Source: an uncultured Gammaproteobacteria bacterium | Lineage (GTDB): Bacteria > Pseudomonadota > Gammaproteobacteria > JAADHQ01 | DNA: 64,000 bases | Direction: 5' to 3' | Assembly (NCBI GenBank): GCA_947258655.1 | Contig: CAMYJD010000003.1 | Span: forward strand, 1 to 64,000 | Part shown: positions 1 through 64,000 of the stretch, piece after piece | How the letters are laid out: each line of letters starts with the position of its first letter | Position numbering within the stretch: position 1 is the first letter of the stretch | Position numbers and translations under genes: made by a program | Notes under the pieces: generated by a model | What the model saw: the letters and a program-made list of their open reading frames with translations, nothing else | Told to the model about the DNA's origin: nothing | Databases searched by the model: none

Positions 1-234
1 ATTGGTGGACGCATGGCCTGGCGCTGATGCATGCCCGGCATTGGCGGACGCATGGCCTGGCGCTGGTGCATGCCCGGCATTGGTGGACGCATGGCCTGGC
101 GCTGGTGCATGCCCGGCATTGGCGGACGCATGGCCTGGCGCTGGTGCATGCCCGGCATTGGTGGACGCATGGCCTGGCGCTGGTGCATGCCCGGCATTGG
201 TGGACGCATGGCCTGGCGCTGTTGCATGCCCGGC
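1..234. repeat. 39-bp tandem repeat, six in-frame units
   Basis: Six consecutive 39-base units, each beginning ATTGGYGGACGCATGG on the plus strand, differ by only one to three substitutions. The array may continue beyond the left edge. All units keep the same frame on the minus strand and encode the MPGMHQRQAMRPP repeat. Variants fall mostly in third positions of that frame, which supports the minus-strand reading over the plus-strand open frames through the same array. Confidence 0.95.
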
Positions 235-479
235 ATCGGCGGGCGCATCACACGACGGGCCGGCATGTGTTGCGGGTTCCAGCGCGGTGCCTGGGCCTGG
301 CGTGGCATAGGACGAGGGTGGATCATGTTATTTCGCCACACGGGAGGCACTTTCGCATTACCTGGTGCGATAATATAACCGCTATGGCCCGGCGAATTAG
401 GTCTGAAGCGGTTATCGGCCTGTACCAGACCTGGAACAGCGATAAGTACAGTCACTATAGTTGCAATGGTCTTATTCAT
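1..479 (-). CDS. Partial exported Met/Pro-rich repeat protein (3' end beyond the window)
   Basis: The reading frame starts at the ATG at 479 on the minus strand, preceded by a GGAG-type ribosome binding site about 8 bases upstream, and stays open to base 1, so the C-terminus is missing. The protein begins with a clear Sec signal peptide (basic MNK, hydrophobic core, cleavage near VQA/DN), followed by about 55 residues rich in Pro, Arg and Asn. From about residue 80 it consists of a 13-residue repeat, MPGMHQRQAMRPP, encoded by near-identical 39-base units. The exported part is Met-, Pro-, Gln- and Arg-rich with no recognisable domain, so the function is unknown. Met-rich periplasmic repeats often bind Cu(I) or serve as oxidant sinks, but nothing here proves that. 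It lies 53 bases after the next exported protein on the same strand and may be co-transcribed with it. Confidence 0.8.
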   Translation of the reverse strand, partial: MNKTIATIVTVLIAVPGLVQADNRFRPNSPGHSGYIIAPGNAKVPPVWRNNMIHPRPMPRQAQAPRWNPQHMPARRVMRPPMPGMQQRQAMRPPMPGMHQRQAMRPPMPGMHQRQAMRPPMPGMHQRQAMRPPMPGMHQRQAMRPPMPGMHQRQAMRPP

Positions 480-532
480 TCCCAATTCTCCGGTTTGTAT
501 AATTATTGATCTATTGTTGCCATAGTCGACCT

Positions 533-1294
533 TCATCTTGCGGGCATAGCCGACTGCACCTTTTTAAAATTTGCTGGCACTTCAAAAATATTCTCAGGCT
601 GTTTACCCAGCTTGATATCCTTTAGTTCACGAATATAACCACCAGGCATCACCTCCTTGATAATAATACCAATTTCCGGATCATACCATTGAAATGTTTT
701 TTCTGAATAACCATCCGGTCGGGTCAGATGTATAACCCATTTTTCTGTATTTCGATTACTTATCTCTTCATTACCCGTCTGTAAAAGTTCGACAGCACTG
801 CCATCAGGGAAAAACTGTCGCAAGGCCTGCCCCCTGTCAACATCCACCCAGATCAATGCCTTCAGCGTTTTACCCCGGACAACACGACTTATCTCCCATT
901 TATCAGCAACACGACCACGTATCTTTTCCTTACCCAGCAACTTACAGCTTTCTCCTTCTATGCCCGTACATGGATTAGTGGATTCAGGTCGGGTTTTACT
1001 CAGGCCCGTATCAACAGAGCGGTTCTTGGCGACCTCGTAAATCTTTTGTTGCGGCAGTACCAGGTACTGCACCCCTTGACTGGGGCGATAAATTTCAATG
1101 ATAGTGTATTGATTATGTATGTATTCCCGACGAATGCCGTCGCTGCCGACATTCATTTTTGCAACTTTTGACTGCCCTTGCGGAAACGTCTGGATAGCGG
1201 TGGCAGAAAATTCAACGGTAGCCGCAATACATCTTTGGCTCAGAATTAATAATAGCAACAGTTTGCATATCAAGATCAATCGTGCAGTCAACAT
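533..1294 (-). CDS. Exported hypothetical protein, possibly LolA/DUF4412-like
   Basis: This 253-residue protein starts with a strong signal peptide (hydrophobic residues 5-23, cleavage near CIAA). The mature part alternates short beta-strand-like segments, such as a stretch ending in GIRREY followed by a tyrosine/valine-rich strand, and carries one Cys pair around residues 108-116. The pattern (signal peptide, about 230 residues, 'surface probe' strands with GIRRE and WVD motifs) resembles LolA-like or DUF4412 periplasmic proteins, but I do not recognise a definite family. It is directly upstream of the Met-rich repeat protein and downstream of a sulfur globule protein gene on the same strand. 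A periplasmic carrier or stabiliser of hydrophobic material would fit the setting; this is inference only. Confidence 0.7.
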   Translation of the reverse strand: MLTARLILICKLLLLLILSQRCIAATVEFSATAIQTFPQGQSKVAKMNVGSDGIRREYIHNQYTIIEIYRPSQGVQYLVLPQQKIYEVAKNRSVDTGLSKTRPESTNPCTGIEGESCKLLGKEKIRGRVADKWEISRVVRGKTLKALIWVDVDRGQALRQFFPDGSAVELLQTGNEEISNRNTEKWVIHLTRPDGYSEKTFQWYDPEIGIIIKEVMPGGYIRELKDIKLGKQPENIFEVPANFKKVQSAMPAR

Positions 1295-1362
1295 ATATTG
1301 GAAAATACCTTCTGTTCTTGACTTATTGATAGCACTTCCCTGTGCAAGTGATTTTCAGACTT

Positions 1363-1791
1363 TTATTTATCTGCTTTTGGTGCTGCAGGTGGTGGTGGTG
1401 GTGGTGCATAGGGTGCGCCATAACCACCAGGATAGCCATAACCACCAGGTGCGCCATAACCACCAGGTGCGCCATAACCACCAGGATAGCCATAACCACC
1501 AGGTGCGCCATAACCACCAGGATAGCCATAACCGTAACCCGGATAACCATAACCGTAGCCGGGATTGCCATAATAACGACCATCGCCGTAACCGCTACCA
1601 CGACCGCTCATATTGAATGACATATTTCCATCACCCCAGCCATCGCCCCAGCCACTGTTATTCCAAGGACCACCGCCCCAAGGGCCACCACCCCAAGGAC
1701 CGCCACCCCACCAGGCCTGGGCAGAACCCATAGGCGCTGCAGCAAAACCCAGCGCAGCAACAACAGATAACACCTTAAGAGTCTTCTTCAT
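1363..1791 (-). CDS. Sulfur globule protein (Gly/Tyr-rich, copy 1)
   Basis: This 142-residue exported protein has a signal peptide [19 protein letters not shown] ending at AQA, then a [10 protein letters not shown] section, the conserved core [13 protein letters not shown], and a C-terminal run of [12 protein letters not shown] repeats ending in a polyproline patch. This matches the sulfur globule envelope proteins of purple and colourless sulfur bacteria: small, exported, Gly/Tyr/Pro/Ala-rich proteins that coat zero-valent sulfur deposits. The start at 1791 is set by a GGAGG seven bases upstream; ten in-frame upstream codons lack such a site. The repeat part is built from 18-base units at 1412-1531, so allele length may vary between strains. 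It shares the core motif with copies 2 and 3 at 10327-10668 and 11276-11704. Confidence 0.88.
1412..1531. repeat. 18-bp tandem repeats inside sulfur globule gene 1
   Basis: Alternating 18-base units (CCATAACCACCAGG plus a variable GTGCG or ATAGC ending) encode the [13 protein letters not shown] repeats. Copies are nearly identical, which suggests slippage-driven length change within the coding frame. Confidence 0.85.
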
Positions 1792-2060
1792 TTCTAAGTT
1801 CCTCCAATCATTAATGGTCATTATTCATGGCTCGATTGCTCGCTATGAATACCGTGCTCCATTGAGTGCATCAAATATATAACTGCTGGAGCAAGCCAGT
1901 TACATAGCACCTATTCCAAACGCATAACCCTCCTATGTTCAGCAAACCTGCTTAGCATAAATCCGGCTATTACATGTAAGAATTCATATCACAATAACTG
2001 AATAGTATAATATTAATATCGCTATTGAATTATTGACCCATGTCAGCAAAATCCAATAAA

Positions 2061-2504
2061 TCACCAACCCGGATAAGAATACATCGCCCCGGGAACCATA
2101 GACCCACCCTGTATACCGGGATAAATCCCGTTCATACCACCAAATCCCGGCAGCATATAAGAATTATAGGGAGACTTGTAACCGTAATAGGGATCTGAAT
2201 AGGGAGAACGCATATATCCATGGTATGGATATGCAGGCTGATTGTAGCGCTGACCAACTCCAGGTTCATGCCATCTATAATATTGCCTGGATGGCTGCCC
2301 GGGCGGCATATTTGCCCAAGGGCGATTACCCGCGGGCACCTGTCGATTATCTGGATAAGACCATGGATTATATCGCAGCCCGTCGGCCTCAAGCAAAGCT
2401 GGAATTATAATCGCGGATATAATGAACAGGATAACATATTGAATCCTGACAGGATTGGTAAGGATGACTTTTTTGTGCATGGACAAAAAGCCTTTGCTCA
2501 TCAT
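2061..2504 (-). CDS. Exported Tyr/Pro/Gly-rich low-complexity protein
   Basis: The protein has up to 147 residues. The start shown is the ATG directly abutting the upstream stop codon (TAA-ATG), which suggests translational coupling; an internal ATG at 2480 would give a more usual signal peptide, MHKKVILTNP followed by a hydrophobic stretch ending LLEA. The mature part has no defined domain and is dominated by Tyr, Pro, Gly, Asn and Arg (for example YNQPAYPYHGYMRSPYSDPY). It resembles the sulfur globule proteins in composition but lacks their GDGxxSF core. With its upstream partner it forms a two-gene unit between sulfur globule gene 1 and the RND pump genes. A structural or matrix role is a reasonable guess; the family is not recognised. 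Confidence 0.72.
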   Translation of the reverse strand: MMSKGFLSMHKKVILTNPVRIQYVILFIISAIIIPALLEADGLRYNPWSYPDNRQVPAGNRPWANMPPGQPSRQYYRWHEPGVGQRYNQPAYPYHGYMRSPYSDPYYGYKSPYNSYMLPGFGGMNGIYPGIQGGSMVPGAMYSYPGW

Positions 2505-2969
2505 TTATCGTCGTGCCCCGTATGGATCCGCATAATGAGGTTGCGGATAAGTCGAATAACCAGGATATGAAGGTGGGTATGCATTGCCATAGGCTTCTCC
2601 ATATTGTGGGTTATAAGCACTCGGGGCAGATCCGGGCGATGGGTAATATCGATACCCATATGGATTTGACATTTGTTCAGCAGGATACGGGGGAGCAACA
2701 TGCCCACTGTATGGTACTGGCGGTTGATGATTGGGCACTGTTTCATGCATATCATAGTAGATATTAGCCGACTTTGGATCTGGGTCAACCTGGTATGGTC
2801 CCAGCGGAGGCGGAGCCATTTCATACCCCATCTCATGGATTTCCTGTGGTACATATCCCTGCATCTGCACAGGTTGATTAAACGTATCTTGCGCAACGAC
2901 ATTCACTGGAAGCCCATAAACGAACAGAAGGATCATCCATTGCCTGCAATCTTTAAACATCTCGCGCAT
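2505..2969 (-). CDS. Exported Pro/Tyr-rich low-complexity protein
   Basis: This protein of about 154 residues has a short hydrophobic N-terminal segment (WMILLFVYGLPVNVVA) that reads as a signal peptide. The start is uncertain: TTG at 2978, ATG at 2969 and ATG at 2960 are all in frame, and the AAAGG motif is best spaced for 2969. The mature chain is acidic and Pro/Tyr-rich in its first half (VDPDPKSANIYYDMHE) and repetitive PY/GY-rich in the second half (YPPSYPGYSTYPQPHY), ending in ARR. It has no domain that I recognise. It lies 36 bases downstream of the RND permease gene and abuts the next exported protein, so the three genes are probably one transcript. Composition and position suggest an extracytoplasmic structural protein working with the pump. 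Confidence 0.72.
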   Translation of the reverse strand: MREMFKDCRQWMILLFVYGLPVNVVAQDTFNQPVQMQGYVPQEIHEMGYEMAPPPLGPYQVDPDPKSANIYYDMHETVPNHQPPVPYSGHVAPPYPAEQMSNPYGYRYYPSPGSAPSAYNPQYGEAYGNAYPPSYPGYSTYPQPHYADPYGARR

Positions 2970-3005
2970 CTCTCTCAACCTTTATAACTCCATAGCCAAC
3001 AAAGA

Positions 3006-6000
3006 CTACTCATTCAAATCCGTTTTAAGACGTATGCCACGTCGCTTACGCGTACCTGGTCTCGCCGTCTGCCGCGCAACTGAGGCTGTAGACGTATCTG
3101 CCTGCGATTTCTCAGTTACACTATTTGTTGATGCTGTTTTCTTGGTTGCAGCCTTTTTAGTTGCAGCCTTTTTAGTTGCAGCCTTTTTAGTTGCAGCCTT
3201 TTTAGTTGCAGCCTTTTTAGTTGAAACACTCTTTGCTTCGGCCTTCTTTGCTTCAGCCTTCTTTGCTTCAGCCTTCTTTGCTTCGGCCTTCTTTGCTTCG
3301 GCCTTCTTTGCTTCGGCCTTCTTTGCTTCGGCCTTCTTTGCTTCGGCCTTCTTTGGTTCAGCCTTTTTAGTTACAGCCTTTTTAGTTGCAGCCTTTTTAG
3401 TTGAAACACTCTTTGCTTCGGCCTTCTTTGCTTCGGCCTTCTTTGGCTCGGTTTTCTTTGGCTCAGCCTTCTTTGCTACTACTTTCTTCGGCGCAGCTTT
3501 ATTAACCTCAGCTTTATTGTTAACTGCTTTTTCTTCTGCTGTCGAAATTTTCGCTGCGTTGCTGCGGCTGGCTGTCTCACTACTTGCGGCAGTGGTATTC
3601 CTGCTGCCTCCCACTCCGCCTGTAGCACCCGTCTGTTGCCTGATCTCTGCCTGGCTACCGCCGCTCGAATTTGATGGTGGCGCCCCTCCAGGCTTGTTAC
3701 CAGGCGCATCTGGCCCAGGACCACCCGATTGCCGGCGTGCGCGGATAAAAGCAATCAGCTTGTCGAGCAACATGCGTATCACAAAGTAAACCGCACGTAA
3801 GATATAAAACACCCAGGTTACTACCGTCACTGTACCTGACCAGATAGTCATCCATAATGGCGTCTTTACCTCACATACATCACCCGGTTCTTCAGCCACT
3901 TCCCGACCGGTTAATATGAAGAATTGTTTTTTGGCTGTAATACAGCCCAACGGAATGACTACCAGGGTTAACATGGTTGATACAGCTGTGCCGAATAACA
4001 GGCTGACCGCCATCCCCTGGAAAATAGGATCTGAAATGATCGCAAATGCGCCTGCCATTAATGTCAACGCAGTAATAAATATCGGACGCATGCGGATCTG
4101 GCCAGCCCTGATAACCGCCTCCTTGATTTCAACGCCAGCACGTACCTCATTCATAACAAACTCCACCAACAGGATGGAGTTGCGGACAATAATGCCAGCA
4201 AGGGCAATGAAGCCGATCATAGAGGTTGCTGTAAACTCGGCATTCATTATCCAGTGTCCCGGAATAATACCGATCAAGGTCAACGGTATTGGCGCCATGA
4301 TCAATCCGCCCAGCTTGAAATTCTTGAACTCCCAGACAATCAAGGCATAGATCAACAGCAAGGCTGCCATAAAGGCCAGACCCATATCACGGAAGGTCTC
4401 ATAGGTTACAGTCCATTCACCGGTCCATTCCATACCTGATTGATTAGTAGCCTCAGGAGGGCCTAATAAACCACCCGGCATACCACTTATCGTGACACCG
4501 TCCGGCGTTTTGTAGTTTGCCAGCAGGTCTTCAATATTAAACATGCCGTAGATGGGTGCACCGAGGCGTCCCTCCATCTCGCCGGTCACATATTCAATAC
4601 TGCGAAGGTCCTTGTGATAAATGATGTGCTCGGCCTGCGCCCTGACAAATTTACCGAGCTCGCCCAACGGAATCGGCTCTCCTTGTCCCTGCCCCTGAAT
4701 CGGCAAGGTTTCCAGTCTTTCAATCTCGGAACGCGCCGCCAGAGGCACCTGGATAACTATAAAAGTTGGCTCCAGTACAGCACCACGCTTTACATCGCCC
4801 AGTTTATAACCACCCAGGGCCATTTCCAGGTTACGGTTGATAATATCGACCGAGACACCGCGCCTGACCGCTTTTTCAGTATCGACTTCGAAGCGCCAGT
4901 ATTGATGCGGCTGGATCATATAATTATCGACATCAACAACACCCTCGGCCTGTGCAAACATTTGGGTCATATCACGCGCGACCTGACGACGCGTTTCTGC
5001 ATCAGGTCCGTATACTTCCGCAACGACCGTTTGCAGTACCGGTGGCCCCGGCGGCATCTCGACAACCTGCAAGCGCACGCCTGAACGCTTCAATTCCTCG
5101 TCTTGACTGATATATTCATTTAACTGCTTGCGAGCATCAACAGCTATATCATGACTGGCGCGCTCCCTGGCATCCTTGTCCAGCAACATAACCTGGATAT
5201 CCGCCTCCCAGGGCTGCTGCCGCAGATAGTAATGACGCACCATACCATTGAAGTTGAATGGTGAAGCTACACCTACATATGTCTGTAATGCAGTAACCTC
5301 GGGCATCTTTTTCAGCACCTCGGCCAATTGCGCTGTTACATTGGCCGTTTGCGGCATCGCTGTGCCCTCGGGCATATTAATGACGACATTAAATTCCGGC
5401 TTGTTATCAAATGGCAACATCTTGACCGTGACGGTTTTGGTATAAAACAGCGCACAGGCAATGAATGTTAATGCAATCAATGTATACAGGAAAATATAGG
5501 GTACGCGTCCGCCAGAACATAATGGCGTCATACAGGGATTATAGAAACGGCCGATCAATTCATTCGTCTTCGCTTCCCTTCTCTCCGCATTTTCAAGTGC
5601 CTTTAACTGAGGGCGTACGCGCATTGCCAGCCAGGGTGCAAAAATAAATGCGGCGACCAGGGAGAAAAACATTGCCGATGAGCCGAGCACCGGTATCGGG
5701 CGCATATAGGGACCCATCAAGCCACTGACAACACCCATCGGCAACATGGCAGCGATAATCGCTAACGTCGCCAGCACAGTCGGATTGCCAACCTCGCGTA
5801 CCGCATCGATGGCGATATCAACCGTAGTCCGACCTGCCTTTAGCCAACGCCTGAAAATATTCTCCACCACTACCGTGGCATCATCGACCAGGATCCCGAT
5901 CGAGAACACCAACGCGAACAGACTGACGCGATCAATCGTATAATCGAGCACCCAGGCTGACCATACAGTAATCAGGATAACGATCGGTATTATAGTAATA

Positions 6001-7199
6001 ACGACTGAAGCCGCTCGCACGCCCAGCCCAATCAAACACAGCAGACTGACCGCGACCGCCGCTTCAAACAGTGCCGTTAACAGTTCATTTACTTTATCGT
6101 CAGCAGTCTTGCCATAGTCACGGGTAATGGCGACCTCCACATCAGGAGAAATCAGGTCACCTTTCAGGCTTTCAAGCCTATTCAGCAAATCGTGAGCAAC
6201 CGTAACCCCATTACTACCGATCTTCTTTGCAATAGCGATCGTAACGGCTGCTGCGGCGCTGGCTTGTGGTGTTGAACCGTCATGCGCACTGCCGGTGTAG
6301 TAGGTAACCATGCGTCCGGTTTCTTCAGGTGCTTCGATGACATTGGCTACATCACGGATATAGACTGGCATACCATTGCGGATACCAACAACCAGCCGGG
6401 ACACATCCTCTGCCGAATACAGAAATGCGCCGGTATACACACTCATGGCCGTATTATCGCCCTCGACACTTCCTGCATGGCGCTCGGCATTCGCAGTACG
6501 AATAGTATTAGCCACCTGGTCAACGCTGATACCAAAGCCGGCCAGGCGTTCGGGTGAAACCTCGACACGAATCTGCTCGGTCCGACCACCGGAAACAAAG
6601 CCCTTACCCGTATTAGGAACTTCTTTCAGGCGCTGCAACACATCCAGCGCCAGGGTCCGCAACAAGGCGTCATCCTGGGTCTCGGACCATAAACTTATTG
6701 TGACGACAGGAACGTCATCAATACCCACGGGCTTGACCAGAGGATGCTTGACTCCTGGAGGCATTTTGTCCAGGTTTGACTGCAGCTTGTCATGTACCTT
6801 GACGATCGATTCCTCGAGGTTTTCACCCACCTTGAAACGTACCGTTACGATCGCATCGCCACGGCGGCTGGCTGAATAAACATGACGAACACCTGGAATT
6901 TCACTCATGATGCGTTCCAGCGGATCGGTAACCAGACTGGCCACCTGTTCGGTGGAAGCGCCCGGATACTGGACAAAAATATCCACCATGGGAACAGAGA
7001 TCTTGGGATCTTCCTGGCGCGGCGTGAAAAAAAGCCCCAACAGTCCTATGGCCAAAGCAGCCATCATTAGCAAGGGTGTGACGGGTGAGTTGATAAATGC
7101 CTGGGCCAAACGGCCGGCTAATCCCAAATTTACTGTATCAAGTACTTCCTGTTTCTGCTGATCCTCGGGAGATGCTTTTTTTTCTGATTGTTCGCTCAT
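3006..7199 (-). CDS. RND-family efflux permease with Lys/Ala-rich cytoplasmic tail
   Basis: This 1397-residue inner-membrane transporter belongs to the RND superfamily (AcrB/CusA-like). It has a first membrane helix at about 42-58, a porter loop carrying the YPGAS and DPLE motifs (78-94), a membrane block from about 375 with the proton-relay motif GILVDDA (435-441), a second porter loop, and a final membrane block from about 930 to 1100. The usual family length is 1020-1070. The extra 300 residues are another hydrophobic segment (about 1125-1160), a Gly/Ser/Pro linker, and about 120 residues of KKAEA/KKAAT repeats ending in a basic GTRKRRGIRLK stretch. The adaptor gene lies 101 bases upstream; no outer-membrane channel gene is nearby. 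The substrate is unknown. The tail resembles histone-H1-like domains and would face the cytoplasm. Confidence 0.9.
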   Translation of the reverse strand: MSEQSEKKASPEDQQKQEVLDTVNLGLAGRLAQAFINSPVTPLLMMAALAIGLLGLFFTPRQEDPKISVPMVDIFVQYPGASTEQVASLVTDPLERIMSEIPGVRHVYSASRRGDAIVTVRFKVGENLEESIVKVHDKLQSNLDKMPPGVKHPLVKPVGIDDVPVVTISLWSETQDDALLRTLALDVLQRLKEVPNTGKGFVSGGRTEQIRVEVSPERLAGFGISVDQVANTIRTANAERHAGSVEGDNTAMSVYTGAFLYSAEDVSRLVVGIRNGMPVYIRDVANVIEAPEETGRMVTYYTGSAHDGSTPQASAAAAVTIAIAKKIGSNGVTVAHDLLNRLESLKGDLISPDVEVAITRDYGKTADDKVNELLTALFEAAVAVSLLCLIGLGVRAASVVITIIPIVILITVWSAWVLDYTIDRVSLFALVFSIGILVDDATVVVENIFRRWLKAGRTTVDIAIDAVREVGNPTVLATLAIIAAMLPMGVVSGLMGPYMRPIPVLGSSAMFFSLVAAFIFAPWLAMRVRPQLKALENAERREAKTNELIGRFYNPCMTPLCSGGRVPYIFLYTLIALTFIACALFYTKTVTVKMLPFDNKPEFNVVINMPEGTAMPQTANVTAQLAEVLKKMPEVTALQTYVGVASPFNFNGMVRHYYLRQQPWEADIQVMLLDKDARERASHDIAVDARKQLNEYISQDEELKRSGVRLQVVEMPPGPPVLQTVVAEVYGPDAETRRQVARDMTQMFAQAEGVVDVDNYMIQPHQYWRFEVDTEKAVRRGVSVDIINRNLEMALGGYKLGDVKRGAVLEPTFIVIQVPLAARSEIERLETLPIQGQGQGEPIPLGELGKFVRAQAEHIIYHKDLRSIEYVTGEMEGRLGAPIYGMFNIEDLLANYKTPDGVTISGMPGGLLGPPEATNQSGMEWTGEWTVTYETFRDMGLAFMAALLLIYALIVWEFKNFKLGGLIMAPIPLTLIGIIPGHWIMNAEFTATSMIGFIALAGIIVRNSILLVEFVMNEVRAGVEIKEAVIRAGQIRMRPIFITALTLMAGAFAIISDPIFQGMAVSLLFGTAVSTMLTLVVIPLGCITAKKQFFILTGREVAEEPGDVCEVKTPLWMTIWSGTVTVVTWVFYILRAVYFVIRMLLDKLIAFIRARRQSGGPGPDAPGNKPGGAPPSNSSGGSQAEIRQQTGATGGVGGSRNTTAASSETASRSNAAKISTAEEKAVNNKAEVNKAAPKKVVAKKAEPKKTEPKKAEAKKAEAKSVSTKKAATKKAVTKKAEPKKAEAKKAEAKKAEAKKAEAKKAEAKKAEAKKAEAKKAEAKSVSTKKAATKKAATKKAATKKAATKKAATKKTASTNSVTEKSQADTSTASVARQTARPGTRKRRGIRLKTDLNE
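3131..3480. repeat. 15-bp tandem repeat array encoding KKAEA/KKAAT
   Basis: About two dozen 15-base units, mostly CTTCGGCCTTCTTTG and TTGCAGCCTTTTTAG on the plus strand, form two alternating blocks that are themselves duplicated around 3220 and 3400. They encode the lysine/alanine repeats at the C-terminus of the RND permease. Frame is kept throughout, so the tail is under selection to remain open. Confidence 0.95.
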
Positions 7200-7300
7200 C
7201 GAAACCTATGCCTAGTAATTATTCAAGTCCGGATACTGCAAATACCCACCCGAACCCGGCAACGCCTACCACTAAAAACAGCTTCGGTTGCCAGTAGCAT

Positions 7301-8707
7301 TTATCTTTTTACAGGGTTCTGCCCGGATGAAGCCGGAGGCCTGTCCTGATTGGTTTTACCCGTCGGGTTAACCAAAATATTGTCATTATTTTGCAGACCC
7401 GACAACACGGTAACCATATTTTCGTTAATCTTCTCACCCAGACGCACATAACGAATAGCCGGCTTGTTTTTATCATTGAGGCGATACACAACGAACAGGC
7501 TACCTCGCTGACGCACAGCAGTGGCCGGAATAATAATGACATTCCGCGAAGGTACACTGACGTTCGGTATTACCACCTCGGCATACATACCGGGACCGCC
7601 AGGCACGCCTTCCGGCAAATCGAATTTCACCGTCACAGTATGACGTTGAATGTCCGCCATCGGGAATATTTGCGCCACTTTGGCCTTTATATGTTTGTCA
7701 CCAACATCCAGTTTTGCATCAACAATCATACCTGGCTGGATTCCCGGCATCAGACGTGCAGGAATATCGACCTGCAGCTGCAACGCCTTGGTGTCTGCAA
7801 ACTTCAGCAGCGGCTGTCCCGGTTGCACCGTGTCACCCACCTCGACCAGCTTCCCGACAATCAGGCCCGAGAATGGTGCGATTGCGCGCGTATCCCTGAG
7901 CTTGGCATCCACCTCTTCCAGTTTCGAACGTGTCCGTAACAAACGCGCCTGCGCCTGGTTAACGGCTGTGCCACGAGAATACAAATCTGCATGACGGTCC
8001 ATTCCAGGACTGCCGTAACCCATCGCATTACCCAAACCGCGAGTGAAGAACTGGTCGAACATGGATGGCATGCCCATGCCGGGGCTACGATTAATATTGC
8101 GCGACTGCGGTGAAATCAACTCGCGTGAATATTGTACTTGGGCATTTCTAATAGCAGACTCGGCATTACCCAATTCGGCAACTGCTGCACGACGTTGCGC
8201 AAGCAGATCATCATCGTCAATAGCTACCAGGATCTGCCCGTGCTCCAGGTAATCACCCTCTGCGCCCGCAATGAATTCAATTCTTCCCGGGATTTGTGCT
8301 GACAAAGTAACATCCTTGAATGGAATCACCGTACCACCCAGCTTTACCGTACTGCTCATTGGCCGAGCACGCACCACATAGACCGGGTTATTACTATAGT
8401 GTTGCTGTGGAGTATGCATCATACCCTGCTGAAAAACAGGGGCGGACTGATAAGACATTGACTGCGCAGAGCCCATGTCAGTTGATGGATAACCTGTTGA
8501 TGGTTGAACGCCCTGCTGATAAGCAGGAGCAGACTGATATGGCGCCAATGGCGTGCTACCCATACCTGTCGATGGATAGCCAGTATTGCCCTGCGTATAG
8601 GGAGCCTGAGCCCTGTTTTGATAATAGGGGGGCGCTGCCTGCACATTTCCAATGACTGAAATGGCTATAAGAAGTACTACACCTGAAGATAACAGTTTTT
8701 TTAGCAT
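7301..8707 (-). CDS. RND periplasmic adaptor (membrane fusion protein) with Tyr/Pro/Gln-rich N-terminus
   Basis: The start at 8707 gives a 468-residue protein with a typical signal peptide (MLKKLLSSGVVLLIAIS, cleavage near VQA); a start at 8749 would bury it. Residues from about 25 to 118 are low complexity (PYYQNRAQAPYTQ, GYPSTGMGS and SAPAYQQG repeats). The classical adaptor order follows: lipoyl half with IPGRIEFI, a helical hairpin containing a Met/Gly-rich insertion (SPGMGMPSMFDQFF), the second lipoyl half (APFSGLIVGKLVEVGD), and beta-barrel and membrane-proximal domains. It should link the permease encoded just downstream to an outer-membrane partner or, given the unusual N-terminus, to periplasmic material. 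The N-terminal composition mirrors the exported Tyr/Pro-rich proteins of the same cluster. Confidence 0.88.
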   Translation of the reverse strand: MLKKLLSSGVVLLIAISVIGNVQAAPPYYQNRAQAPYTQGNTGYPSTGMGSTPLAPYQSAPAYQQGVQPSTGYPSTDMGSAQSMSYQSAPVFQQGMMHTPQQHYSNNPVYVVRARPMSSTVKLGGTVIPFKDVTLSAQIPGRIEFIAGAEGDYLEHGQILVAIDDDDLLAQRRAAVAELGNAESAIRNAQVQYSRELISPQSRNINRSPGMGMPSMFDQFFTRGLGNAMGYGSPGMDRHADLYSRGTAVNQAQARLLRTRSKLEEVDAKLRDTRAIAPFSGLIVGKLVEVGDTVQPGQPLLKFADTKALQLQVDIPARLMPGIQPGMIVDAKLDVGDKHIKAKVAQIFPMADIQRHTVTVKFDLPEGVPGGPGMYAEVVIPNVSVPSRNVIIIPATAVRQRGSLFVVYRLNDKNKPAIRYVRLGEKINENMVTVLSGLQNNDNILVNPTGKTNQDRPPASSGQNPVKR

Positions 8708-8790
8708 TGCATTTAACTCTAAGATACTCAAATATCTGCCGTTATCCACTGGCTATCGGCATGATCACGGTACTATAACAAGGTTAACGC

Positions 8791-9186
8791 TCAGGCTTGC
8801 CCCATCACAGCAAAACTTTTGATAAACGGCCCCGCCATGCGCGGGTCCTTGATCATCGCAGCATAATCACCTAGATTGAATTTCAATTTACGAGATGTAT
8901 AGGCTATACCCAGCCCCATCATGCCGGGTGGCTTTTTCATCCACTTGCCCCAGTTCTCGGGGGTAGCCCTGAGATCCCAATTGAGATCCTCGCCCTGAAA
9001 ACTACCAGCATTGACAGCATATCCGTTTTCGACCACCAGCACCCCGCGCGGGCTCTCTTCTCCATCAAATCCGTAGCCAATCACCGAGTTGAACTGGATA
9101 GCGGCCAGTTTTTCAGCTAACTCCTGTTCTGCATTCCACCGTTCCATGTAGGACTTCATCCACTCATCTGAAAACAGATCTGCCAT
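8791..9186 (-). CDS. SCP2 sterol-carrier-like domain protein
   Basis: This 131-residue soluble protein has no signal peptide and starts at an ATG with GGAG six bases upstream. The sequence follows the SCP2 fold pattern: an N-terminal amphipathic helix (SDEWMKSYMERWNAEQELAEKL), central strands with a GVLVVENGYAVNAG turn, and a C-terminal helical part (KLKFNLGDYAAMIKDPRMAGPFIKSF) resembling the LxGDxxxxL end of SCP2 domains. SCP2-like proteins bind lipids or other hydrophobic ligands. It sits 83 bases upstream of the adaptor gene on the same strand and may lead that transcript. Whether it handles lipids, sulfur chains or fatty acyl groups cannot be told from sequence. Confidence 0.6.
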   Translation of the reverse strand: MADLFSDEWMKSYMERWNAEQELAEKLAAIQFNSVIGYGFDGEESPRGVLVVENGYAVNAGSFQGEDLNWDLRATPENWGKWMKKPPGMMGLGIAYTSRKLKFNLGDYAAMIKDPRMAGPFIKSFAVMGQA

Positions 9187-9319
9187 TATCTTCTCCTTAA
9201 ATCATTTATTGACATATAACAAAGAGAGCAGCTTGCCTGGTTCTTCAATTTTTATAGGTGCCCTATTATGCGCAGAAACTTCATATTTTGATTTGATTTA
9301 AGTCAGTATTCTACATGTA

Positions 9320-9332
9320 TTTATTGAATAAA
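9320..9332. promoter_or_regulatory. 13-bp palindrome upstream of the SCP2-RND genes
   Basis: TTTATTGAATAAA is an exact inverted repeat about a central G, 134 bases upstream of the SCP2 start in a 293-base AT-rich gap without genes. Its size and composition fit an operator for a winged-helix repressor such as the ArsR protein encoded next door. The AT-rich context means it could also be chance. Confidence 0.3.
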
Positions 9333-9479
9333 ATGCAATCCAGACAAGATCTGTCTCCACAGTGAAAGACTACATTGCCAGATTAATTATTTGAGTGTTG
9401 CACAAGACCCTGCTGACCGCAAATTTTAGCTATTACGGCCGTGATTCATCGTTTCCATATATTAGCATTACATGATGGA

Positions 9480-9767
9480 TCAGCAATTCGTACAGTATAT
9501 ATGGTTCAGCATATCGATCATGTTGATAATTCTGTTGTCGCGCAACTGGTAGTAAACGTTCTTTGCATCCTTACTGGATACAAGCATGCCTTTGTCTCGT
9601 AAAGTTGACAGGTGGTGCGAGACATTACTTTGTGAGCTCCCTACGGTATCTGCCAGATCCCTGACCGAGAGCGCCTTACTACTCAATACATATAGTATTT
9701 TAAGTCGTATAGGATGCGACAGGGCCTTTAAAGACAGTGCCGCACAATCAAATTCTTTATCTTGCAT
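9480..9767 (-). CDS. ArsR-family winged-helix repressor with C-terminal CxxC
   Basis: This 95-residue regulator has the ArsR signature: LSHPIRLKILYVL at 16-28, the recognition region LADTVGSSQSNVSHHLSTLRD at 38-58, and the wing GMLVSSKDAKNVYYQL. Cysteines occur only at 8, 92 and 95, the last two as a terminal CTNC. The metal site ELCVCDL of classical ArsR proteins is absent. Redox or persulfide sensors of this family (BigR/SqrR type) also use a distant Cys pair, so sensing sulfane sulfur is plausible, but the placement here (residue 8 plus the extreme C-terminus) differs. The gene stands between the SCP2-RND genes and sulfur globule gene 2 and is a candidate local regulator. Confidence 0.88.
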   Translation of the reverse strand: MQDKEFDCAALSLKALSHPIRLKILYVLSSKALSVRDLADTVGSSQSNVSHHLSTLRDKGMLVSSKDAKNVYYQLRDNRIINMIDMLNHIYCTNC

Positions 9768-9919
9768 TCTCTGTTTCCTTTTTTCCTTAAATCAAATGTA
9801 CCATAACCATGTATTTGTCCACGCCATGTCGTGATACTCATCGCTGATATGCTTTTCTTTGCTTCCTGGCATAACTGCCTCTCGACTACCTATGAAGACT
9901 AACCAGGAGTTATACCAAG

Positions 9920-10177
9920 TTACTTGCCATTGATGCCGTCAACTATTCGTATGTCTACCCATGCCTGCTGGTCTTTACTCAATCCCAGGCGAGGTTTTGC
10001 AATACTGTCCTGATAATATGGAATTTGCAGTTGCAATAACTGTCTGAATGCAGAGCTCGGCATTGGCCTGTTCTGGAAACAAAGGACATTCGTCCTCATA
10101 GCTTCTTTAATAATATTTCCGCCGACCGTGGCAGCATTTGATAAAGTCTCAAGCGCAGTTTGGATATCTTTTCTCAA
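9920..10177 (-). CDS. Small hypothetical protein
   Basis: An 85-residue reading frame opens with TTG at 10177; an AGGA lies 13 bases upstream, which is long. The product is mixed helical and soluble, with segments such as KDIQTALETLSNAATVGG and a C-terminal DQQAWVDIRIVDGINGK. I do not recognise a family and see no signal peptide or membrane segment. A perfect inverted repeat at 10225-10240 lies about 48 bases upstream, which hints at regulated expression. It sits between the ArsR gene and sulfur globule gene 2. The composition is more protein-like than that of random frames here, but the weak start keeps confidence low. Confidence 0.45.
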   Translation of the reverse strand: MRKDIQTALETLSNAATVGGNIIKEAMRTNVLCFQNRPMPSSAFRQLLQLQIPYYQDSIAKPRLGLSKDQQAWVDIRIVDGINGK

Positions 10178-10224
10178 AGACGTAGGCCTGTTCCTAAAAT
10201 ATCGATGAATGTGTCATGTCAGTC

Positions 10225-10240
10225 ATCGAATGAATTCGAT
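10225..10240. promoter_or_regulatory. 16-bp perfect inverted repeat, operator candidate
   Basis: ATCGAATGAATTCGAT consists of two exact 7-base arms around GA. It lies between sulfur globule gene 2 (ending at 10327) and the start of the 85-residue gene at 10177, in the position expected for promoter control of the latter. No T-run follows on either strand, so it is not a terminator. Confidence 0.4.
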
Positions 10241-10326
10241 AGGTAAAATTTTACAGCTATCCTGAAAAATGTGTGACACATCCCTATGTACACATTGTAG
10301 ATCCAGAGATCGATTACTACACCTTA

Positions 10327-10668
10327 TTACTTGGCAGCTGGTGCAGCCGGTGCAGCTGGTGCGGCAGGAGCACCATAAGGAGCACCATAAGGAGCACCAT
10401 AAGGAGCACCATAAGGAGCAGCACCATAAGGAGCATAGCCATATGGAGCATAGCCGCCATAGTATGGGTTTCCGTAACCATAGCCGTTACCATACATACC
10501 AGTATTGGCACGTGTGTTCATGCTAAATGACATGTCTCCATCACCAAAGCCATTACCCCAGCCGTTGTTACCCCAACCATTGTTCCATGGATTCCAGCCC
10601 CAGGCACTGGCAGAACCTGCAGCGGCCAGCATTACAGTTGCTGCGATGAATGTAGTTATCTTTTTCAT
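10327..10668 (-). CDS. Sulfur globule protein (Gly/Tyr/Ala-rich, copy 2)
   Basis: This 113-residue exported protein starts at 10668, where GGAGAG lies seven bases upstream; a longer in-frame start at 10731 has no such support. It shows a signal peptide ending ASA, a [11 protein letters not shown] section, the family core [14 protein letters not shown], then a GYG/PYY part and four PYGA repeats followed by [12 protein letters not shown]. The architecture matches copy 1 (1363-1791) and the known sulfur globule envelope family. The different repeat chemistry (PYGA/AAP here, GGYGAP in copy 1) suggests different packing roles in the envelope. The 289 bases upstream are strongly AT-rich and hold its promoter region and a divergent 35-residue membrane protein. 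Confidence 0.88.
10366..10425. repeat. 12-bp tandem repeats inside sulfur globule gene 2
   Basis: Four to five copies of AGGAGCACCATA encode the PYGA tetrapeptide repeats; the copies are identical or nearly so, consistent with slippage. Confidence 0.85.
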
Positions 10669-10957
10669 TAATTTCTCTCCAGTATTTTCGTCATAAGATT
10701 TAGGGGCGAACCTCGACCCTAATTTGATCAAAATTTATATAAATTAATATTTCAATATTTAATAATATATTAAATTATCAATTTTTAACTTTTCCACGAT
10801 ACCCTCCATCTCATTGATATTTATTATTTTTATTACTGATTGGCGTTATTGTACCGGCTGATTGACATACTTGTAATCATTAATAACTTGAAATATAGGT
10901 AATTAATATTATTATTATATTATGTTTTCCTAACTAATTGAATATTGAGGTGACAAG

Positions 10958-11065
10958 ATGCCAATATTGGACAAAATCACACTAATCGGTATCGCATTTT
11001 TCTTTATTGTCGGTTACTTCGTCGTGATGCTCTGCAAAAAGGATCATTGCAGGTTCAGAAAGTAA
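10958..11065 (+). CDS. Small single-pass membrane protein (35 aa)
   Basis: The ATG at 10958 is preceded by a well-spaced GAGGTG. The 35-residue product starts MPILDKITLIG, continues with one clear membrane helix (IAFFFIVGYFVVML) and ends with a basic, Cys-containing tail (CKKDHCRFRK), so the tail is probably cytoplasmic. It is divergent from sulfur globule gene 2 and followed after about 105 bases by a strong bidirectional terminator at 11171-11205, so it has its own complete transcription unit. I do not recognise the family. The two Cys and one His in the tail could bind metal or respond to redox state, but this is speculative. Confidence 0.6.
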   Translation: MPILDKITLIGIAFFFIVGYFVVMLCKKDHCRFRK

Positions 11066-11170
11066 GTTCTGGATGTTACTGCCCCGCATACCAAGTAAAT
11101 CTTGATACTATGAGCGATTAATCGCGGAAAAGAAATTCCACTGAAATAATTTATCAGGTTCAGATGCATC

Positions 11171-11205
11171 AAAAAAAAGGCCTCACATTGTGCGAGGCCT
11201 TTTTT
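11171..11205. terminator. Bidirectional Rho-independent terminator
   Basis: The stem AAAGGCCTC/GAGGCCTTT around the loop ACATTGTGC is flanked by an A-run on the left and a T-run on the right, so it works in both directions. It separates the 35-residue membrane protein (plus) from sulfur globule gene 3 (minus), which converge here. Confidence 0.9.
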
Positions 11206-11275
11206 GCTGTCACAGGTGAGATATTTCTAACCTGCTGGCATGTCACAAGGAATCACATGCCTGAAACAAAGATAT

Positions 11276-11704
11276 TTACTTCGCTTTGTAACGCTTATTC
11301 ATCATGGCCATGTGCTCTTCATAGGCCTTCTTTTGTGCTTCCATTGCAGCCTTGCGTCGTTCTTCCATACGGGCCATCATTTCTTTTTGTGCCTTCTGAC
11401 GTGCTTCAAAGGCAGTTTTTTGCCTTTCTTCCATTTGCTTATGGAAATCTGCAGCTGCTTTCTTTTGCTCTTCTGTCTGCGCAGGAGCAGGTGCATATCC
11501 ATATGGAGCATAACCATAGTAAGGGTTATTATATCCGTAACCATTACCGTGCACGTTAGAACGTGCATTCATATTGAAACTGAAATTTCCATCTCCATAA
11601 CCATTTCCATTTCCATTACCAAAACCAGGTCCACCGAACCATGCACTAGCAACTGAACTGGCGCCCATGAGTGCTGCTGCAATTAAAGCTTTGTTGAATT
11701 TCAT
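11276..11704 (-). CDS. Sulfur globule protein with charged coiled-coil tail (copy 3)
   Basis: This 142-residue exported protein starts at an ATG with GGAGAAGAG just upstream. It has a signal peptide ending VASA, a short [14 protein letters not shown] section, the family core [14 protein letters not shown] and a [18 protein letters not shown] stretch. Unlike copies 1 and 2, the last 65 residues are highly charged and helical, rich in Glu, Lys, Gln, Arg and Met with heptad-like spacing ([20 protein letters not shown] and similar). This looks like a sulfur globule protein fused to a coiled coil that could oligomerise or bind another component such as the RND adaptor. The N-terminal identification is firm; the role of the tail is inferred. 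Confidence 0.85.
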
Positions 11705-11923
11705 CTCTCTTCTCCTTAAAGATTCAAAAAATTATTTATTTATAAAAATTCGATAAAAAATTATAGAAACCGGCACATTCAATCATTTTACTCTATTAGA
11801 ATATGCTAACTTGTTTATTGATTGCAAGCTTTTTTCCCTGCGATTCGGTATAATTTTTATGTTTATGATTGTTTTGATATTTTTTCAATCGCTTCCCATT
11901 TCCCACTTGATCAGGTCGAAATA

Positions 11924-12529
11924 TTGAAATCCAGGACCGATTTAAACGTTTATGCCGTCATCCTGGCTGGTGGCAAGGCACGCCGTATGCAGGGACAGGA
12001 CAAGGGCCTGATCAAGGTGCACGGACGCAGACTCATCGAGTATGCCATCGACACTGTAGCACCTCAGGTCAAGGACATTTTTATTAGCGCTAACCGCAAC
12101 TTAGCGGAATACCAAAGCCTTGGATACGCAGCATACAGGGATCACTTTGGTGACTATGCCGGGCCGCTGGCAGGCATATTGACGGCACTGGAGATGATTC
12201 ACGAGGATGCCCTGCTGCTTGTGTTACCTTGCGATATGCCTTTACTGCCCGACAACGTCGTGGAACTGCTACGCAATGCACTGCTCGCTGGCGATGCCGA
12301 TATTTGCTGCATCAGGAGTCAGGGCAGGATCCAGCCACTGATCTCGTTAATGCGCACCCGGGTAGAACAGAACCTGCATGAGTTTCTGCAATCAGGCAAG
12401 CACAAGGTCCTGGACTGGGTAGGCCAGTTGCATATGGTGTTTGTCGATATTACAGATGACGATCATTCTCTAATCAATATAAATACAATCGATGCATTGA
12501 CAGACTTCACACAGCAGCGTGATAAATGA
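11924..12529 (+). CDS. mobA: Molybdenum cofactor guanylyltransferase MobA
   Basis: MobA transfers GMP from GTP to Mo-molybdopterin, making the MGD cofactor of DMSO-reductase-family enzymes. The nucleotide-binding loop LAGGKARRMQGQDKG lies near the N-terminus, followed by the family motifs DHFGDYAGPLAGI and VLPCDMPLLP. I chose the TTG at 11924, with AGG at good spacing, because it gives 201 residues, the usual MobA length; the frame is open further upstream to 11822, but that stretch resembles nothing in the family. The stop overlaps the mobB start (ATGA), so the two are translationally coupled. MGD-type molybdoenzymes are common in sulfur and sulfite oxidation, which fits the neighbourhood. 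Confidence 0.9.
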   Translation: MKSRTDLNVYAVILAGGKARRMQGQDKGLIKVHGRRLIEYAIDTVAPQVKDIFISANRNLAEYQSLGYAAYRDHFGDYAGPLAGILTALEMIHEDALLLVLPCDMPLLPDNVVELLRNALLAGDADICCIRSQGRIQPLISLMRTRVEQNLHEFLQSGKHKVLDWVGQLHMVFVDITDDDHSLININTIDALTDFTQQRDK

Positions 12530-13062
12530 CCACGAGTGCCAATAATTTTCCGCTACCCATTGTAGGCTTTGCCGCTTTCAGTGGCACAGGCAAGACAACA
12601 TTACTGAAAAAGTTGATTCCACTGCTGTGCACAAGAAATCTGCGTGTCGGCCTGATCAAACAGTCACACCACGATATAGAAATCGACGTGCCGGGCAAGG
12701 ACAGTTATGAATTGCGTAAGGCCGGAGCCGTGCAAACACTGATTACATCACCCTACAGACGGGTATTGATCCATGAACACCCGCAGGATGGCGACAATAA
12801 CTTTGCCGCCAGCCTCAATACACTCGACACCACAACCCTGGATATTGTACTGGTGGAAGGTTTCAAACATGAGGCCTTTACAAAAATAGAGTTACACCGC
12901 ACGGGATTGAATAAACCACTTCTGTATCCCGCAGATAGCAATATAATAGCGATAGCCACGGATAATACCGATAAAAAACACGCATTGCCGGTTTTGAACC
13001 TGAACGATGCCGAGGAAATTTGCGATTTCATCTTTGAACAAATATTATCAGGGCGCCCGTAA
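12526..13062 (+). CDS. mobB: Molybdopterin-guanine dinucleotide biosynthesis protein MobB
   Basis: This 178-residue GTP-binding protein has a Walker A motif (FSGTGKTTLLKKL, residues 18-30), KQSHHDIEIDVPGKDSYELRKAGA (the typical MobB switch segment, residues about 45-68) and the VLVEGFKHE motif. MobB is a small GTPase that binds MobA and assists MGD formation without being strictly required. It overlaps mobA by four bases and is followed after 33 bases by moeA, giving a compact cofactor operon. The length is normal and nothing is missing. Confidence 0.93.
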   Translation: MTTSANNFPLPIVGFAAFSGTGKTTLLKKLIPLLCTRNLRVGLIKQSHHDIEIDVPGKDSYELRKAGAVQTLITSPYRRVLIHEHPQDGDNNFAASLNTLDTTTLDIVLVEGFKHEAFTKIELHRTGLNKPLLYPADSNIIAIATDNTDKKHALPVLNLNDAEEICDFIFEQILSGRP

Positions 13063-13095
13063 CGGGAGCTACGAACAACCGGATTAGACTTAAAT

Positions 13096-14355
13096 ATGAC
13101 TGATCAACACAAGAAACAGAATTGCGATACTATGGCTGCGGGACTACTGAGCGTGGATGAGGCCAAACAACGTATACTGGACTCGGTTACACCGATCAAC
13201 GGAGAGGAAAAACTGGCCATACGTGCAACATTAAACCGTGTCCTCGCCCGCGATATTCTGTCAACCATCAATGTCCCTCCGTATGACAATTCAGCAATGG
13301 ACGGCTATGCCGTAAGTAGTACTGATCTTCCCCAGCAGGGCGAGACCCGGCTTGATGTGGTCGGTGAATCCTTTGCCGGTAATCCTTATAGCGGTACGTT
13401 GTCCAGCGGCCAGGCCATCCGCATCATGACTGGCGCGATGATCCCTGATGGCGCCGATACTGTCATTATGCAGGAGCAGGTCAGACGTGATGGTGACAGT
13501 ATTGTTATCGGTTCGGGGCATAAAAAGAACGCCAATGTCCGCTATAGCGGTGAAGACATGCAGGTGGGACAAACCATATTGACGCGCGGTAAACAGATCC
13601 TGCCGGCAGAACTAGGCATACTGGCCTCGCTCGGTATTCCCGAGGTCAAGGTCATGCGCAAACTACGCGTGGCGTTTTTCTCTACCGGTGATGAACTTCG
13701 CAGTGTCGGCGAGCCACTCGAAGAAGGTCAGATCTATGACAGCAATCGCTATACATTATACGGCATGCTCAAGCGTATGCATGTCGACATCATTGATATG
13801 GGTGTGATCGCTGACCGTCGCGAGGATGTACGTGAGGCATTCACTAGCGCTGCCGCAATTGCCGATGCTGTTATTACCTCCGGCGGCGTCTCGGTCGGCG
13901 AGGCCGATTATGTCAAGGAGACACTGGAAGAATTGGGACAGGTCACGTTCTGGCGCGTGGCGATGAAACCCGGCAAGCCCCTCGCCATCGGCAGAATAGA
14001 CAGTGCGGCATTTTTCGGTGTACCCGGTAACCCGGTGTCGGCAATGGCAACCTTTTACCAGTTTGTCCAGCCTGCATTGAGGAAAATGATGGGCATGCCC
14101 AATCCATTCAACACCCTGCTCAAGGTCCCATGTATGACGGCGTTAAAAAAAGCGCCCGGCCGACTCGAGTACCAACGCGGCATCCTGGATTACAACGAGA
14201 ATGGTGAATTGATTGTAAACACGACCGGTGTACAGGGTTCACACATCCTGACTTCGATGAGCCAGGCCAATTGTTTTATCATTTTGCCCGCCGAAAACAC
14301 CGGAGTTGCGGCGGGTGAGTGTGTCGAGGTGCAGCCGTTTACTGACCTGGTGTAA
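13096..14355 (+). CDS. moeA: Molybdopterin molybdenumtransferase MoeA
   Basis: MoeA inserts molybdate into adenylylated molybdopterin. The 419-residue protein shows all domains: N-terminal PYDNSAMDGYAV (about residues 58-69), the GxMIPxGADTVIMQE segment, FFSTGDEL, the catalytic TSGGVSVGEADYVKE and PGNPVSA motifs of the MogA-like domain, and the small C-terminal beta domain. It ends the mobA-mobB-moeA unit; a perfect hairpin at 14452-14483 follows. The full moa pathway is not in this window. Confidence 0.95.
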   Translation: MTDQHKKQNCDTMAAGLLSVDEAKQRILDSVTPINGEEKLAIRATLNRVLARDILSTINVPPYDNSAMDGYAVSSTDLPQQGETRLDVVGESFAGNPYSGTLSSGQAIRIMTGAMIPDGADTVIMQEQVRRDGDSIVIGSGHKKNANVRYSGEDMQVGQTILTRGKQILPAELGILASLGIPEVKVMRKLRVAFFSTGDELRSVGEPLEEGQIYDSNRYTLYGMLKRMHVDIIDMGVIADRREDVREAFTSAAAIADAVITSGGVSVGEADYVKETLEELGQVTFWRVAMKPGKPLAIGRIDSAAFFGVPGNPVSAMATFYQFVQPALRKMMGMPNPFNTLLKVPCMTALKKAPGRLEYQRGILDYNENGELIVNTTGVQGSHILTSMSQANCFIILPAENTGVAAGECVEVQPFTDLV

Positions 14356-14451
14356 TCGAAATATAGGCGCTGTAGTCGCTACTATGTACAGACAACTCCA
14401 ACACAGCAGTCACAATATGCTGCCTCTACAGACATTAATGATTCATGCATA

Positions 14452-14483
14452 ACGGCACGGCAGACCTGTGTCTGCCGTGCCGT
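14452..14483. terminator. Perfect 14-bp stem hairpin between convergent genes
   Basis: ACGGCACGGCAGAC pairs exactly with GTCTGCCGTGCCGT around a CTGT loop. It lies between the ends of moeA (plus) and the thioredoxin-like gene (minus). There is no T-run, so it is either a weak or factor-assisted bidirectional terminator or an RNA-stabilising hairpin. Confidence 0.65.
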
Positions 14484-14500
14484 CAATGTACTCACATCAC

Positions 14501-14875
14501 TCAGGCGTTTTGTTCTGCATTCTGCAGTTCTATCTGCTGACGGACATGATCCATATCCAGCTCGCCCGCCTTTTCGATCAATTCCAAGAATGCCTCTTCG
14601 GGTAGCATGCCGGGTTGGGAAAAGATGACTATTTGCTCACGGAAGATCATCAGGGTCGGAATCGAACGAATCTGGAAATGTCCAGCCAGTTCGGTCTCTT
14701 CTTCGGTATTGACCTTGGCAAACACGATATTCTCGTGTTTTTCGGAAACCTTCTCATAAATAGGCGCGAAGCTTTTACATGGTCCACACCAAGGTGCCCA
14801 GAAATCTATGATAACGAAATCATTCTCACCAACGATCTGGTCAAAGTTTGTACTGTTCAGTTCGATTGTTGCCAC
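14501..14875 (-). CDS. Thioredoxin-family protein with C-terminal extension
   Basis: This 124-residue cytoplasmic protein has the full thioredoxin fold: DFWAPWCGPCKSFAPIYEKV with the CGPC redox site near residues 30-33, the TEEETELAGHFQIRSIPTL segment with the cis-proline, and a terminal helix. About 15 extra residues rich in Gln, Asn and Glu follow the usual end. It probably reduces disulfides or persulfides. It is monocistronic, facing moeA. The usual thioredoxin is about 108 residues, so this may be a second, specialised copy rather than TrxA itself. Confidence 0.9.
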   Translation of the reverse strand: MATIELNSTNFDQIVGENDFVIIDFWAPWCGPCKSFAPIYEKVSEKHENIVFAKVNTEEETELAGHFQIRSIPTLMIFREQIVIFSQPGMLPEEAFLELIEKAGELDMDHVRQQIELQNAEQNA

Positions 14876-15020
14876 TGTCCGCTCCTATTCGCATAACGGG
14901 GGACAGCTATTATACACGAATATTAGAATATGATTAAATATTCAATATTATCGCTATTTTTCAACTATATAATTCAATTTGGCGATTTCAGTCAGAACCA
15001 CGTGCAGCGCAGGCGCACGT

Positions 15021-16424
15021 TTAGCTGGCAGCGACCTCGATGCGGTTGCGACCATGAGATTTGGCCTGGTACAGGGCCTGGTCTGCGCGTTGAATAAAGG
15101 ATTCAACTTGCTCTCCATCACGATAAACTGCTACCCCTGCTGAGAACGATGGCACCAGGATAGAATCGCCTTTGTATTCGCAGCGCAGGTTTTTGACCCT
15201 GTCCATGGCCTTGCTCAGCGCACATATCGCTCCATCCAGATCGGTGTTCGGCGATAATACAGCAAATTCCTCGCCGCCATAACGAGCGACCATGTCATAC
15301 TGGCGGAACAGGCTGAAAACCTCATTTGAGTAACACTTGAGTACCTGGTCTCCCACTGCATGACCATAGGTATCATTGACACTCTTGAAATAATCGAGGT
15401 CCAGTAAAATCAGCGACAGGGCTTCGTGATGGCGTTTGACCCTGCCAATCTCTTTTTCGAGCCGATCCATAAACGCACGCCGGTTCGGCAATCCGGTCAA
15501 TTCATCGGTCATACTCAGTCTGCGCACACGTCGCAGTTCCTCGTCGAGCCTGTCGCGATCACCGACCGCGCTGTTAAGGTAATCGATCGTGGTTTGCAGT
15601 TGCCCTACCATATCACCCTGACTGGATTTTAATTTATGCACAAGATCCTTCATCCTTGCACGCAGTGGTTCAATCCCTTCTTTATGCTCCATTTCCAGCA
15701 GTTCACTCGATAACAGATCCAGCACCACACCGATTTCCTGATTCTGCGAGATTGAATTCTGCAGGCCCTCATCAATCATTATGGCCTTATCGCCCAGATC
15801 CTGCTGTTGCGAACCATTTGCCGTATAGCTACCGGCGTGCATGACACCCGTGGCAATCTCCTCCTCATGACTGACGGGAGCTGGTGCTGGTATGTCTGCT
15901 GAAATATCCGGACTTGCATACGACAATTCTGTTTCCGGAGCTTGCATGGCCTCAGTGTCGTCGATGGCGCCGCTGATATCCATTATTTTTGTTGTTTCCA
16001 GATCTTGATTGGTCTCTGCCTTGGAAACTACATCAACAGATTTCAGTAGCCATGACAGGCTATCCTGAACCTTTTGCGGATCCAGATCTTTCATCGACAG
16101 TATATGGTCCGCATACAGATCCACCTGACTGCGCATGGCATTGAGGTCTGACATCATGATCGGAGGCTGTAGCCTTCGCTGCAGTATACTGGCCTGGATG
16201 TACAGGGGCGAAGCCGGATTCAGATGTTGCAAGTAGGCGTCCAGCAAGGCATGAGTGATCACATGATAAGTACGCTCAACCTTCGCCTGGCTTTCCTGAA
16301 GATCGGACAGGATCTGCTCCACCTGCTGGTAGATCACTTCACCTGCAGGCAGACCCTTGAGTACCTCAAGTACATATAGTGCTTTTTGTACACCAGCATT
16401 GCTGGATGTTAATGGATTACCCAA
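15021..16424 (-). CDS. Diguanylate cyclase (GGDEF) with helical N-terminal region
   Basis: This 467-residue protein has a soluble, largely helical N-terminal part of about 295 residues without a recognisable sensor domain, then a GGDEF domain (298-465). The active site is intact, YGGEEF at 382-387, and the inhibitory site RQYD lies at 374-377, the spacing expected for product feedback control. The linker before it (DYLNSAVGDRDRLDEELRRVRR) is a coiled coil of the kind that couples dimerisation to activity. It should make cyclic di-GMP from GTP. There is no membrane segment or EAL domain. It stands alone; the signal it senses is unknown. Confidence 0.93.
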   Translation of the reverse strand: MGNPLTSSNAGVQKALYVLEVLKGLPAGEVIYQQVEQILSDLQESQAKVERTYHVITHALLDAYLQHLNPASPLYIQASILQRRLQPPIMMSDLNAMRSQVDLYADHILSMKDLDPQKVQDSLSWLLKSVDVVSKAETNQDLETTKIMDISGAIDDTEAMQAPETELSYASPDISADIPAPAPVSHEEEIATGVMHAGSYTANGSQQQDLGDKAIMIDEGLQNSISQNQEIGVVLDLLSSELLEMEHKEGIEPLRARMKDLVHKLKSSQGDMVGQLQTTIDYLNSAVGDRDRLDEELRRVRRLSMTDELTGLPNRRAFMDRLEKEIGRVKRHHEALSLILLDLDYFKSVNDTYGHAVGDQVLKCYSNEVFSLFRQYDMVARYGGEEFAVLSPNTDLDGAICALSKAMDRVKNLRCEYKGDSILVPSFSAGVAVYRDGEQVESFIQRADQALYQAKSHGRNRIEVAAS

Positions 16425-17222
16425 TCCTTGTCCCCTAAGGTCAGCGTTATTTTGTAATGGTATAGTTTCAACTCATTGTAGTCACTTTGCATCCCCCCCA
16501 AGAAACCAAGCTGACTATATTGCGTTGTTTAAGATTACATAGTTTAATTTAATTTAACAAGCATTTCTTTTTAGGCTTTATCTGCTTATCTCTTATTAGC
16601 ATTGTTATTTATTACCATATATATGATTGCATTAACAACCGAATACGTCAGCAAACCAGACAATAAGCCTAAATAAATTAATAACTTATTAATTTCATTG
16701 TATATTTATATCATCCAAATCTGTTAAAAAATTGCATTTTTGCTATGCATAACGAAAATGCTGCGTGATTTTAAATATTCTGCAGCCAATGGAGTATCTG
16801 AATTGAACCTGACCTTGTAATACCCAGCAGGAGTTCAACGTTACTAAGTAGCTCAGGCACTTGCCGAGTGTCGTTTCCTTGTCGCATCATGTTAAATCAG
16901 GTCATTTATGCATTTATCGTACTTATTCACTATTTTTTATGTGGTTTAGTAATTCGCAGCGGATTAAAAGCGCTGGCGGATGGAATATTGCTCAACCATG
17001 CGCTTATCGATACACCCAGTTGATCAAGCTTTTCAGTGGGCATGGAAAACTGCTCTACATCCTGTTGCTGTCAGCGGCTACGCTCGGCACAACAATGCAT
17101 ACATTTTCATGGATATCTGTTGGCCGCCAGTATGCCGGCTTGCGACAAAACATGGCATCGAAACGTGTACAGGTTTATATGAGAATTAAGCGCGGGGATT
17201 CGGCCATTGCCGGCATAGCCAT
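16425..17222. other. Gene-poor AT-rich interval
   Basis: Nearly 800 bases hold no gene that I can support. The first half is very AT-rich and contains the upstream region of the diguanylate cyclase. A 44-codon frame at 16889-17023 (plus, beginning MLNQVIYAFIVLIHYF) looks faintly membrane-protein-like but has no ribosome binding site. A longer plus-strand frame from 16861 runs into the antisense of the next gene and has atypical composition. This may be decayed sequence. Confidence 0.5.
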
Positions 17223-18623
17223 CTACTGTTGCACCAATACGGGATGGAGGACATTGCGTTTGAAATCATCGAGTGATTTTTCATTCAAACCCAACAGGGA
17301 CAGGCTTTTTTGTGGTAATTGTTTATTTCCCGCATCGCCACGGCCGCTGTCCTGCAGCAAGTGATCCACCAGTATCAGCAGATGAACATAATGCTGATAA
17401 GGGCCGTCATATTCAGCGTCTTGGTGGTGCTCGCTGACCTGTTGCAGAACATCGGGAAATCCCCAGTAATGCAAAAACCAGGCGCCCACTTCGACATGCC
17501 CCATTTGCATCAGGGTTTGCGCCTGGCCATAGGCAAGCAAATTTTTCTCGATCACTGACATCGGTATATCAGGATTGGCCTGCACGATACGGTTAAACAG
17601 AAAATATTCAGGTGCAAAAAGCTGTGCCAGGACCAGATATCCGACCTTGTGCATCAGGGCCATTTGGGCGCTGGTGGCTGCGTCTATATCAACGATACCG
17701 CGACAACAGCGAATCAGGCGATAAGCGATCTGTGCAGAAATCCGCGCCTGCCGCTCAAGACTGGTCTTGCCCAGTGGGCCATCCGCCGGCACGGTTAACG
17801 TATCCCAGACCAGTAATCCCTGCGCCAGAGCCACACACAGGTCTACACCCAGTACATCGATGGCCTCATCGAGTGAACCGACGCTACATTCAATATCACT
17901 GAAAGCAAATGGCGGCATTGCCATTCTCTGCAACTGTGCGGACAATGGCGCTGCGTTCATGAGCAACTCGATCAGTTGCGTTTTATCCCGCGTTGCCGTC
18001 AACGTATAGTCCTGTAAGCGCTGCAGTAATGGTGGCGCGGGAGGCAATGAATAGAGTTGGCTGATACTATGCTTGATATCATGGACAGGGACAAAATCAC
18101 GCAGGGATGAGGATTGCTCATCGAGCCTGATGTCCCCGAGTTCGTGCTGCGCTCGTGACATGGCGAGGAAACAGTTACGATCGATCAATGCAGCAAAGTC
18201 TCTGCCTTTGACCCGGATAAAGGCGCGCCGTGACCCGGCTTCGAATACCACCTGTTGCATCTGTTGTACGCTGCTGTCGCAGTAGGTATCCAGTTGATAC
18301 AGGCTCCCCAGTGGCGGTACCATGCCCGCTTCACAGTCCGGAAAAATATCCGTTACCATAGCCACCGGAACAGGTTCGAATTTGCGTCCGGTCACCTGCG
18401 TCAATGCACTAAAATCGAGCATGCGCCCGAGTGGTAACACTGCAATGGTAAACTGATCATCGGCCTTTAATACCACTGCGCGTATAATATGATCTTCCGG
18501 GATTGCCAGTGATTGCGCGGCCTGCATCAGGCTCGATACTGGTGGGTGTATCAACACCTCGTAATTGACCTGTCTCTGATCCAGGTACTGTTCGATACGA
18601 CTTGCAACATGGGCCATTGGCAC
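17223..18623 (-). CDS. YbaK-type aminoacyl-tRNA deacylase domain fused to HDOD domain
   Basis: In this 466-residue soluble protein, residues 1-155 resemble the YbaK/ProX editing domain (VNYEVLIHPPVSSLMQAAQSLAIP, then AVVLKADDQFTIAVLPLGRMLD and a GMVPPLG turn), which hydrolyses misacylated tRNA. Residues about 185-400 form an HDOD domain (LPPAPPLLQRLQDYTL, later the helices around ALMHKVGYLVLAQLF and VGAWFLHYWGFPDVLQQVSEHH), a metal-free HD-like domain found in signalling proteins. The combination exists in other gammaproteobacteria, but its biological role is not established to my knowledge. It is monocistronic. It could link translation quality or stress to a signalling output. Confidence 0.85.
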   Translation of the reverse strand: MPMAHVASRIEQYLDQRQVNYEVLIHPPVSSLMQAAQSLAIPEDHIIRAVVLKADDQFTIAVLPLGRMLDFSALTQVTGRKFEPVPVAMVTDIFPDCEAGMVPPLGSLYQLDTYCDSSVQQMQQVVFEAGSRRAFIRVKGRDFAALIDRNCFLAMSRAQHELGDIRLDEQSSSLRDFVPVHDIKHSISQLYSLPPAPPLLQRLQDYTLTATRDKTQLIELLMNAAPLSAQLQRMAMPPFAFSDIECSVGSLDEAIDVLGVDLCVALAQGLLVWDTLTVPADGPLGKTSLERQARISAQIAYRLIRCCRGIVDIDAATSAQMALMHKVGYLVLAQLFAPEYFLFNRIVQANPDIPMSVIEKNLLAYGQAQTLMQMGHVEVGAWFLHYWGFPDVLQQVSEHHQDAEYDGPYQHYVHLLILVDHLLQDSGRGDAGNKQLPQKSLSLLGLNEKSLDDFKRNVLHPVLVQQ

Positions 18624-18757
18624 GCCCCGGTTCAGCTTAAATTATTATTATAGTATCGAAACCGATGAAACACAGCGCAACTCTATTCAAACAATCAATA
18701 AATCATATAACGGATATGTATGTAACCAGATTGTTTATCGCGCTTGATTCGCGCAAA

Positions 18758-19984
18758 TCAATTTAACTGGATACGCTGCCCCCAGGGAACACTGGCCTTG
18801 CCCTTGACCAGCCAGATCACCGGATAATTCGCTTCCGTCGCGGGAAAGGCACCCTCGGCATCAGTAAAATAGACCAGCAGGTCTATCTGACGCAGGTCGG
18901 CCGATATCCAGTCGAATACCGGTATGAAACTGGTACCCCCGCCACCATGAAACTTTTTCGGTGCCTCGAAGGTGTCCCAACTCTCATACTCCCAGGGGGC
19001 ATCCTTGTCGAGGGCCTGATCACAGGCCAATAATGTAATACGCGCTTTTACCTGGCCCTTGATCGCGTCGACTTCAGCCATGAATTCCTCTATTTCACTA
19101 GCCGATATCGAACCACTGGTATCCAATGCAACAACAACATTGACCTGCGAGCTGCGCAGGCTCGGCAGTATGGCCGATCCTTCACGTCGGGACGGGCGTG
19201 AATAATTGTAGTCGTCACGGGCTATCGCAGTCATATAACGCGCCAGTAACATGCGCCAGGGCAATTGCGGTTGTAACAGGTGATCGACAAGGCGTGCCAT
19301 TGCACCACTCATCTTGCCTGCCTGCATGGCCTGCTGGGCCGCACCGGCCATACGCTGGCGCCATTGTACAGACAGTTGCTCTTTCTCCTCGCCATTCAGC
19401 GGTGGTGGTTGTTTAGCACCTCCACCCAGATTTTCATCCAGCTCCGCTTCCTGTCCCGAGCCTTCACCGGTCGGCGTCTGTTGTGACTGACCGCTGCCGC
19501 TTTGTGGCTCCTGTTTGTCCTGACTGCTGTCATCATCGTCATCATAGATATGCTGGTCTTCGGTCTGTTTATTATCCATTTCATCTAGTAACGGATAGAT
19601 CTCTTCAGCCGTCATATCATCGAACACATCCATATATAACGCATCGGGTGTCGGTACCAGACCGTCTCGGATCAGGATCGGATTAATGGCAAAGTCGCAG
19701 GCCAGGTCCCAGCGATGCTTGATGCGGTGCTGGCGACGGGAAAAGTGCGATAATGCGCAATGCAGGGCTTCGTGCGCGAGGATGAACTGGGTCTGTTCAA
19801 GACTTAAATCCCTGATGAAGTCCTCATTGTAATAGAAGGTCTTCGCGTCCGTGGCCGTGGTCTTGCACCAGCCGGGATTGGCCTTGAGCATCGGCAGTCT
19901 CAGTACCAGCGCCCCGAGAAAGGGTTTATCGAGAATCAGGCGCGTGCGTGCGGCGCTGAGCTTGGTTTCGATTTCTTCACTCAT
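18758..19984 (-). CDS. VWA domain protein with HExxH metallopeptidase-like N-terminus (DUF2201 type)
   Basis: This 408-residue cytoplasmic protein carries in its N-terminal part the zinc-protease-like motif HEALH (71-75) followed by HFSRRQHRIKHRWDLACDFAIN. A disordered acidic Asp/Gln/Ser linker lies at about 150-190. The C-terminal part is a von Willebrand A domain with an intact metal-binding motif DTSGS from residue 288, a threonine in GGGGTSF and FTDAEG. It is coupled to the MoxR ATPase gene upstream by a one-base overlap (TGATG). MoxR-VWA pairs act as chaperone or metal-insertion machines that remodel partner complexes. Whether the HExxH site is catalytic is unknown. Confidence 0.88.
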   Translation of the reverse strand: MSEEIETKLSAARTRLILDKPFLGALVLRLPMLKANPGWCKTTATDAKTFYYNEDFIRDLSLEQTQFILAHEALHCALSHFSRRQHRIKHRWDLACDFAINPILIRDGLVPTPDALYMDVFDDMTAEEIYPLLDEMDNKQTEDQHIYDDDDDSSQDKQEPQSGSGQSQQTPTGEGSGQEAELDENLGGGAKQPPPLNGEEKEQLSVQWRQRMAGAAQQAMQAGKMSGAMARLVDHLLQPQLPWRMLLARYMTAIARDDYNYSRPSRREGSAILPSLRSSQVNVVVALDTSGSISASEIEEFMAEVDAIKGQVKARITLLACDQALDKDAPWEYESWDTFEAPKKFHGGGGTSFIPVFDWISADLRQIDLLVYFTDAEGAFPATEANYPVIWLVKGKASVPWGQRIQLN

Positions 19985-21027
19985 CAGTTGAACAGCATGA
20001 CATCCGCGACGGCTTTGGCCCAGTTGGAAAACTGCGGCACACTGAACAGGTCCTGACCGATGGCGCGATGCATATCCGAGACCAGCATGACCCCCATTTC
20101 ACGCTGGCGGAAGCGCCCGGCGAAGTCGAGGATATGCCCCATCACTGCCTGCGCATCACCTTCGCCACTGGCCTTGATCGCGCGACCGACCAGCGCCGAT
20201 GCAACCGCATATTGCAGATCCACTTCACTCGGCACCTCGACCTCTTCGCCGCGCACGATGGCATCGATGTCCGGCAGTTTATCGAGGTTTTCGACAAATG
20301 CAGACAATTCGATGCCGGCCGCGGGACCGACACAGGCCTGCAGGGTTCCGATCAGGGTCTTCGGATTATCTCCAAATTTGTGTAACGCGCGATGGGCAAA
20401 TTCCCACGAACGTGGCGATGGGAAGGCGACCGGATTATGGGCCGGGTCGAAATCGAACAGCAGTTCGGGACGAAAGCGCAGGAACGCAATCAGACGCTCA
20501 TCGATCCCGTGCTGATAGGCCCATGCGACCCAGTCGTCGAGATTGACATCGACCTCAAAATGCGAAAAACGATTGGCCAGCGGTGACGGCATGCTGTAGG
20601 TAACGCCGCGGTCACCCTGGCGGTTACCAGCCGCAAAAATGGCCCACCCCGCTGGTACTTCATAGGCACCCAGCTTGCGATCGAGGATCAACTGATAGGC
20701 CGCCGCTGACACACTCGGTGGCGCCGAGGTAATCTCGTCCAGGAACAAGATGCCCTCAGGGCCATGGCGCTCGCTGTCCGGTAACATCGACGGCACCGCC
20801 CACTCGACCGCGTCATCGGTACGAAACGGGATACCGCGCAGGTCACTCGGTTCCATTTGGGACAACCTGATATCAACGACGGGCACATCATGTTTTTCAG
20901 CAACCTGGGCAATCATCTGTGACTTGCCCACACCCGGCGGGCCCCACAGCATGACCGGGGTGTGGTGGCCGCTATGGGTACTTGAAAACTCTGTTTCCAG
21001 TATGGAAAATAACTGTGCTGGGCGCAT
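19984..21027 (-). CDS. MoxR-type AAA+ ATPase
   Basis: The start at 21027 is chosen because GGAGG lies five bases upstream; the in-frame ATG at 21042 lacks one. The 347-residue product has Walker A GPPGVGKS (29-36), the MEPSDLRGIPF segment, Walker B ILFLDE (93-98), and sensor 1 in the FAAGNRQGDRG segment. This places it in the MoxR/dynein-related AAA+ branch. It forms a coupled pair with the VWA/metallopeptidase-like protein downstream. It should be a hexameric ATPase that uses ATP to act on a protein complex delivered by its VWA partner. The client is not identifiable from neighbours. Confidence 0.92.
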   Translation of the reverse strand: MRPAQLFSILETEFSSTHSGHHTPVMLWGPPGVGKSQMIAQVAEKHDVPVVDIRLSQMEPSDLRGIPFRTDDAVEWAVPSMLPDSERHGPEGILFLDEITSAPPSVSAAAYQLILDRKLGAYEVPAGWAIFAAGNRQGDRGVTYSMPSPLANRFSHFEVDVNLDDWVAWAYQHGIDERLIAFLRFRPELLFDFDPAHNPVAFPSPRSWEFAHRALHKFGDNPKTLIGTLQACVGPAAGIELSAFVENLDKLPDIDAIVRGEEVEVPSEVDLQYAVASALVGRAIKASGEGDAQAVMGHILDFAGRFRQREMGVMLVSDMHRAIGQDLFSVPQFSNWAKAVADVMLFN

Positions 21028-21283
21028 GTAACCTCCATGCAATATAATTCATAAGATCCACTAGGCAAAGCGTCGCTAACGTTTGCCCGGATAACGCACT
21101 ATCATAGCAAAAAGCAGGGATATAAGGCGATGCTAATTTACAGGAATTAAGCTGATATTTTTATGATTTCCCGACATTTACTCAAGACTGTACCTGAATG
21201 ACCGATAACGGTCCTAAGTTAATTATAAAATTACAGGGTAAAATGTCCCACCATGCTATCGGCGCTTTTCCAAGGACATGAGT

Positions 21284-21664
21284 ATGAATGAAAATACAAA
21301 AGTGAATATTCTTCATATCGAGGATAATCCCGATATTTCATTAGTTGTTGCGCGGATATTATCCAACATCGCCGACATTACGCTGGTAACCAATCTGGTC
21401 GATGCCAGATATCAACTGGCTGAGCATGATTTTGACCTGGCCCTACTTGATCTGACCCTGCCGGACGGCTCGGGACTGGATCTGGTCACTGAACTGAAAC
21501 AACGTAATCCACCCATCCCCATCATCGTGCATTCTGCCCACGAGGTCTCCGAGACCATATCCGATGTTGATGCCGTATTGTCCAAGATGTATACCCAATA
21601 TGACAATCTGCGTGAAACCGTATTACAACTCACCGGCCGTGCTGACACATTGGCGGCACAATAA
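21284..21664 (+). CDS. Single-domain response regulator
   Basis: This protein of about 126 residues consists only of a receiver domain. Acidic residues E13 and D14, the phosphoacceptor D56 (LLDLTLPDGSG), the switch serine in VHSAHE and the conserved Lys in VLSKMY are all present. There is no output domain. I prefer the ATG at 21284 (AAGG eight bases upstream) over 21278. The cognate kinase is not in the window; the protein could be a phosphate shuttle or a protein-interaction switch. It lies divergent from moxR. Confidence 0.9.
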   Translation: MNENTKVNILHIEDNPDISLVVARILSNIADITLVTNLVDARYQLAEHDFDLALLDLTLPDGSGLDLVTELKQRNPPIPIIVHSAHEVSETISDVDAVLSKMYTQYDNLRETVLQLTGRADTLAAQ

Positions 21665-21672
21665 TAAACCCA

Positions 21673-22101
21673 TCACAGTCGCTTTACCTGTCCGCTGTGC
21701 AGGTAATGGCGGTAATCGCTCAGGATCTGGCCATGATCAAAGGCCAGCTCGGGTAATGCATCGGGCATAAACACCGCGACATTGGCAGCATCATCCATGG
21801 CCACTGGCTGGCCCGTAGCACGTGCAACATAGACCGCACTGACCGTATGTCCCCTGCTGTCACGCGTCGGGTCCGAATACATGCCGAGCAGGACTCGCAG
21901 ACTGATCTGCAGACCGGTTTCTTCAAGCGCCTCGCGTACGGCCGCGTGTTCAAGGGTCTCGCCAACATCGACAAAACCACCCGGGATGGCCCAGCCATAG
22001 GGAGGATACTTGCGTTCGATCAACACGATCGGATGGCCCGGGCGGTCCTCCAGTTCAATAATCGCATCGACGGTTAATGAAGGTGTAACGGGTCTGGTCA
22101 T
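21673..22101 (-). CDS. Nudix hydrolase
   Basis: This 142-residue enzyme has a perfect Nudix box, GX5EX7REUXEEXGU, at residues 42-64 ([20 protein letters not shown] then TGL). The [12 protein letters not shown] context and the following [20 protein letters not shown] match ADP-ribose or NADH pyrophosphatase-like members; the exact substrate is not certain. It lies 26 bases downstream of the Hsp15-like gene on the same strand and is probably co-transcribed with it. It converges with the response regulator gene with only eight bases between them. Confidence 0.9.
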
Positions 22102-22127
22102 AATAGCGCCTGTAGCTTAAGCCATTG

Positions 22128-22523
22128 TCATTGTTTGCGGGTAAAACGGATGATATGACGACGATCGCGCTTGCCCGGCCTGCGATCGCTGCGCGGATGC
22201 ATCTGTGCTTCCAGCTTGTTTTGTAATGCCATTTCTTCGCGTTTGATCCTGCTGTCCTCGGTTTCTGCGTACAACTTGCAGGCCTCCTTGGCCGGACCGC
22301 GCCTATCATTGATACCCTGCACGACTACGACCATGGTTTCGTGAGCGCGCTGTACCTGGACCTGATCACCCGGACGCACACTTCTGGACGGCTTGACCCT
22401 GTGGCCATTGACATGCACCTTGCCGCCATTGACCGCCTCTGACGCCAGGCTCCGGGTCTTGAAAAATCGCGCCGCCCATAACCACTTGTCGACGCGCAGG
22501 CCTGTCTGTTGAATGTCATTCAT
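22128..22523 (-). CDS. hslR: Hsp15-like S4-domain RNA-binding protein
   Basis: This 131-residue protein begins with an S4 RNA-binding domain (LRVDKWLWAARFFKTRSLASEAV, then GGKVHVNGHRVKPSRSVRPGDQ) and ends in a strongly basic helical tail (RRPGKRDRRHIIRFTRKQ). Length and arrangement match Hsp15, which binds free 50S subunits carrying a nascent chain and frees stalled ribosomes after heat shock. It precedes the Nudix gene on the same strand. The closest alternative would be another short S4 protein such as RlbA/YaaA, but the basic tail favours Hsp15. Confidence 0.88.
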   Translation of the reverse strand: MNDIQQTGLRVDKWLWAARFFKTRSLASEAVNGGKVHVNGHRVKPSRSVRPGDQVQVQRAHETMVVVVQGINDRRGPAKEACKLYAETEDSRIKREEMALQNKLEAQMHPRSDRRPGKRDRRHIIRFTRKQ

Positions 22524-22788
22524 ATTATCGAGAATTTAGCACGAACTACGTATAAATAGACATTTGTCCATGCACGACGCAGCAGCGTGATATGACGTGA
22601 TTCCGACACATATAAAAAATGCTGCCACTTAAATCAGGTTATCCTGTTGAATAATATGACATTTAGATCATAAAGCATAGATAGGTAATAGACACATAGA
22701 AATTTTATGTGTTGCCGAAACCCCGGTAATTATATACATTTACGATCCATAAAAATTTCTCACACATCAAACAAAAGAGACTATATCG

Positions 22789-23430
22789 ATGAAACTGATA
22801 CTACTGGGTGCACCGGGTGCGGGTAAGGGCACGGTTGCCAAACTGCTTACCAAGATTGATGGTTCTGTACAAATTTCAACTGGCGATATCTTGCGTGCTG
22901 CTGTTGCTGCGGGTACCGAGTTGGGTAAAAAGGCCCAGACCGCGATGAAGGCCGGTGAGCTGGTTTCAGATGACTTGATCATGGGCATCATGGGCGAACG
23001 TCTGAAGGAAGATGACTGCAAGAACGGTTACCTGCTCGACGGCTTCCCGCGCACTATTCCACAGGCCGAGGCGCTGAAGGTATTACTGACCGATATGGGT
23101 GAAGAACTCGACGCCGTCGTCAATATCGATGTACCACGTGATGTCATTCTCGATCGCCTGACCACACGCCGCACCTGTGAAGACTGCGGTGAAATCTATA
23201 ACGTCAAATCCAAGCCACCGAAGGAAGAAGGCAAATGTGACAAGTGCGGCGGCGCCGTGGTCCAGCGCGATGACGAAACCGAAGAAGCGATCAGCAACCG
23301 CCTCGATGTTTACAATGAACAGACTGCACCACTGGCCGGTTTCTATGAAAAGGAAGGCAACTTGCTGACCATCAAGGCCACAGACAGTGATGCGGTTATT
23401 AACGCCATCAAGGAAAAGATAGGCATATAG
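22789..23430 (+). CDS. adk: Adenylate kinase with Cys4 zinc-type lid
   Basis: This 213-residue enzyme converts ATP and AMP to two ADP. The P-loop GAPGAGKGT (7-15), the NMP-binding region (QISTGDILRAAV), DGFPRT (84-89) and the lid are complete. The lid carries Cys at 130, 133, 150 and 153 in two CxxC pairs, a structural zinc site typical of Gram-positive and some other adenylate kinases; in enterobacterial Adk these positions are not cysteines. The gene is monocistronic with a strong terminator directly after it. Upstream are 265 bases without a gene. Confidence 0.96.
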   Translation: MKLILLGAPGAGKGTVAKLLTKIDGSVQISTGDILRAAVAAGTELGKKAQTAMKAGELVSDDLIMGIMGERLKEDDCKNGYLLDGFPRTIPQAEALKVLLTDMGEELDAVVNIDVPRDVILDRLTTRRTCEDCGEIYNVKSKPPKEEGKCDKCGGAVVQRDDETEEAISNRLDVYNEQTAPLAGFYEKEGNLLTIKATDSDAVINAIKEKIGI

Positions 23431-23454
23431 GCATTAACAGCGCCTTACAGAAAT

Positions 23455-23485
23455 AAAAAAGCCCGGTTCGTACCGGGCTTTTTTA
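23455..23485. terminator. Rho-independent terminator of adk
   Basis: An A-run, then the stem GCCCGGT/ACCGGGC with loop TCGT and a T6 run, placed 26 bases after the adk stop. Flanking A- and T-runs make it functional in both directions. Confidence 0.93.
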
Positions 23486-23646
23486 TGGTCATTTCTATAA
23501 CACCGACTTAAGCTGATCACAATAATCATGTGCATGAAATAAGCCGACATTTCAGAAGCACTGTGGATATCCTTTCCCGTAACCGGTCATATACTGATAG
23601 CCGGACATACTTCCGAAAGCGACTAGAGGCAGCCACTCCTTCCGAC

Positions 23647-23762
23647 CGTCATCCCCGAATGACCTTGTCGGGGATCCATTCAAATATTGCAGTTTCCTAG
23701 TTTTTACTCTAATCCCAAATATTGTTAGTCCTTTCTGGATTCCCGCCTGCGCGGGAATGACG
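23647..23762. repeat. MITE-like inverted repeat element (about 115 bp)
   Basis: The left end CGTCATCCCCGA...TCGGGGATCCA and the right end TGGATTCCCGCCTGCGCGGGAATGACG are imperfect inverted copies, and each end is itself a small palindrome around ATCCCC/ATTCCC. This is the layout of the dispersed GTCATTCCCGCG repeats seen in many proteobacteria (the dRS3-like type). It is non-coding, has no transposase, and lies in the adk-purA gap between two terminators. Confidence 0.7.
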
Positions 23763-23851
23763 AATGATAGGCTGTATCGGGTCGACAGGAGTCAGCTGTT
23801 AACTCCATACTGAATGACCGCTGGTGCCAGAGCAAATCGATGCATGCAATG

Positions 23852-23882
23852 GATACAAGAAAGCCCGGTTGATACCGGGCTC
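23852..23882 (-). terminator. Rho-independent terminator of purA
   Basis: On the minus strand the stem AGCCCGGT/ACCGGGCT with a four-base loop is followed by the T-rich TTCTTGTAT, 47 bases after the purA stop. The stem core is the same as in the adk terminator 400 bases away. Confidence 0.8.
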
Positions 23883-23928
23883 TCTGTTACCTACTATATG
23901 CCAATGCAATCAAGGCCAGAATAACGAC

Positions 23929-25242
<1,314 letters not shown>

Positions 25243-25293
25243 TCAACCCTATTACTATTTGAAAAATTCGAAAAATAATTTACCGACCGGGTA

Positions 25294-26493
25294 TTAAACC
25301 GGAACCACCTGCCAGCTGCCGTCGACCTGGCGCAGACTGCGATCACAACCCATATCGAGTGCACTGCCCTGCTGTCCGGGCAATTCGACAATGACACGCT
25401 CACCCTGACCACGCAACTCACTGATCATTTCCCGCAACGACTGATCGTCACTGGCCGGTGCAAAGATGCCACCCATCTTCGCCACTGGTAGTTGTGCCGA
25501 CAACTGCATCAGCGTTTTCAGGTCGGCGCTGAAACCGGTGGCCGGACGCGCCCGCCCGAAAATACTGCCGATCTCGTCATAACGTCCGCCACGGGCGATT
25601 TCCTGCCCGTAGCCCGGAATGAATGCCGCGAACACCATACCGGTCTTGTAGGCGTAACCGCGGAGCTCGGCGAGGTCATAATGGACCGGAAGATCCGGCA
25701 GCCGTTGTTGCAATAATGCGGATATCTTTTTAATCTCGTCCAGGGCCGCGAGGACCGCCTTGTCCGCGCCGTTGAAAATCTGCTCGGCACGGGTCAGCAC
25801 CTCGGCACCACCATTGAGGTCCGCCAGTGCCGCAAGGCACTGACTGATATCACTGTTCAGTGCAAGCCGGTCAAGGAGAGAACGAATTTCCGGGATGGCC
25901 TTGCGTTGCAGGGCATCAAACAACAACTGCTCGTCCTGGCTGTCGAGCCCGGCCTGCGCTGCCAGGCTGCGAAAAATGCCGACATGTCCGAGGTCGATGT
26001 GAACATCCCTGATACCGCAAAGGTCAAGCATATCGAGCATCAGTTCAAGGATCTCGAAATCACTGTCGATACCGGCATGGCCATATAATTCGGCGCCTAG
26101 CTGCAGTGGTGCCCGCGAGCCGGCAAATCCGTCATTGAAGCTATGCAATACGGTGCCGAGATAACATAGCCTGACCGGGCCTTCCTGCTTGATCTGGTGG
26201 GCATCGATGCGGGCCGCCTGCAGGGTCATATCGGCCCGAATACCAACCTGGCGTCCACTCAGGGCATCGGTAATCCTGAAGGTTTGTGCACCCAGTTGCT
26301 TGCCGGCACCTGCCAGCAGCGCGTCCACGTATTCAATAAACGGGGTCATGACCAGGTCGTAACCACAACTGGAAAAATAATCCAGTAAACGCCGGCGCAA
26401 TTGCTCGAGCACATTGGCCCTTTCGGGCAAGGTCTCTTCTATGCCTTCCGGCAACATCCAGCGGGTCATTTTGCCTGTTTCTTCAACTGCCAT
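25294..26493 (-). CDS. hisZ: ATP phosphoribosyltransferase regulatory subunit HisZ
   Basis: HisZ is a catalytically inactive histidyl-tRNA synthetase paralogue that binds the short HisG and makes it active and histidine-sensitive. The start at 26493 follows AAGG at seven bases and gives 399 residues beginning MAVEETGKMTRWMLPEGIEE, the usual HisZ opening. The class II core is recognisable (YDLVMTPFIEY, VGIRADMTLQAARI, LGAELYGHAGIDSDFE, IARGGRYDEI). The HisRS anticodon-binding domain is missing, as expected. The operon continues into purA. A short-form HisG would be expected elsewhere in the genome. Confidence 0.94.
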   Translation of the reverse strand: MAVEETGKMTRWMLPEGIEETLPERANVLEQLRRRLLDYFSSCGYDLVMTPFIEYVDALLAGAGKQLGAQTFRITDALSGRQVGIRADMTLQAARIDAHQIKQEGPVRLCYLGTVLHSFNDGFAGSRAPLQLGAELYGHAGIDSDFEILELMLDMLDLCGIRDVHIDLGHVGIFRSLAAQAGLDSQDEQLLFDALQRKAIPEIRSLLDRLALNSDISQCLAALADLNGGAEVLTRAEQIFNGADKAVLAALDEIKKISALLQQRLPDLPVHYDLAELRGYAYKTGMVFAAFIPGYGQEIARGGRYDEIGSIFGRARPATGFSADLKTLMQLSAQLPVAKMGGIFAPASDDQSLREMISELRGQGERVIVELPGQQGSALDMGCDRSLRQVDGSWQVVPV

Positions 26494-26823
26494 GATTAAG
26501 CCTTTTAGTTTCACTGCTATTTTTCAGTGGACACAAACGTGCATATTCTACCCCTGCTTAAGGCCGGAAACCAGTTGTAATAACGCTTGTCGAATGTTTT
26601 AAAATTTTTCCTTGTTAAAGATAGAGTTATATCTCTACCAACAAGGCCCGCTGCGGTATCACACGCACTGAAAAAGCGCATTTATTGACTATAATATTAC
26701 CTCGACATACTACATTTATGTGGATGTTGGCGACAGCGCCATAACCAGATCAACACCAGCGCGCTGTATTCATACCTAAATCAATAAGAAATATCGCATA
26801 TTGTTATTCATCGGAGGTGTAAC

Positions 26824-27402
26824 ATGAAACGACTATCATTCCTGCTGTTATCGCCCATGCTGCTATTACTGGCTGCCCAGGTATCCGCTGAACCGGCAGC
26901 GAAGCAATACCAGATGCTGACCAAACTACAGGGGCAGTGGAAACTGGCACCTGCATCGATGCAGGAGGGCAAGGCGACAAAAAACAAGAATGTTGCCCCA
27001 CTCGTGGGCACAGACAAGGTAGCAATGGACTTCAAGGTCATTGGCAAGGGTTCGACGGTACAGGAGAACCTGTTACCTGGCACTGCCAAGGAAATGGCGA
27101 CAATGTACCATTGCGATAATGCCAAGAACTGCAACCAGGTCAAAGCCACGCATTACTGCGCCAAGCGCAACCAGCCCCAACTGGTCGCCAAAGAGGAGTC
27201 CAGCGGCAATACGATAACGATGTCCTGTGACATGAACAGCGAATTATGCAAATCCAGGGAAGGGCATGTGCACAGTATCAAACATGAGTTATCGAAGGAT
27301 AATATGCGCCTGAAAACAACCTATACGATCTTCAAGGACGGTAAATTCGAGAAGGATTCAATTTACCATTTCAGCCGTCTATCAGGCCAATCCTTACAAT
27401 AA
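26824..27402 (+). CDS. Exported hypothetical protein with five cysteines
   Basis: This 192-residue protein is preceded by GGAGGTGT at good spacing. A signal peptide (MKRLSFLLLSPMLLLLAAQ, cleavage near VSA/EP) is followed by a beta-rich domain opening with LQGQWKLAPASM and carrying five Cys between residues about 98 and 142 (YHCD, KNCN, HYCA, SCDM, LCKS). It has a lipocalin-like or nitrobindin-like feel (a GxW motif early, then repeated strands), but I cannot name the family. It lies on the opposite strand between DUF2065 and hisZ, interrupting an otherwise conserved block, so it is probably an insertion in this lineage. Its last eight codons form the first unit of the repeat array at 27376-27563. 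Confidence 0.7.
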   Translation: MKRLSFLLLSPMLLLLAAQVSAEPAAKQYQMLTKLQGQWKLAPASMQEGKATKNKNVAPLVGTDKVAMDFKVIGKGSTVQENLLPGTAKEMATMYHCDNAKNCNQVKATHYCAKRNQPQLVAKEESSGNTITMSCDMNSELCKSREGHVHSIKHELSKDNMRLKTTYTIFKDGKFEKDSIYHFSRLSGQSLQ

Positions 27403-27563
27403 TCAATAAACGGTCTATCAGGCCAATCCTTACAATAATAATAAACGGTCTATCAGGCCAATCCTTACAATAATAATAAACGGTCTATCAGGCCAATCCT
27501 TACAATAATAATAATAAACGGTCTATCAGGCCAATCATTACAATAATAATTATAATAATAACA
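27376..27563. repeat. 35-38 bp minisatellite derived from a gene 3' end
   Basis: Five direct units start at 27376, 27411, 27446, 27481 and 27519. Each carries CGGTCTATCAGGCCAATCC followed by TTACAATAA and a variable number of ATA/AAT triplets. Unit 1 contains the last codons (RLSGQSLQ) and stop of the exported-protein gene; units 2-5 repeat the same coding tail and stop outside the gene. Unit length differs only in the AAT run, which indicates slippage. Confidence 0.93.
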
Positions 27564-27661
27564 AGCGGCCTAGGAAATCCCTAGTTACATACAGATCAAA
27601 TTCTCGTGTCGGTGCCTACAGAGACGTAGGCGATGGTGCATTCAGACCAATACAATAAATA

Positions 27662-27692
27662 GGCGGGCATAGCCCGCTCATTCCCTTTTATC
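27662..27692. terminator. Hairpin between convergent genes
   Basis: The stem GCGGGC/GCCCGC with an ATA loop lies between the exported-protein gene (plus) and DUF2065 (minus). The plus-strand flank is moderately T-rich (CATTCCCTTTTATC) and the minus-strand flank reads CTATTTATTG, so it may end transcription from both sides. Confidence 0.5.
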
Positions 27693-27739
27693 TTGTATCT
27701 TTACTCTTGCTCTCCTAATCTGCGTTACACAAACACGCA

Positions 27740-27922
27740 TCATTTAACGATATAAAGTAAAACAACACCCGCAATCATCGCCACAAGCCCGGTGATGCGC
27801 AGACTGCGGTCATCCATTTGTGACATTTGCATCATATAACTGCGCATGGTGCGCGGACTCAGAAAAGGCAGGATTCCCTCGATGACCATGACCAAGGCCA
27901 GTGCCGATAATAATTCGTTCAC
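27740..27922 (-). CDS. DUF2065 small membrane protein (YjeT-like)
   Basis: The GTG at 27922 (VNELLSALALVMVIEG) has GAGG nine bases upstream and gives 60 residues, the normal DUF2065 length; longer starts extend into a terminator. The protein has two membrane helices, NELLSALALVMVIEGILPFL and ITGLVAMIAGVVLLYIV, joined by a short loop with RTMRSYMMQM. YjeT-like proteins follow hflC in many gammaproteobacteria; their function is not known. Here it is separated from hflC by a terminator-like hairpin, so its expression may be attenuated. Confidence 0.85.
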   Translation of the reverse strand: MNELLSALALVMVIEGILPFLSPRTMRSYMMQMSQMDDRSLRITGLVAMIAGVVLLYIVK

Positions 27923-27933
27923 TACAAGCATCC

Positions 27934-27962
27934 TCAAAAAAAAGCCGGACATCAAGTCCGGC
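27934..27962 (-). terminator. Terminator after hflC, before DUF2065
   Basis: On the minus strand the stem GCCGGAC/GTCCGGC with a five-base loop is followed by a T8 run, 45 bases after the hflC stop. It should end most hflX-hflK-hflC transcripts before the downstream DUF2065 gene. Confidence 0.88.
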
Positions 27963-28006
27963 ATAATCACTATCTTTCATGTTTATATTTGAACGCCGCC
28001 AGGCGA

Positions 28007-28879
28007 TCAGTTAGTACCGCTGATACTCCCGAAATACCTGAAAAACTCCGAGTCCGGCTCCATGACAAACACATCCTGCTTGGTGTTGAATGTCTTGCGA
28101 TAGGCCTCCAGACTGCGGTAGAACTCATAGAACTGCGGATCCTTGCCATAGGCACGGGCATAGATTTCAGTAGACATCGCGTCACCGGCACCACGGATCT
28201 TCTCAGCATTCTGCATCGCTTCGGCCAGTAACTCTGTACGTGCACGATCTGCCTTGGCGCGAATAATCAATGACTCCTTTTGACCCAGGGCACGATGTTC
28301 CTTAGCGATACGCTCGCGTTCCACACGCATGCGCTGGAATACGGATTCACGTACATTCGGTGGCAATTCGATCTGCTTGATACGCACATCGATGATCTCG
28401 ATACCAAACTTACCGACCTTTTCATCTACGTTCTTCCCAACCTTTTGCATGATCTCTTCACGTTCCCCGGACACCACTTCTCTGATCGTGCGGTTACCAA
28501 ATTCGGCCTGCAGACCATCCTTGACGGTTTGCGCCATACGTGACATCGCGTCGAACTCACGCCCACCAAAGGTACGGTAGTAATCCTCGACCTTGGAAAT
28601 TCGCCATTTGACGAAATAATCGACCAGCACATTTTTCTTTTCACCGGTCAGGATCAATTCCGGACGTGAATCCAGGGTCAGTATGCGGCGATCAAACTTT
28701 TGTACATTCTGGTAAAACGGCCACTTGAAGTGCAGACCAGGCTCAAACTCTTTCTCTACAATTTGCCCTAACTGTAATAATATCGCCCTTTCTCGCTGAT
28801 CAACAACAAATGTAGCGAGGTACAATGTTATCGCGATAGCACCCAGGATGATCATGCTTATAGTGTTTCCTCTAGACAT
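28007..28879 (-). CDS. hflC: HflC, regulator of FtsH protease
   Basis: This 290-residue SPFH/prohibitin-family membrane protein has one N-terminal helix (ISMIILGAIAITLYLATFVV) followed by the band-7 domain (QRERAILLQLGQIV, then GLHFKWPFYQNVQKFDRRIL) and a coiled coil ending in a conserved YEFYRSLEAYRKTF. HflC and HflK form a large periplasmic-facing cage around FtsH and restrain its proteolysis. The start overlaps the hflK stop by one base, typical of the coupled pair. Confidence 0.96.
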   Translation of the reverse strand: MSRGNTISMIILGAIAITLYLATFVVDQRERAILLQLGQIVEKEFEPGLHFKWPFYQNVQKFDRRILTLDSRPELILTGEKKNVLVDYFVKWRISKVEDYYRTFGGREFDAMSRMAQTVKDGLQAEFGNRTIREVVSGEREEIMQKVGKNVDEKVGKFGIEIIDVRIKQIELPPNVRESVFQRMRVERERIAKEHRALGQKESLIIRAKADRARTELLAEAMQNAEKIRGAGDAMSTEIYARAYGKDPQFYEFYRSLEAYRKTFNTKQDVFVMEPDSEFFRYFGSISGTN

Positions 28880-30039
28880 TATCGCCCCTCCCTTTCTCGC
28901 ACAGAACCCCGTCGTCGGTTTTCCATGCTACTATCGATTGAGCTATGCTCAGGCATGAATCCGCCTGATGTTTCGCCAGCTTCCAACGTCGAGCGTGACT
29001 GTTGCACGATACGGTCCAATGGCAGGTACATGATATTATTTCCGTTATTGACTTTAACCATTACCTTGGTAGATCGTGACAGCACCTCCTCCATAGTCTC
29101 AATATATAGACGCTTGCGGGTAATTTCAGGTGCCTTGACATACTCTCCCAGGGTCTGCAGGAAACGGCTGGTTTCACCCTCGGCCCTGGCAATCTTCTGT
29201 TGCTTGTATGCTTCAGCTTCCTCATTCAGACGCTGGGCGTCACCCTCGGCCTTGGGGATAATATCGCGCTCATAGGCCTCTGCCTGTTTCTTGTAACGGT
29301 CTTCGTCCTCACGTGCCTTGATCGCATCTTCAAACGCACTCTGTACTTCCTGGGGTGGCTGGGTACTTTTCATATTAACCTTGCGCACTAGAAAGCCGGT
29401 ATCATAGCGATTCAGAATAGTCTGAATTTTCTTTTCGGTTTCAAGCACCAGCACCTCACGGCCACCGGAAACACTGAGAATGTCATCCAGCTTCTTCGAG
29501 CCAACAACCTCCCTGAGCGCACTCTCACTGGCCTCGCGCATGGTCTTTTCTCTATCCCTTACATTGAACAGGTAATTCTCGGCACTATCAACCTGATACT
29601 GCACAGCCAGCTCAATTTGCAGCAGGTTTTCATCCTTGGTCAGCATAGTCGCTTTGTGCGAGGCTTCGCGCAGTTCATCAACATTGATCTTTTCCACGGT
29701 CTCGATCGGGTACGGGAAATGCCAATGCGGACCCGGTCCTGTGGTTTCCGTGTATTTACCAAACCGCAATTCGACGCCGCGTTCTGCAGGATCGATGATA
29801 TAGATCCCGGACAGTGCCCAGACAATAAGGACAATGACGATTAATATAGGGAAAAACGCTGACGAACCACCGCCATCAGCACCCGCACCGCCGGGTCCTC
29901 CGGATTTCTTGCCACCCAGAATGACACTGAACTTGTCCTGCATTTTTTTAACTATTTCATCTAGGTCTGGTGGTCCATCCTGGTTGTTCTTGTTACCCCA
30001 GGGATCTTTGTTATCACCACCCGGTTCATTCCAGGCCAT
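28879..30039 (-). CDS. hflK: HflK, regulator of FtsH protease
   Basis: The start at 30039 has GGAG six bases upstream and gives MAWNEPGGDNKDPWGNK, the standard HflK opening; 386 residues. It has a Gly/Asn-rich cytoplasmic N-terminus with GGKKSGGPGGAGADGGG, a single membrane helix (FFPILIVIVLIVWALSGIYI), the SPFH domain with DPAERGVELRFG, and a long coiled coil. It partners HflC, whose gene overlaps its end. It lies 44 bases after hflX, in the order hfq-hflX-hflK-hflC conserved from E. coli. Confidence 0.96.
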   Translation of the reverse strand: MAWNEPGGDNKDPWGNKNNQDGPPDLDEIVKKMQDKFSVILGGKKSGGPGGAGADGGGSSAFFPILIVIVLIVWALSGIYIIDPAERGVELRFGKYTETTGPGPHWHFPYPIETVEKINVDELREASHKATMLTKDENLLQIELAVQYQVDSAENYLFNVRDREKTMREASESALREVVGSKKLDDILSVSGGREVLVLETEKKIQTILNRYDTGFLVRKVNMKSTQPPQEVQSAFEDAIKAREDEDRYKKQAEAYERDIIPKAEGDAQRLNEEAEAYKQQKIARAEGETSRFLQTLGEYVKAPEITRKRLYIETMEEVLSRSTKVMVKVNNGNNIMYLPLDRIVQQSRSTLEAGETSGGFMPEHSSIDSSMENRRRGSVREREGR

Positions 30040-30083
30040 AATTGACTCCATATAAGATTATTTAAAAACTTCATGCATTTTGC

Positions 30084-31424
30084 TTATGCATTCGAGGCTG
30101 ACATTGTATGGTCGTCAGCACTTTCAAGCAACTCCGGAGAATCCACGACAAGTTCTACGGAAAATTTCTTCTGAATTCTGGCAAAATCCTGTTTGGAAAG
30201 GAGAATATCGAGCTGACACTCACCGGCAGCGCCTGTTTCTTCATGGTTTATAGCACCCATCTGATACAGAGCGGCACGGATATTTCCCTGATCCGGCCTT
30301 AAAACAAGCCTGCCCTGTACCTTTTCCTGCAACAGGAAGTCGGACAGGGCCTGCTGTAACAGTTGCATGCCCGCACCGGTTTGTGCAGACACCCATACCC
30401 TGATCGGGACGCCGTACTCATCGCGGTCTATGCGCGCCTCGGTGTCGATCAGGTCGATCTTGTTATAGACCCTGATCTGCGGGATATCCTCGGCGCCGAT
30501 CTGTTGTAACACCAGATTGACCTGCTCGATATAGGCATTACGTTCCGGATCGCTGGCATCGATGACATGCAGCAATACATCGGCCTCGGCGGTTTCTTCC
30601 AGTGTGGAACGGAATGCCTCGACCAGGTCATGCGGGAGATGGCGGATAAAACCGACGGTGTCGGCAAGGATACAATGGCCGACACCGGCAAGGTCCAGCC
30701 TGCGCAAGGTTGGATCGAGGGTCGCAAACAACTGGTCCGCAGCATACACACCCGAATCGGTCAGGGTATTGAATAATGTGGATTTCCCGGCATTAGTATA
30801 ACCCACCAGTGATACAGCCGGGATCATCGCGCGCCGGCGCGCACGACTGCCGAGGTTTCGCTGTTCGGTATATTTTTTCAGGCGCAGCTTGAGTTGCTTG
30901 ATGCGTGCACCAATCAATCGGCGGTCCGTTTCCAGCTGCGTTTCACCCGGCCCCCTCAGACCGATACCCCCCTTTTGTCTTTCCAGATGGGTCCAGCCCC
31001 TGACCAGTCGCGTCGACAGGTGTCTTAACTGGGCGAGCTCAACCTGCAACTTGCCTTCAAAGGAACGCGCGCGCTGGGCAAATATATCCAGGATCAGACC
31101 GGTGCGATCGAGCACCCTGCATTTCAACCTGGCCTCGAGGTTGCGTTCCTGGGACGGTGACAGGGTATGGTTGAATAACACCAGTTCGGCATTATGCTCG
31201 GCAACCTGTTCACTGATCTGATCGACCTTGCCGGTACCGATGAAATAACGGGGGTCTGCCTTGTTACGACTGCCTTCCACGCAAGCAACGACACATGCTC
31301 CTGCCGATTGTGCCAGCTCCCTGAACTCCTGTAGCTGTTCTCTTTGACCTTCGGATTGTAAATCGATATGGACGAGTATGGCGCGTTCGCCTACACGGGG
31401 ACGATCAAACAAGCTTGCCCCCAT
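30084..31424 (-). CDS. hflX: GTPase HflX
   Basis: HflX is a ribosome-associated GTPase that splits stalled 70S ribosomes, notably under heat stress. The 446-residue protein has the N-terminal HflX domain (VSLQSEG-like opening, YFIGTGKVDQI, ELVLFNHTLSPSQERNLE), the glycine-rich GPGETQLETDRR linker, and a G domain with GYTNAGKST, DTVGF and NKID. The C-terminal extension is normal. It lies 20 bases downstream of hfq on the same strand. Confidence 0.96.
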   Translation of the reverse strand: MGASLFDRPRVGERAILVHIDLQSEGQREQLQEFRELAQSAGACVVACVEGSRNKADPRYFIGTGKVDQISEQVAEHNAELVLFNHTLSPSQERNLEARLKCRVLDRTGLILDIFAQRARSFEGKLQVELAQLRHLSTRLVRGWTHLERQKGGIGLRGPGETQLETDRRLIGARIKQLKLRLKKYTEQRNLGSRARRRAMIPAVSLVGYTNAGKSTLFNTLTDSGVYAADQLFATLDPTLRRLDLAGVGHCILADTVGFIRHLPHDLVEAFRSTLEETAEADVLLHVIDASDPERNAYIEQVNLVLQQIGAEDIPQIRVYNKIDLIDTEARIDRDEYGVPIRVWVSAQTGAGMQLLQQALSDFLLQEKVQGRLVLRPDQGNIRAALYQMGAINHEETGAAGECQLDILLSKQDFARIQKKFSVELVVDSPELLESADDHTMSASNA

Positions 31425-31444
31425 AATTCAGACACCTGCTCAAA

Positions 31445-31696
31445 TCAGGAATTTCCGCCATCAGATGCACCTTCGTCAGCACCGGAAATCTTGACATTAC
31501 GCGTCGGTACCACGGTAGAGATTGCGTGTTTGTAGACCATTTGATTGACTGAATTCTTAAGCAATACGACAAACTGGTCAAAAGACTCGATCTGGCCTTG
31601 CAGCTTGATACCATTCACAAGGAAAATGGACACAGGTATTTTTTCCTTCCGTAATGCATTCAGAAATGGTTCTTGTAATGATTGCCCCTTAGCCAT
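31445..31696 (-). CDS. hfq: RNA chaperone Hfq
   Basis: This 83-residue Sm-like protein has the Sm1 motif in [25 protein letters not shown] and the Sm2 motif YKHAIST with the RNA-contacting residues intact. A short acidic tail ([13 protein letters not shown]) follows; it is shorter than the E. coli tail of about 30 residues. Hfq pairs small RNAs with mRNA targets. It is the first gene before hflX and lies 159 bases after miaA; that gap may hold its own promoter. Confidence 0.97.
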
Positions 31697-31855
31697 AAAC
31701 GGCCTCCTGATTTTATTATTGGCTCAATTAAATCTATTTATGTATATCCTGCTAAAAGTCCAGGATAATTATTTAAAAAACAACACGTTAAAATTCACCA
31801 CCATGCTTTGTGTTGTAATACTGATAAAGTATAGCACAGTTTTATAGCGATCCCG

Positions 31856-32803
31856 CTATAGCAGGCCCGTTTGCCGGATGGCTGTAATTGCCTTATCAAA
31901 CAATGACCTGTGCATACAATCCAGCGATATTGCGGCCGTTTCAGCGCGCAGCCATGTCATTTGCCGTTTGGCCAGTTGACGCGTGGCTATGATGCCTTTA
32001 TCGACCATTGTTTCATAGGTATAGTCACCGCTCAGATATTTCAAGACCTGGCGATAACCAACCGAACGCATGGACGGTAAATCCGCATGGATTTCCGCTC
32101 TTGCGCTCAGTGATTCGACCTCATCCACAAGGCCCAGTTCCAACATCTGATGAAAACGCCGGCCAATGCGTTCATGCAGGACCTGCCTGTCCGCCGCCAT
32201 CAGTGCCAGTTGCACCACGTCGTAGGGAAAGTCCCGCTGTTGTTGCCTGGCAAAATGGGCACTGAGACTCTCACCGCTGACCTCATACACCTCGAGTGCC
32301 CGCTGAATGCGTTGTGGATCATTGGGATGTATACGTGCTGCCGACTGTGGATCGATCTCGGCCAGGCGTGCATGCATGGCCGGCCAACCCCGTTTCTGCG
32401 CCTGCTGCTCCAGTTGCCTGCGTACGCTTTCGTCAGCAGACGGAAGGCTTGATAAGCCCCGGTACAGCGAGCGAAAATACAGCATCGTACCACCGACCAG
32501 CAACGGTATCTTCCCTGCCGCGCTGATAGCGTCCATCTCCCGCAATGCATCGGCTCTGAAATCCGCCGCCGAGTAACTTTCAACCGGGTCAAGAATGTCG
32601 ATAAGACGATGCGGCGCCCGTGCCAGGGTTTCGGTATCCGGCTTGGCTGTGCCTATATCCATACCGCGATACACCAGCGCAGAATCGACACTGATAATCT
32701 CGCAGGGCAGTTCCTGAACCAGTCTGACTGCCAGATCGGTTTTACCTGATGCCGTCGGCCCCATCAGAAATATAGCGGGAGGTTTTTGTGTAGCCTGATT
32801 CAA
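31856..32803 (-). CDS. miaA: tRNA dimethylallyltransferase MiaA
   Basis: MiaA adds a dimethylallyl group to A37 of tRNAs reading UNN codons. The 315-residue protein has the P-loop GPTASGKT (15-22), [18 protein letters not shown], the [14 protein letters not shown] segment, [12 protein letters not shown] and the late KRQMTWLR motif. It heads the miaA-hfq-hflX block, the classic gammaproteobacterial order. Upstream are a small cytochrome gene and mutL, the expected neighbour of miaA. Confidence 0.97.
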
Positions 32804-32888
32804 CTGAATATTTTTAAACGTGTTGCCCGATCCGGGATATGATGGCTGCGGCCATCACTGACAAACGGATAATAATGCTGTATCGGAC

Positions 32889-33170
32889 TCATTTAAACTG
32901 ATAAAAACTGCGGTTCAGAAACTCGACAACATCTGCGATGTCCTGTCTGTCCCATTCTGCGCCGGCCGGCCTGGTGCATCTGCTGACCTGCCCCTGCAAT
33001 GCTGCGAGTGTGCGTGTACGCTTGTCAGCCCTGGAATAAACCGACGTGTCATGACAGCCACTGCAGCTCTGTTCATGCAACAGTTTACCGCGGATAGCAT
33101 CAGTGTCTGCAACGGCATAACTGCTGCCTAGCAGGATTGGTATTAGATAGATGAACGTGACTGCTTTCAT
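32889..33170 (-). CDS. Small exported c-type cytochrome lacking a methionine ligand
   Basis: This 93-residue precursor has a signal peptide (MKAVTFIYLIPILLGSSYAVA) and one haem-c motif CSGCH at 36-40. After the motif there is no Met or His at all, so the usual distal axial ligand is missing; the only other candidate is Cys65 in QVSRC. The RADKRTRTLAALQGQVSRC and DIADVVEFLNRSFYQFK segments match a family of small haem proteins ('green haem protein'-like) found near mutL/miaA in gammaproteobacteria. It could be a sensor or ligand-binding haem protein rather than a pure electron carrier. It lies between mutL and miaA, on the same strand. Confidence 0.78.
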   Translation of the reverse strand: MKAVTFIYLIPILLGSSYAVADTDAIRGKLLHEQSCSGCHDTSVYSRADKRTRTLAALQGQVSRCTRPAGAEWDRQDIADVVEFLNRSFYQFK

Positions 33171-33238
33171 GGGATCTCCTGCATTGTATTATTCGCTATC
33201 ACCTGGATTATAACGATTCAATCGGCTGACAGGAATGC

Positions 33239-35038
33239 CTAACTTCCGCGCATGAACAGCTTGTCGAGTTCACTGATACTCAGCTGGCGCCAGGTCGGGC
33301 GACCGTGGTTGCATTGACCGCTACGCTCGGTAATTTCCATGTCACGTAACAGCGCATTCATTTCAGTAATCGTCAATTGGCGATTGGCCCTGACCGAACC
33401 GTGACAGGCCATGGTCGATAGCACCGCATTGACCTCCTCACGCAGGCGCTGACTGTCACCGAAGGCGGCCATATCCGACAACACGTCCCTGATCAATGAC
33501 GCACTGTCTGCATTACGTAACACGCCCGGCACCTGTCTGACGACCAGCGTTTCCGGACCCCTTCGATCCAGACTGAAACCCAACTCCTCAAATACATGCA
33601 GCGAGGATTCGGCCAGATCGGCCTCGCGCATACTGACATTGATGGTCACCGGCACCAGTAATGGCTGCGAACGTATTCCCTCCCCGTCCATCGCTGTCTT
33701 CAGGCGCTCATAGGTGATACGTTCATGCGCCGCATGCATATCGACGATAACCAGACCCGCGCTGTTCTGGGCAAGGATATAGATACCATGCAACTGCGCC
33801 AGCGCAAAACCCAGGGGCGGTATCTCATCCCCGGCCCCTATTGCGTCAACTGCGGTATCAACGGGTGGCTCGGGATGCCGGCGACTGGCCGTGTCGATCA
33901 GACGCTGATAGGCATTGGCCTGTTCACTGAGCGGCAGCCCGATACTCTGTTGCTGTGTATATGTTCGCGCCGTATTCGCACCCGCTGCCGTTGTGGCCTG
34001 ATGGCCCGGCACTTCACTGGCCAGCAGCGACTCCGCCTGATCCGCCGGACGCAGATCGGCAAGGACTTTTTTCAATGTGTGGGTAATAAAGCCATGCACC
34101 TGGCGACTCTCGCGGAAGCGTACCTCGAATTTTGCCGGGTGTGCATTGACATCGACCATGTGCGGATCCAGTTCCAGGTACAACACATAGGCTGGATGGC
34201 GCTGGTGATGGAGGACATCCTGATAGGCCTGCCTGACCGCATGCATCAGCAATTTATCGCGCACCATACGGCCATTGATGAAAAAGTACTGCAAATCGGC
34301 CTGGCTGCGCGAGAATGCCGGCACCGCTATCCACCCGCACAGCTTCAGTCCACCCGCCTCGTTATCGAGGTATAGGATATGCTCGACAAATGACGCGCCG
34401 CACAATTGCTGCAGGCGACGCTGCTGTTGCTCGCGTGTGTGCGCGGCCGGCAGATGATAGACTGGCTTGTTCTGATGAGTGAAATTTATCTCCACATCAA
34501 AATGACTCAGCGCAATGCGTTTGACAATGGTTTCGATATGCCCGAATTCGGTCTTGTCGGTCTTCAGAAATTTACGTCGTGCGGGGGTATTGTAAAACAA
34601 CTCCCTGACCTCGATACTGGTCCCTTTGGGATGGGCTGCCGGCTGCACGCTGGCCTCGCTATCACCCTGTATACTCCAGGCGCTTTCCTGGTCCTGGTGG
34701 CGCGAACTGATCTGCAGACGCGATACCGATGCAATACTGGGCAGCGCCTCACCCCTGAAGCCGAGGCTACTGACACGCTCGAGATCCTCGAGTGTGGCGA
34801 TCTTGCTGGTGGCATGCCGACACAAGGCCATGCCCAGTTCATCCTTGTGAATACCGCAACCATTATCACGAATCCGGATCAGGTTCTTGCCACCCTGTTG
34901 CAGATCAATATCGATACGTGTCGCCCCCGCATCCAGACTGTTTTCCAGTAGCTCCTTGACCACGGATGCCGGGCGCTCGATCACTTCTCCGGCGGCAATC
35001 TGGTTAATAAGGTGTGAAGGTAATTTGCGAATCATCAT
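33239..35038 (-). CDS. mutL: DNA mismatch repair protein MutL (endonuclease type)
   Basis: The N-terminal GHKL ATPase domain is complete from MMIRKLPSHLINQIAAGEV: ENSLDAGA, DNGCGI, SSLGFRGEAL. The C-terminal domain carries DMHAAHERITYE, which satisfies the endonuclease metal motif D-x-H-A-x2-E-x4-E, along with ACHGSVRA and CNHGRP. So this is the nicking MutL of bacteria without MutH, unlike the E. coli protein. I set the start at 35038; a longer ORF to 35065 adds residues foreign to the family. It is 102 residues shy of no known domain; length (599) is normal. Confidence 0.95.
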   Translation of the reverse strand: MMIRKLPSHLINQIAAGEVIERPASVVKELLENSLDAGATRIDIDLQQGGKNLIRIRDNGCGIHKDELGMALCRHATSKIATLEDLERVSSLGFRGEALPSIASVSRLQISSRHQDQESAWSIQGDSEASVQPAAHPKGTSIEVRELFYNTPARRKFLKTDKTEFGHIETIVKRIALSHFDVEINFTHQNKPVYHLPAAHTREQQQRRLQQLCGASFVEHILYLDNEAGGLKLCGWIAVPAFSRSQADLQYFFINGRMVRDKLLMHAVRQAYQDVLHHQRHPAYVLYLELDPHMVDVNAHPAKFEVRFRESRQVHGFITHTLKKVLADLRPADQAESLLASEVPGHQATTAAGANTARTYTQQQSIGLPLSEQANAYQRLIDTASRRHPEPPVDTAVDAIGAGDEIPPLGFALAQLHGIYILAQNSAGLVIVDMHAAHERITYERLKTAMDGEGIRSQPLLVPVTINVSMREADLAESSLHVFEELGFSLDRRGPETLVVRQVPGVLRNADSASLIRDVLSDMAAFGDSQRLREEVNAVLSTMACHGSVRANRQLTITEMNALLRDMEITERSGQCNHGRPTWRQLSISELDKLFMRGS

Positions 35039-35167
35039 GAATGGCCTGGCCCACTGAACCTGCATCTATATCAAAGGCCAAGCATATCATATCTGTGTTT
35101 GCGACGGGCGCGGTTCAGGAACGAGGATCACCGGCGTAGCGCTTGCTATCCACCGGGCTGGATGCTG

Positions 35168-36469
35168 TCAGCCTCCCGGAATCAGCAATACCTCACCCAC
35201 TTTCAGGCGATCGGATTTAAGCGCATTCTGTGTACGCAGGTCCTTGAGGCTGACATTGTAATGATCGGCTATAACGGAAAGATTTTCGCCGCGGGTAATA
35301 ACATGTCGACGCTGTGCCAGCAATGTTCCGGGCACCTCATTGCGGGCGAAATAGGTACGCACACCTTTCAGAATGGATTCGGCCATGCGCTGCTGATATC
35401 GCGGGCTGCGTAATTTCTTTTCTTCGCTGGGATTCGATATAAACGCGGTTTCCACCAGAATCGATGGAATATCCGGTGACTTCAACACTGCAAAACCGGC
35501 CTGACCGACATTCCTTTTGTGAACCCGACTGACGCCTTTCAGTTCTGACAATACATAATCACCCAGCTCCAGACTGGCCTCTACCTTGCCGTTCATGGAC
35601 AGGTCCAGCAATACCGAGGCCAGCAGGTCATCCTTGTCCTCGAGACTGACACCACCGATAAAATCGGACGCGTTTTCACTTTCCGCCAGCCAGCGCGCCG
35701 TTTCGTTACTGGCACCACGCTGGGACAGGGCATAAACAGAGGCCCCATGGGCGCGTTTGTCATGGAAGGCATCTGCATGAATGGAAATGAACATATCGGC
35801 CTTGTGCTTGCGTGCTATCTCGACACGCTTGCGCAGGCCGATATAATAATCACTATTACGCACCATGACTGCACGCATGCCACGCTGTCTGGCAATCAGA
35901 CGCTGGAGCTTACGGGCGATGGCCATGACCACATCTTTCTCGCGCGTACCCCGGTGCCCGATCGCGCCCGGATCTTCACCTCCATGCCCGGCATCGATGG
36001 CAATCACCAGCTCGCGCAGCGGATTCTTTTTACTGACCGCCGTGGCATGCGCTGTCGCGGATTTTTTTACGGCCTTTTTGTGCAGATCGATGACCAGGCG
36101 ATGGCCATAGGACTTATGCGGTTTCAACAGAAAGCTTTTAGGTTTTACATCGCTTGACAGGTCGAGCACAATGCGTGTGTTGGTCTTGTTATGCGTCGCG
36201 CTGCGAATACGCTTGACTACACCTTTCGCATATTGCGGGCCTGTCAATTTCCTGTTTAATTTTGCATCGTGCAGGTCGACAACAATCCTGTTCGGCTTCT
36301 TCAATGTAAACAATTTGTGCTGGAGCGGTGCACTGATATCAAAAACAATGCGCGTGTGATCGGGGGCCGACCACAGACGGGCATCCCTTACCAGACTGCT
36401 TTTCGCCGCCGCGTTCGTGGCGCACACAACAAACAGCAATTGAATCAGTATCTTGCCTAATTTTCTCAT
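35168..36469 (-). CDS. N-acetylmuramoyl-L-alanine amidase (AmiC-like) with LysM
   Basis: This 433-residue periplasmic zinc amidase cleaves the amide bond between MurNAc and L-Ala of the stem peptide during cell separation. A signal peptide (1-22) is followed by an AMIN domain (about 24-115), a Lys/Ser/Ala linker, an amidase_3 domain (about 155-365: AIDAGHGGEDPGAIG, REKDV, FISIHADAF, ILVETAFISNP) and one LysM peptidoglycan-binding domain (388-431). AmiC/AmiB-type enzymes need an EnvC/NlpD activator. It is upstream of mutL and downstream of tsaE, the usual tsaE-amiB-mutL-miaA order. Confidence 0.94.
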   Translation of the reverse strand: MRKLGKILIQLLFVVCATNAAAKSSLVRDARLWSAPDHTRIVFDISAPLQHKLFTLKKPNRIVVDLHDAKLNRKLTGPQYAKGVVKRIRSATHNKTNTRIVLDLSSDVKPKSFLLKPHKSYGHRLVIDLHKKAVKKSATAHATAVSKKNPLRELVIAIDAGHGGEDPGAIGHRGTREKDVVMAIARKLQRLIARQRGMRAVMVRNSDYYIGLRKRVEIARKHKADMFISIHADAFHDKRAHGASVYALSQRGASNETARWLAESENASDFIGGVSLEDKDDLLASVLLDLSMNGKVEASLELGDYVLSELKGVSRVHKRNVGQAGFAVLKSPDIPSILVETAFISNPSEEKKLRSPRYQQRMAESILKGVRTYFARNEVPGTLLAQRRHVITRGENLSVIADHYNVSLKDLRTQNALKSDRLKVGEVLLIPGG

Positions 36470-36580
36470 GGATCACCATGCTGGCTATATTTATACCTAT
36501 AATTCTAGGTGGGTCAGGCATAAATGTCAATATAATCCATAAGATACGATTACTTGCTATTCCAGTTTATCATCAAGGAC

Positions 36581-37036
36581 TTATAATTTATTGATGATAT
36601 CCTCACTGCGTTGATTGATTGCCTCTATCGTGATCTCCCTACCCTGACCGACGTGATCGATATGCACGCGCAGGTCCGGTTGCGGCAGTATACCCTGCCC
36701 TTTATCCGGCCACTCCACCAGGCAGGCTACGCCATCGGCAAAAAACTCTCTAATGCCTATAAATTCCAGTTCTTCCGCATCACTGAGACGATAAAGGTCG
36801 AGGTGATAGATGCTGCCACTAACCGTCTGATAGGATTCCACCAGCGTGTATGTAGGGCTTTTGACATGACCGCTATAACCGCGTCCATTAATGAATCCCC
36901 TCGCCAGGGTGGATTTGCCGGCACCCAGATCGCCATCCAGATAGATCAGGATACGCGCGGGACACAGCGCTGCGAGCCTGGCACCCAGGGCGCGCATGGC
37001 CTGATCGTCAGGGATATATTTATGCCAGGTCGTCAT
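36581..37036 (-). CDS. tsaE: tRNA t6A synthesis ATPase TsaE
   Basis: This 151-residue P-loop ATPase works with TsaB and TsaD to make t6A at position 37 of tRNAs reading ANN codons. The P-loop GDLGAGKSTLARG lies near residue 35, followed by the switch segment VKSPTYTLVESY and HLDLYRLSDAEELEF, then LVEWPDKG, all hallmarks of the family. It lies eight bases after nnr and 111 bases before the amidase gene, in the conserved nnr-tsaE-amiB order. Confidence 0.96.
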   Translation of the reverse strand: MTTWHKYIPDDQAMRALGARLAALCPARILIYLDGDLGAGKSTLARGFINGRGYSGHVKSPTYTLVESYQTVSGSIYHLDLYRLSDAEELEFIGIREFFADGVACLVEWPDKGQGILPQPDLRVHIDHVGQGREITIEAINQRSEDIINKL

Positions 37037-37044
37037 AGCTGCCG

Positions 37045-38547
37045 TTAGGCCTGTTGTGGATTCACGAGATCGCGCAGATGCGGATACAGGTCGCTAGCCA
37101 GCAGGCCACGCTGGCCCTGGCGCGCGGCCCTATCGGCCGCCACAGCATGGATATAGACAGCATTGCAGGCCGCATCGGTTAATGCCAGCCCCTGTGCCAG
37201 CAGAGCTGCGATGACACCACTCAATACATCGCCCATACCGGCCGTGGCCATGCCGGGATTGCCATGACGACACAGGAATACATCCGATTCCTGCGCACCC
37301 TGGACCAGCGTGCCGGCCCCCTTCAACACCGTGATACAGTTATAGCGTTCACTGATCGCATCGACTGCCCTGAAGCGGTCCTGCTGTACCTCGGCGACAC
37401 TCGATTCCAGCAACCTCGCCGCCTCACCAGGGTGTGGTGTCAGGATCCAGCGCCCGCGTTTGTTAGGGCGGGCCGCTAGCAGGTTTAGCGCATCGGCGTC
37501 CAGCACCAGGTATAACTGGGTTTCCATGACCTCTGCCAGCAGCGCCTGTGCCCAGTCCGTCTGCCCCAGTCCCGGACCGATGGCGACAACACTGGCCCTG
37601 TCCAGCAGCGGCTTCAGATCACGGGGATGTTCGATTCCATGACACATCAATTCGGGGCGATTCGCATTGACGACGGCAGTATGCCCGGGCCGTGTGGCGA
37701 CACTGACCAGACCGGCACCGACACGCGCCGCGGCCTCGGCCGCCATGCGCACGGCCCCGGCCATACCATGGTCGCCACCGATGACGAGCACATGCCCGCA
37801 CTGCCCCTTATGACAGCTAGGTGAACGCGGTGGTAACAGCGTCTTCAGGCGCGCGCCATCCAGCACATGTGTAGACGATGCCACCCGGGTAAAGATTGCC
37901 GCAGGCACATCCAGATCATCGAACAGGAGCTGACCACAATAATCGGGCCCCTGCCCGCTAAACAGGCCCTGCTTCAGGCCAATATAGGTGATCGTTGCCT
38001 GCGCGCTGATGGCCACACCCATTACCGCGCCGGTATCGGCATGCAGTCCGGAAGGTACATCAATGGACAACACCGGCGTACCTAGCTGGTTGACGGTTTT
38101 GATCAGATCGGCCCAGTCACTGCCGACATCGCGCTGCAGACCTGTACCGAGCAAGGCATCGACTATGACATCGGCCGACTGCAGCGCCGCATCGAGATCA
38201 TCAGCGCCAACCTCGGAACCGCCGCCGTCGCGCCACTGCTGCCGGGCCCTGCTCGCGTCTGCACTGCTATGTTGCGGATCACCGAGCCGTGTCACGCTGA
38301 CCTGCATGCCGTCTGCTCGCGCCAGAGTGGCGAGCAGGTAGCCGTCACCACCATTATTGCCGGCACCACAGAGCACCAGCAGGCGTTGCGCCTGCGGCCA
38401 TTGCTGCCTGAGTAACTGATAGGCTGCCCGGGCAGCACGTTGCATGAGCGTAAAACCGGGGATGCCATGCTCTTCTATGGCCAGGCGATCCAGTTCGCGT
38501 ACCTGTGCAGCGCTGTACAATGTTAATGGCAATACTGAAGTCAACAT
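37045..38547 (-). CDS. nnr: Bifunctional NAD(P)H-hydrate epimerase/dehydratase
   Basis: This protein of about 500 residues repairs damaged NADH and NADPH hydrates. The N-terminal YjeF epimerase half contains LCGAGNNGGDGYLLA and VIDVPSGLHADTGAV-like motifs; the C-terminal dehydratase half contains HKGQCGHVLVIGGDHGMAGA, ILTPHPGEAARLL and NPGMATAGMGDVLSG. I prefer the ATG at 38547; a GTG at 38565 is also possible. TATACT lies only six bases before 38547, so a leaderless transcript is conceivable. It begins the nnr-tsaE-amidase-mutL-miaA run and is divergent from queG. Confidence 0.94.
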   Translation of the reverse strand: MLTSVLPLTLYSAAQVRELDRLAIEEHGIPGFTLMQRAARAAYQLLRQQWPQAQRLLVLCGAGNNGGDGYLLATLARADGMQVSVTRLGDPQHSSADASRARQQWRDGGGSEVGADDLDAALQSADVIVDALLGTGLQRDVGSDWADLIKTVNQLGTPVLSIDVPSGLHADTGAVMGVAISAQATITYIGLKQGLFSGQGPDYCGQLLFDDLDVPAAIFTRVASSTHVLDGARLKTLLPPRSPSCHKGQCGHVLVIGGDHGMAGAVRMAAEAAARVGAGLVSVATRPGHTAVVNANRPELMCHGIEHPRDLKPLLDRASVVAIGPGLGQTDWAQALLAEVMETQLYLVLDADALNLLAARPNKRGRWILTPHPGEAARLLESSVAEVQQDRFRAVDAISERYNCITVLKGAGTLVQGAQESDVFLCRHGNPGMATAGMGDVLSGVIAALLAQGLALTDAACNAVYIHAVAADRAARQGQRGLLASDLYPHLRDLVNPQQA

Positions 38548-38622
38548 ACACACAGTATACCCCACAAAACGAACGTTTCGGCATTACATCGCGTTACCGC
38601 GGCCCGCGACTTGTAGATTTTT

Positions 38623-39723
38623 ATGGCTGCAGTAGACTCTGCCGGTATGACGGCAAAGCACGACAGCATGGATTACGCACAACTCTCGCAACAGATAAAG
38701 GCATGGGGGTGTGAACTGGGTTTTCAGCAGGTCGGTATTACCGATATCGATCTGCAGGTGCATGAACAACATCTGCATCAATGGCTGCAACAAGGCTATC
38801 ACGGCGACATGGACTACATGCAACGCCATGGCAGCAAGCGCAGCCGCCCGCAGGAACTGGTCAGCGGCACTATTCGGGTCATCAGCGTGCGCATGGATTA
38901 CTGGCCTGGCGATGCCGCGGATGCCGACGCCATCCTCGAGGACCCCGCCAGTGCCTATATCTCACGCTACGCCCTGGGTCGCGACTACCACAAGGTTTTG
39001 CGCTCACGCCTGAAAAAACTGGCACAACGCATCGAGCAAAGCATCGGCACGTTTGCATTCAGGGTGTTTGTCGACAGCGCGCCGGTACTGGAAAAGGCTC
39101 TCGCGGAGAAGTCAGGCATCGGCTGGATCGGCAAACATACCAACGTCATTAATGACAAGGCCGGCTCATGGTTTTTCCTCGGCGAGCTGTATACCGACAT
39201 CCCGCTGGTCGTCGATAGCCCGGCCCAGAACCATTGCGGCACCTGCCAAACATGCATTGATATTTGTCCGACACAGGCCATTATCGCCCCTTACACCCTC
39301 GATGCACGCCGTTGTATTTCATACCTGACGATTGAGTTACGCGACGCTATCCCGGTGGAGTTGCGGCCGTTACTGGGCAACCGCATCTATGGTTGTGATG
39401 ATTGCCAGATCGTATGCCCCTGGAACCGCTTTGCCAGACCCACTGCTGAAAGCGATTTTTTCCCGCGCCAGCAACTGGATACGGCGACGCTGATTGAACT
39501 GTTCAGTTGGGACGAACAGACCTTCCTGCAACGCACCGAAGGTTCGGCGATACGCCGTATCGGTTATCCGTGCTGGATGCGCAATATTGCCGTGGCCCTC
39601 GGCAACAGCCCGACATCAAGGGATGTCATCTGTGCCTTGCTACAGAAAAGGCGACATGATTCGGAGCTTGTACGTGAGCATACGCTATGGGCATTACAGC
39701 AACATAATGTAGTGACCGAGTGA
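38623..39723 (+). CDS. queG: Epoxyqueuosine reductase QueG
   Basis: QueG reduces epoxyqueuosine to queuosine in tRNA, using cobalamin and two [4Fe-4S] clusters. Cluster cysteines are seen in CGTCQTCIDICP and CDDCQIVCPW with further Cys in DARRCISYL, and the N-terminal part has the cobalamin-binding features (GIGWIGKHTN). The C-terminal HEAT-like end is present. Three in-frame starts (38623, 38647, 38668) are possible; none has a clear ribosome binding site, and 38647 gives the most usual N-terminus. It diverges from nnr, a common arrangement. Confidence 0.95.
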   Translation: MAAVDSAGMTAKHDSMDYAQLSQQIKAWGCELGFQQVGITDIDLQVHEQHLHQWLQQGYHGDMDYMQRHGSKRSRPQELVSGTIRVISVRMDYWPGDAADADAILEDPASAYISRYALGRDYHKVLRSRLKKLAQRIEQSIGTFAFRVFVDSAPVLEKALAEKSGIGWIGKHTNVINDKAGSWFFLGELYTDIPLVVDSPAQNHCGTCQTCIDICPTQAIIAPYTLDARRCISYLTIELRDAIPVELRPLLGNRIYGCDDCQIVCPWNRFARPTAESDFFPRQQLDTATLIELFSWDEQTFLQRTEGSAIRRIGYPCWMRNIAVALGNSPTSRDVICALLQKRRHDSELVREHTLWALQQHNVVTE

Positions 39724-39734
39724 TTCCCGGCTGA

Positions 39735-41399
39735 TTATATTGCCAGGTCATCCACCCAGTTACGATGGGCAAGATAATAATTGATCAGGCCATTGGTAGA
39801 GGCGTCGTGCGCATCGACATCGTCACCGGCGCGCAGCTCTTCCTGAATAGTCAGCGCAAGCTTCTTGCCCAGTTCGACGCCCCACTGATCATAGGAATTG
39901 ATATCCCAGACAATCCCCTGGATGAAAATCTTGTGTTCGTATAATGCAATCAATGCGCCCAGGGTTTCCGGGGAAATGGCGCTTACCATCAGACTGTTGC
40001 TGGGGCGATTGCCGCTGAAGACCTTGTGCGGCACCAGTTCCTCTATTTCTTCCTCGGCAAGTCCCTGCGCCTGCAATTCCTGTTGCACTTCCTCTGCTGT
40101 CTTGCCTTTCATCAATGCCTCGGTCTGGGCGAAAAAGTTCGACAGCAAAAAGGTATGATGATCACCGACGGCATTATGTGAATGCATCGGTATAATAAAG
40201 TCCACCGGAATCAGACGGGTGCCCTGATGCAGTAACTGGAAGAAGGCATGTTGGCCATTGGCGCCCGGCTCACCCCAGATAACCGGGCCGGTATGATAAC
40301 CGACCGGCATGCCGGCACGATTGACGCCCTTGCCATTACTCTCCATATCGCCCTGCTGCAGATAGGCGGTGAAACGTGCGAGGTAGTGATCATAGGGCAT
40401 GACGCCCTGGGTTTCGGCAGCAAAAAAATTGGTGTACCAGACGCCGAGCATTGCCATCAACACCGGCATGTTTTTTTCCAGTGGTGCGCTGCGGAAATGC
40501 TCATCCATTGTATGCGCGCCGGCGAGAAACTGTTCAAAGCGGTCCATGCCGATATACAGCGCCAGTGACAGGCCGACGGCCGACCAGATCGAATAGCGGC
40601 CACCGACCCAGTCCCAGAATTCGAACATGTTCTTGGTATCAATACCGAAACTGGCCACGGCTTCGGTATTCGTGGATATGGCGACAAAATGCTTGGCGAT
40701 ATCATCCTCCGTGGCTCCCGATTTCAGAAACCAGTCGCGCGCCGTATGCGCGTTACCAATGGTCTCCTGGGTGGTAAAGGTTTTCGATGCAACCAGAAAC
40801 AATGTACGCTCCGGGTCCAGGCGACTGCAGGTCTCTACCATGTGTGTGCCATCGATATTGGAGACGAAATGCATACGCAGGTGCGGGTGGCCATAGGGTC
40901 TCAAGGCCGAGCAGGTCATGATTGGACCGAGATCGGAACCGCCAATTCCGATATTAACGATATGCTTGATACGTTTGCCGGTATAACCCAACCATTCACA
41001 ATTGCGTACGGCATCGGTGAATTCCCGCATTCTTTGCAGAACGCGATTGACATCGGGCATGACGTCCTGACCATTGACATAGACGGGCTTGTTGCTGCGG
41101 TTACGCAGGGCCGTATGCAGTACTGCGCGCTGTTCGGTTGAGTTGATCGCCTCCCCCGTAAACATGCGCTCACGCCAGTCCTCGACACCGCATTCCCGCG
41201 CCAGCTCTAACAACAGGCGCAAGGTCTCGTCATTGATCCTGTTCTTCGAGTAATCGAGGAAAATCCCTGCCGCTTCAAGTGAATAGCGATCAAAACGGGT
41301 GGCATCCTGGGCGAACATATCTGTCATGTTCGCATCGAAGACCTCGTCCCAATGCTTTTGTAGTTGTTGCCAATTCTCGGTCAATGTCAGCTCGGCCAT
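39735..41399 (-). CDS. pgi: Glucose-6-phosphate isomerase
   Basis: This 554-residue enzyme interconverts glucose-6-phosphate and fructose-6-phosphate. Signature segments are present: [12 protein letters not shown], the phosphate-binding [26 protein letters not shown], the catalytic [18 protein letters not shown] and the [11 protein letters not shown] near the end. It is monocistronic and converges with queG with 11 bases between their ends. In relatives pgi often follows panD; here ppc and the DUF938 gene lie between. Confidence 0.97.
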
Positions 41400-41618
41400 A
41401 GTATTCCTGTTATATTTTCAGTCGCCCTATTCAATGCAGGGATAATACCACTTCAGGGCAAAAAATCAGTGAAAACATGAGCGTAACTGGATAATATACG
41501 ATTTGGACAGGGATTTTTCGCAATTAATTCCTGTTTTGGTTATACTTTCGCGGTTTTTGCCTTATGATGATCCTGCATTGTCATATCCTTATTTATAATC
41601 ACTGTTAAAGCCAGATTG

Positions 41619-44441
41619 ATGTATATAGAAAATTTACAAAAAAGCATTCCGCGTGATAAGGAACTTCGTTCACGGGTCAAATTATTCGGCAACCTGCTCG
41701 GTAATGTTATTCGTGAACATGGTAGCGAAGACATATTCAATGCCGTCGAGACCCTCAGAAAGGGCTATATCAAGCTGCGCAAGGAAGACAATCCACGCCT
41801 CAGAAAAAGGTTGCATGATTACATTGATAAACTGCAACCGCATGCCCTGAGTCAGGTCCTGCGCGCATTCAGCATTTACTTCACGCTGGTCAACATTGCT
41901 GAAGAGTCATTCATGCATCAACAACGCCGACGTCAGGTTAGATCGGGGATGCGCCTGTGGACCGGTTCATTTGCCGACACTATTAACCAGTTCATGCTCG
42001 ATGGCATTTCCGTTGAACAACTGCAGGACCTGATGGATAGCCTGGCCTATATACCCGTATTTACCGCGCATCCGACCGAATCCAAACGGCGCACAATAAT
42101 GGAGATCCTGCGCAGGATCTTTATTACCAGCGAAAAACTACAGGACAAGAACCTCGGTAAAGACGAGCTGCGTGAGGTCAGGGAACAACTGGAGGCCGAG
42201 ATACAGATCCTGTGGAAAACCGACGAGGTACGTGTACACAAACCGCAGGTACGCGACGAAATCCGTAACGGCCTCTATTATTTCCGTGAATGCCTGTTTG
42301 ACGCGGTACCCCAGGTTTATCGCTATCTCGAAAAGGCCGTATACCGCAACTACGGTAATGATGAATTCGGGGAAACCGCCGTACGCATTCCCAGCTTCCT
42401 GACCTTCGGTTCATGGATCGGTGGTGACCGCGATGGCAACCCGTTCGTAAAACCGGAAACTACGGCCATGGCCGTCAGGATGCATAATCAGGAAGTGCTG
42501 CAGGAGTATATCAAACGCATCGAGGAATTAGGTAAAATCCTGACCTATTCCAATCAATTGATCACACCCAGCGAGGCCCTTAACAGGAGCCTGACCAAGG
42601 AATGTGACCTGTGCGATGAGGCCTTTGCGGAAAAACCCAATCGTTTTATTCAGGAACCCTACCGGCGCAAGCTGCACCTGATCAAGTACCGCCTGAAGAA
42701 AAACCTGGCTGCTGCAGAGCAACGTATCGAGGGCGCCTTTGCCGATACTGCCGGCACCTACAGGGACGAAAGCGAGTTCCTCGCTGACCTGAGGATGATC
42801 AGCGAGTCCTTGTCGAGCCATCATGATGACAACATTGCCAGGGGCAAGCTCAGGGACCTGATCCGTCTGGTCGAGACCTTCGGCTTTTATCTGGTACGCC
42901 TGGATATCCGCCAGGAGTCCACTCGCCACACCGATGCCGTCAATGAAGTCTGCAACGCGCTGGGCCTGTGCAGTAACTATGCGGAATTATCCGAAGCAGA
43001 AAAGCTGGAGAAACTGGCCGATATTTTATCCGCTCCGGGCAAGCCGGAGCTCGACCTGGATGCACTGCAGGAGCCAACACGCGAAACCATCGAGGTCTTC
43101 AACACCATGGCCGACATGCGCAATGAAATCAGTCCACGTGCATTTGGTAATTATGTTATCTCGATGACGCATTGCGCCAGCCATGTCATGGAAGTCATGT
43201 TGCTTGCCCACCTCGCCGGCCTCAGTGGTTATGATGGCGAGGACTGGTATTGCCATATCAGCATATCGCCGTTATTCGAGACAATTGAGGACCTCGCCCA
43301 TGTCGAGGAGGTCCTGACACAATTGCTCGGCAATGCCACCTACGTATCATTACTGAAGGCAGCTGGGAATATCCAGGAGATCATGCTTGGCTACTCTGAC
43401 TCATGCAAGGATGGCGGCATCCTGGCCTCGGCCTGGAGCCTGTATGAAGCACAGAACAAGATCATTCACCTGACCGATGAACATCAGGTCGAATGTCGTC
43501 TGTTCCATGGACGCGGCGGCACTATCGGACGTGGCGGCGGCCCGACCCATGAGGCGATCCTGTCACAGCCCGGTAATACCGTGCATGGCCAGATCAAATT
43601 TACCGAACAGGGTGAAGTACTGTCGTATAAATACAGCAACCAGGAAACCGCCATCTATGAACTGACCATGGGTATCACCGGCCTGATGAAGGCCAGTCGA
43701 TGCATCATCGATCCGATCCCTGAGGAACGCAACGATTATATGGGCATCATGGATGAGATTACCCGTATCGGCGAGCAATCCTATCGCGACCTGACAGATA
43801 AATCACCGGCCTTCCTCGATTATTTCTACGAAGCCACACCGGTTGCCGAAATCGGCCTGATGAATATCGGCTCACGCCCGTCGCATCGCAAGAAACAGGA
43901 CCGTTCCAAGGCCTCGGTCAGGGCCATACCCTGGGTGTTTGGCTGGGCGCAGGCCCGCCAGACCCTGCCAGCATGGTATGGCATTGGAACTGCACTGGAA
44001 CAATGGCGTCACAGCGAACCGGAAAGGCTGGCGAAGCTGCAGCGAATGTACCATGAATGGCCGTTCTTTCATTCATTGCTCAGCAACAGCCAAATGGCCC
44101 TGTTTAAAAGTGAAATGGATATAGCCCGGGAATATGCCAGCCTATGTCTCAGTGACGAAACCGCCCAGGTGATCTACGACAAGATCAGCGGGGAATATAC
44201 ACGCACGGTTCAACAGGTCCTGAATATCGCCAATGAACAGGGGCTGTTGCAGGAAAATCCGGCATTGGCGTTGTCATTGACGCGTAGAAATCCGTACCTC
44301 GATCCACTGAATTATATCCAGATTACGTTGCTGGAACGCTACCGTACTGAAGAACTGGAAGAGGAGCAGATCTCGGTATGGCTGGATCCATTACTACGCT
44401 CGATTAATGCTATCGCATCAGGCATGCGCAATACCGGCTAG
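41619..44441 (+). CDS. ppc: Phosphoenolpyruvate carboxylase
   Basis: This 940-residue enzyme makes oxaloacetate from PEP and bicarbonate, refilling the TCA cycle. The catalytic His151 lies in VFTAHPTESKRRT; the PEP and metal sites GSWIGGDRDGNP, YSDSCKDGGILAS and FHGRGGTIGRGGGPTH are intact. It is longer than the E. coli enzyme (883), mainly by insertions in the N-terminal half, as in other sulfur-oxidising relatives. The start at 41619 is the ATG three bases into the open frame. A hairpin at 44450-44473 follows. It is important for autotrophic or mixotrophic carbon fixation. Confidence 0.96.
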   Translation: MYIENLQKSIPRDKELRSRVKLFGNLLGNVIREHGSEDIFNAVETLRKGYIKLRKEDNPRLRKRLHDYIDKLQPHALSQVLRAFSIYFTLVNIAEESFMHQQRRRQVRSGMRLWTGSFADTINQFMLDGISVEQLQDLMDSLAYIPVFTAHPTESKRRTIMEILRRIFITSEKLQDKNLGKDELREVREQLEAEIQILWKTDEVRVHKPQVRDEIRNGLYYFRECLFDAVPQVYRYLEKAVYRNYGNDEFGETAVRIPSFLTFGSWIGGDRDGNPFVKPETTAMAVRMHNQEVLQEYIKRIEELGKILTYSNQLITPSEALNRSLTKECDLCDEAFAEKPNRFIQEPYRRKLHLIKYRLKKNLAAAEQRIEGAFADTAGTYRDESEFLADLRMISESLSSHHDDNIARGKLRDLIRLVETFGFYLVRLDIRQESTRHTDAVNEVCNALGLCSNYAELSEAEKLEKLADILSAPGKPELDLDALQEPTRETIEVFNTMADMRNEISPRAFGNYVISMTHCASHVMEVMLLAHLAGLSGYDGEDWYCHISISPLFETIEDLAHVEEVLTQLLGNATYVSLLKAAGNIQEIMLGYSDSCKDGGILASAWSLYEAQNKIIHLTDEHQVECRLFHGRGGTIGRGGGPTHEAILSQPGNTVHGQIKFTEQGEVLSYKYSNQETAIYELTMGITGLMKASRCIIDPIPEERNDYMGIMDEITRIGEQSYRDLTDKSPAFLDYFYEATPVAEIGLMNIGSRPSHRKKQDRSKASVRAIPWVFGWAQARQTLPAWYGIGTALEQWRHSEPERLAKLQRMYHEWPFFHSLLSNSQMALFKSEMDIAREYASLCLSDETAQVIYDKISGEYTRTVQQVLNIANEQGLLQENPALALSLTRRNPYLDPLNYIQITLLERYRTEELEEEQISVWLDPLLRSINAIASGMRNTG

Positions 44442-44449
44442 GTTATACC

Positions 44450-44473
44450 GACGGCTTGTATTTACAAGCCGTC
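44450..44473. terminator. Hairpin after ppc
   Basis: GACGGCTTGT pairs exactly with ACAAGCCGTC around an ATTT loop, eight bases past the ppc stop and between it and the convergent methyltransferase gene. Only a weak T-rich flank (AGTCCTTA) follows, so it is a probable but not classic terminator. Confidence 0.7.
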
Positions 44474-44485
44474 AGTCCTTATCAA

Positions 44486-45100
44486 CTAACGTTTTCGCCA
44501 CACCAGTATGCGGTTATTGGCCGGCATCTCAACATCATCAACGCATTCCATTCCGGCCTTGTCCGCGAGTTTGTCGAGCGCGGCAAAATCACGGATAGCG
44601 CTTAATGGATCGCGCTGCTTTAACCATTGATCAAAGCGCGCATTACTGTCACTTGTATATTCGCCATCGTAGTTAAATGGGCCGTACAGGGCGAACAGGC
44701 CATGTTGCGCAAGCACCTGCCCCAGTCCGTTGAACATGGCCTGGACCGCATCCCAGGACATAATATGCACGGTATTGGCCGAGAAAATATAGTCTACCCG
44801 TGTCAGCGGCCAGTCTGAACGGCTAACATCGAGGCACAATGGTTCGAGCATATTGTCCTGTGGCGTCTCCTCAAGCCAGGCCCTGATACCGGCAAGGTTT
44901 TCATCGCGGTCGCTCGGCTGCCATTGCAGGTGTGACAACTGCCCGGCAAAAAAAACGGCATGCTGCCCGGTGCCACTGCCTATCTCCAATACCGTGCCAG
45001 GTGCGGCGTACAACTTCTCCAGTACTGCCAGGATTACGTGCTTGTTTTGTTCGCAGGACTCTGCGAAAGGCTTGTTCATACTGCTTGAAGAGGCGCTCAT
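44486..45100 (-). CDS. DUF938 class I SAM-dependent methyltransferase
   Basis: This 204-residue protein has the SAM-binding motif VLEIGSGTGQHAVFF near residue 40 and the family-specific openings FAESCEQNKHVIL and HLQWQPSDRDE, with SANTVHIMSW and GPFNYDGEYTSDSNARFD later on. These define DUF938, whose substrate is not known to me. It lies between ppc and panD on the minus strand and may be transcribed separately. It is complete; ATG at 45100 or the internal Met at residue 8 could both be starts. Confidence 0.9.
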   Translation of the reverse strand: MSASSSSMNKPFAESCEQNKHVILAVLEKLYAAPGTVLEIGSGTGQHAVFFAGQLSHLQWQPSDRDENLAGIRAWLEETPQDNMLEPLCLDVSRSDWPLTRVDYIFSANTVHIMSWDAVQAMFNGLGQVLAQHGLFALYGPFNYDGEYTSDSNARFDQWLKQRDPLSAIRDFAALDKLADKAGMECVDDVEMPANNRILVWRKR

Positions 45101-45265
45101 CGTATGCTCTTTCCCTGTGGATCTAATCTCGTCTACTGCGGCAGCAAGCTAACATAGCCGGCCAAATTTTCCAGCCCGCCAGGTTGTTGTACGCCTAACC
45201 GTGAAATGTCATCAGTAGCGCTTGCTACGGGTGGTCTGTGGACCGGTATTCTGGAGCCAGTGTAA

Positions 45266-45646
45266 TCAGGCGACCTGGACAGGTATCGCATTACCGACGC
45301 GTTTGATCTCATTGTTCTGGCCCAGATAGACAAGCCTGGGCTTGAAACTGGCCAGCTCATGCTGTTCATAGGTGGCAAAGTTGCAAATGATTATACGGTC
45401 ACCCGGATTGGCCTTGTGTGCGGCTGCGCCATTGACCGAGATGATGCCGGAATCGTTCTCGGCACGAATCGCATAGGTTGTGAAACGCTCGCCATTGTTG
45501 ACGTTATAGATCTCAATTTGCTCGTATTCGAGAATACCCGCCGTATCCAGCAAATGACCATCGATCGCACAGGAGCCTTCATACTCCAGTTCGGAATGGG
45601 TCACGCGGGCGTGGTGTAACTTGGCCTTGAGTAATGTTCTTTGCAT
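45266..45646 (-). CDS. panD: Aspartate 1-decarboxylase PanD
   Basis: This 126-residue pro-enzyme cleaves itself between Gly24 and Ser25 (motif YEGSCAID) to create the pyruvoyl cofactor and makes beta-alanine from aspartate for pantothenate. Lys9 and the [10 protein letters not shown] and NGAAAH segments are conserved. It is the last gene of the panB-panC-panD series, 25 bases after panC. Because it self-processes fully or with a PanZ-like helper, the mature protein would be two chains. Confidence 0.96.
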
Positions 45647-45671
45647 CGAATAAATCCATAAGCTTGTGAAT

Positions 45672-46541
45672 CTACAACTGTTTTATTGTACCAGATAAAT
45701 CGACTCTGATGTTATCGATTAAACGCGCCTTACCCAATTTGACCGCAGCCAGAATCACCAGTTCAGTTGTACCCGCGTCTGCAAGGTGTAAATCATCATT
45801 TCGCCTGATACTGACATATTCGACCTCAATGCCATCATTTTCGAGCATTTTAATGGCATTTTCTTCGAGTTTTTGATAATCTCGCTCGCCCTCGATAATC
45901 CTGGCCGCAGTCTGTTGCAGACTTTGAAACAAGCGCGCGGCATGCTCCCGCTGAGCCACGCTGAGGTAGCTATTACGCGAGCTCAGCGCCAGCCCGGAGG
46001 CCTCGCGCACCGTTTCTGCCCCGAGTATTTTTATCGGGAAGTCAAGATCCTTAACCATTTTCTTGATCAGGAATAATTGCTGGAAGTCTTTCTCGCCAAA
46101 TACGGCCAGATGTGGCTGAACGATGTTAAACAACTTGGCTACTACGGTCGTTACACCGACAAAATGCGTGGGTCGTGATTTACCGCATAATATGGTGGAC
46201 AGTCCGGGGACCTCGACCCGAGTCTGCGCCTCAGGCTTGCTGTCGTAGACCTCAGCGGCGTCCGGAGCAAACAGCAGATCGGCACCGCGTTCAGCCAGCA
46301 GCGCACTGTCCTGCTCCAGCGTGCGCGGGTAACTATCGATATCTTCTCCTGCAGCGAATTGTGCAGGATTGACAAAAATACTGACAACCACCTTACTGGC
46401 GTGCTGCCTTGCCATATCGACCAGACGCAGATGGCCCTCATGTAAATTTCCCATGGTCGGAACATAGGCGACGATTTCGTCCACGCTTTTCCAGCGCTGT
46501 ATAGCGGCCCGCAACATGGATTTATTCTTGATAGTTTGCAT
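45672..46541 (-). CDS. panC: Pantothenate synthetase PanC
   Basis: PanC condenses pantoate with beta-alanine using ATP. The start at 46541 gives [17 protein letters not shown], close to the family's usual opening, and 289 residues; no strong ribosome binding site is visible. The nucleotide motif [42 protein letters not shown] and SSRNSYLS are all present. It lies 59 bases after panB and 25 before panD. Confidence 0.95.
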
Positions 46542-46600
46542 ACGCGGCATTGTACCGCAATGCCCGCCTGCATTCGAAGGCAATTACGCCACGGTAATAT

Positions 46601-47398
46601 TCAATTGAAAGTATGCTCTGGCGCCGGAAACTGCCCTTGCCTGACGGCATTGACATAGTGTTCGACTGCCTCGCTGACAGAGTGCGCGCCGTGCATGAAA
46701 TTCTTGCTGAATCCAGGTGGTTTTCCCGGCGTGATCCCGAGTATATCCTGTAACACCAACACCTGGGCATCGGTGTCGGGCCCTGCACCTATACCGATCA
46801 CCGGAATTTCCACGTTGCTGGTAATCTCGTTGGCGAGCACGGCCGGAACACATTCCAGCAACAGAATATCGGCGCCGGCTTGCTGCAGTTTTTCCGCATC
46901 CAGCAACATCGTGTCGGCACTGGTTTTATCCCGCCCCTGCACACGATAGCCTCCCAGTTTATGCACCGATTGCGGCTGCAGCCCCAGGTGCGCACAAACA
47001 GGTATGCCATGCTCCGTCAAGGCCTGTACGACCGGCAACTGCACGCTGCCGCCTTCCAGCTTGACCATCTGCGCACCGCCTTCGCGCATCAGACGCGCTG
47101 CATTGTCCAGGGCCTGATCGACCGTGGCATAACTCATAAACGGCATGTCGACCATCAACAAGGCGCGACGGGTATTAGTGGCTACACAGGCTGCGTGATA
47201 GACCATGTCATCCATTGTCACCGGCACTGTGGTCTGATGACCCTGGATTACCATACCCAGCGAGTCGCCGACCAGAATCACATCAACACCAGCCTCGTCC
47301 AGCAAGCGCGCAAAACTGGCATCATAGGCAGTCAGCGAGACAAACTTCTCACCTGCGCGCTTCATGGCCAACAATGTATTAATGGTTACTTTTTGCAT
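46601..47398 (-). CDS. panB: 3-methyl-2-oxobutanoate hydroxymethyltransferase PanB
   Basis: PanB adds a hydroxymethyl group from methylene-THF to ketoisovalerate, the first step towards pantothenate. The 265-residue protein has GDSLGMVIQGHQTTVPVTMDD, the VKLEGG motif, AHLGLQPQ and LLLECVP, with metal-binding Asp residues and the catalytic Glu present. It lies 48 bases after the deoxynucleoside kinase gene in the pcnB-folK-dNK-panB-panC-panD unit. Confidence 0.96.
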   Translation of the reverse strand: MQKVTINTLLAMKRAGEKFVSLTAYDASFARLLDEAGVDVILVGDSLGMVIQGHQTTVPVTMDDMVYHAACVATNTRRALLMVDMPFMSYATVDQALDNAARLMREGGAQMVKLEGGSVQLPVVQALTEHGIPVCAHLGLQPQSVHKLGGYRVQGRDKTSADTMLLDAEKLQQAGADILLLECVPAVLANEITSNVEIPVIGIGAGPDTDAQVLVLQDILGITPGKPPGFSKNFMHGAHSVSEAVEHYVNAVRQGQFPAPEHTFN

Positions 47399-47446
47399 GG
47401 GTTTATCGATTCTCTATACATCCTGCAGTGCTGTCGTCATATCAGG

Positions 47447-48103
47447 CTACATCACCATCGGCAAAGGATTGAAGTAATGACGGCCGCTGCGCATCGCCAG
47501 AATGCGCTTTAACAATAGTTCGTAGTCCTCTTCCTTGTTGACCGGGTCAATCTCGGTCGCGTTTACTATCAGCAATGGCGAATCATTATATTGATGAAAA
47601 AACCGCGAATAAATATCCACCAGGCGCGTTAAATAATCATCCGCGATCAATTGTTCGGATCTGATACCCCTGCCGATAATACGCTGTCGCAGCACATCCA
47701 CCGGCGCCTGCAGATACACTACCAGATCCGGTGTCGGCGCTTGTATCGACAGTTTTTCGGCAACCTGCTGATACAGATGCAACTCATCGGCGTCCAGTGT
47801 CAACTCGGCGAACAGGCGGTCCTTGTCCATCAAAAAATCTGCCACGCGTACCGGAGCAAACATATCATGTTGTTGCAGCGACTGCATCTGCTCGGCACGC
47901 TGAAACAGGAAAAATAACTGCGTCGGTAGGGCCGCGCCCTTCGGATCATCATAAAAACGTTCGAGAAACGGATTTCCACCAGCATCTTCCAGCATCAACT
48001 CGGAACCAAAACTTTCAGACAGGCGCCTGGCCAGACTGGTTTTACCGACACCTATGGGCCCTTCAATAACGATATAACGGTGCTGTGATGTAATTACGGG
48101 CAT
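47447..48103 (-). CDS. Deoxynucleoside kinase family protein
   Basis: This 218-residue P-loop kinase (dCK/dGK family) has YIVIEGPIGVGKTSLARRL at residues 10-28, the DKDRLFAELTL segment, and the Arg-rich lid RQRIIGRGIRSEQLIADDYL. It should phosphorylate deoxyadenosine or deoxyguanosine for nucleotide salvage; the exact substrate is not evident. It overlaps the folK end by ten bases and precedes panB. This gene is frequently found between folK and panB in gammaproteobacteria. Confidence 0.9.
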   Translation of the reverse strand: MPVITSQHRYIVIEGPIGVGKTSLARRLSESFGSELMLEDAGGNPFLERFYDDPKGAALPTQLFFLFQRAEQMQSLQQHDMFAPVRVADFLMDKDRLFAELTLDADELHLYQQVAEKLSIQAPTPDLVVYLQAPVDVLRQRIIGRGIRSEQLIADDYLTRLVDIYSRFFHQYNDSPLLIVNATEIDPVNKEEDYELLLKRILAMRSGRHYFNPLPMVM

Positions 48104-48597
48104 AGGTTTTCATCCAGACGCTGAAGCACTTCCCCAAGCAGCTCTTGCTGAATCAGGGCATTGATATGACCCTTGCCCGGAACACTGATATCCGCATCCA
48201 GTTCCTGTAACGGATACAATACAAAGGCCCGGTTATGCATTCCCGGATGCGGGACAACCAGATCCCTGTCATTAATACACTGACTGCCATACAACAGGAT
48301 ATCCAGATCGAGAGTACGTTCATGCCAGCGCTCACCGTCCCGGCGTCGCCCCTGATCGTGCTCAATGGCCTGCAATGCGTCAAGCAGGTCATGTGCTGCC
48401 AGCTCCGTTTCCAGCTCGGCCACTGCATTCAGGTAGTCGGCCTGATCTGCAGGTCCCATAGGCCTGCTGACATAGATGCCCGATACCCGTCGCAGTCGTG
48501 TGTCCCTTATATCATTCAGCGCCGCCACGGCCTTCCTTAGTTGCTCCTGCGGTTCGTCTAGATTACTACCGATACCGATAAACACACGCACCGCCAT
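48094..48597 (-). CDS. folK: 2-amino-4-hydroxy-6-hydroxymethyldihydropteridine pyrophosphokinase
   Basis: FolK transfers pyrophosphate from ATP to hydroxymethyl-dihydropterin in folate synthesis. The 167-residue protein has FIGIGSNLDEPQEQLRKA, the metal-binding RTLDLDILLYG and PHPGMHNRAFVLYPLQE, all intact. It overlaps pcnB by one base (TAATG) and the kinase gene by ten, so translation of the three is coupled. Confidence 0.96.
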   Translation of the reverse strand: MAVRVFIGIGSNLDEPQEQLRKAVAALNDIRDTRLRRVSGIYVSRPMGPADQADYLNAVAELETELAAHDLLDALQAIEHDQGRRRDGERWHERTLDLDILLYGSQCINDRDLVVPHPGMHNRAFVLYPLQELDADISVPGKGHINALIQQELLGEVLQRLDENLCP

Positions 48598-49970
48598 TAT
48601 TCGGCATCCTGTTTCCTGGATCGCTGACGGCGCTTACCAGACTGTCTTGTGCGGGTCATTTTTTTCTTTTCCGATGAACTGGCACGCTGAAAGCGGGTCC
48701 ACCAATCACCAAGCTCTGCATCGACTTCGCCACAGGCAACGCGCAGCAGGAGGAAATCATAGGCCGCTCGAAAACGCGGATGAGCCAGTAATTTATAAGG
48801 GCGCATACCTGACATAAAATCAAAACGCCCCTGCAATTGCCAGACCTCACGCATAAAAATACTGAAGCGTTTCGGTATTGCAGTATGTCTGGACTGACGC
48901 GACAAAACCTGGGCAATGGCCTTTTGCATGGCCGGGAAGGCCGGCAGGCCTTCCTCGGTATTGATATCCAAAGCCATCTGCCGTACCGGCTCCCACAATA
49001 GTGCGGCATAGATAAACGCTGGGGTTACCGATTTACCCTGCTGCAGACGCTCATCGGTATTATTCATGGCCTGGGCCACAAGCATGACCGGAAAGCCCTC
49101 CTCCTCACGCGCCAGTTCTATCTCGGTCATCGGGTATAGATGCGCGAATAATCCATAGTGGCGCAACATCTCGAAGGTCTGTAGTGCCTGCCCGGATAGA
49201 AATAACTTGACCGATTCATCGAACAGGCGTGATGGCGAGATATCACCCAGTAACGGAGCCAGTTCAAACAGGGGTTTCTCGGTATCTGCATGGATCTTGA
49301 AACCCAACTTGACCGCGAAGCGTGCCACCCTTAGCATCCTTACCGGATCCTCGCGGTAGCGTTGTTCCGGATCACCTATAATGCGCAATACACCCTGCTC
49401 GATATCCTCCATACCCCGCATATAGTCGAGTACGGAATAATCCTTGATGTCGTAATAGAGCGCATTAACGGTAAAATCCCGGCGCCGGGCATCTTCCTCT
49501 ATAGTGCCATAGACATTGTCGCGCAGGAGTCTGCCCTCGTCTGTGTGCGCACGTTGCTCCTTCGCTCCATCAGCGCCACTCTCACCCTGGCCCCTGAAGG
49601 TAGCCACCTCGATAATCTCACGACCGAAAAAAACATGCGCAAGACGAAAACGCCGGCCGATCAGGCGACAGTTGCGAAACAGGGATTTGATTTCTTCCGG
49701 GCTGGCATTGGTGGCAACATCAAAATCCTTGGGTTCGAGACCGAGGATCAGGTCACGGACACCACCGCCGACCAGGCAAGCCTGGTAACCGGCCTTGTTC
49801 AGGCGATACAGGACCTTGAGTGCGTTTTCGCTGATATTTTCCCGGGAAATATTATGCCTGGAGCGCGCTATGATATGTGCGGACGAATTCGACTGCGAGG
49901 CCGGTTTACCAAACCATCTGGCAATCCGCTTTAGTAGTCCTGTTGATGAATGCTTGTTTGCGTCGCTCAC
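48597..49970 (-). CDS. pcnB: Polynucleotide adenylyltransferase PcnB
   Basis: PcnB adds 3' poly(A) tails that mark RNA for decay. The 457-residue protein has the class II nucleotidyltransferase motif LVGGGVRDLILGLEPKDFDVAT and the RRFRLAHVFFG segment, the central RNA-binding/neck helices (REDPVRMLRVARFAVKLGF), and a basic Arg/Lys tail ending in RRQRSRKQDAE. It heads the operon into folK. The N-terminal extension with a Ser/Arg-rich stretch (SRHNISRENI) is typical of PcnB versus CCA-adding enzymes. Confidence 0.94.
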   Translation of the reverse strand: MSDANKHSSTGLLKRIARWFGKPASQSNSSAHIIARSRHNISRENISENALKVLYRLNKAGYQACLVGGGVRDLILGLEPKDFDVATNASPEEIKSLFRNCRLIGRRFRLAHVFFGREIIEVATFRGQGESGADGAKEQRAHTDEGRLLRDNVYGTIEEDARRRDFTVNALYYDIKDYSVLDYMRGMEDIEQGVLRIIGDPEQRYREDPVRMLRVARFAVKLGFKIHADTEKPLFELAPLLGDISPSRLFDESVKLFLSGQALQTFEMLRHYGLFAHLYPMTEIELAREEEGFPVMLVAQAMNNTDERLQQGKSVTPAFIYAALLWEPVRQMALDINTEEGLPAFPAMQKAIAQVLSRQSRHTAIPKRFSIFMREVWQLQGRFDFMSGMRPYKLLAHPRFRAAYDFLLLRVACGEVDAELGDWWTRFQRASSSEKKKMTRTRQSGKRRQRSRKQDAE

Positions 49971-50076
49971 TAAACCAAGTATATATTAAGAATAGGCAGG
50001 CAATACTATACCGCGCGAGCATCGATTATCATAGCCTTATATGCATTCCGACACTACGGGCAGACCAGATTGCCTT

Positions 50077-50409
50077 CTACCAGGTCGACAATTCTTTCAT
50101 TTCCTGCATGACTTCTGTGATTGAAGCTTCGCTGGGATTTACGAGACAAACCAGATTGGCAATACTGCAGACACTCATTGACTGTCCATGAACAACCCAT
50201 CCACCTGGCGGGGTCCAGCCCTTCATTTGCGTAAACATGGACAATTGGTCGGCGTTGCCCTGAACGATGCGTTTATAGTCGTGCGCGAACATGGCTAGTG
50301 ACGCCATCTGTTCCTCGTCCAGCATGCCAAAACCCTCAATGAATGCGCCGTCATCACGAAACTGACAGACGACCAGTACTCCATCCACAGCCAGTAGACG
50401 TTTAATCAT
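50077..50409 (-). CDS. DUF2173 family protein (third of three tandem copies)
   Basis: This 110-residue protein starts MIKRLLAVDGVLVVCQFRDDG and ends with the family's SVCSIANLVCLVNPSEASITEVMQEM. The DUF2173 pattern is a short hydrophobic 'gVv' start, a middle helix around LAMFAHDYKRIV, a GWTPPGGWVVHG turn, and the final strand/helix. The family probably adopts a roadblock-like alpha/beta fold, is cytoplasmic and has no known biochemical role. It recurs, often in several copies, in sulfur-oxidising bacteria. It lies nine bases after copy 2 and is the last gene of the three. Confidence 0.85.
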   Translation of the reverse strand: MIKRLLAVDGVLVVCQFRDDGAFIEGFGMLDEEQMASLAMFAHDYKRIVQGNADQLSMFTQMKGWTPPGGWVVHGQSMSVCSIANLVCLVNPSEASITEVMQEMKELSTW

Positions 50410-50418
50410 AATGTATCC

Positions 50419-50754
50419 TCACGCCAGCGCAGAATAGGCTGCTTCCAGGTCGGCCTTGTCGTTTTCCATGACAACACCAAACTGGCCATGAGTGACCGTG
50501 GTCCAATCGAGACCGATCATCGAGAAGCCCTGCACCGGGTAGAAACCTTGATCACCGGTCATATTTTCCCAGCCCCGTGCCTGCATTGTGGCTATCGAGG
50601 TATTGGCGACACAGACATGGCTTAACAGATCCAGAGCCGTCTCGTTCAGATTACTGCCTTCACTGAGCTTGCTGTTGAGCAATTCACCCTTATCGGAAAA
50701 CTCGAATGCAGCCAGTGCGCCCGGCAATGTCATTAACTGATCAAGATTGGGCAT
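50419..50754 (-). CDS. DUF2173 family protein (second of three tandem copies)
   Basis: This 111-residue protein opens MPNLDQLMTLPGALAAFEFSDKG and has VCVANTSIATMQARGWENM, then YPVQGFSMIGLDWTTVTHG and a C-terminal helix VMENDKADLEAAYSAL. Compared with copies 1 and 3 it has a single Cys and a longer central helix. It starts after GGAG-type signal GGAGATATT. The copy spacing (37 bases to copy 1, nine to copy 3) indicates one transcript. Sequence divergence among the three is high, so the duplication is old and the proteins may form hetero-oligomers. Confidence 0.85.
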   Translation of the reverse strand: MPNLDQLMTLPGALAAFEFSDKGELLNSKLSEGSNLNETALDLLSHVCVANTSIATMQARGWENMTGDQGFYPVQGFSMIGLDWTTVTHGQFGVVMENDKADLEAAYSALA

Positions 50755-50791
50755 ATAATATCTCCATAAGCAATTAATAGCGTATTATTTT

Positions 50792-51148
50792 TCACACAAG
50801 ATCATCAGGGATCTCAAACAATCTCTCACGCATAATCTCGAATACCTGATTAAGCGAACCTTCAGACTCATTGATAAAACAAAAGACGTTGGCCATCACA
50901 CATACCGTGAATTGCGGCCCCTTGACGATCCAGCCCTTGTTAGGAAATAGACCACATTGATCGCAGAAATTACTCAGAATTCCGCTTTGCATATGCACGC
51001 TCATGGTCGTCGCGCGACACATGATCGAGGCCTGGCGGGCCTGTTCATCGTTCATATGGCCCTTATAGGAAAAGCGGTCACCGCGATAGGAATACTCGCC
51101 TGCACAAATGACGCCCGGCAAGTCTGCAAGTTCTGATAGAATACTCAT
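50792..51148 (-). CDS. DUF2173 family protein (first of three tandem copies)
   Basis: This 118-residue protein opens MSILSELADLPGVICAGEYSYRG and contains SIMCRATTMSVHMQSGILSNFCDQCG, a CxxC-containing loop not seen in the other two copies, then GWIVKGPQFTVCVMANVFCFIN and a final helix. The DUF2173 fold is recognisable throughout. Six cysteines make it the most redox- or metal-capable of the trio. It leads the three-gene set and is divergent from the RDD protein gene. Confidence 0.85.
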   Translation of the reverse strand: MSILSELADLPGVICAGEYSYRGDRFSYKGHMNDEQARQASIMCRATTMSVHMQSGILSNFCDQCGLFPNKGWIVKGPQFTVCVMANVFCFINESEGSLNQVFEIMRERLFEIPDDLV

Positions 51149-51245
51149 ATATTGTTATCTATTTGAGTTTCATTTTATTATTTATTTGGATATCTATTAC
51201 TTATTATTAGCACATACCACGCAGATCTAACAAGGTACTATCTAT

Positions 51246-51689
51246 ATGCAAGATGTCAAGAGCAACAATCGCCATTATGTCGGAATTTTACGCAGAATTG
51301 GTGCATTTGCTTACGATTTTATTTTATTACTCGCGGTTCTGGTGCTGGCCACTGCATTGATCATGCCTTTCAGCAGGGGTGCTATACAACCTGGCAACAT
51401 GCTGCTACAACTCTATCTATTTATGGTCAGTTTTGGATTTTATGGCTGGTTCTGGACTCATGGTGGACAGACGCTGGGTATGCGCGCATGGAAAATCAGG
51501 GTGGAGCTTGAAAATGGAGAAAACCTGAGCTGGTCACAGGCATTACTGCGTTTTCTCCTGGCCCTGCTGACCTTCGGCATTGGCATGCTGTGGTGCCTAT
51601 GGGACCGTAAAGACCGCGCTCTTTATGATGTTCTGGCGCGCACCCAGGTTGTCCGTGTTGACAAGGGCTATGTTCCTCCGGTCACCTGA
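51246..51689 (+). CDS. RDD family membrane protein
   Basis: This 147-residue inner-membrane protein has three helices (FILLLAVLVLATALIM, LYLFMVSFGFYGWFW, LRFLLALLTFGIGMLWCLW). The family landmarks are RRIGAFAYD near the start, the GQTLGMRAWKIRV motif, and DRKDRALYDVLARTQVV at the end. RDD proteins are poorly understood; some act in ion exchange or stress tolerance. It faces the lptG end, with 17 bases between them, and is divergent from the DUF2173 set. Confidence 0.9.
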   Translation: MQDVKSNNRHYVGILRRIGAFAYDFILLLAVLVLATALIMPFSRGAIQPGNMLLQLYLFMVSFGFYGWFWTHGGQTLGMRAWKIRVELENGENLSWSQALLRFLLALLTFGIGMLWCLWDRKDRALYDVLARTQVVRVDKGYVPPVT

Positions 51690-51706
51690 TATACCCGGGT
51701 GACAGA

Positions 51707-52768
51707 CTAAAACACCCTCTTTAGTGCCCAGAAACCACCCACCGCAAAAATCATGCTTGGTAGCAGTGCACTGATAACCGCATTCAGACCGTAACCTACG
51801 CCAATATAGTTCAACGCCTGGTTGAACATATGGAATCCAAGACCCAACAACACACCGACCAGTAAGCGCTGGCCGACACTGCTTGAACGCAGTGAGCCAA
51901 ACACAAACGGCATCGCAATCAGCAACATAATCAATGCCGAAAACGGCTTCACCAGTTTCATCCAGAATGCCAGTTCATAGCGGGAGGCCTCGAGCTGATT
52001 ACTTTGCAGGTATTGCATGTATCGAAACAGGGACAACATCGACATGTCCTGCTCCTTGACGGTTAACGTATCCAGCATCTCCGGCTGCAATAATGCACCC
52101 CAGTCAAGCTCTGCAAAATGTTTCTGACTGAAGGACTGGTCTTTGAAGCGGGTTTCTGTTACCTCACGCAAACGCCATACTGGCGCTATATAAGCAGCAT
52201 GTTCGGCCTCGATAATAGCGCTGAGCCTGCGTTGGTCATCAAACTCGTAAATGACAATCTCTGCAATACTGGAATCAGGGAACACCTTGCCTACGCGGAT
52301 AAAATTGTCCCTGTTCTTTGACCATACACCCTGGCCACTGTGGATGGTCGTTGATCCGGTGATAGCAGTCATGCGCAGTTTTTGCGCATATTGCTCTGCC
52401 GGTGGCGCCACGACCTCACCTAGAAATGCACCTAATAGCATCAATAACAGACCGGCCTTGAGCACAGACACGGTAATCCGCGTAATCGACATACCCGCAG
52501 CCCGAAACACGATCAGTTCACTATTACTCGCCATACTGCCCAGGCTCATCAATGAACCCAGTAGAATGGAGGTATGAAATAACTCATAGCCCTTGCGCGG
52601 CAATACAAACAGCACATATTCCAGCGCCTTGATGACGGTGTAATCGCCTTTGATATCGCCGAGCTGATCGATAAAGGTAAAAAATGCGGACAGCGCCAAT
52701 AACACAATAAAAGCCAGCAATGAACCTTGCAGCACGGCGCGTCCCAGGTAGCGATCGATAATTCCCAT
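51707..52768 (-). CDS. lptG: LPS export permease LptG
   Basis: This 353-residue inner-membrane protein starts at 52768 (MGIIDRYLGRAVLQGSLLAF), where its ATG shares a base with the lptF stop. It has six membrane helices around a large periplasmic beta-jellyroll domain (about 60-260, including SGQGVWSKNRDNFIRVGKVF). With LptF and the LptB ATPase it pulls lipopolysaccharide out of the inner membrane and hands it to LptC. The ORF reaches 52813, but the upstream part overlaps lptF and has no family similarity. Confidence 0.95.
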   Translation of the reverse strand: MGIIDRYLGRAVLQGSLLAFIVLLALSAFFTFIDQLGDIKGDYTVIKALEYVLFVLPRKGYELFHTSILLGSLMSLGSMASNSELIVFRAAGMSITRITVSVLKAGLLLMLLGAFLGEVVAPPAEQYAQKLRMTAITGSTTIHSGQGVWSKNRDNFIRVGKVFPDSSIAEIVIYEFDDQRRLSAIIEAEHAAYIAPVWRLREVTETRFKDQSFSQKHFAELDWGALLQPEMLDTLTVKEQDMSMLSLFRYMQYLQSNQLEASRYELAFWMKLVKPFSALIMLLIAMPFVFGSLRSSSVGQRLLVGVLLGLGFHMFNQALNYIGVGYGLNAVISALLPSMIFAVGGFWALKRVF

Positions 52769-53871
52769 TAGCGCCCACCTCGCTCCACAGTGAACATAAT
52801 CCGGCGCGCCCACGACGCACCATGCTGCCTGAGTAAAATCAGCAAGGTCAATAGAAAAATCAGCACATGCACCCAGCTAAGTCCTATGAACAACGGTATT
52901 TTCTCCTGGATGATCCAGGCCTTGGATATAGCAACCAGATTGATGTAAATCACATAGATCAATATACCTACAAACAGTTTGCCAAACTGGCCCTGACGCG
53001 GCTGGATACGCGCCAACGGCACGGCAAGAAATGCCAGCAGCAGGATAGACAACGGTATAGCCAGGCGCCATTGAAATTCTGCCGAGGCCGCAAGCGAGCC
53101 ATCAAAAAACAGATCCACTGATGACATGGTCTCGACCGTCGAGGCCGCGACCTTCTTGCTCGACGGTGCCACACGCATACTATGTCTGGAAAAAAGCATC
53201 TGGCGAAAATCGGTCTCACCAGGCTTACCCTCATAACGGGAACCATTGACCAGCACCAATAGACGTTCCTGGGTTGCCGGATCGACTTCCATATGCGCCT
53301 TGTCAGCCACCATCAGTATATCGCGTTCCTTGTACGTAGCCTGGATGAATACATTACGCATTTCGGTGCGGTCTTCGGACATTTCTTCAAGATATATAAT
53401 ACGATCACCGCTGACATGGATCTTGCCCGGGCTGATACCGGTAAATTCCAGGTTTTTTGAGAATTCCCGGATCAGGCGTGCCTCGTAACTGGCCGCCCAC
53501 GGTACCACATAAAAGCTCAGCATCGCTATGACGATGGACATGGGTATGGCTACCTGAAACACCGGGCGATACAGGCGCCCGGCACCGACACCACAAGCCG
53601 CCAGCGATACCATTTCATGGTCCCTGTATAAACGACCGAATAACAACAGTATGGCAATATAAAACGCCAGTGGAGTCAGGATGATCAGGTAGCGTATGGA
53701 TACCAGCCCAATCAGGATAAACAGGGAACTACCCGGCAACTCTCCGGAAGCGACCTCACCAAGGTATTGAACCACCTTGTTACTGAGAAAAATCAAATAT
53801 AAAACAATGGCCACACCAGCCAGCGCTTTCAGTACTTCCCTGCTGATATAATGATCCAGTATCGACGTCAT
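52768..53871 (-). CDS. lptF: LPS export permease LptF
   Basis: This 367-residue partner of LptG has the same layout: N-terminal helices from ISREVLKALAGVAIVLYLIFL, a periplasmic domain with VSGDRIIYLEEMSEDRTEMRNVFIQ, and C-terminal helices (WRLAIPLSILLLAFLAVPLARI). The lptF-lptG pair diverges from pepA across a 262-base gap, an arrangement widely conserved in gammaproteobacteria. Confidence 0.95.
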   Translation of the reverse strand: MTSILDHYISREVLKALAGVAIVLYLIFLSNKVVQYLGEVASGELPGSSLFILIGLVSIRYLIILTPLAFYIAILLLFGRLYRDHEMVSLAACGVGAGRLYRPVFQVAIPMSIVIAMLSFYVVPWAASYEARLIREFSKNLEFTGISPGKIHVSGDRIIYLEEMSEDRTEMRNVFIQATYKERDILMVADKAHMEVDPATQERLLVLVNGSRYEGKPGETDFRQMLFSRHSMRVAPSSKKVAASTVETMSSVDLFFDGSLAASAEFQWRLAIPLSILLLAFLAVPLARIQPRQGQFGKLFVGILIYVIYINLVAISKAWIIQEKIPLFIGLSWVHVLIFLLTLLILLRQHGASWARRIMFTVERGGR

Positions 53872-54133
53872 ATCTTCGCCATAGTAGAAAAGTTGTAATT
53901 TTGGCTGGAAAAAAGCATTTTTTGTAGTAAACTTCCAAAAATAGCAATAATCTATTGATTGACCGCGCTGGCCGGAAATGAAGCCGGTTTACAAATTAAC
54001 GGTGATTCAACGTCTTATTCATCATTATACATTATCCCCGGGATGGATAAACGGAAACAATAAATAATCATTAAGAATGTAATACAGGTATCAGACTGCC
54101 TCACGGCGCGATCCGTACCGACCAGGAGATATT

Positions 54134-55624
54134 ATGGAATTCAGTGTCAAAAGTGGAAATCCTGAAAAACAGCGCTCGGCCTGCGTAGTCGTTGGCATCT
54201 TCGAGCCCCGGCGTATGTCACAGTCAGCTGAGCAGATCGACAAGGCCAGTGATGGCTACCTGTCCAACCTGATTCGTCGTGGTGATATCGAAGGCAAGCT
54301 CGGACAATCACTGCTTTTATATAATGTACCTGGTACGTTGTGCGATCGCGTGCTGCTGGTAGGCTGTGGCCGTGAACGTGAACTGAGTCCGGACAAATAT
54401 GCGAAAATAATAGCGACTGCCACCCGTGCCCTGAACGAAGGTGGCACAATGGAAGCCGTGTTTTACCTGACCGATATCAATATCAAGGGTCAGGACAGTG
54501 CCTGGAAGGTCAGTCAGCTGATCCTGACAGTCGAAGACACGCTATATCAGTTTGATCAGCTCAAGTCGGAAAAAGACGAATTCAGACGACCACTGCGCAA
54601 GATCATCATCAGTATACCCAGTCGCCGCGAACTGACTGAATGTGAGGATGCACTTAAATCTGCCCAGGCGATTGCCCTGGGCGTATCAACGGCCAAGGAT
54701 CTTGGCAACCTGCCCGGCAACATCTGCACACCAAGCTACCTGGCCGAACAGGCTCAGCAACTTGCCAGCGAGCATGAGGCACTGACAACAAGCATACTGG
54801 AAGAGGCTGACATGGAAGAACTGGGCATGGGTGCATTATTGTCCGTTTCCCGCGGTAGCCGCCAACCGGCCAAGCTGATAGTGATGGAATACAAGGGTGC
54901 CGACAACAATGACAATCCGGTCGTTCTGGTCGGCAAGGGGCTGACCTTTGATGCCGGCGGGATATCGATTAAACCAGCCGCCGCCATGGATGAGATGAAA
55001 TATGATATGTGCGGCGGCGCCAGTGTCATTGGCACAATACAGGCCTGCGCGCAGCTGCAATTACCACTCAATGTTGTCGGTGTCGTACCCAGCTCGGAAA
55101 ACCTTCCGGATGGTGACGCCAACAAGCCGGGAGATGTCGTTACCAGTATGTCAGGACAAACCATCGAGATCCTGAATACCGATGCCGAGGGACGCCTGAT
55201 CCTGTGTGATGCCCTGACCTATAGTGAGCGCTTCGATCCCGCCGTGGTGATCGATATGGCCACATTGACCGGCGCCTGCATCGTAGCCCTCGGGCATCAT
55301 GCACAGGCATTGCTGAGCAATCATAATCCACTGACCCATGAGCTGCTCAATGCCGGCAAACATATCCATGATCGTGCCTGGGAACTACCGCTGTGGGATG
55401 ATTATCAAGGCCAGCTGGACAGCAACTTTGCCGACATGGCCAACATCGGTGGTCGTGATGCCGGCACCATTACCGCAGCCTGTTTCCTGTCCCGATATAC
55501 CAAGAAATTCAAATGGGCCCATTTGGACATTGCCGGCACAGCCTGGAAGAGTGGCAAGGAGAAAGGCGCCACCGGACGCCCGGTGCCCCTATTAATGCAA
55601 TTTTTGATTAACCGCGTACAGTAA
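54134..55624 (+). CDS. pepA: Leucyl aminopeptidase PepA
   Basis: This 496-residue cytoplasmic M17 peptidase with two metals in the active site has the metal ligands in [15 protein letters not shown] and [16 protein letters not shown], plus the catalytic Lys in [10 protein letters not shown] and Arg in the NTDAEGR motif. An AGGAG-type site precedes the ATG. PepA trims N-terminal residues from peptides and in E. coli also binds DNA at Xer sites and the carAB promoter. It leads the pepA-holC-(unknown)-valS run. Confidence 0.96.
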
Positions 55625-55645
55625 GTATTGATTGTAGCGCTTGCC

Positions 55646-56071
55646 GTGACCCGTATTGATTTCTATATCAGCCAGAGCGGCCGGGATCAGGAGCGTTTGC
55701 TCCTGGCCTGTAAGATCGCAGAAAAGGCCTATAAACTCGGCAACAGCGTCTATATACATACTGATTCGAGTGATCAGACCAGCCAGATCGACGACCTGCT
55801 ATGGACATTCAAGGATGGCAGTTTCATCCCTCACCAGGCAGGTGCAGACAATTGTGAAAAACCTGCACCAGTTCTCATAGGTCATGATAAAGAACGCCAA
55901 CATGGGGCCGATGTACTGATTAACCTGGCCCATGAAATCCCGGCATGCTTTAGCCAGTTTGAACGTGTAGCCGAAGTCGTCAACGAGGCCCCGGAGACGA
56001 AGACTCAGGCACGTGAACGCTACAAGTTTTATCGGGACCGTGGTTACGAACTGCAAACGCATAAATTGTAA
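55646..56071 (+). CDS. holC: DNA polymerase III chi subunit HolC
   Basis: This protein of about 141 residues opens with TRIDFYISQSGRDQERLLLACKIAEKAY, the HolC signature. The GTG at 55646 matches the family start; TTG at 55628 is also in frame. HolC links SSB to the clamp loader via HolD. Later motifs (FIPHQAGAD, INLAHEIPACFSQFERVAEVVN, RERYKFYRDRGYELQTHKL) are all present. It lies between pepA and the unnamed gene, as in many relatives. Confidence 0.92.
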   Translation: MTRIDFYISQSGRDQERLLLACKIAEKAYKLGNSVYIHTDSSDQTSQIDDLLWTFKDGSFIPHQAGADNCEKPAPVLIGHDKERQHGADVLINLAHEIPACFSQFERVAEVVNEAPETKTQARERYKFYRDRGYELQTHKL

Positions 56072-56397
56072 TGGTCATCGCTATGAATTCATCCCGCAAC
56101 GCCACGATGCGCACAGACGCACAAACCGATAGCCTGATTCCGACACTTGATGTCCCCGTACATCAGCCGGACAAGGAAGATATCAAGATGGATGTACTGG
56201 TCGGCCATATGGCGGATGAATTACAGGCCATTTTTCAACAACACCTGTATCAGGCCATGGTCAAGACCCTGCACCAGGTCATCAAGCAGGAAGGCCCAAA
56301 GCTGTCAGAAAAAGTCCTGCATAAATTGCAACAACAGTTGCCCGATATCATCGCTACAGGCTGTCAGATGCATTCGGATAATCATACACTCAAATAA
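56071..56397 (+). CDS. Hypothetical protein between holC and valS
   Basis: This 108-residue protein starts at the ATG that overlaps the holC stop by one base. It is soluble and charged: an N-terminal disordered stretch, DKEDIKMDVLVGHMADELQAIFQQHLYQ, then a long helix (MVKTLHQVIKQEGPKLSEKVLHKLQQQLPDII). The helices read like an amphipathic partner-binding protein. Small unnamed genes are common at this place (holC-x-valS) in Chromatiales-like genomes; I do not recognise a named family. Its tight coupling to holC suggests a replisome-related or RNA-related accessory role, which is inference. Confidence 0.75.
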   Translation: MVIAMNSSRNATMRTDAQTDSLIPTLDVPVHQPDKEDIKMDVLVGHMADELQAIFQQHLYQAMVKTLHQVIKQEGPKLSEKVLHKLQQQLPDIIATGCQMHSDNHTLK

Positions 56398-56678
56398 AAC
56401 GCATCCACAGAATATAGCGGAACACCTGCTGCGATCAACACCCGTATGCCGCATCCGTACTGACGGCATAATAACCCGATATTGGTACAGCGGGTCTTTT
56501 ACACAGGCATCATCGCTCCCGTTGCGTATCCATAGCACTTCACCTGCTATATAGCAGCATTCAACAGACGTTTTTTTCTGGTTAGATAAGCGGACGGAGG
56601 TTATAATAATCCTTTCGGCACTCGACGCCTGTGCGCTGGGTATACTTCCATTGAAATCATTGTATAAAGACCTCAAGC

Positions 56679-59438
56679 ATGGAAAAAACCTACAATCCAC
56701 ATGATATAGAACAACGCTGGTACAAGACCTGGGAGGATAATGATTTTTTCTCCCCCTCGGGTACAGGTGATTCCTACTGCATCATGATTCCACCGCCCAA
56801 TGTCACCGGAAGCCTGCATATGGGCCATGCCTTCCAGGATACAATCATGGATACGCTGATCCGTTATCAGCGTATGTGTGGCAATAATACCCTGTGGCAG
56901 GCAGGGACAGACCATGCCGGCATTGCCACACAGATGGTCGTCGAACGTCTGCTCGATGCAGAAGGCAAGACCCGCCACGACCTCGGCCGCGATGCATTCT
57001 GTAAAAAAGTGTGGGAATGGAAAGAACAGTCGGGCGGCACCATTACCCGGCAACTGCGGCGCATGGGTGCGTCACTTGACTGGTCCAGCGAGCGCTTCAC
57101 GATGGATGCCGGTATGTCTGCTGCCGTCACCGAGGTGTTTGTCAGCCTGTATGAGGAAGGCCTGATCTACCGCGGCAAAAGACTGGTCAACTGGGACCCG
57201 GTACTGCATACCGCTGTTTCTGACCTTGAAGTGATTTCGGAAGAAGAAAGCGGCCACCTCTGGCACATCAAATACCCGGTCAGTGACGGCAGCTTTCTCG
57301 TCGTTGCCACGACGCGTCCCGAAACCATGCTCGGCGACGCGGCCGTTGCCGTTCATCCGGATGATGAGCGCTATCAACATCTACTCGGTAAAACCATCAA
57401 ACTTCCGCTGGTCGGCCGTGACATCCCGATCATTGCCGATGACTATGTCGATATGGAGTTCGGGACCGGTTGCGTCAAGATCACTCCCGCACATGACTTC
57501 AATGATTACGAGATGGGCCGGCGCCATCAACTACCGCTGTATAATATCTTCACGATCGACGCCTGTATCAATGACGAGGCCCCGGAAAAATACCGTGGCC
57601 AGGACCGCTATGAAGCACGCGACATGATCGTCCATGACCTGAAGGCACTGGATCTGATCGAACGCATAGACGATCACAAGCTGATGGTACCGCGTGGCGA
57701 CCGCTCCGGTGCTGTCGTTGAACCTTTCCTGACGGACCAATGGTACGTCAAGATTGCCCCGCTTGCGGAACCTGCAATCAAGGCCGTCGAGGATGGTGAA
57801 ATTCGCTTCGTGCCAGACAACTGGAAAAACACCTACTTTGAATGGATGCGCAATATCCAGGACTGGTGTATCAGTCGCCAGATCTGGTGGGGCCACCGCA
57901 TCCCGGCCTGGTACGACATCGATAACAATGTCTATGTCGGTCTCGATGAAGCGGATGTGCGTGAAAAATACAATCTCTCCGCCGACGTTATCCTGACCCA
58001 GGATGACGATGTCCTCGATACCTGGTTCTCGTCAGCATTATGGCCGTTTTCGACACTCGGCTGGCCTGAGCAGACTGATGCACTGAAGAACTTCTACCCG
58101 ACCAGCGTACTGGTCACCGGTTTCGACATTATCTTTTTCTGGGTCGCGCGCATGATCATGATGGGCATCAAGTTCATGGGTCAGGCACCATTTCGCGAGG
58201 TCTATATACACGGACTGGTACGCGATGCCGAAGGTCAGAAGATGTCCAAGTCGAAGGGCAATGTACTCGACCCGATCGACGTCATCGATGGCATCGATCT
58301 GAAATCGCTTATCAGCAAACGCACCAGCGGCATGATGCAACCTCACCTGGCCGAACGCATCGAACAACAGACGCGCAATACATTGCCCGACGGCATCCCC
58401 GCGTTCGGTACCGATGCATTACGCTTTACGTTTGCTTCACTGGCCACCACCGGCCGCGATATCGTACTGTCGATGGATCGCATCGAGGGCTATCGTAATT
58501 TCTGCAACAAGTTATGGAACGCAGCACGCTATGTATTGATGAATACCGAGGGCCACGACTGCGGACAACAGGGTGGCAACGTCGAATTGAATAGCGCAGA
58601 CCACTGGATCCTGAGCCGCTTGCAGAACACGATCGATACGGTACGTAAATCTATCGAAGGCTACCGTTTCGATCACGCCGCACAGGCGATCTATGAATTC
58701 ACCTGGAATGAGTATTGCGACTGGTACCTGGAACTGTCCAAACCGGTACTGTACAGCGACGACAGCAGTGCAGAACAGTTACGCGGTACACGCCAGACCC
58801 TGGTACAGGTGCTCGAATCACTGCTGAGGCTGGCACACCCGATCATGCCGTTTATCAGCGAGGAAATCTGGCAGCGCGTTGCTGCACTGGCCGGCCAGTC
58901 CGGGGAGACCATCATGCTGCAGGCCTATCCCGAAAGAGACCAGCGCCAGGTCTATCCCGGCGCCGTTGACGAAATCCAGTGGGTCATGGACTTCGTTCTC
59001 GGTGTACGCAAGATACGTAGTGGCATGAATATAAAACCGGGCATACAACTGCCGGTACTGTTACAGAACGCCTCCGATCAGGATCAGCAGCGTCTGCAGG
59101 ATACCCTGCCCTACCTGAAATCACTGGCCAGAGTGGAATCAGTCACCGTCCTCGGTGATGAAGAGCCCCCCGAATCTGCGACTGCACTGGTAGGGGAAAT
59201 GAAAGTGCTGATCCCGATGGCAGGCCTGATTGATGTCGGCGAAGAAAAAGCAAGACTAGGCAAGGACATTAGCAAATATGAACAAGATATTACGCGGATT
59301 GAAGCAAAGCTCGCCAACGAGAATTTCACTAGCCGTGCACCTGCCGAGGTAGTTGACAAGGAAAGAAAAAAACTGGAAGAGGCCCGGACTGCGCTGCAAA
59401 GCCTGAACGAGCAACTGCAACGGATCGCAAAGATCTGA
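56679..59438 (+). CDS. valS: Valyl-tRNA synthetase
   Basis: This 919-residue class I synthetase has the HIGH-type motif [12 protein letters not shown] (39-50), the editing CP1 domain (about 190-340), [16 protein letters not shown] at 521-525, the anticodon-binding domain, and the C-terminal Val-arm coiled coil ([16 protein letters not shown]). The preceding 281-base gap carries no gene; a regulatory leader there cannot be excluded. The frame continues after the stop into a DUF2214 remnant (59439-59653). Confidence 0.97.
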
Positions 59439-59653
59439 GACGGCCGATACTTCCTCTTCAAACTGGGCCTGTTCGTCCTTGTTGGTCTATTATCCGTCTA
59501 TCCGACCATATTTTTTGTCAGAAGCAGGAAGTCTGCACTGGAAATAATAGACATTTCCGGAAAAACCATTGTACTGGTAAGATTGCAAAGACATTGTTGT
59601 TAATAGTGCCATTACTGGCCGTGAGCATGGCACGCGGCTATGGTGCTGTATAG
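59439..59653 (+). pseudogene. Decayed 3' end of a DUF2214 membrane protein gene
   Basis: Directly after the valS stop and in the same frame, 59442-59603 reads GRYFLFKLGLFVLVGLLSVYPTIFFVRSRKSA, the last helix and basic tail typical of DUF2214 membrane proteins. The frame then stops, but another frame from 59585 to 59653 reads KTLLLIVPLLAVSMARGYGAV plus a stop, the usual C-terminal helix ending in MARGYG. So one frameshift separates the two halves. No start or N-terminal part remains; the gene was probably lost by deletion up to valS. Confidence 0.7.
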
Positions 59654-59869
59654 GCTGTCAGGAACACAGTTCTGCATTGACGCACATCATAATAACGGTG
59701 GAAAATAGTTTTTTTATCAATAAATCCAACTATAATTAAATGATAAAGACCGGATTATCAGTATCAATTAAACACCAGACTGGCAATGGGCAAAACGCTA
59801 CATACAGAATAAACGGAACAGACCAAAGCAGTTGCGGACACTGATTGCAGTCGTTATAGGAGGCATGAT

Positions 59870-60040
59870 ATGAAAAAGCAAGAAGAAAGCGCTGAAGCAG
59901 AGAAAGTGCCCTGCAAGGTTTGCCTGAAAGAGATACCACAATCCGAGGCGAAAGTGGTTGAAGCGGAAGACTACATCATGAATTTCTGTGGCCTGGATTG
60001 TTATGAACAATGGCAAAAACAGAAAGGCGAAAAGAAGTAG
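59870..60040 (+). CDS. Small DUF3330-type Cys-rich protein (56 aa)
   Basis: ATG at 59870 has GGAGG eight bases upstream. The 56-residue product reads KVPCKVCLKEIPQSEAKVVEAEDYIMNFCGLDCYEQW, with CxxC early and CxxxC later, a four-cysteine treble-clef or MYM-like zinc site typical of DUF3330 proteins. The tail is Lys/Glu-rich. It is cytoplasmic. DUF3330 proteins occur around metal-resistance and transposon loci as well as alone; here the neighbours are valS, DUF2970 and an amidohydrolase. The function is unknown. Confidence 0.75.
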   Translation: MKKQEESAEAEKVPCKVCLKEIPQSEAKVVEAEDYIMNFCGLDCYEQWQKQKGEKK

Positions 60041-60102
60041 CGCCTGCACGAGACCTGATTTTCAGCATAATCATGCATGCAAATACGTGACTCCGGCTTG
60101 AC

Positions 60103-60315
60103 TCAAACCCCTGCCATGCTCATGACAATGCTGACGACCAGCCACAACGCAAGAATAAACAGTAGCGTCATAATGATACCAACAATTATATAAGCGGCCG
60201 GACGGCCTCTGGAAAAATCCCGCTCACGGTTCCTGCTGCTCTGCACACCGAACATGGCCGCGAGAACACTGAGCACCACCTTGAACAGACCAACCTCTTT
60301 CTCCTGATCATTCAT
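60103..60315 (-). CDS. DUF2970 small membrane protein
   Basis: This 70-residue protein contains the family-defining GLFKVVLSVLAAMFGVQSSRNRERDFSRGRP, then a C-terminal membrane helix (AYIIVGIIMTLLFILALWLVVSIVM). It has an N-terminal cytoplasmic part with one helix and one true transmembrane segment. DUF2970 is widespread in gammaproteobacteria and has no known function. It is monocistronic and lies downstream of the amidohydrolase on the same strand. Confidence 0.88.
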   Translation of the reverse strand: MNDQEKEVGLFKVVLSVLAAMFGVQSSRNRERDFSRGRPAAYIIVGIIMTLLFILALWLVVSIVMSMAGV

Positions 60316-60398
60316 TTTTCATTACCTGATTACCACATCATAATTTTTTATTTTATCAATCCAGTATACCCGATCCCGCTCCACCCGCCAGACCATTA

Positions 60399-61631
60399 TT
60401 AAATTGACGGCAGGAAATGCCGGCGTGTTTCAAACACGCTATTGGAAAAACCCTTACCGCGCCAACGCAGCATCCGTTTCAGCAGGAAGTCGAACCATAA
60501 CGGATTATAACGCCGTACTTCACTTAATATCGCAGCCTGTTGTTGTTGCAACAGACCCATGCGCACAATCTGTTTCAGCGGGATAATCGGCAGCACACCA
60601 GGCAATGGGTAGTCCGAACCATTGATCAACCTTGGATTCCAGTCCTCTTGTAACAACAGATACTTTATCGGCCCGTCCAGTCTGTTTATTTGCAATAGCG
60701 CAGATATATCACCAAACAACAGGCCTTCATATTGCGGCTCCTTCATCATTCGCACAAACAACTCGAAACTGGACTTCTCGGTTCGCCCCGCCCTCTTGTC
60801 CAGATCAACTGCCTTACCCAGGGAAGCGCAATGTGCAACAATGACCTTTACGCCCTGGTCAAGCGCCTTTCTTAATAGCAGTGGATTGCCCGATTCACGA
60901 CTACCCTCGGTGCCGACAGCGACTTCATGCCCCGCATGGCTCAATAACGGAATCCCGAGACGTTGCATGGCCTGGTAAAATGGAATACAGCGACGAGATG
61001 CTGGATCAATACCCATCGCCTCGGGCAGCCATTTGATGGCACGCGCTCCCTGCGCAACTGCTGCCTCAAGCAAGGCAATGCTATCCTCTCGATACGGGTG
61101 TATCGATGCTATCCATTCAAAGCGCTGCGGATTACTGGCAGCAATCGCTGCGGCATAATCATTCGCCGTATAGAAAAAGGATTTTCCCCTGTCCATGGTA
61201 CCGTGCTGATCATGAAAATAATCAAATGCAAGCAGCATCAATTTCATACCGTCGGGCAGGTCAGCGGTCAACTGCCGTATGCGTTCCACATAGCCTTGAT
61301 CGACTTGTTCCTGTTCACCGGCACAGGATGCATCCATATAAAAACGGTATTGGATATGCTTGAGCGGATGACCCCAGCTCATCATCTCCGGATTGGCCCA
61401 TAAACCGTTTGTCCGTTTACCAAGGCCAATCAGGTGTACGTGATTATCCCAGACCCGGGTAAAATCTACGTCTGCGATCGCCTGACGGATCAGAGGGTGT
61501 TGCTGCAACTGGCCCGGCATACTGTCTGCAATACATTCGTTATACAGACCGTCTTCGGGCCAGTAACGCAAGGCCACCAGGCCCGCCGCCGCACCACTAC
61601 CCAAGCTTAACAGGAAATTCCGTCGTTTCAT
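60399..61631 (-). CDS. Tat-exported amidohydrolase-family protein
   Basis: This 410-residue protein begins with a twin-arginine-like signal (MKRRNFLLSLGSGAAAGLVAL). It has the metal-binding HxH in VWDNHVHLIGLG, a conserved Lys in ARAIKWLPEAMG, His in LLSHAGHEV and VIVAHCASLG, and a late Asp in NGSDYPLPGVLP. This is the TIM-barrel layout of amidohydrolase_2-type enzymes, which include decarboxylases and hydrolases. Export of such an enzyme by the Tat route suggests that it folds with its metal before transport. The substrate is not identifiable from neighbours. Confidence 0.82.
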   Translation of the reverse strand: MKRRNFLLSLGSGAAAGLVALRYWPEDGLYNECIADSMPGQLQQHPLIRQAIADVDFTRVWDNHVHLIGLGKRTNGLWANPEMMSWGHPLKHIQYRFYMDASCAGEQEQVDQGYVERIRQLTADLPDGMKLMLLAFDYFHDQHGTMDRGKSFFYTANDYAAAIAASNPQRFEWIASIHPYREDSIALLEAAVAQGARAIKWLPEAMGIDPASRRCIPFYQAMQRLGIPLLSHAGHEVAVGTEGSRESGNPLLLRKALDQGVKVIVAHCASLGKAVDLDKRAGRTEKSSFELFVRMMKEPQYEGLLFGDISALLQINRLDGPIKYLLLQEDWNPRLINGSDYPLPGVLPIIPLKQIVRMGLLQQQQAAILSEVRRYNPLWFDFLLKRMLRWRGKGFSNSVFETRRHFLPSI

Positions 61632-61727
61632 TTACAAGCCATTGAAAAATTACGGTCTCAGCCGCAAACATTAACAGAGCCGGACCTCAAAACACCTGTA
61701 TACTAACGCTGCGGCAAGCACAACAAT

Positions 61728-63011
61728 CTAGACTCGCTCCAGTTCGCGCGCGATCCGTTTACCTTCTTCCACATCGACAAAGTAAAGACAAGCGGCACCA
61801 GCCACGAACAGGATGAGAATAGAGAGGATGGAATTACGCGGGTCGCCAGTGAGCGCACCCACCCATCCCATCATGGCTGGACCGATTACCGCGGCGAATT
61901 TACCCAGCATGTTGTAGAAGCCGAAAAACTCGGCTGCCTTGTCCGCTGGAATAATACGTGTATACAGAGAGCGACTGAGCGACTGGATGCCGCCTTGTAC
62001 CAATCCGATGACGATGGCGAGGACATAAAATTCTCCTTCTGTATCCATCCTGTAGCCCCAGAATACGACCCCGATATAGACGGCGATCGCAATCATGATC
62101 CCGGCTTTCGGTCCTATACGTTCGCCGAGCTTACCGTAGAGAATAGCGGCAGGAAATCCGACAAATTGGGTCACCAGGATTGCCTCAATCAAAACGTTAT
62201 TCGAGAATCCAAGGTCTTTACCATATACAGATGCCATGCGCACAATCGTGTCGACGCCGTCAATATAAAGCCAGTAACCAATCAGGAACAAGAACACTAC
62301 CCGCAGGTTCCTGATTTCACGGAAGGTATGTGCGAGCTGACGAAACCCCAGGATGATCATGTTTCCCTTCGCGGCCGCGACCTTGACTGGAGGTTCCTTG
62401 ACCCAGATAAGCAGGGGAATGGAAAATACCAGCCACCATAGAGCGACGAGAAAAAAAGAAAACCGGACTGCCGCATCAGTGCTGACGAATCCAAAGGATT
62501 CATACCACTTCACCATGAGCACACACAGTGCGAACAAAAGACCACCGCCCAGATAACCCAGGGCGTAGCCGAAGGCCGAGACGTAGTCGACTTTCTTTTC
62601 CGTGGTGATGGAACCGATCAGGGAATCATAGAACGAGATGCTGCCGGAAAATCCGATAGTAGCCAATACAAACAGGAGCAAGGCCAGGCCCCAACTGCCT
62701 TGCGCGACAAATTGCAGGGCGCCGGACATTACAATGCCCAGAAACGCGAACAGGAAGAGAAAGCGCTTTTTTGCACCGCCGCGATCGGCAATGGCCCCCA
62801 GAATGGGCGCAATCGCGGCGACAATCAAACTGGCTATGGAGTTGGCAGTGCCCCAATACTTGGAACTTTCCAACGGTACTAATTCTGCTGCCCAATAGTC
62901 CTTGAAGACCAGGGGGGCGAATACGGTCATAATGACCACGGCATAGGCCGAATTGGCCCAGTCATACAGGGCCCAGGACACGATCTGTCTTGTTCCGTGT
63001 TGTTGACTCAC
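61728..63011 (-). CDS. MFS transporter of the UMF1/Atg22-like type
   Basis: This 427-residue protein has about 12 membrane helices. Its start overlaps the upstream acyl-activating enzyme by four bases (ATGA). The opening WALYDWANSAYAVVIMTVFAP is the YDWANSAY signature of the UMF1 family; a basic loop (DRGGAKKRFLF) follows helix 3 and a further signature (GLVQGGIQSLSRSLYTRIIP) lies in the second half. UMF1-like transporters are annotated as amino acid or lipid-related effluxers. Coupling to an Aas-like gene suggests lysophospholipid or fatty acid handling, as LplT-Aas do in E. coli, although LplT is a different subfamily. Confidence 0.88.
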   Translation of the reverse strand: MSQQHGTRQIVSWALYDWANSAYAVVIMTVFAPLVFKDYWAAELVPLESSKYWGTANSIASLIVAAIAPILGAIADRGGAKKRFLFLFAFLGIVMSGALQFVAQGSWGLALLLFVLATIGFSGSISFYDSLIGSITTEKKVDYVSAFGYALGYLGGGLLFALCVLMVKWYESFGFVSTDAAVRFSFFLVALWWLVFSIPLLIWVKEPPVKVAAAKGNMIILGFRQLAHTFREIRNLRVVFLFLIGYWLYIDGVDTIVRMASVYGKDLGFSNNVLIEAILVTQFVGFPAAILYGKLGERIGPKAGIMIAIAVYIGVVFWGYRMDTEGEFYVLAIVIGLVQGGIQSLSRSLYTRIIPADKAAEFFGFYNMLGKFAAVIGPAMMGWVGALTGDPRNSILSILILFVAGAACLYFVDVEEGKRIARELERV

Positions 63012-64000
63012 TGTTCGGCCACAACTTCTTCCTGCAGGGTGACATAATCGATCTTGCCACTCGGTAACAGCGGCAGATTTTTGATGATCTCTATCTTTTT
63101 GGGGATATGCAGATCACTCAAGCCCTCGTGCCTGAACCGGGCAGCCAGTTCCTTACGCCTGGCATCCTGATATTCCGTATACATGACAATCTGCTCACCC
63201 TTGGCGCGATCTGGCAGCGTGATAACGGCATGCATATATTCCGGCCAGGTCTTTGCCACCATGTTTTCAATGGCAGCCAGGGATATCATTTCTCCGCCAA
63301 TCTTGGCGAAACGCTTTGCCCGCCCACGAATATAAACATAACCGTCCTCATCGACATCAACGATATCTCCGGTATCATACCACCCGGGGCCGAACTCGGG
63401 CGTTGACGGCGGCCTGATTTCACCCGGATGCTCCGGCAACAGATAACCCTTCATGACATTTGGCCCCTTGATCTGCAGACGCTTGCCATTTTTTATTCCC
63501 GCCACATCAACAAGACGATACTCTATACCCGGGACAAAATGGCCAACGCTACCCTTGCGATAAGTCAGATCGGTGTTGGCAGCCAGCACCGGAGAGGTTT
63601 CGGTAACACCATAACCTTCCAGAATACGCAGGCCGAATTTTTCCATCCATAGGGTTTCGGTTTGTTCTTTCAGTGGCTCGGCGCCCGCAAACACATGGCG
63701 CAATGAATGAAAATCGTAGGGGTGGGCCTGATGACCATATCCATTCAGAAAGGTACTGGTCGCAAAGATAATGCTGGTATCGGTTTCATAGATCAACTCG
63801 GGGATGATTTTATAATGTAACGGCGAGGGATACTGCATGAAGCGGACACCCTGCTCCAATGGCAGGATGGTCCCGGCCGTCAAACCGAAAGAATGGAAAA
63901 TGGGCAGGAAATTCAGTAGCACATCCTTATGGCTCAGGTCGAGAATGCAGTGGGTCTGCCAGCAATTCGCGAGCAGGTTTTTATGACTGAGCGCTACCCC
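63008..64000 (-). CDS. Partial acyl-activating enzyme, Aas/acyl-ACP synthetase-like (5' end beyond the window)
   Basis: The reading frame is open to the right edge, so the N-terminus lies outside; a GTG at 63922 is internal, not the start, because the preceding 26 codons (ALSHKNLLANCWQ) continue the protein. Recognisable AMP-binding motifs are GYGVTETSPV, YDTGDIVDVDEDGYVYIRGRAKRFAKIGGE (A8) and LPSGKIDYVTL (A10 Lys). LNFLPIFHSFGLT and LLPEHPGE agree with the C-terminal half of Aas or related acyl-ACP synthetases. It would activate fatty acids for lysophospholipid repair. The four-base overlap with the MFS gene indicates coupled translation. Confidence 0.85.
   Translation of the reverse strand, partial: GVALSHKNLLANCWQTHCILDLSHKDVLLNFLPIFHSFGLTAGTILPLEQGVRFMQYPSPLHYKIIPELIYETDTSIIFATSTFLNGYGHQAHPYDFHSLRHVFAGAEPLKEQTETLWMEKFGLRILEGYGVTETSPVLAANTDLTYRKGSVGHFVPGIEYRLVDVAGIKNGKRLQIKGPNVMKGYLLPEHPGEIRPPSTPEFGPGWYDTGDIVDVDEDGYVYIRGRAKRFAKIGGEMISLAAIENMVAKTWPEYMHAVITLPDRAKGEQIVMYTEYQDARRKELAARFRHEGLSDLHIPKKIEIIKNLPLLPSGKIDYVTLQEEVVAEQ

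What the first reader, a model, noticed from the sequence alone, without database searches (positions are those of the whole stretch)
7301..8707. Periplasmic adaptor with a globule-protein-like disordered N-terminus
About 90 residues rich in Tyr, Pro, Gln, Ser and Gly precede the lipoyl domain, and a Met/Gly-rich insertion sits in the hairpin. Ordinary adaptors lack both. The composition matches neighbouring exported proteins.
Basis: partly seen in the sequence, partly recalled or inferred. Interest (0 to 1): 0.55.

Follow-up and report, generated by a model that had tools for sequence, protein, structure and literature searches.

The report
Sulfur-globule operon with pump and ParA
An odd-looking pump adaptor turns out to belong to a conserved gene cluster found in most bacteria that make sulfur-granule coat proteins, and the pump in that cluster carries a tail that comes and goes together with a ParA-type cargo-positioning ATPase, which suggests a machine that builds and places the sulfur granules.

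Summary
The adaptor (7301-8707, minus) has the disordered Y/P/Q/S/G-rich extension described (residues 25-104). The long form is confined to the window's genus and one other family; most globule-protein bearers lack it. The Met/Gly hairpin insert is a near-invariant signature of a whole adaptor subfamily, not globule-like low complexity.

The larger find is the operon. Adaptor, RND pump, exported Pro/Tyr-rich proteins, sulfur globule protein, LolA-fold protein, ParA ATPase, membrane TPR protein, DUF302 protein, coiled-coil protein and dynamin-like GTPase recur in Gamma- and some Alphaproteobacteria; all 46 loci with at least two of five marker genes keep one order.

In 369 Gammaproteobacteria the adaptor subfamily occurs in 53 of 56 genomes with a globule-protein hit and 25 of 313 without; the link holds among dsrA-positive genomes. 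The RND pump has a basic low-complexity C-terminal tail ending in RRGIRLK. Tail motif and ParA co-vary (46/1/2/12 of 61 genes; all 6 informative independent pairs agree).

Best reading: a globule-biogenesis pump that ParA positions through its tail. Cluster and correlations are computed; transport, docking and positioning are inferred. Searches of a held open-access library found no such system, apart from one sentence placing A. vinosum sgpD next to an exporter gene.

The parts
7301..8707 (-). RND-type periplasmic adaptor (membrane fusion protein), 468 aa
   Evidence: fold matches to TMexC/AcrA/MacA/MexA/CusB adaptors
8396..8635 (-). disordered Y/P/Q/S/G-rich N-terminal extension, residues 25-104, with a ~29-aa tandem duplication
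   Evidence: alignment
8009..8113 (-). hairpin-tip insert, residues ~199-233, with the subfamily signature GMGMPSMFDQFF (short helix 216-228)
3006..7199 (-). RND permease (ACR_tran) with a long C-terminal extension, 1397 aa
3006..3575 (-). Lys/Ala-rich low-complexity C-terminal tail of the RND permease (resembles histone H1-like HC2), inferred to be cytoplasmic
   Evidence: PF07382 42.4 bits over residues 1220-1388; tandem repeats 3145-3504
3024..3044 (-). RRGIRLK motif near the C-terminus of the RND tail, conserved across families and co-varying with ParA
2505..2978 (-). exported Pro/Tyr-rich protein; its PPPLGPY resembles the PPPPGPY of proteins at the same place in relatives
2061..2504 (-). 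exported Tyr/Pro/Gly-rich protein
1363..1821 (-). sulfur globule protein (PF17228, 33.8 bits, cut-off 26.7)
533..1294 (-). exported DUF4412-like protein, predicted LolA/LprG-type fold
   Evidence: PF14371 20.6 bits, just under its cut-off of 21.6; AlphaFold and Foldseek
8791..9186 (-). 131-aa protein directly upstream of the adaptor (cluster c17), no family match in Pfam or NCBIfam
10327..10671 (-). sulfur globule protein (PF17228, 55.8 bits)
11276..11704 (-). sulfur globule-like protein (PF17228 22 bits, under the cut-off)

Best explanation
The adaptor is the periplasmic subunit of an RND machine dedicated to sulfur globules. Shown by computation: adaptor and RND pump head a conserved cluster (adaptor, RND, exported Pro/Tyr-rich proteins, globule protein, LolA-fold protein, ParA ATPase, membrane TPR protein, DUF302 protein, membrane coiled-coil protein, dynamin-like GTPase). 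The subfamily co-occurs with globule proteins, also when dsrA status is held constant. The RND C-terminal motif co-varies with the ParA gene. Inferred: the RND-adaptor pair moves a hydrophobic or amphiphilic substrate (lipid, polysulfane or coat material) between the inner membrane and the periplasmic globule, helped by the LolA-fold carrier. The conserved hairpin tip contacts something other than a usual TolC, or contacts it differently. The basic RND tail lies in the cytoplasm and its RRGIRLK end docks on ParA, so that nucleoid-bound ParA spaces and shares out the complexes and the globules attached to them. The dynamin-like, coiled-coil and TPR proteins shape or anchor the membrane around the globule. 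In the window's genus the adaptor's N-terminal tail is an extra coat-like disordered segment that may touch the globule coat.
For: Co-occurrence in 369 Gammaproteobacteria: adaptor (E<=1e-80) 78, globule protein 56, both 53, adaptor only 25, globule protein only 3; Fisher p 7e-41, not corrected for kinship. Among 117 dsrA-positive genomes 48/18/2/49, p 2.6e-15; among 252 dsrA-negative 5/7/1/239. All 27 families with a globule-protein hit include an adaptor. The 3 apparent misses hold the operon's ParA, and one also an adaptor fragment. Operon: 57 of 58 loci with enough room have the adaptor just upstream of the RND; 46 of 46 loci with two or more of five downstream genes keep one order (maps). 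ParA: 65 genomes, 62 with the adaptor. RND tail motif against ParA, 61 intact genes: 46/1/2/12, p 6.5e-10; on the RND tree 6 informative independent pairs, 6 the same way, sign test p 0.031. ParA-less operons keep TPR, coiled-coil or dynamin-like genes (L041, L046, L050, L060, L113, L119, L160, L161, L165). Dynamin-like GTPase in 33 of 40 adaptor genomes and 2 of 40 without. LolA/LprG fold for the DUF4412-like protein. Partners of ParA/MinD ATPases dock through charged, disordered ends (PMC10241942, passages). In A. vinosum the gene of SgpD, its most abundant globule protein, lies next to a hydrophobic/amphiphilic exporter gene (PMC10386293, passages).
Against: No experiment. 25 adaptor genomes have no PF17228 hit; of 19 such loci examined, 10 carry an exported low-complexity ORF in the operon and 9 do not. 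A listed Pfam-level globule gene lies within 10 kb of the adaptor in only 17 of 53 genomes. Seven of 40 adaptor genomes lack the dynamin-like gene and 16 of 78 lack ParA, so ParA and dynamin are not essential. A sign test on six pairs cannot give a smaller p than 0.031. Two loci (L066, L074) and G129 have the motif without a ParA hit. An extra hydrophobic stretch after the last RND helix in several members could change the side on which the tail lies; L071 and L074 lack it and keep the motif. Known ParA partners dock by the N-terminus; here it would be the C-terminus.
Confidence: 0.6

Rival explanations
1. An ordinary efflux pump (metal, sulfide, solvent or drug) that sulfur oxidisers need because of their habitat; its nearness to globule genes is incidental.
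For: Adaptor and permease score as RND efflux subunits. Another MFP-RND operon of A. vinosum, described as metal efflux, rises on pyrite (PMC11267869, passages).
Against: The association with globule proteins holds within dsrA-positive genomes. Fixed gene order with exported low-complexity proteins, ParA and a dynamin-like GTPase is not usual for efflux operons (recalled). The permease is far below the cut-offs of the named efflux models.
Confidence: 0.2
2. ParA positions or segregates the RND complexes only (as for chemotaxis arrays or carboxysomes), and the link to globules is indirect: these proteins serve general envelope organisation in sulfur bacteria.
For: The operon also occurs in genomes without a PF17228 hit (25 of 78); the motif tracks ParA, not globule proteins (G121, G245 and G182 have globule proteins but neither ParA nor motif).
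Against: 53 of 56 globule-protein genomes have it. PF17228 misses globule-like ORFs in the operon.
Confidence: 0.15
3. The N-terminal extension is neutral low-complexity drift (repeat slippage) in a few lineages, without binding function.
For: Length varies from about 5 to 110 residues between families and even within the genus; it contains a tandem duplication. Most globule-protein bearers lack it.
Against: The composition resembles the exported Pro/Tyr-rich neighbours, and a long form is also present in a second family (L078).
Confidence: 0.5
4. The motif-ParA correlation reflects operon decay by descent, not physical docking.
For: Few independent events (6 informative pairs).
Against: ParA-less operons keep flanking TPR, coiled-coil and dynamin-like genes. 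G182 lacks both while its near relatives G294 and G389 have both.
Confidence: 0.25

Closest known systems
RND tripartite efflux systems (AcrAB-TolC, MexAB-OprM, CusBA): periplasmic adaptor and permease
   Same: Domain order, fold (Foldseek hits to TMexC, AcrA, MexA, MacA, CusB), adaptor next to permease
   Different: Conserved ~35-residue GMGMPSMFDQFF cap at the hairpin tip; R-x6-L-x3-S motif (the TolC-docking motif, recalled) in only 1 of 35 hairpins; permease with a long basic C-terminal tail ending in RRGIRLK; no outer-membrane channel among the clusters followed
ParA/MinD positioning systems (McdAB for carboxysomes, ParC for chemotaxis arrays)
   Same: ParA-type ATPase (nearest solved relative ParF) encoded with its presumed cargo; a basic low-complexity peptide as presumed docking end
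   Different: Presumed partner is an inner-membrane RND permease docking by its C-terminus; the cargo would be a periplasmic inclusion
Sulfur globule proteins SgpA-D of Allochromatium vinosum
   Same: PF17228 genes in the window and in many operons; sgpD lies next to an exporter gene (PMC10386293, passages)
   Different: The paper passages read name no ParA, dynamin or LolA-like partner
MMPL/RND lipid export with LprG/LppX carriers of mycobacteria (recalled)
   Same: RND permease encoded with a LolA/LprG-fold periplasmic protein
   Different: Sequence families differ; substrate unknown; TM-scores low (about 0.2-0.4)
Dynamin superfamily (EHD, bacterial dynamins)
   Same: Dynamin_N domain in a member (L071); EHD4 the only solved relative found (E 2e-5)
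   Different: Distinct conserved family (A4), found mostly in adaptor-bearing genomes

Membership tests
RND periplasmic adaptor (TIGR01730) | curated model score above cut-off | tested here: met
   168.2 bits against 94.9
RND periplasmic adaptor (TIGR01730) | alpha-hairpin, lipoyl, beta-barrel fold | tested here: met
TolC-docking adaptor | R-x6-L-x3-S motif (recalled) in the hairpin | tested here: not met
   1 of 35 hairpins; the tip carries the subfamily insert instead
RND permease (AcrB/HAE1-like) | ACR_tran domain above cut-off | tested here: met
   472.6 bits against 28
Named multidrug or metal RND permease | score above a named NCBIfam model | tested here: not met
   best 415 bits against 1250; CusA/CzcA 264 against 701
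Sulfur globule protein (PF17228) | score above cut-off | tested here: met
   for the neighbours 1363-1821 and 10327-10671; 11276-11704 scores 22.0 against 26.7. The adaptor itself gave no PF17228 hit
ParA/MinD positioning system | ParA-type ATPase with K-G-G-x-G-K-S-T Walker A | tested here: met
   alignment A2; own gene at L183 862-1518; CbiA/ParA domain in L045; NCBIfam ParA_partition 133.8 bits, under its cut-off of 180
ParA/MinD positioning system | partner with a basic disordered end that binds the ATPase and links it to cargo | tested here: inconclusive
   tail motif co-varies with ParA; binding not testable here
ParA/MinD positioning system | cargo mislocalised without the ATPase | not testable with these tools
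   needs a knockout
LolA-like carriers | LolA/LolB-type half-barrel fold | tested here: inconclusive
   Foldseek E 1.8e-8 to LolA3 with low TM-score (0.36)
Dynamin superfamily | Dynamin_N GTPase domain | tested here: met
   L071 55.5 bits against 27; the own-genome member was not scanned with Pfam

The most novel reading that the evidence does not exclude
Sulfur globules have a dedicated trans-envelope organelle machine: an RND pump whose cytoplasmic RRGIRLK tail is the cargo handle for its own ParA ATPase, so that periplasmic sulfur inclusions are positioned and shared out over the nucleoid through the inner membrane, with a dynamin-like GTPase and a LolA-type carrier helping to build the inclusion, and in some genera a coat-like tail on the adaptor gripping it.
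Probability: 0.35. Interest if true: 0.92.

Novelty: new variant of a known kind. Interest (0 to 1): 0.75.

Why it matters
Globule coat proteins have been known for decades, but how globules are built, fed, emptied, placed and inherited is open (recalled; the passages read deal with coat proteins). This cluster names candidate genes for those steps, including a pump, a carrier, a positioning ATPase and a membrane-shaping GTPase, and gives a short peptide whose binding to ParA is a simple test. It would also be the first ParA cargo that lies beyond the inner membrane, in the periplasm, as far as I recall.

Tried and rejected
Met/Gly insert as a globule-like feature: rejected, it is the signature of the subfamily. 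N-terminal extension as the mark of globule formers: rejected, most globule-protein bearers lack it. Adaptor merely tracking sulfur oxidation: rejected by splitting on dsrA; 51 of 117 dsrA-positive genomes lack the adaptor. First extraction of adaptor ORFs picked wrong frames for L009 and L012-L014 and was redone. A first motif count required a tail pattern that failed in many rows and was redone without it. Start codons were chosen by a hydrophobicity rule; some are uncertain, and many re-fetched loci began inside the gene ('nostart'). L044 had no good start; in A1 its row starts at a guessed residue.

Rows dropped or set apart: ParA hits of G264 and G359 (E about 1e-32) were not counted (65 of 67 genomes kept). 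RND genes cut by contig ends, shorter than 1040 residues or weakly scoring were left out of the motif counts. G097 counts as 'no motif' although the motif is in another frame. L141 is a second adaptor-RND copy of G018. The motif pattern was widened after seeing HRGIRLN, WRGIRLN, TRGIRLK and RGIKLK variants, and the V/R letters were added. The E<=1e-80 limit for the adaptor was set after seeing the gap between 1e-83 and 1e-49. The two sets share at least five genomes (L047, L050, L053, L060, L072 equal G324, G348, G380, G245, G164), so they are not independent. In one search these five repeats were left out. The tree is a FastTree with a warning about long branches (G164 with the G150 group). 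One search tested 80 chosen genomes (40 of 78 with the adaptor, 30 of 49 dsrA-positive without adaptor or globule hit, and 10 others), not all 369. The list of SGP places was cut, so the 17 of 53 is a lower bound.

Literature, all in the held open-access library: 'sulfur globule protein'+RND 1 paper (unrelated metal efflux), 'sulfur globule'+ParA 0, +efflux 15 (listing; two read in passages, PMC11267869 and PMC7787665), +positioning+carboxysome 2 (listing), +dynamin 1 (PMC6509183, passages: SUP05 cells lack dynamin), 'amphiphilic exporter' 1, 'partitioning protein' 1 (PMC5088516, passages: unrelated), inheritance/segregation 0. PMC7356093 was read in passages. Closed-access papers, including the A. 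vinosum proteome paper (not held), could not be read.

Full report
What was claimed.

The observation. The gene at 7301-8707 on the minus strand encodes a 468-aa RND-type adaptor. Residues 25-104 are 62% Y/P/Q/S/G, which no other 80-residue stretch of the long ORFs in the window reaches (0 of 2494), and are predicted disordered. Their composition is closest to the two exported Pro/Tyr-rich neighbours, less so to the globule proteins themselves. The neighbourhood does contain sulfur globule proteins: PF17228 over its cut-off at 1363-1821 and 10327-10671, and under it at 11276-11704.

The two features differ in meaning. The hairpin insert is the hallmark of a subfamily: G210, G212, P214 and D218 are invariant in 35 aligned adaptors from gammaproteobacteria and from the alphaproteobacterial records L043, L054 and L073 (titled Magnetospira, Rhodobacteraceae and Magnetovibrio). 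One of the six search peptides contained the motif, but members found by unbiased searches carry variants of it. In the model it forms a cap with a short helix at the tip of the hairpin, where ordinary adaptors meet TolC (recalled); the R-x6-L-x3-S pattern is found in only 1 of 35 hairpins. The N-terminal extension, in contrast, is long only in three members of the window's genus and in one genome of another family, shorter in a few, and absent in most.

The operon. Profile searches of the fetched loci show a fixed order: adaptor, RND, exported low-complexity proteins and globule protein, DUF4412-like protein, ParA, TPR protein, DUF302 protein, coiled-coil protein, dynamin-like GTPase. Of 58 loci with an RND gene and at least 6 kb held downstream, 57 have the adaptor just upstream, and 31, 37, 34, 20, 38 and 29 have the DUF4412-like, ParA, TPR, DUF302, coiled-coil and dynamin-like genes; all 46 loci with two or more of the five ordered markers (DUF302 was not ordered) keep the order. 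In the window's own genome the contig breaks in a tandem repeat at the start of the window, and ParA to dynamin lie at the start of another contig (L183).

Co-occurrence. In 369 Gammaproteobacteria genomes the adaptor subfamily (E<=1e-80) is in 78, PF17228 (E<=0.001) in 56, both in 53. The 3 globule-protein genomes without it have the operon's ParA, and one has an adaptor fragment at E 1e-49. All 27 families with PF17228 include an adaptor. The association remains among 117 dsrA-positive genomes (48 both, 18 adaptor only, 2 globule protein only, 49 neither) and among 252 dsrA-negative genomes (5, 7, 1, 239). P values from Fisher's test are not corrected for kinship. Of the 25 adaptor genomes without PF17228, 19 had loci that could be examined for in-operon proteins and 10 carry exported low-complexity ORFs, several plainly globule-protein-like, so the Pfam model undercounts. 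The dynamin-like GTPase is in 33 of 40 adaptor genomes tested and in 2 of 40 others.

The RND tail and ParA. The permease carries a long low-complexity, Lys/Ala-rich C-terminal tail (PF07382 HC2 match over 1220-1388) ending in RRGIRLK. The ending is conserved across families although the tail itself is not. ParA of this family is in 65 genomes, 62 of them with the adaptor. Among 61 intact RND genes, motif and ParA agree in 58: 46 both, 12 neither; exceptions are G129 (motif, no ParA; 88% complete), G097 (motif in another frame) and a second RND copy in G018. In the 29 loci the counts are 21, 2, 0, 6 (ParA); at least five genomes are in both sets. On the RND tree 6 independent pairs that differ in the motif also differ in ParA the same way, none the other way (sign test p 0.031, the least possible for six; 2 further pairs do not differ in ParA, and vanish when the G097 frameshift and the G018 copy are allowed for). 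ParA-less operons keep neighbours such as the TPR, coiled-coil and dynamin-like genes, so the loss is specific. In L071 and L074 the tail follows the last RND helix directly, which puts it in the cytoplasm if the usual RND topology holds (topology recalled).

How it may work. ParA/MinD partners bind their ATPase through a positively charged disordered end and may be part of the cargo itself (PMC10241942, passages). The RND tail has this character. The DUF4412-like protein is predicted to have the LolA/LprG fold, a fold of periplasmic carriers of lipids and lipoproteins (recalled), which fits a hydrophobic substrate. I therefore read the cluster as a globule-building pump positioned by ParA. 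Steps shown: gene content, order, co-occurrence, co-variation. Steps inferred: substrate, docking, positioning, membrane shaping, and contact of the adaptor's N-terminal tail with the coat.

What is known. The passages of PMC10386293 state that in A. [quoted passage not shown] section 15 of that paper reports that deleting sgpD did not affect growth, globule formation, or globule size and number. No paper in the held library joins globules with ParA or with a dynamin of this kind.

Verdict. The extension is a minor, lineage-limited trait; the adaptor's operon is the finding. It is made of known kinds of parts, in a combination that I did not find described in these searches.

Noticed in passing
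window 1-248: A 39-bp tandem repeat (6.4 copies, 95% matches) sits at the contig end, where the assembly breaks inside the operon.
   Followed up: partly
window 3145-3504: Tandem repeats of 15, 30, 45 and 105 bp encode the Lys/Ala-rich RND tail; the tail resembles histone H1-like proteins (HC2, hist_H1_lk).
   Followed up: partly
L183 1537-3065: The TPR membrane protein gene of the own genome is interrupted by a run of N beside a short repeat (AEQ units).
   Followed up: no
L183 5934-7821: After the dynamin-like gene come two similar multi-pass membrane proteins and a small 117-aa protein, possibly a PII-linked transporter pair (name recalled).
   Followed up: no
L045, L049, L051, L055-L059, L061, L063-L065, L075, L076: In one group of MAGs the adaptor is preceded by an EpmA-like (lysyl-tRNA synthetase-like) gene and, in all but L061, an EF-P-like gene (names recalled from sequence).
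   Followed up: no
G018 C30 and C49: One genome has three adaptor copies; one RND copy (L141) lacks the tail, another (L155) has it: a natural tail-free control.
   Followed up: partly
G085, G167: Two dsrA-positive genomes without the adaptor have the dynamin-like GTPase.
   Followed up: no
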